From contig JALGZR010000017.1 of NCBI GenBank assembly GCA_025774805.1, positions 41,693 through 61,237 on the forward strand: a stretch of DNA of 19,545 bases, in the 5' to 3' direction. Below are positions 1-19,545 of the stretch, one piece after another (the stretch's first letter is position 1; every line of letters begins with the position of its first letter). A program made the position numbers and the translations under genes. The notes beneath the pieces are model-generated. The model was not told the DNA's origin. It saw only the letters and a program-made list of their open reading frames with translations, and searched no databases. Origin of the DNA: a bacterium (GTDB lineage Bacteria; ARS69).

Positions 1-113
1 TCGAACCCGAGGCGTATCTGAACGATACGTCGCAGGGTGCGAGACGCGAGGACGTCCGTCCGGTGGTGCGGATCCGCGATCGCAGCAGGTCGTTCATGAA
101 TAGTCCGGGCTAG
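1..113 (+). CDS. C-terminal fragment of an unidentified protein (5' end outside window)
   Basis: Reading from base 3, this frame is open from the window edge to a TAG stop at 111-113 and gives about 36 residues. The tail is charged and Arg-rich, ending in RSFMNSPG. Third codon positions are mostly G or C, as in the neighbouring genes, whereas the frame starting at base 2 has AT-rich third positions and the frame starting at base 1 stops early. Its stop overlaps the stop of the convergent yqeC-like gene inside a single CTAG. That is a common arrangement for convergent genes and supports the reading. Too little is present to name a family, so no function is assigned. Confidence 0.4.
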   Translation, partial: EPEAYLNDTSQGARREDVRPVVRIRDRSRSFMNSPG

Positions 114-967
114 CGGCTGGGGGGCTTGTCGGCGGTGAACACCTCGACGATACCGCCCTGGCGGTTGTCGCCGACGGCGACCCGGGGAATCCGTTGGGAA
201 CAGCGATCGAGGATCTCGCGTGCGAGCTGGTTCGCGGAGTCGTGCTCGCGGCCGATCGGAACTTTGTTCACGTAGACCACGACGTGCATGTCCCCGGGGA
301 TCTTGGACAGCAGTCCCCGAGGGTGCATGAGCAAATCGACGAAGTGCCGGGGAGTGATGGGATGACCCCAGGCGATCCCAAGGAGATCGACGATCACCTC
401 GGGGCGGTGACAGTGATCGTCGTTCACCGGCGTATCGAGACCGTCGGCACCCAGGACGATGACGCAGTGGGACGCGCACAGCGGGAGCACCGGCTCCCCG
501 AGACGGTGCCCCTTGATCGAGCGTCCCCGGCTGCCGTCCGCCTCGACGACGACGAGATCCCATGTGAGACGGGACAGCAGCTCGCCGAGGTGCTCCACCG
601 GCAGTCCGACCAGCTTGTCCCGCATCACGGAGCGCCCCAGGAACGTGGCGGGCGTCCGGTGGTCGTCGCGGGTCCCCGTGAGAACCTCGTCGATCCAGTC
701 GGTCTCGACGGTGGAGCGGGAGCGGTACTCCTTCCAGGTGCGACCGGTCGTGTCCATCTCGTCCCAGAGGAGCACCTCCCGCATGTCCACGAGCTCCTCC
801 AGCTTCATTCGGGCGGTGGTGGTGGCCAGAACCCGCCACCCGTCGCGCGAGGACTCCTCACACAGCCGGCAGAGAGTGGAAGTCTTCCCTCCCCCGCCGA
901 CCAGGGCCACGACGGACCCGTCCCCGATTCCCAGGGCCTCCTTCAGGGTGAGGTAGTCCTTGACCAA
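110..967 (-). CDS. yqeC: YqeC-like selenium-dependent hydroxylase accessory protein (P-loop NTPase)
   Basis: This 285-residue protein starts with TTG at 967, four bases after the aminotransferase stop, with a weak AAGG about ten bases upstream. The N-terminus carries a glycine-rich P-loop (VALVGGGGKTSTL, about residues 20-32) followed by a TTTARM segment. The middle has VVVEADGSRGRSIKGH (about residues 139-154), and a VNKVP segment lies near residue 235. This order matches the YqeC family, which is genetically linked to selenium-dependent molybdenum hydroxylases in other bacteria. The exact biochemical role is not established; nucleotide-dependent cofactor maturation is the usual proposal. 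No selD, yqeB or molybdenum hydroxylase gene is visible here, so the pathway link rests on family membership. It is probably co-transcribed with the upstream aminotransferase and is cytoplasmic. Confidence 0.82.
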   Translation of the reverse strand: MVKDYLTLKEALGIGDGSVVALVGGGGKTSTLCRLCEESSRDGWRVLATTTARMKLEELVDMREVLLWDEMDTTGRTWKEYRSRSTVETDWIDEVLTGTRDDHRTPATFLGRSVMRDKLVGLPVEHLGELLSRLTWDLVVVEADGSRGRSIKGHRLGEPVLPLCASHCVIVLGADGLDTPVNDDHCHRPEVIVDLLGIAWGHPITPRHFVDLLMHPRGLLSKIPGDMHVVVYVNKVPIGREHDSANQLAREILDRCSQRIPRVAVGDNRQGGIVEVFTADKPPSR

Positions 968-971
968 GATC

Positions 972-2138
972 TCAGACCTTTTGCCTAAGGCTCGCGATCT
1001 TCTCGAGGGCGCTTTCGATGTTCGCGAGCGAGTTCGCGTAGGAGAAGCGAAGATACCCCTCGCCTCCGGGCCCGAACGACGTTCCGGCCAGTGCCGCGAC
1101 TCCCACCTCTTCGAGCAGGCGATCCTGTAGCTCGGACGACCGGAGGCCCAATTCCGTGATGTTCGCGAACGCGTAGAACGCGCCCTTGGGCTTCAGACAC
1201 GTGATCCCCTCGATCTCGTTCAGTCCCTCGACGATCCGGTCTCGACGACGCCGGAACTCCGCGACCATCGCCTGGACCTTGTCCTGCGGGCCTCGCAGCG
1301 CCTCGATTCCGGCCATCTGGGTGAAGCTCGACGTGCACGAGTTCGAGTTCGTCATGAGGCGGGAGACGTGGCGCTCGACGTCGCGGGGCATGATGCCGTA
1401 GCCGAGGCGCCACCCGGTCATCGCGTACGTCTTCGAGAAGCCGTCGACCACGACCGTGCGATCGAGCATGCCGGGGAACCGGGTGATCGACTCGAACGGC
1501 TCTTCGTAGGTGATCTTCGAATAGATTTCGTCGGCCATCACCCAGAAGTCGTGTCGTACGGCGAGCTCGGCGATCTGACGGAGATCGTCTCTCGAGAGCA
1601 TCGAGCCGCACGGGTTGTGGGGGGAGTTGATGATCACGAGCTTCGTCTTGTCGGTGATCCGCGCCTCGAGATCCGCCACGTCGAACGTGAACTCGCGCTC
1701 CTCCTTCAGCGGCAAGGGAACCGCTCGCGCTCCGAAGAACGAGATGACCGACTCGTAGATCGGGAAGCCGGGATCGGGATAGATGACCTCTTCGCCCGGG
1801 TTCACGAGAGCGAGGACGGAATAGAAGAGTATGGGCTTCGCGCCGGGGGTGATCACCACGTTCTCGGGGCCGACCTGGACTCCCCGATCGCGGGAGAACC
1901 ACTCGGCGACGGCCTCGCGCGCCGCCGGCAGCCCGGCGGAGGGCCCGTAGTGCGTCCAGCCGGAGCGCAAGGCCTCGACCGCCGCATCGACGACGTTCGA
2001 CGGGGTGTCGAAGTCGGGCTCGCCGATCTCGAGGTGGACGATTTCCCGACCCCGGGCCTCGAGCCGCTTCGCCCGCGCCAGGACCTCGAATGCGGTCTCC
2101 GTGCCGAGCCCGTGCATGCGCTGGGCGATCCGTTCCAT
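972..2138 (-). CDS. Class I/II pyridoxal-phosphate-dependent aminotransferase (AspC-like)
   Basis: The 388-residue length is normal for fold-type I aminotransferases of the I-gamma subgroup. It starts with ATG at 2138, preceded by a purine-rich GAAAGGAAGG site seven bases upstream. Visible landmarks are HYGPSAGLPAAREAV near residue 83, the NPCG loop in SPHNPCGSML, the PLP-contacting ADEIY, and the Schiff-base lysine in SKTYAMTGWRLGYG. A conserved arginine (LRFSY) near the C-terminus would bind the substrate carboxylate. The enzyme should move an amino group between an amino acid and a 2-oxo acid in the cytoplasm. Aspartate, an aromatic amino acid or alanine are all possible donors, and specificity cannot be read from the sequence. 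It is the first gene of a two-gene unit with the yqeC-like gene. Confidence 0.95.
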   Translation of the reverse strand: MERIAQRMHGLGTETAFEVLARAKRLEARGREIVHLEIGEPDFDTPSNVVDAAVEALRSGWTHYGPSAGLPAAREAVAEWFSRDRGVQVGPENVVITPGAKPILFYSVLALVNPGEEVIYPDPGFPIYESVISFFGARAVPLPLKEEREFTFDVADLEARITDKTKLVIINSPHNPCGSMLSRDDLRQIAELAVRHDFWVMADEIYSKITYEEPFESITRFPGMLDRTVVVDGFSKTYAMTGWRLGYGIMPRDVERHVSRLMTNSNSCTSSFTQMAGIEALRGPQDKVQAMVAEFRRRRDRIVEGLNEIEGITCLKPKGAFYAFANITELGLRSSELQDRLLEEVGVAALAGTSFGPGGEGYLRFSYANSLANIESALEKIASLRQKV

Positions 2139-2297
2139 GGGTTCGCCTTCCTTTCTGGTTCCGATCCCGGGTGAAGGACCGTCTCGTGGGCGTCACGAAG
2201 CCGGGGCACCCGGCCGCGGCCCCGGCCGCGATCTGCGGCGGACCACCGCCTCAACGACGGGAACTCGGCCCGGGGGAAAGCTCCAATCCGCAAGATA
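2139..2297. other. Intergenic gap with GC-rich palindromes between two minus-strand genes
   Basis: This 159-bp gap lies downstream of the beta-rich secreted protein gene and upstream of the aminotransferase. It contains a strong palindrome at 2215-2230 (CGCGGCC, two bases, GGCCGCG). A second small hairpin lies at 2237-2250 (GGCGG, four-base loop, CCGCC). Neither is followed by a T-run on the minus strand, so they could aid termination of the 2298-3500 gene only by a non-classical route. I see no convincing sigma-70 promoter for the aminotransferase. Only its ribosome binding site is clear. Confidence 0.35.
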
Positions 2298-3500
2298 TCA
2301 TTCGCTTGGGTCCGTGCCTACCCCGGGTATCGGAAGGCGGGTGCCGCACTCCAGCTCCGCCCGCGGGCGGAGTCCTTCCCTCCACCGGAACCGCAGGCGG
2401 GCGGCGGTACCCTTCCCAAAGCGGTGCGACAGCCAGGCCTCGCCCTCCCGTCCCTCTCGCGCGACGAGCCGAAGGCGCAGTCCTCCCCTGCCTTCGGCGC
2501 GGGCGAGGCGGAGCGTGAACACCGTCTCGTCGATGCGTCGCTCTCCGGCGACCAGGTGCACCGTCGACCGCAGCTCCCCCGAGACCATGCGCTCCGCCCG
2601 AACGTCGAGCGTCGTGGCCGGCGTCTCCCGGCTCCGGGAGAGGGTCCGGAGATCGAACCGAAACGCGGCATTCGAGATCGACCCCCGCCACCGGGCGGCC
2701 GCCTCGACCGAGAACCCGGAGGGGGGATCCCGCGCGTCCGTGCGGTCCGAGGAATACCCCGGAGTGCGGAGCGCGAGCTCGACCGCTCCCGACCCGGCGG
2801 AGAACGGGGGGAAGCGGAAGGCCGCCCGAACGATCCGCTCCGGAGGACGATCGGGCGGAGCCCGAACGAGTGCCGTCAGCCCGAACGGAGCGCTCGCTCC
2901 CCCGACTCCGAGTCGGTAGTCCCGAAGACCCTCCTCGTACCTCGTCTCTCCGCGAACGTCGAGATCGCCTCGGGTCACCCGCCAACCCGCCGCACCGGCG
3001 AGCGTCTCTCCCCGGTGTCGCGCGGAGAGATCGAGGCCGCGACCGGCCGCGCGGAACGAGACGAGGGACCCCCCTGCCCGATCTCTCACGAAACCCAGAG
3101 CGAGCCGCCGCTCGCGCCCGCGACTCGTCCAGGCGATTCCTCGCTCCGTGTCCGCGAGCGAGGAGGACCAGGGCGCCGGCGCCCGGACTCCGGCGAGCGG
3201 TCTCGTCCATCCCGCGCTTCCGATCTGCGTCATGCCCCAGATCCTCCCCAGCAGCAGAGTGCCCCCCACGACCCCGATCTCGACGGAACCCCTCGCTTCG
3301 TCCTCCCGACCGAAGCCCTCGCGCACCATCGCGGCGAATCGCGCATTCTCACCGCCGCCCCGGATCCGGAACTCCGCCGTCTCGCCCCGCGCCGTCCGGG
3401 CGGCCCGGGACCAGATCCCGACCGCGTCCGGCCCCGCCGCGAAGCCCGGCACCCCCGCACCGACCCCGATGATGGAAACTACACGAAGAAATCCTCGCAA
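2298..3500 (-). CDS. Secreted beta-strand-rich protein of unknown function
   Basis: I place the start at a TTG (3498-3500) because it directly precedes a credible signal peptide: basic MRGFLR, hydrophobic VVSIIGVGAGVPGF, then an AA^G-type cleavage site near residue 22. The open frame extends further upstream, but that part reads as Pro/Arg-rich noise. The mature protein, about 378 residues, is full of short alternating polar/hydrophobic stretches separated by Gly and charged turns, for example SVEIGVVGGTLLLGRI, TLDVRAERMV and LRLRLVAREG. This suggests an exported beta-barrel or beta-sandwich protein. It lacks a typical terminal aromatic residue (it ends DPSE), so outer-membrane insertion is unproven. 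No known domain is recognised. It is transcribed divergently from the SMC-like/AddAB operon. Confidence 0.72.
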   Translation of the reverse strand: MRGFLRVVSIIGVGAGVPGFAAGPDAVGIWSRAARTARGETAEFRIRGGGENARFAAMVREGFGREDEARGSVEIGVVGGTLLLGRIWGMTQIGSAGWTRPLAGVRAPAPWSSSLADTERGIAWTSRGRERRLALGFVRDRAGGSLVSFRAAGRGLDLSARHRGETLAGAAGWRVTRGDLDVRGETRYEEGLRDYRLGVGGASAPFGLTALVRAPPDRPPERIVRAAFRFPPFSAGSGAVELALRTPGYSSDRTDARDPPSGFSVEAAARWRGSISNAAFRFDLRTLSRSRETPATTLDVRAERMVSGELRSTVHLVAGERRIDETVFTLRLARAEGRGGLRLRLVAREGREGEAWLSHRFGKGTAARLRFRWREGLRPRAELECGTRLPIPGVGTDPSE

Positions 3501-3780
3501 CTCGTGGTCCAGGTTTAGGTTGTGTTGTTCTTTCCGGATGACGCCGCGGGGAGGATCACGGGAGACGAGGAGTCGCACGCTACCGGGACCGGCCCTCCTC
3601 GCCCAGCGACTACCTCGGGCGACGGTTTCCGAATCGGGACTCAACAGGGTTCTCGAGGGCGCCGAAATAGGGCCAGGAGCGCCGATTCGGCGTGACCGCC
3701 CAGCCCCGGGGGACCGACCGTCGGCGTCCGGCCGTTCGCCGGAGAGCGACCGGTTTCGTGTGCCGCGGTGGAGGCAATCC
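3501..3780. promoter_or_regulatory. Divergent intergenic region with repeated near-palindromes
   Basis: This 280-bp gap between two divergent genes must hold both promoters, although no clear -35/-10 pair stands out. It has several related motifs: CCGAATCGG at 3629-3637, its reverse complement CCGATTCGG at 3682-3690 within the odd palindrome CGCCGATTCGGCG (3680-3692), and GCGCCGA at both 3659-3665 and 3679-3685, exactly 20 bp apart. Such spacing on about the same DNA face would suit a dimeric repressor or activator. This is inference, since no cognate regulator is adjacent. Confidence 0.4.
3770..3774 (+). promoter_or_regulatory. Ribosome binding site deciding a TTG start
   Basis: GGAGG lies six bases before the TTG at 3781. 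It is the best Shine-Dalgarno match near the beginning of the SMC-like ATPase gene. It fixes the start just before the first beta strand (RIDRVDIEG) that leads into the P-loop. The frame is open far upstream, but no comparable site or conserved-looking protein occurs there. Confidence 0.65.
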
Positions 3781-6300
3781 TTGCGCATCGATCGCGTCGA
3801 CATCGAGGGATGCGGAACCCAGTCCGGCGGCTTCCGGTTCCCTCGCGATGGGCTCGGTCTTTGGGCTTCCGGCAACCGCAGCGGAAAGAGCGGTCTCGTG
3901 CGCCTGCTGGCCGATGCGTTCTACGGTCCTCGGGAACGGCACACGACTCCGGGCGGGTGGATCATGGTCCGCCTCCGGCTGGACGACGGTGCGGCCCGCA
4001 TCGTCGCCCGGGATCTCGCGACGGGCGCCGTGCAGGTCACCGACGAGACCGGCAACGACATCACCCCCCAGTACCGGGACCCCGGCGAGACGGATCAGCT
4101 GGGGCGGAGGCTCTTCGAGCTGGACCGCCACCAGTTCGAGGAGATCTCGACCGTCTCCCTGGACGGACTCCGGCGCACGGTCGGAAACGGGACGCTGATC
4201 CACCTGCTCCACCGGGGGCGCATTCCGGGGCCTCCGTCCGAGGAAGAGACCCCCGACCCGGCCCCGCCCTCCCGAGGACCGTCGCTCTCGACGCCGGAAG
4301 AGGAGGCCGGGCCGGAGCCGGAGTCGGACTCCGAAGAGCCGCTCCACATCTTCCGCTCCCCGAGCGAGGAAATGGAATACGTTCATGCTGGCTTCCTGGC
4401 GACCCGGTCCCCGTCGCCGACCGATCCCGCCTCTCTCCCGGTGTCCTCCCCGGCCCATCTCCCCGCGGAAGTCGCGCCGCATCTCGGGTCGGACGTGGCT
4501 CTCTCGGACACGTCTCTCACGATCGACGAGGTCGACGACTTCCGACTCGACGACACGACGCGTCTGCGGAGGTTGAAGGCGGCGCTCGACACGCTCGACG
4601 TCCGCCTCGAACAGAAGGCGAAGGCGCTGCAGGCCCACTCGGAACGGCTCGGGGCGTTCCGCTCCGAGGGCGACCGCCTGGCCATGCTGACCGGGGCCGA
4701 GCCGAAGGACGTCGAGAATCTCGAAATGCTCCTCGACGTGATGAGCACCGCGCAGGAGAGGCGCGATCGAGTCCGGGTCCGGGAACAGCACTTCCGAAGG
4801 GAGCTCTCCGAACGCCAGAGGAATCCCGAGAGGGTCCTGCGACTCTGTAGCCGGTTCGAACGTCTCTCCGAAGAGGATCTCCGGTTCCTGAACAGCTACC
4901 GCCGGGAGGAGACGGTCCGCCGGGGCAACCAGGCCCTCGTCCGAAGCGAGAGCCGTCTCGACGAGAGCCGGATCGAGGCGATCCTCCAAACGCGGACCCG
5001 GGAATCCCGTCCGGCGGTGGTCCCTCTCGGAGTCGCCATCTTCGGCCTCCTGACCTCGACCGTTCTCCACCTCTTCCCGGGTCTGCAGCTCGTCGCGATC
5101 GGTTCGCTCGTGGTCGGCTTCGCCGGCGCGGTGATCGGTGCGGCCATTCTCTGGCGCGCGAAGCGAACGGGTGAGAACGACCGAAACGTCCTCTTCACGA
5201 GCCTGCGTAAGAAGTCCGAGCAGCTCGAGGAGATCGAGCAGGAGAGTCGGGTCGCCCGCCAGCGCATGGCGGAAGTGGCGGGGAAGCTCGGCATCGAGGA
5301 TCCCGAGCAGCTTCCCGATCTGTACGAGGAGTGGGAAGCCGCCCGAGAGGACGGCCGTGAGCTCGAGAGGTTCGCCCGGCAGGGCCGGGAGATCGACGCG
5401 GAGATCGTCAAGGTCCGCGAGAAGCTCGGATCGTTCATCGTAGAGAACGGTCGGGGCCAGGATCCGACGACGATGACGGCCGAGGAGCTCGAGGCGATGC
5501 GCCGCGACTACGTCCGGTTCTTCGAGATTCAGCGGGAGCTGAAGGCGGCCGAGGAGGAGGCGAGTGGCCTGGAGTCCGATCTCGCCCAGGTCGAGGTGGA
5601 ACGGGCGGGCTTTCGCGACCGGATCGGCGATCTTCTCGGGATCGCGGGATTGGAACCGGGCGAGGATCTCGACGAGGCGATCGAGCGCCACGCGATGAGA
5701 CGCCCCGCCGGGATCCCGAATGGGGAAACCGCCCCGGACGGGGCGGGAGAGGCGCCGGAGCGCGAGACGTTGACGGCCGACGCCGGCATGGCGTCTCTCC
5801 GTCCGGAGCCGGAAGGGGACGCGAGCTGGGTTCCGGCGGTCTCCGCCCGGGCCGAGGCGATCCTTCGCCGCTTCCTGCCCGAGGCGAGGGAATTGGAGAT
5901 CGACCTCGACCTCTCCCCCAGCGTCCGCCTCGACGCGCGGGGACCGCGGCTCTCCTTCCCCGAGCTCGCCGTATCGCTCTCCGAGGGAACGCTCGATCAG
6001 GTTTGTCTCGCATTGCGTCTTGCGATCGTGGAAACTCTGTCCGCTTCCGGGGAGAGAGTTCCCGTCCTGCTCGACGATCCTCTCGTCCGGTGCGACGATC
6101 AAGGGTGCGTCCAGGCCATGGAGTTCCTGGTGACGGATCTGTCCACCCGGGGCCAGGCGGTGCTCCTGACCTGCCACGAGCTGAGGGCAAGATGGTTCCT
6201 TCACCAGTTCCCGCAGCACCAGGCACGGCTGATCGAGATCGCCGACCCCGCGAGGCGGGATCCCTCCTCCGACTCCTCCGTCGACTGTCGATCCTCCTGA
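3781..6300 (+). CDS. YhaN/SMC-like ATPase with coiled coils and two membrane segments
   Basis: This 839-residue protein is built like an SMC/Rad50-type ABC ATPase split by a coiled coil. A Walker A motif, GNRSGKSG, has its lysine at residue 36. A region rich in Pro, Ser and acidic residues (about 145-250) follows, then a coiled coil to about 405. Two hydrophobic segments (about 412-458, VVPLGVAIFGLLTSTVLHLF and LVAIGSLVVGFAGAVIGAAI) come next, then a second coiled coil to about 640. The C-terminal lobe has the ABC signature LSEGTLDQ (residues 733-740), Walker B VLLDDP (D765, D766) and an H-loop histidine at 799. This is the YhaN arrangement, although it is shorter than I recall for Bacillus YhaN. 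It should bind and hydrolyse ATP while anchored in the inner membrane. YhaN-type proteins are often paired with an SbcD-like nuclease, which is absent here. It is the first gene of the operon ending in addA. Confidence 0.85.
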   Translation: MRIDRVDIEGCGTQSGGFRFPRDGLGLWASGNRSGKSGLVRLLADAFYGPRERHTTPGGWIMVRLRLDDGAARIVARDLATGAVQVTDETGNDITPQYRDPGETDQLGRRLFELDRHQFEEISTVSLDGLRRTVGNGTLIHLLHRGRIPGPPSEEETPDPAPPSRGPSLSTPEEEAGPEPESDSEEPLHIFRSPSEEMEYVHAGFLATRSPSPTDPASLPVSSPAHLPAEVAPHLGSDVALSDTSLTIDEVDDFRLDDTTRLRRLKAALDTLDVRLEQKAKALQAHSERLGAFRSEGDRLAMLTGAEPKDVENLEMLLDVMSTAQERRDRVRVREQHFRRELSERQRNPERVLRLCSRFERLSEEDLRFLNSYRREETVRRGNQALVRSESRLDESRIEAILQTRTRESRPAVVPLGVAIFGLLTSTVLHLFPGLQLVAIGSLVVGFAGAVIGAAILWRAKRTGENDRNVLFTSLRKKSEQLEEIEQESRVARQRMAEVAGKLGIEDPEQLPDLYEEWEAAREDGRELERFARQGREIDAEIVKVREKLGSFIVENGRGQDPTTMTAEELEAMRRDYVRFFEIQRELKAAEEEASGLESDLAQVEVERAGFRDRIGDLLGIAGLEPGEDLDEAIERHAMRRPAGIPNGETAPDGAGEAPERETLTADAGMASLRPEPEGDASWVPAVSARAEAILRRFLPEARELEIDLDLSPSVRLDARGPRLSFPELAVSLSEGTLDQVCLALRLAIVETLSASGERVPVLLDDPLVRCDDQGCVQAMEFLVTDLSTRGQAVLLTCHELRARWFLHQFPQHQARLIEIADPARRDPSSDSSVDCRSS

Positions 6301-7583
6301 TCGGAGCGGTCGGGGTGACCGCTCCGGGAACGGTCCGAGCCGGCGATCCGCTCCCCGGTGCGGGGATCACGTGGCACCGCGCCTTCCTGGCCGGAACCTG
6401 GGACCAAAACCCGCCCGTCACCGAGCCCCTGACGATCAATGGAAACCGAAACGTCAATCTCTTCCTGGTCCTGGAGGGGGAGCGGGACGAGCTCCCGGTC
6501 TATTGCGCGAGCACCCCGCGTCTGCGGGTCAAAGGTCGAGAGATTCCCGATCGTATGATCCTGCGACCGAGGGACTGCGGACTCGAACGCGCGGAGATCC
6601 GGTGGAGCGAGCTTCGGCCCACTCCCGACGCCCGGGACTGGCGGATGAAGCCCCTGCCCGCGGGCAACCACAAGTGGAAGCTCTCCTTTCAGGCGTTCCC
6701 CGGCGACGATGTCGAGAACGGCTTCCCCGAGTGGGCGGGCACGGTGCGCTATGCCGCCACGATCGGGTTGGTGGAACCGGGATCCGGACCCAGCTTCCTC
6801 GGGTCGGACGGCGCGTCCCGACGGGCGGGATGGGAGAACCCGGAGAGCGCACCCGGATACCGGGTCACGCGGTCGACGGGCCTCACGCTGGACGGCTATG
6901 CGGCCGAGTTCGCCCGGCTCCCGGTCGTCGAGCGGGCCACGGCCGCCCACGTGCGGGAAAGGGTGTCCTGCGAGCCCGTCGACCTCGTGCTCGGCTCCTA
7001 CGCCGCGATGCGGGGGAAGCCGCTCCCGGGACCGCGGCGGGCGAGCCTGGACGGTGAGGAGTGGTCGTGGGTATTCCGGCCCGTTTACGAGGAGATCCGC
7101 CGGCGGGTGGACGGGACCCATCCGTTCGTCGCCGCGAAAGGGCGCGGGGTGCCTTGGCGGCCTCGGGGGACGGACCACGAGGAGCGGGTGCGAAGAGGGG
7201 ACGTCCTCCTCCTCGACGGAACGCCCACCATCGTCTCGGGCGACGACGGCGACGGCTGGCTCGACAACGAGGACACGGTGGTTCTCGTGCGGGACGGCGC
7301 CGTGGTTCAGGGAACGCTGCTCGGCGTTCCGGGTGAGAAGGTCACCCTCCTTCGGCCCCGGGACTTTTTCCCGTTGGGTCGGTCCATGCTGCGCGCCGGC
7401 TACGGCCCCCTGAAGCCGACGATCTACTTCGGCTCCGACCTCGAGCAGGCGCTCTCCGAGTTTCAGAGAGACCGCGAGCTCCCGATCACCGGACGTCCCG
7501 ACGAGGCCACGCTCGACGCCCTCGGGTCCTTCCTGTCCCGCCTCGACGCGGTCGACGCGGAGACGGAATCCGACGAGAAGTGA
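6192..7583 (+). CDS. Exported protein with C-terminal peptidoglycan-binding-like domain
   Basis: The chosen ATG at 6192 has a GAGGG site five bases upstream. It keeps a signal peptide with a long n-region: basic LLRLLRR, hydrophobic LSILLIGAVGVTA, and cleavage after VRA near residue 50. The gene therefore overlaps the SMC-like gene by 109 bases in another frame. The mature 413 residues have no family I can name with confidence. The last 50 (EQALSEFQRDRELPITGRPDEATLDAL, here written in part: FQRDRELPITGRPDEAT) match the PG_binding_1 pattern of FQ, a TGRxD turn and a final AL. A central stretch with C260 (VSCEPVDLVL), GKPLP and later RRGDVLLLDG faintly recalls an NlpC/P60 layout, but the usual catalytic histidine context is missing. 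It likely acts in the periplasm or at the cell wall. It is linked by a GTGA overlap to the addB-like gene. Confidence 0.78.
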   Translation: MVPSPVPAAPGTADRDRRPREAGSLLRLLRRLSILLIGAVGVTAPGTVRAGDPLPGAGITWHRAFLAGTWDQNPPVTEPLTINGNRNVNLFLVLEGERDELPVYCASTPRLRVKGREIPDRMILRPRDCGLERAEIRWSELRPTPDARDWRMKPLPAGNHKWKLSFQAFPGDDVENGFPEWAGTVRYAATIGLVEPGSGPSFLGSDGASRRAGWENPESAPGYRVTRSTGLTLDGYAAEFARLPVVERATAAHVRERVSCEPVDLVLGSYAAMRGKPLPGPRRASLDGEEWSWVFRPVYEEIRRRVDGTHPFVAAKGRGVPWRPRGTDHEERVRRGDVLLLDGTPTIVSGDDGDGWLDNEDTVVLVRDGAVVQGTLLGVPGEKVTLLRPRDFFPLGRSMLRAGYGPLKPTIYFGSDLEQALSEFQRDRELPITGRPDEATLDALGSFLSRLDAVDAETESDEK

Positions 7584-10500
7584 GGGCACTCGGCGCTCCG
7601 GACTTCCCGACGCTTCGAGAGGCCCTCCGTGTCGCGATCGAACGCGAGCGCGCCGGGGACCCTCTGCGACCGATCACCGTGCTCACCCGCGATGACCTCT
7701 CCCGGGACGAGACGAGACGGATTCTCGCGATCCGAACGGGGGGGTTCCTCGGGATCGACCTGGTCTCGTTTCCGACCTGGATCCGGAGAACCGCGACGCC
7801 CGTGGTCACCGCGACCGGGGGTCGAGGGCTGCCGGATCCCGGCTGGGAGCGGCTCATCGCTCGTCTTCTGGCGGAGCGCGAATCGCGGAGGACGAAGGGC
7901 CGGTCCGCTTTCCTCCTGACCGCGTCGGGATCCGCGGCCGGTCTGGCTCGCGCCGTGGCCTCGTCGCTGGCGGAGCTCCGTCGGGGGGGCTTCACGTCCG
8001 GAGTCCTGACCGCCGGCGGGTCGCCGGCGCGCGATCCCCTCCGACGGGAACTGGTCGAGCTGCTCGGACTCGCGGAGCGCGAGCTGGTCGAGACGAACCG
8101 GTACGACGTCGGGCGGGAGGAGGAGGCGGCCGCCGAAGCCCTGCGATCCCCGAGGGCGCGCGCGGACCGGGGCTCCCCCCTCGTCCTGTTCGGATTCCAC
8201 GACTTGACTCCGCGCCAGCGCCGGGTGGTCGAGGCGGCCGCCATCCGGCGTCCGGTCACGCTCCTCGTCCCCGGCCCGGGCGGGCCGGGGGAGGAGGCAT
8301 CGACCTCGCTTCTCGATTGGGTGCGGGATCGGGGCGGGGAGCTCGAGCTCCGGGAATCGGAGACCCGGCCCCGCGTGACCGTGAGCGCCGGACTTTTCGA
8401 GGAGCCCGCGATCGCGGATCCCGGCCCGGAAGCGCTGGAGCTCGTGACGTACCCGGGGCCGGCGGCGGAGGTGCGGGGAATCGCCCGGCGGATCGCGCGG
8501 GAGATCGCCGAGTTCGACCGCGGGCTCGACGACTTCCTGATCACCGTTTCCCGGGAGGGGCCCTCCCCCCTTCTCTTCCGGCGGGTGTTCGCGAAGGCCC
8601 GGATTCCGCTGCGCGACCGGGCCGGGATCTCCGCGCTCCGCACCGAGGGGGGGCGACGCGCGCTCGCGCTGGCGCGAGCGATGGCGGCCGGTCCGGGAGG
8701 TCGCGCCGGTGAAGCGCTCGACTTCCTCACCTCGAGCCCGAGCGCGGCGACCGGGGAGCCGGAGGGCGCGACATCGAAAGACCACACGTCGGCCCTCCGC
8801 GCCGCGCGGAGCTGGTCGGAGGCGGCGGAACGGTTCCGGGAGGCGTACACCGCCCTCCTCGGTGAGGACGGGGCGACCAACGGGGCGGCCGGCGTGGGGC
8901 TGCCGTCGGAGGTGGAGCGCGCGCTCGACGCACTGGAGAGCACGAACGGAACCCGACCGTGCCGCGCGCGCGAGTTCGCGTCGGCTCTGATCGCGTCCCT
9001 CGCGTCGGTGGTCAGCCGGCACGCGGTCTCCGACGGACCCGGGTCCGCCGCCGTTCTGTTGGTCCGGATCGATCAGGCGAGGGGACTGTCCCGGCCGGTC
9101 GTTTTCCACACCGGCTTCGTGGAGGGAGCGGTGCCGGGCGCTCCGCGCGAGGACCCGCTCCTTCCCGACCGGTACCGGGAGGCCCTGAACACGGCGACCG
9201 AGCATACGGGTCATCATCTGCCGTTGCGATGGGGAGCGCGATCCGAGCGCGTGCTCCTCACCCGGTTCGCGCTCGAGGCGGGCGAAGAGAAGACGATACT
9301 CTCCTGGTCGGTCCGGGCGCAGGCGGGAGGGGCGCGTCGCAACCCCGCGGGTCTGCTCCTCGATCTGGTGTCGGCGCGCGCCGGGACGTCGCTCGACGCC
9401 GAGGATCCCCGCTTTCTCGAGGCGGCCCCGGCCCCCGTCTCGGACGAGGCGCGCGCGCGACCCGCCGACGCCACCGATCTCGATCTCGCGCTCCTCTCCG
9501 GAGCCCGGGCCCCCGGGCAGGAGGAGCTCGCCGTCCTTCTTTCCCAGCCCAGGTCGCGGCATCTCGTGAGCGCCCTCCGCGCGGCGGAGGCGCGTTGGTC
9601 CGAGCGCCGACTCGGACCGTGGGACGGGGTGCTCGAACGGGAGACCGCCGTGCGCGCGGCCTGGCGACGCGTCGATCCGGGACGGCGCGCCTGGAGTCCG
9701 ACCGCCCTGGAGGCGATGGCGAACTGCCCCTTCTCCTTCCTGGTCACCCGAATCCTGGAGCTCTCCCCCGCCGTCGATCCGGAGGACGACTTCGATGCGG
9801 CCGAGCGCGGAAGAATCTTCCACGAGCTGCACGAGCGTCTCTATCGCGGGCTGCTCGACGCGGAGCGACTCCCCCTCCGCGTCGAGTCCCTGCCCGACGT
9901 GCTGCGCCGACTCGACGCGCTCCTCGCCGAGAAGGAGAAGGCGCTCGCCGTCGCGCCCGGGGCCGCCCGCGTGCTCCGGCGTGCCACGCTCGCGGACCTT
10001 CGAGCGGATCTCGCGATCCTCCTCGCCCGTGACGCGCGGCGCCCCCCGGAGGGACGCGCCGTGCCCCGATGGTTCGAGCTCCCGTTCGGAGCCGAGGGGG
10101 ACGTCGCGGCGGCGCCGGCGTTCGACCTGGGAGACGGCCGACGGCTTCCGCTGCGCGGGCGCGCCGACCGGGTGGACCTCCGGGGCGACGGCGCCGTCGA
10201 CGTCATCGACCTGAAAACGGGAAGGCCGGCGGTGCGCGACGGGGAGATCACCGGCTCGGCCGGCGGAAAGGCGGTCGTCCACCTCCAGCTCCCGCTCTAT
10301 CTCACCGCGGTGGGCCGGGCCCTCGGTCGAGAGCCGGGATGCGCGCGCTACGACCACGTCACGGCGAAGGGCGGGTGGCGGTCGATCGAGTTCACGGCGG
10401 AGGACCTGGAGAGCCGACGCCCGCGCATCGAAGCGTTGCTGCGGCACGCCGTCGACCGGTGCCACCGGGGATGGTTTCCCTGCACCCCCGGCGACCGGTG

Positions 10501-10657
10501 CTGTCACCCGGAGCTGGCTCCGGCGTGCGGCCCGGCGGTCGCCCCCCGCTTCGCCCTCAAGATCGGCGATCCCGAGCTGGACGAGCACCTCGCCCTGCTG
10601 CGCGCGGGTGACGAGACCCCGGCGGCCGAGGAGAGATCCGAGGAGGCGCGACGGTGA
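7580..10657 (+). CDS. addB: AddB-like subunit of a helicase-nuclease (PD-(D/E)XK nuclease, likely Fe-S cluster)
   Basis: The GTG start at 7580 overlaps the previous stop as GTGA. The 1025-residue protein has an N-terminal helicase-like part (PITVLTRDDLSRDE, then SFPTWI) without a visible Walker A motif, as in inactivated-helicase AddB homologues. A VLLVRIDQARGL segment leads to VFHTGFVEGAVPG near residue 510. The C-terminal nuclease has RADRVD (D863, D866) and VIDLKTG (D877, K879), the PD-(D/E)XK core. Cysteines at 716 (MANCPFSF) and at 968, 974/975 and 983 resemble the one-plus-three arrangement that holds a 4Fe-4S cluster in AddB, though the spacing differs. With AddA it should resect double-strand DNA ends to feed RecA. 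The next gene, addA, starts on another GTGA overlap. Confidence 0.9.
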   Translation: MRALGAPDFPTLREALRVAIERERAGDPLRPITVLTRDDLSRDETRRILAIRTGGFLGIDLVSFPTWIRRTATPVVTATGGRGLPDPGWERLIARLLAERESRRTKGRSAFLLTASGSAAGLARAVASSLAELRRGGFTSGVLTAGGSPARDPLRRELVELLGLAERELVETNRYDVGREEEAAAEALRSPRARADRGSPLVLFGFHDLTPRQRRVVEAAAIRRPVTLLVPGPGGPGEEASTSLLDWVRDRGGELELRESETRPRVTVSAGLFEEPAIADPGPEALELVTYPGPAAEVRGIARRIAREIAEFDRGLDDFLITVSREGPSPLLFRRVFAKARIPLRDRAGISALRTEGGRRALALARAMAAGPGGRAGEALDFLTSSPSAATGEPEGATSKDHTSALRAARSWSEAAERFREAYTALLGEDGATNGAAGVGLPSEVERALDALESTNGTRPCRAREFASALIASLASVVSRHAVSDGPGSAAVLLVRIDQARGLSRPVVFHTGFVEGAVPGAPREDPLLPDRYREALNTATEHTGHHLPLRWGARSERVLLTRFALEAGEEKTILSWSVRAQAGGARRNPAGLLLDLVSARAGTSLDAEDPRFLEAAPAPVSDEARARPADATDLDLALLSGARAPGQEELAVLLSQPRSRHLVSALRAAEARWSERRLGPWDGVLERETAVRAAWRRVDPGRRAWSPTALEAMANCPFSFLVTRILELSPAVDPEDDFDAAERGRIFHELHERLYRGLLDAERLPLRVESLPDVLRRLDALLAEKEKALAVAPGAARVLRRATLADLRADLAILLARDARRPPEGRAVPRWFELPFGAEGDVAAAPAFDLGDGRRLPLRGRADRVDLRGDGAVDVIDLKTGRPAVRDGEITGSAGGKAVVHLQLPLYLTAVGRALGREPGCARYDHVTAKGGWRSIEFTAEDLESRRPRIEALLRHAVDRCHRGWFPCTPGDRCCHPELAPACGPAVAPRFALKIGDPELDEHLALLRAGDETPAAEERSEEARR

Positions 10658-13600
10658 GGGCGCCCGACCAGGACGTGCGCGATCGGATCGTCTCCGCCCG
10701 CGGAGTCAACCTCGCGGTGGAGGCGGGCGCGGGCACCGGAAAGACCACGCTCCTCGTCCATCGCGTACTCTCCCGGCTCGAGGGGGGCGTTCCCCTCCCC
10801 CGCCTCGCGATCATCACGTTCACCCGCAAGGCGGCGGCGGAGCTCACCGGCCGGATCCGGAAACGACTCGTCGAGCGCAAGCGGGACGGAGAGGGATGGG
10901 CGGCGCGCGGTCTCGAGGACTACGACCTCGCGGTCATCGGCACGACGGACTCGTTCTGCCGCACGATTCTCTCCGAGTTCCCGTTCGAGGCCGGCGTGCC
11001 GCCCGGCTTCGGAGTCGCGGACGAGGTCGCGCAGGTGGCGCTGCAGGACGAGGCCTGGCGCGACTTCCTCGCCTCCTCGGGAGACGACGCCCGCGACCTC
11101 CTTACGGCTCTGCGCGAGGCCGGGATCTCGTCCGACACGCTGCGGCAGGTCGCCGACGCGATTCTGTCGAATCGCGACCTGCCCGTCGCCGTCGCTCCCC
11201 CGCCCGATCTCCCGGATCTCGCCGGGGTCTTGGGCGGGTCCCTCGGCGAGGCGCTCTCCCTGCGTTCGCTCTGTCGGGATCCCTCCGACCGGCTTCGCCG
11301 GCACCTGGACGATCTGGAGGAGGAGCTCGCCCTCGCCCGGTCGGTCGGAGGAGCGGCGGGCGAGCGAGCGCTCCTGCGGCGGAGACGGGAGAGGCGTCGC
11401 TACACGAATAGGAGACACGGGCGACAGGACGCGTGGGGGGGGAAAGAGAACGTCGAAAGGGTCCGCCGGGCCCTCGAAGACGTCGAGTCGACGGTCGACG
11501 ACTTCCTCGAGAAGAGGGGCCTCCACCTCACCGCCGCGTACGCGCGGTGGATCGAGGGATACCGGCGCGAGTACGAAGCGCGCAAGCGGGAGCGCGGACT
11601 CCTCGACTTCCGGGACCTCGGGCTCGCGACGCGGGATCTCCTGCGAAGGGAGCCCCGGGTCCGGCGAATCGTGGCGGGGCGCTTCGACGAGATCCTGATG
11701 GACGAGGTGCAGGACACCGACCCGCTCCAAATGGAGATCGCCCTTCTTCTCTCCACCGCCGACGGGGACTCCCCCGATCCTCTCGAAGCGGCCCTCGTTC
11801 CGGGTCGACTCTTCCTCGTGGGGGATCCCAAGCAGTCGATCTATCGCTTTCGCCGGGCGGACATCGAGCTCTACGAGCGGGTGCGCGCGCACGTCGCTTC
11901 CTCGGGCGTGGCCGGGGGCGTCGAGGCGAACTTCCGGGCCCGTCCCGAGATCCTGCGCTTCGTGAACCACGTCTTCGCGGGGTGGATGGAGCCTCCTCCG
12001 GGGGAGTCGTGGCAGGCGCGCTACGTCGATCTCGTTCCCGGTCGCGAGGCCGCCGAACCGCCGGGCGATCCAGCCGTCACCCTGCTCCTGCCCGATCCCG
12101 CCCGGGAGGCGGAGATCCTCGCGAGGACCGGCTCGCCGCGCCTGCGCGCCGACGGACGGGCCGAGCTCGAGCGGGACGCGGTCGCGCGTGCCGTCCGCCG
12201 CGTCCTCGGGCTCGACGGATCCGGTCCGCCGCTTCCGGTCGTCGACCCGGGCACCGGACGGGAACGCCCCGCGGAGCCGGGGGACGTCGCCGTCCTCGTG
12301 CGGAAGATCGCGTGGGGCGATCGCCTTCTCGAGACGCTCCGTCGCGCCGGCGTTCCCGCCGCCGTGTCCGCCGGGAGGCGCTTCTACGCCAAGGAGGAGA
12401 TCCGCACCCTTCTCGCGCTCCTCGAGGCGGTGATCGATCCGGAGGATCGCCTCGCGCGCTTCGCCGCGCTGCGATCCCCGGCCTTCGGCATCCGTGACGA
12501 CGATCTCGTCCTCCACTTCCTGGAGGAGGCGGAGGAGGGTTCGGCGGAGGCCGGGGCCGTCGTGGACGCGGAGACGCGCCTCCGGAAGCTCGCCGAGGAG
12601 GCGCGCTCCCTCCCCGTTCCCGACTTTCTCGAACGGCTCACCGAGGAGACGTCGCTTCTCCCCGTCTTCGGGTTCCGTCCCGACGGCCGCGGGCGCGTGG
12701 AGTCGATTCGCCTCCTGCTCGAAGCGGCCGACTCGCTCGTCGACGCCGGGTTCGACACGCTGCCCTCCTTCGTCCGGTGGCTCCGCGGGCAGGCCGCCGC
12801 GAGCCGGACGGGCGGCCCCGGTGAGGAGGAGTCCGGAACGGAGTCGGCGGTTCAGATCCTCACGGTGCACAAGGCGAAGGGGCTGGAGTTTCCCGTCGTG
12901 ATCCTGGCCGATCTCGGAAGCGGCGCGGTGACCGACCGGAGGCTCGTGACCGACCGTGCGGCGAACCGGATCGACTTCCGTCTGTCGGCGGCGGAGCGCG
13001 TGATGACCTCGGGCTTCGAAGCGGCGGCACGATCGGAGGCCCGACGTCAGGCGGCCGAGGACGTCCGACTTCTCTACGTCGCGATGACGCGGGCCCGGGA
13101 TCGCCTGATCCTCTCGTGGGCGGCGAGCGATCGGGGCTACTTCGCGCGGGCGGGCGACGAGCCCTCCGTACTCGAGAGCCGGGTCGGCTGCACGGCGGGA
13201 GCCGCCCCCCCGGAGGGCTCCGGCCTCGGTCGGTGGGAGGCGGGGCGATGGCCACCGCTCGCGATCGGGGGCCGCCTTCACGCGCTGCGCCTCGACTCCC
13301 CCCCGCCTCCGGCGGGCCCGACGCCGGAGGACGCCTTCGAGCCGCTCCCGCGCGCCCGGCGACGCCGCCCGATCCTCCGGGCGACGGAGATCGGGGCCCG
13401 CTCGAAGGCGACGCCGGCCGGTCGGCCTCCGGACGAGGTCCCGGCGAGCCCCGGCCCGCGCCCGGTCAGCGAGCGCGGAACTCCATTGCCGGACAACGTT
13501 TTCGGAACTCTCGTTCACAAATTCCTCGAGATGTGGTCCCCGTCCTCGGGACAGACCGCGGAGGACGGGTTGCGGGAGGCGGCATCGGCGGTGGGCCTGG

Positions 13601-14046
13601 ATCCCGGCGCGATCCCCCTCGAGGGCGGGCTGGTCCGCACCGTCGATCGGATCCTGGGGGATCCCGCGCTGGCCCCGATTCGAGCCGGCCTGTCCGCGGG
13701 CTCCGAGGAGGGAACGACCGCCCGCCGCGTCCTGCGGGAGGTGCCCTTCCTGCTTCCCGCGGGGGTCGGGCTCGTCTCCGGCACCCTCGACGTCCTCCTG
13801 GAGGAGGCCGACGGCCGCCTCGTCGTGATCGACTACAAGACGGGACGCGGGGGAGGCCTTCCCGCCGATCGGGCGAAGGAGCGCTTCCGCACCCAGGCCG
13901 GTCTCTACGCCCTGGCGGTCACCCGGCAGACGGGCCGGCCGGTGGAGGAGGTGCGGTTTCTCTTCCTGGACCGGGATCCCGTCGAGGTGGGATCCTTCCG
14001 GCCGGATCAGGAGTTCCTAGAAGAAGCAAGACGGCGGATCGATTAG
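10654..14046 (+). CDS. addA: AddA-like UvrD-family helicase-nuclease subunit
   Basis: This 1130-residue protein starts with GTG at 10654, with GAGGAGG just upstream inside addB. All superfamily 1A helicase motifs are present: Walker A EAGAGTGKTT (K30), ITFTRKAAAEL, TTDSFC, Walker B MDEVQDTD (D350, E351), GDPKQSIYRFR from residue 390, EANFRARPEIL, TVHKAKGLEFP (H739) and YVAMTRARDR (R813). The C-terminal nuclease has GTLDVLLE (D1046) and VVIDYKTGRG (D1060, K1062). The protein should translocate 3' to 5' on single-stranded DNA and cut it, working with AddB in recombinational repair of double-strand breaks in the cytoplasm. AddA homologues are usually a little longer. Residues about 830-935 are Pro/Arg-rich and poorly conserved in appearance. 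It is the last gene of the operon; a structured repeat begins at its stop codon. Confidence 0.95.
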   Translation: MRAPDQDVRDRIVSARGVNLAVEAGAGTGKTTLLVHRVLSRLEGGVPLPRLAIITFTRKAAAELTGRIRKRLVERKRDGEGWAARGLEDYDLAVIGTTDSFCRTILSEFPFEAGVPPGFGVADEVAQVALQDEAWRDFLASSGDDARDLLTALREAGISSDTLRQVADAILSNRDLPVAVAPPPDLPDLAGVLGGSLGEALSLRSLCRDPSDRLRRHLDDLEEELALARSVGGAAGERALLRRRRERRRYTNRRHGRQDAWGGKENVERVRRALEDVESTVDDFLEKRGLHLTAAYARWIEGYRREYEARKRERGLLDFRDLGLATRDLLRREPRVRRIVAGRFDEILMDEVQDTDPLQMEIALLLSTADGDSPDPLEAALVPGRLFLVGDPKQSIYRFRRADIELYERVRAHVASSGVAGGVEANFRARPEILRFVNHVFAGWMEPPPGESWQARYVDLVPGREAAEPPGDPAVTLLLPDPAREAEILARTGSPRLRADGRAELERDAVARAVRRVLGLDGSGPPLPVVDPGTGRERPAEPGDVAVLVRKIAWGDRLLETLRRAGVPAAVSAGRRFYAKEEIRTLLALLEAVIDPEDRLARFAALRSPAFGIRDDDLVLHFLEEAEEGSAEAGAVVDAETRLRKLAEEARSLPVPDFLERLTEETSLLPVFGFRPDGRGRVESIRLLLEAADSLVDAGFDTLPSFVRWLRGQAAASRTGGPGEEESGTESAVQILTVHKAKGLEFPVVILADLGSGAVTDRRLVTDRAANRIDFRLSAAERVMTSGFEAAARSEARRQAAEDVRLLYVAMTRARDRLILSWAASDRGYFARAGDEPSVLESRVGCTAGAAPPEGSGLGRWEAGRWPPLAIGGRLHALRLDSPPPPAGPTPEDAFEPLPRARRRRPILRATEIGARSKATPAGRPPDEVPASPGPRPVSERGTPLPDNVFGTLVHKFLEMWSPSSGQTAEDGLREAASAVGLDPGAIPLEGGLVRTVDRILGDPALAPIRAGLSAGSEEGTTARRVLREVPFLLPAGVGLVSGTLDVLLEEADGRLVVIDYKTGRGGGLPADRAKERFRTQAGLYALAVTRQTGRPVEEVRFLFLDRDPVEVGSFRPDQEFLEEARRRID

Positions 14047-14106
14047 CCTGCGTCTCTCACCAGGCTCGTGGCGAGGCCGCAGCAGAGCGTGGTGAGAGAC
14101 GCAGGC
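14046..14106 (+). repeat. Structured intergenic element, copy 1 (17-bp perfect arms)
   Basis: The arms 14046-14062 and 14090-14106 are perfectly complementary (GCCTGCGTCTCTCACCA and its reverse complement). A 27-base loop between them holds a small inner hairpin (GGCTCG, TGG, CGAG, CC) followed by GCCGCAGCAGAGC. The same outline and the same 13-base 3' loop segment recur at 15723-15787. The left arm begins at the last base of the addA stop. No T-run follows, so it is not a textbook terminator, although it may protect or end the addA transcript. Confidence 0.85.
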
Positions 14107-14112
14107 CAGGCG

Positions 14113-14141
14113 GGAATCGGTCATGCGCCGACCCCGATTCC
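14113..14141 (+). promoter_or_regulatory. Inverted repeat upstream of the ECF sigma gene
   Basis: GGAATCGG (14113-14120) and CCGATTCC (14134-14141) form an 8-bp inverted repeat with a 13-base spacer in the short leader of the sigma-factor gene. It could be an operator or part of the promoter. A GGAAT-type -35 is suggestive of an ECF promoter, but no -10 of suitable spacing is evident. The ribosome binding site GGGAG precedes the ATG at 14163. Confidence 0.3.
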
Positions 14142-14162
14142 GTATCCCTTCCGGGAGAGCGC

Positions 14163-14777
14163 ATGTCGCGCGAATCGACCGGGCCGGCCGAGCCCTCCGC
14201 TCCCCTCGACGAGGCCACGCTGCGTCGGGTTCGGGAGGGGGACGAGGCGGCCATGAACCGGTTCTTCGACGCGTTCTTCGATCGGGTCTTCGCGTACGTC
14301 ACCCGCCTCGTGCGGGATCGGACGTTGGCCGAAGACCTGACGCAGGACTCGTTCGTGAGGATGCACGGAGCCCTCGGCCGTCTCGACCCGGCTCGGGACC
14401 CGACCCCGTGGGTGTTCACGGTCGTGACGAACACGGTCCGGGACCACTGGCGGTCGCGCGCCCACCGGGCGACGATGCGCCAGAGCTCCCTGGAGGACGT
14501 GGGGGAACTTCCGTCCGACGACGGGCGGGGAGCTCCCGACCGGGCCCTGGAGCGGAAGGAGTCCGCCCGGGCCGTGCGGGCGGCGATGGGTCGCCTGTCC
14601 GACGCGGACCGGGAGATCCTGCTCCTGAGGAACTTCCGGAGCCTCACGACCGAGGAGATCGTCGAGATCCTGGGGATCCGGCCCGAGGCGGTTCGCCAGC
14701 GGTACTCCCGCGCGGTGCGGCGTCTCGGCCGAGCCTACCGGGAGCTCCGGGGGGGACAGGATCCGGTGTCCGCCTGA
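14163..14777 (+). CDS. ECF (extracytoplasmic function) RNA polymerase sigma factor
   Basis: This 204-residue protein has the two domains of group IV sigma factors. Sigma-2 spans about residues 22-100, with region 2.2 DLTQDSFVRMH and region 2.3/2.4 WVFTVVTNTVRDHWRSRAH. Sigma-4 spans about 135-192 and includes LSDADREILLLRNF and the helix-turn-helix around LTTEEIVEILGIRPEAVRQR. The linker is acidic and Pro/Gly-containing. The ATG was chosen for its GGGAG site eight bases upstream; the open frame extends far upstream but only as an overlap with addA. It directs RNA polymerase to a specific promoter set. The FecR-like gene begins 16 bases downstream, which makes that protein the likely partner controlling its activity. 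The regulon cannot be read from this window. Confidence 0.93.
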   Translation: MSRESTGPAEPSAPLDEATLRRVREGDEAAMNRFFDAFFDRVFAYVTRLVRDRTLAEDLTQDSFVRMHGALGRLDPARDPTPWVFTVVTNTVRDHWRSRAHRATMRQSSLEDVGELPSDDGRGAPDRALERKESARAVRAAMGRLSDADREILLLRNFRSLTTEEIVEILGIRPEAVRQRYSRAVRRLGRAYRELRGGQDPVSA

Positions 14778-14793
14778 GAGCGGTGAGGGAATC

Positions 14794-15627
14794 ATGCGTC
14801 ACGGAGATCTCGAGCTGACGGACGACGAGCGGGAGGCCCTCTCGCTCGTGGGCTCCACTCCCGTTCCCGCGGCGTCCGCGGACGCGCGAGAGCGGGCGCG
14901 CGTCGCCTTTCTGACCGGTCGTCGCCTCGGGAGGCCGGAGGCGCCGGCCGTCGCATTCGGGGAGAGAGAGCGCGAGTCTCCCCCGCGAGGGCCCGCCGTT
15001 TCTCCTCGCCGGGCGATCGGGGGACTCGCCCTGGCCGCGGGCGTGGCCGGGTTGATCTTCCTGGGCGGTCTGCCTTCCGAGAGCTGGAGGTTCGTCGAGT
15101 CGGAGGGGAGCGCGAACGCGCGCCTCGACGGCGAGGCGGCTCGGGCGGGAGCCCCCTTCCGTTCGGGAGTGGTCGAGGCCGGACCCGACGAGAGGCTCGA
15201 CGTCGAGCTCGGGGAGACGATCCGCATCTGCCTCCTTCCCGGAAGCCGGGCCCGACTCCCGTCGGGACCGGGGCGCTGGTTCGGACGAACCCGCGCGCTG
15301 TCGCTCGAGCGGGGAGAGCTCTTCGCCTCCTCGGGAGACCGCGAGCTGGGATTCGAGCTCGCCGTGCGGACCCGGGAGGCCTCCGTCCACCTGGTCGGCA
15401 CGACGTTCGCCGTCCGGCGCAACGACCTCGGCACCTGCATCTGTCTCTATCGGGGCGAGGTCACCGTCCTCTCCGCCGACGGCTCCGACCCGATCCGCCT
15501 GTCCCCCGACCGGCGGGTCCAGGTCTACTCGGACGGCACCGCGCCCACGTTCCATCCCATCGACGCCCCGGCGCGGGAGCTCTTGACCGAGCTCCACGCG
15601 GCGGGCCGCGCGCTCGTCCGGCATTGA
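14794..15627 (+). CDS. FecR-domain membrane protein, likely regulator of the adjacent ECF sigma factor
   Basis: The 277-residue protein has a cytoplasmic N-terminus of about 70 residues, one membrane segment (about 74-93, AIGGLALAAGVAGLIFLGGL) and a C-terminal beta-rich FecR-type domain. The domain is marked by LDVELGETIRICLLPGSRA, LSLERGELFAS, VGTTFAVRR and LYRGEVTVLS. The N-terminus has no HxxxCxxC zinc motif, so it is not a ZAS-type anti-sigma. FecR proteins relay an envelope signal to a sigma factor; they usually pair with a TonB-dependent receptor carrying a signalling domain, but none is seen here. An unusual CIC pair sits at residues 215-217. A GTGAGG site precedes the ATG. It is co-transcribed with the sigma gene. 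Confidence 0.85.
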   Translation: MRHGDLELTDDEREALSLVGSTPVPAASADARERARVAFLTGRRLGRPEAPAVAFGERERESPPRGPAVSPRRAIGGLALAAGVAGLIFLGGLPSESWRFVESEGSANARLDGEAARAGAPFRSGVVEAGPDERLDVELGETIRICLLPGSRARLPSGPGRWFGRTRALSLERGELFASSGDRELGFELAVRTREASVHLVGTTFAVRRNDLGTCICLYRGEVTVLSADGSDPIRLSPDRRVQVYSDGTAPTFHPIDAPARELLTELHAAGRALVRH

Positions 15628-15654
15628 GCCCACCCCGCAGCCCGAACGCGGGTC

Positions 15655-15682
15655 TTGACGGGCGGGCCGAAACACTTATATT
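15655..15682 (+). promoter_or_regulatory. Sigma-70-type promoter for arsM
   Basis: TTGACG (15655-15660) and TATATT (15677-15682) each match the consensus at five of six positions and are separated by 16 bases. The AT-rich stretch from about 15671 to 15709 is striking against the GC-rich surroundings. The predicted start of transcription is near 15689. Just upstream, CCCGC (15634-15638) and GCGGG (15648-15652) form a weak hairpin that could help end the FecR transcript. Confidence 0.65.
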
Positions 15683-15699
15683 TCGAAGTATGTCGAATA
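15679..15699 (+). promoter_or_regulatory. Putative repressor operator over the -10 of the arsM promoter
   Basis: TATTTCGA and TCGAATA form an imperfect inverted repeat with one bulged base. TCGAA also recurs ten bases apart (15683-15687 and 15693-15697). The site overlaps the -10 box and the expected transcription start, where a repressor would block RNA polymerase. An ArsR-family regulator is the natural candidate in an arsenic context. No arsR gene is adjacent, so the assignment is inference. Confidence 0.4.
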
Positions 15700-15719
15700 A
15701 TCAAACAATGGCCCCGGCC

Positions 15720-15790
15720 CTGGCCTGCATTTCTCACCGGGCGCGGTTACGCCGCTGCCGCAGCAGAGCCCGGTGAGAGATGCAGGCTAG
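15720..15790 (+). repeat. Structured intergenic element, copy 2, in the arsM leader
   Basis: The core arms 15723-15742 and 15768-15787 pair over 20 bases with one T-G wobble. Pairing extends to 15720-15790 with another wobble. The 25-base loop contains an inner hairpin (GCGG, TTACG, CCGC) and then GCCGCAGCAGAGC, which begins in the loop and runs into the right arm and is identical to copy 1. Relative to copy 1, one arm pair changes from G-C to A-T and another from C-G to T-G, so pairing is kept. It lies between the promoter and the arsM ribosome binding site and so should be in the transcript. No T-run follows. Confidence 0.85.
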
Positions 15791-15817
15791 CCGGAACGGA
15801 CCGAGAGGAGGGACACG

Positions 15818-16723
15818 ATGAATGAGGCCAGCGCCGAGAGGCTGCGACACGTCGTACGGGAGAGATACGGGGAGATCGCTCGCGGAGACCGAGCTTCCAC
15901 CGACCGGGCGGGAGCCGCGGCGGCGAGCTCGGGGTGCGGTGGAACCCGGGAGGGGCCGGGCGCCGAGGGGAACGAGACGGGAGCCGAGACCGCGGTGCAG
16001 ACGTGCTGCTCTCCTCCGGCGGAGAGCCGGACCGCGAACATCGGCGCGGGATACTCGGCCGAGGAGCTCGCGAGCGTCCCCGAGGGGTCGGAGCTCGGTC
16101 TGGGCTGCGGCAACCCGTCCCAGGCCGCCGTGCCGAGCCGAGGCGAGACCGTTCTCGATCTGGGCAGCGGAGGCGGAGTGGACTGCTTCCTGGCCGCCCG
16201 GCAGGTCGGGGAGACGGGACGCGTGATCGGCGTCGACATGACGCCGGACATGATCGAGCGCGCCCGCGCGAACGCGCGTAGGGCGGGGGTCGAGAACGTC
16301 GAGTTCCGCCTCGGGGAGATCGAGCATCTGCCGGTCGCGGACGGCTCCGTCGACGTCATTCTCTCGAACTGCGTGGTCAACCTCTCCACCGACAAGGAGG
16401 CCGTGTACCGCGAGGCGTTTCGCGTTCTGAAGCCGGGGGGGAGGGTGGCCATCTCCGATATCGTCGCCCGCGGGGAGATCCCGGCCGCGATCCGGGAGGA
16501 CGTCGAACTCTACGCGGGGTGCATCGCGGGGGCGATCACCGCGGAGGAAAACGAGAGCTTCCTGAAAGAGGCCGGCTTCGAGGACGTGCGCATCCGCAGC
16601 CGCGGCGGGAAGGCCGACGTCGACTGCGGATGTGGATGTGAGGGCGAATCGGCGCCGAAGGCCACGGTCCGCATCGAGGACTGGGTCGACTCGGTCCTGA
16701 TCGAGGCGCGCAAGCCGAGCTGA
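15818..16723 (+). CDS. arsM: Arsenite S-adenosylmethionine methyltransferase ArsM
   Basis: The 301-residue protein methylates As(III) with S-adenosylmethionine in the cytoplasm, which detoxifies arsenic. The SAM-binding fold shows VLDLGSGGGVDCF (residues 112-124) and IGVDMTPDMIERA. The ArsM hallmarks GYSAEELASVP, GLGCGNP (C97), SNCVVNLSTDK (C185) and YAGCIAGA (C235) are all present. C185 and C235 are 50 residues apart, as are the essential cysteines of the characterised algal ArsM; C97 probably matches its third. Extra cysteines lie at 40, 63 and 64 in a low-complexity N-terminal stretch. A CGCGC cluster lies at 270-274. AGGAGGG sits five bases before the ATG. The gene has its own promoter and converges on the response-regulator gene. 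Confidence 0.95.
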   Translation: MNEASAERLRHVVRERYGEIARGDRASTDRAGAAAASSGCGGTREGPGAEGNETGAETAVQTCCSPPAESRTANIGAGYSAEELASVPEGSELGLGCGNPSQAAVPSRGETVLDLGSGGGVDCFLAARQVGETGRVIGVDMTPDMIERARANARRAGVENVEFRLGEIEHLPVADGSVDVILSNCVVNLSTDKEAVYREAFRVLKPGGRVAISDIVARGEIPAAIREDVELYAGCIAGAITAEENESFLKEAGFEDVRIRSRGGKADVDCGCGCEGESAPKATVRIEDWVDSVLIEARKPS

Positions 16724-16731
16724 GGACAGGG

Positions 16732-16767
16732 GTGACCGGGCGGGGTCTCGAAGGCGCCCCCGGTCAC
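16732..16767. terminator. Shared hairpin between convergent arsM and response-regulator genes
   Basis: GTGACCGGG (16732-16740) and CCCGGTCAC (16759-16767) form a perfect 9-bp stem with an 18-base loop. It lies nine bases after the arsM stop and overlaps the last codons of the opposing response-regulator gene. The position between convergent genes suggests bidirectional termination. There is no T-run on either side, so efficiency is uncertain. Confidence 0.5.
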
Positions 16768-18245
16768 TCCCGATCGAGCCCGAACTTCCGGGCGCGGTAC
16801 TGCATCGTCTTGTACGTGAGTCCGAGCCGTTTCGCGGCTTCGCTCAGGTTGCCGCGGGACCGCCGGATCGCCTCGGCCAACAATCGGCGCTCGATCTCGG
16901 GAAGCGAGACCGCGCCGGCCGCGAGGAGACCTTCGGGGCGAAGCGCGCCGGTCCGAACGGCCTCGTCCCCGCGTCGCGGGTCGTCCGGATCGCGCGCCGG
17001 CTCCGCCTTCCCGGGCGCGCCGGCCACCGGGTCGCCGAGGTCCCGGACGATCGAGGGGGGAAGATCCCCCAGACCGAGCGGCTCTCCCTCGGAGAGCACG
17101 ACCATGCGCTCCATCAGGTTCTCGAGCTCGCGCACGTTGCCCGGAAACCGGTAGGCCGCGAGGAAGCCACGCAGATCGTCGCCGATCTCCGGCGGGTCGG
17201 TACCGGTCCGCTCCGCGGCGCGATCTCGGAATCGCTCGGCCAGGAGCAACACGTCGTCCCCCCGATCGCGCAACGGGGGCATCTCGATCTCGACCACGTT
17301 GAGCCGGTGGTAGAGGTCCTCCCGGAAGTGCGCGGCCGCGATCTGCTCGCGGAGGTCCTGATTCGTGGCGGCGATCACGCGGAGCTCGACCTTGCGACCC
17401 TCTCCCCCGCCCACCCGCTCGACGATGCGATCCTCCAGAACGCGCAGGAGCTTCGCCTGAAGGACCCTCGGCATCGATCCGATCTCGTCCAGAAAGAGCG
17501 TACCGCCGTGGGCCTGCGAGAAGCGGCCGACCCGCGCGGCCGCCGCGCTCGTGAACGCCCCCCGCTCGTGACCGAACAGCTCGCTCTCCGCCAGGGCCTC
17601 CGGAATCGCCGCGCAGTTCACCGCCACGAAGGGCCCGGCGGCCGCCGGTCCCATGAAGTGGATCCGGCGCGCGGCGAGCTCCTTGCCCGTTCCGCTCTCG
17701 CCGGTGAGGAGCACGTCCGAGCCCCCGTCGGCCGCCCGGTCGAGCAGCCGCAGCAGAGTGCGCACCGCCTCGCTCTCTCCGAGGATTCCCTCCGCACTCG
17801 CCTCGGCGAGGCGCCGCTTGAGCGCCCGGTTCTCGCGCTCGAGGCGTCGCCGTACCGCCGCGCGCTCGACGCGTTGGATCAGCTCCTCCTTCGCGAAGGG
17901 CTTTTGGAGATAGTCGAACGCCCCGTCCCGCATCGCATCGACGGCGGACGACACCGTCGCGTAGGCGGTCATCAGGATGACGAGGAGATCGGGCTGTCGC
18001 TCGAGAGCCGCGCGCAGGAGCTCGTGACCGTCCATGCCGGGCATCCGAAGGTCGGTCAGCAGCAGCTCCGCCGGACGCTCGTCCAGACGCGCCAGTGCCG
18101 AGGCCCCGTCGGCGTGCTCGGACACGCGGTGTCCCTCGTCCCGGAGGATGTCGGCGAGAATCTCCCGCTGCCGCGGCTCGTCGTCCACGACGAGGACGTC
18201 CAGTCCGGGACCGCGCGTGCGCTTCACCGCTCGCTCGGTGGCCAC
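16764..18245 (-). CDS. NtrC-family sigma-54-dependent response regulator
   Basis: The 493-residue protein has three parts. The receiver domain (about 14-130) has acidic D21/D22, phospho-acceptor D65 in TDLRMPGMDG, T93 and K115. The AAA+ domain (about 153-385) has Walker A GESGTGKE (K188), the sigma-54 contact loop GAFTSA (229-234), Walker B LFLDEIG and FPGNVRELENL. A C-terminal Fis-type helix-turn-helix (about 455-493) includes NLSEAAKRLGLTYKTMQYR. When phosphorylated it should oligomerise and remodel RNA polymerase holding sigma-54 at enhancer-controlled promoters. The contact loop departs from the usual GAFTGA by one residue. The start is GTG with GGGAGGAG about nine bases upstream. It lies 23 bases after the kinase gene and is surely its partner; the stimulus is unknown. 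Confidence 0.95.
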   Translation of the reverse strand: MATERAVKRTRGPGLDVLVVDDEPRQREILADILRDEGHRVSEHADGASALARLDERPAELLLTDLRMPGMDGHELLRAALERQPDLLVILMTAYATVSSAVDAMRDGAFDYLQKPFAKEELIQRVERAAVRRRLERENRALKRRLAEASAEGILGESEAVRTLLRLLDRAADGGSDVLLTGESGTGKELAARRIHFMGPAAAGPFVAVNCAAIPEALAESELFGHERGAFTSAAAARVGRFSQAHGGTLFLDEIGSMPRVLQAKLLRVLEDRIVERVGGGEGRKVELRVIAATNQDLREQIAAAHFREDLYHRLNVVEIEMPPLRDRGDDVLLLAERFRDRAAERTGTDPPEIGDDLRGFLAAYRFPGNVRELENLMERMVVLSEGEPLGLGDLPPSIVRDLGDPVAGAPGKAEPARDPDDPRRGDEAVRTGALRPEGLLAAGAVSLPEIERRLLAEAIRRSRGNLSEAAKRLGLTYKTMQYRARKFGLDRE

Positions 18246-18268
18246 TCGACTCCGCTCCTCCCCGGCGA

Positions 18269-19545
18269 TCAGGACGGAGGCCGAAGCTCTCCGCTCTTCT
18301 CTTCGGGATGAAAGGGCAACCAGACCCGGACCACGGTTCCGCCGCCCGGCTCGCTCTCGGCGGAGACGTGACCGCCATGGCGTTCGACGATCGAGTGCAC
18401 GAGGCTCAGTCCGAGACCCGCACCCTCGCCCCGCCCCGAGAAGAAGGGCTCCCAGATGTGCGGGAGGGCCTCCGGCTCGATCCCTTCCCCCCGGTCGGCC
18501 ACCGTGACCATGACCCCCTCTCCCTCGCGACGGGCGCTCACGCGAATCGTGCTCCCCGGGGGCGCGGCCTGCAAGGCGTTCGAGAGGAGGTTGTTCCAGA
18601 CCGTCGGAAGCCGCGCGGGATCGGCGGCCACCGGCAGCGGCGAATCGAAATCGCGCGCGATCGTCACGTCGCGATCCCGCGCCTCGGGATCGAACAGCTC
18701 CAGAGCGGCCCCCAGACTCTCGGACACGTCGAGCTCCTCGCGGGCGAGGTCTCCCGACCGGGAGAGATCGAGGAACGTCGACACGAGGCGCTCGAGTCGC
18801 CCGAGCTCCGAGGTGACGCTGGCGACATAGCGGTCGAAACGTCGCCGCTCCTCCGTGCCGGCCGGGGGAGCGCCCTTCCCGCGCAGCTGCTCCAGGGTAA
18901 GCAGCATCGCGTTCAGGGGATTGCGAACCTCGTGCGCCACGCCCGCCGCGAGTTGCCCGACCGTCGCCAGCCGCTCGGCCGAGGCGAGGCGCTGCTCCAT
19001 CTCCCGCGTCTCCCGCAATCGGGTCACCATGTCGTTGAAGGATGCGGTGAGGCGTCCGATCTCGTCCGGGCGCCGGGGCTCGACCTGTACGTCGAGGTCG
19101 CCGGAGACGACGCGACCGAACGAGTCCTCGAGCGTCCGGATCGGTCGCGTGAACTGGACGGCGACCAGCACCGCCCCGGTGGCTCCGACGCCGAGGAGGG
19201 CCGCGAGCCAGAGTCCGCTCCGCTGCTTCGCGCGCTCGAGCTCTCCGGAGATCTCGGAGACGGGGTAGACGAGCTGGATGTGTCGTCCCCCCTCCTCTCC
19301 CCCACCCGGAACGGGCACGTTGATCTTGAGGAGATCGACGACGTTCGGACCCTCCGTCGCGTGCGGACCGGTGCGGAGCAGATCCTCGGCGCTCTCGCCG
19401 CCCTCGCCGAGGTAGACGATCTGCACCGTGCAGGAGTCGGGGAGCGGTCGCCCGAGGAGCGTCCCGGCCTCCGCCCCGACCGCGACGTGCTCCCGGCGTA
19501 GGAGCTCGGTCTTCTTCCCGTTCCCGCCGTCCTCGCCGATGCGAA
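18269..19545 (-). CDS. Membrane sensor histidine kinase, N-terminus outside window
   Basis: The frame is open to the right edge, so the sensor region is incomplete; 424 complete codons are present. From the edge inward there is an extracytoplasmic part ending HIQLVYPVSEISGELERAK, a membrane segment (LWLAALLGVGATGAVLVAVQ), then a HAMP linker (FTRPIRTLEDSF to DEIGRLTASFNDM). The dimerisation domain has the H-box AAGVAHEVRNPLNAML, with its histidine codon at 18932-18934. The ATP-binding domain follows with NNLLSNALQAA, VADRGEGIEP, WEPFFSGRGEGAGLGLSLV and GGGTVVRVWLP. It should autophosphorylate on that histidine and pass phosphate to the downstream NtrC-type regulator. The H-box sequence and partner resemble NtrB/ZraS-type kinases. 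An internal GTG at 19426 is probably not the true start because coding character continues beyond it. Confidence 0.93.
   Translation of the reverse strand, partial: RIGEDGGNGKKTELLRREHVAVGAEAGTLLGRPLPDSCTVQIVYLGEGGESAEDLLRTGPHATEGPNVVDLLKINVPVPGGGEEGGRHIQLVYPVSEISGELERAKQRSGLWLAALLGVGATGAVLVAVQFTRPIRTLEDSFGRVVSGDLDVQVEPRRPDEIGRLTASFNDMVTRLRETREMEQRLASAERLATVGQLAAGVAHEVRNPLNAMLLTLEQLRGKGAPPAGTEERRRFDRYVASVTSELGRLERLVSTFLDLSRSGDLAREELDVSESLGAALELFDPEARDRDVTIARDFDSPLPVAADPARLPTVWNNLLSNALQAAPPGSTIRVSARREGEGVMVTVADRGEGIEPEALPHIWEPFFSGRGEGAGLGLSLVHSIVERHGGHVSAESEPGGGTVVRVWLPFHPEEKSGELRPPS

Follow-up and report, generated by a model that had tools for sequence, protein, structure and literature searches.

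Four consecutive genes in a bacterial genome (G000), encoding a Rad50-type membrane ATPase, a predicted secreted protein with a PG_binding_1 domain (here PGB), AddB, and AddA, are read here, with confidence slightly above even, as an operon for the repair of DNA double-strand ends into which an orphan Rad50-type ATPase was recruited, PGB being linked to the repair enzymes by expression and not by contact. Judged from gene order and gene junctions, PGB-addBA is a conserved, translationally coupled trait of the lineage, and the complete ATPase-PGB-addB-addA order is, as far as could be seen, unique to G000. What the evidence so far bears out is this layout and its conservation. The window, meaning the whole stretch of DNA analysed, comprises 19,545 nucleotides (G000:C87:41693-61237) and was compared with four sister genomes (G001-G004), which together with G000 make up a set of five from the lineage (phylum), and with a collection of 290 genomes drawn mostly from other phyla.

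Layout and gene products

All four genes lie on the plus strand and are joined by overlaps. The ATPase reading frame (3781..6300, 839 aa) begins with TTG, preceded by GGAGG, and the PGB frame (6192..7583, 463 aa) begins inside it with ATG, with 109 nt (6192..6300) read in two different frames and the Shine-Dalgarno-like GAGGG of PGB placed within the ATPase gene. The addB (7580..10657, 1025 aa) and addA (10654..14046, 1130 aa) genes both start with GTG, the latter with a Shine-Dalgarno-like GGAGG upstream, and each overlaps the end of the preceding gene by the four nucleotides GTGA (7580..7583 and 10654..10657). GC content by codon position, at 0.83-0.87 for third and 0.47-0.57 for second positions, follows the normal coding pattern here in all four genes. 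The gene identities, four-gene layout, and tight coupling described in the initial annotation are all borne out by the reading frames, by the overlaps of 109, 4, and 4 nt, and by Pfam and profile matches, and we infer that the four genes are transcribed as one operon.

AddB carries a PDDEXK_1 domain (115.8 bits) with the nuclease motif VIDLKTG and a C-terminal cysteine cluster, CCHPELAPAC, and its gene adjoins addA, whose product combines UvrD N and C domains with a PDDEXK_1 domain bearing the nuclease motif VIDYKTG. The pair is a divergent AddAB, since neither protein reaches its NCBIfam equivalog cut-off; AddA scored 308.8 against a cut-off of 707.65, and AddB also scored under the addB equivalog cut-offs.

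PGB is composed of a signal-peptide-like N-terminus, a lineage-restricted middle, and a C-terminal PG_binding_1 domain at aa 401-444, which at 41.1 bits against a Pfam cut-off of 23 confirms the tail originally proposed for this protein and is also present in the copies from G001 and G003. PGB is thus predicted to be exported or periplasmic and wall-binding-like. An AlphaFold model built from a two-sequence alignment had a pLDDT of 30 and was set aside.

Directly 3′ of addA on the plus strand, an open reading frame at 13116-14777 encodes an ECF sigma factor in its C-terminal part (approximately 14200-14777), followed by a FecR-domain protein (14794-15627, plus strand); the two resemble a sigma/anti-sigma pair and possibly belong to the same transcription unit as addA. 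Further downstream are an arsenite methyltransferase, ArsM (15818-16723, plus strand, 336.3 bits against an NCBIfam cut-off of 263), and an adjacent NtrC-type sigma-54 response regulator and HAMP/HisKA histidine kinase (16764-19543, minus strand). The neighbours recognised in the window are these genes and an aminotransferase, with no defence genes among them, and PADLOC returned only generic UvrD-type matches for AddA and weak ones for AddB and the ATPase. A defence-system reading was dropped on both grounds, and the initial suggestion that the locus handles incoming DNA found no backing either, with neither uptake nor defence genes recognised in the window. A scan for LexA-like GAACN4GTTC sites performed no better than chance, and Rfam returned no match.

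Conservation in sister genomes

The PGB-addB-addA trio is present in three of the five lineage genomes (G000, G001, and G003), which represent three genera, and was found in no other phylum searched. The 290 genomes were also covered with an AddB profile. The PGB-addB junction is a 4-nt overlap in all three, reading GTGA in G000 and TTGA in both G001 and G003, as is the addB-addA junction, reading GTGA in G000 and G001 and ATGA in G003. Because both overlaps 3′ of PGB recur in two sister genera, they are not a chance feature of the window contig. The reading of PGB-addBA as a lineage trait follows from the restriction of full-length PGB to these genomes, which gave the only full-length matches of a PGB profile among the 290; proteins of other phyla match it solely or chiefly through the PG_binding_1 tail. 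An alignment scan over contigs of 84,980 species recovered only the G003 genome again (Gemmatimonadetes bacterium HKST-UBA01), and plasmids gave no match to PGB. One of these proteins, a LysM/PG_binding-like protein in G233, adjoins a VgrG-like gene (names read by eye).

The two remaining sister genomes lack the trio. G002 has an addB fragment that is not preceded by PGB, and in G004, which also lacks PGB, addBA is distant (29-31% identity). In G003, a second, distant addB, approximately 31% identical to that of the window, was found beside the PGB-linked one (locus L005, 1742-5056, contig G003:C357); as this genome is 67% complete, contamination is possible.

The ATPase shows a different distribution. 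In G001, estimated to be 100% complete, no ATPase gene lies upstream of PGB and a divergent DUF481 gene occupies the place instead; in G003, PGB itself is cut by the contig end. BLAST with the ATPase returned nothing from the four sister genomes, and a family profile found no close member there, its one weak match in G001 being the ATPase gene beside that genome's SbcD. Such a profile search can miss divergent members, since a second ATPase of G000 itself, on contig C170, was not listed by the sister-genome profile search. The absence from G001 at this spot and the lack of a close family member in the sister genomes are the basis for regarding the four-gene order as unique to G000. The adjacency proposed initially therefore divides in two, with PGB-addBA upheld in G001 and G003 and the ATPase failing to follow.

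The ATPase family and its missing partner

Profile comparison establishes the window ATPase as a YhaN/SbcE-type (Rad50-like) ABC ATPase; we take SbcEF to be the YhaN/YhaO pair, with SbcE corresponding to YhaN. Against a profile of 12 relatives from which it had been left out, it scored 206 bits, compared with 18 when reversed and no more than 8.4 in any of 200 block shuffles, and its N- and C-terminal ATPase heads each match separately, as does the middle. With the window protein included, the best PDB matches of the family profile are Rad50. The match of the protein to Pfam AAA_27 (15.4 bits) is below the cut-off of 22. Recognisable motifs are NRSGKS (aa 32-37), LSEGTLDQ (733), VLLDD (762), and TCHE (797). 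A two-helix membrane hairpin at about aa 411-458 interrupts the coiled coil midway, in line with the membrane ATPase described in the initial annotation. Its hydrophobic windows (aa 410-461) align with those of relatives, and its helices are separated by approximately five residues, leaving almost no periplasmic segment.

Over aligned columns, the protein shares approximately 20% identity with its relatives, and it has no close kin. It is shorter than they are, and its first half contains a long low-complexity stretch rich in proline, serine, and glutamate. Serine replaces the first glycine of Walker A, a glycine also absent from the relatives L044-L046 and L049. A tree places the window ATPase in one clade with that of G059, with support of 0.98. 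An origin as a paralog of the C170 ATPase of G000 was not supported, as the window protein groups with proteins from other phyla.

The membrane form of this ATPase is not unusual: a transmembrane stretch lies at the same place in the coiled coil of 15 of the first 20 relatives examined, making the membrane form the family norm. The peculiarity of the window ATPase is its orphan state. Family matches were found in 33 of the 290 genomes, G000 included, and neighbourhoods were read for all 32 others, among which 29 loci are not cut by a contig end. A gene for an Mre11/SbcD-like metallophosphoesterase adjoins the ATPase gene in 28 of these informative loci, whereas none was matched in the window (MPP profile) or in its flanks (Pfam). 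The one exception among the 29, a YhaN/Rad50-like ATPase with no metallophosphoesterase nearby, is at L109 (8034-10559, G196:C3). G000 encodes other pairs of an Mre11-like protein and an ATPase on contigs C170 and C76, and these could supply a nuclease. The C170 ATPase (L082, 3918-8785) is a second YhaN-like protein, with two transmembrane stretches and a long, uncharacterised C-terminal extension, and its gene overlaps that of the metallophosphoesterase. Searches of viral contigs with the ATPase and with PGB returned no relatives, and phages yielded one weak match to the ATPase, at 14%.

Proposed role, alternatives, and known systems

In the proposed repair operon, AddB and AddA would form the usual AddAB helicase-nuclease and resect broken ends. 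By analogy, the ATPase heads would dimerise on ATP and hold or open DNA ends, or present them, at the inner membrane, the membrane hairpin occupying the place of the Rad50 hook. Because a gene for an Mre11/SbcD-type nuclease is missing from the locus, the ATPase would most likely either work with a metallophosphoesterase whose gene lies at another place in the genome or pass ends straight to AddAB. PGB, translated together with AddAB in this lineage, would act in the periplasm as a wall-binding-like protein; if exported as predicted it could not reach AddAB, and the ATPase has only approximately five residues between its helices, so the link is probably one of shared expression and not of physical contact. 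What the ATPase does at DNA ends, which partner it uses, and what PGB does are inferred. A Rad50-type ATPase that is separated from an Mre11-type nuclease and found with AddAB would let nature itself show whether an ATPase of this kind can work with a different nuclease, and the coupling of a conserved secreted PGB to addBA, an unexplained trait of the lineage, could point to the envelope and DNA repair being co-regulated.

The ATPase may instead be an incidental neighbour whose gene, in this genus, came to lie in front of a long-established PGB-addBA operon, with overlaps that reflect compact packing and no shared pathway, an explanation that is less probable and still deserves serious weight. 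Its absence beside addBA in G001, where the DUF481 gene holds the homologous place, and the lack of a close relative in the four sisters mean that the association of the ATPase with AddAB rests on one genome, and its low identity to relatives points the same way. However, coupling is suggested by the 109-nt overlap, in which PGB has its Shine-Dalgarno-like sequence within the coding region of the ATPase, and Rad50-type ATPases recur next to helicase-nucleases.

The envelope tether raised in the initial annotation, in which the ATPase, PGB, and AddAB would act as one system that brings either DNA ends or DNA entering the cell to the membrane and wall, is unlikely. The membrane hairpin, the predicted export of a PG_binding_1 protein, and the PGB-addBA coupling shared by three genera are all in its favour, yet with PGB predicted to be exported, AddAB to be cytoplasmic, and so short a loop between the ATPase helices, there is no obvious surface for contact; G001 retains PGB without the ATPase, and no genes for DNA uptake or defence were recognised in the window. 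It is likewise doubtful that, in this lineage, AddAB resection is coordinated with the envelope through PGB as a conserved, co-translated partner and through a membrane Rad50-type ATPase that no longer works with an Mre11-like nuclease and uses AddAB in its place. Decay of the ATPase as a relic that lost its Mre11-like partner could account for the missing gene, the reduced length, the low-complexity stretch, and the serine in Walker A, but it is very improbable given the intact GKS, LSEGT, Walker B, and TCHE histidine, an open reading frame with normal codon-position GC, and relatives (L044-L046 and L049) that share the loss of the first glycine.

The preferred reading, a repair operon with an acquired ATPase, has a precedent in Bacillus subtilis, where addB, addA, sbcD, and sbcC form a putative operon (PMC1533848); SMC-type ATPase genes grouped with Add genes are known. 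The addB-addA-sbcD-sbcC order resembles the window in grouping addB and addA with a Rad50-type ATPase gene. In B. subtilis, however, the ATPase is SbcC, accompanied by the nuclease SbcD and encoded downstream of addBA, whereas in the window a YhaN-type ATPase with a transmembrane hairpin is encoded upstream, with no sbcD gene and with the secreted PG_binding_1 gene between. The YhaO-YhaN/SbcEF pairs found in many phyla share with the window ATPase the Rad50-like heads, the coiled coil, and the membrane stretch in the middle, but come, in 28 of the 29 informative loci, with the adjacent Mre11-like gene that the window lacks. SbcEF has been implicated in double-strand break repair, in a role that is poorly characterised (PMC6452273).

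Helicase-nuclease genes adjoin only 2 of the 32 YhaN-like loci outside the window, which counts against the preferred reading. On contig C40 of G059, two genes that combine UvrD and PDDEXK domains are followed on one strand by an Mre11-like gene and a YhaN-like ATPase gene with two transmembrane stretches (L086, 145-6540, with L044, 7855-12011), giving a full set of clustered end-processing genes in a different phylum; in G140, one UvrD-nuclease gene accompanies an Mre11-like gene and the ATPase. Neither locus encodes AddBA, which was ruled out by Pfam content: the two G059 proteins each have helicase and nuclease domains and are therefore AdnAB-like, and G140 has a single UvrD-nuclease. The G059 cluster resembles the window in that end-resection helicase-nucleases adjoin a related membrane ATPase of the same clade, and differs in having AdnAB-like proteins in place of AddBA, an Mre11-like gene, and no PGB. 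A repair role for the window ATPase is plausible by analogy with these two loci and the one published operon, and a Rad50-type ATPase beside a helicase-nuclease is an already known theme.
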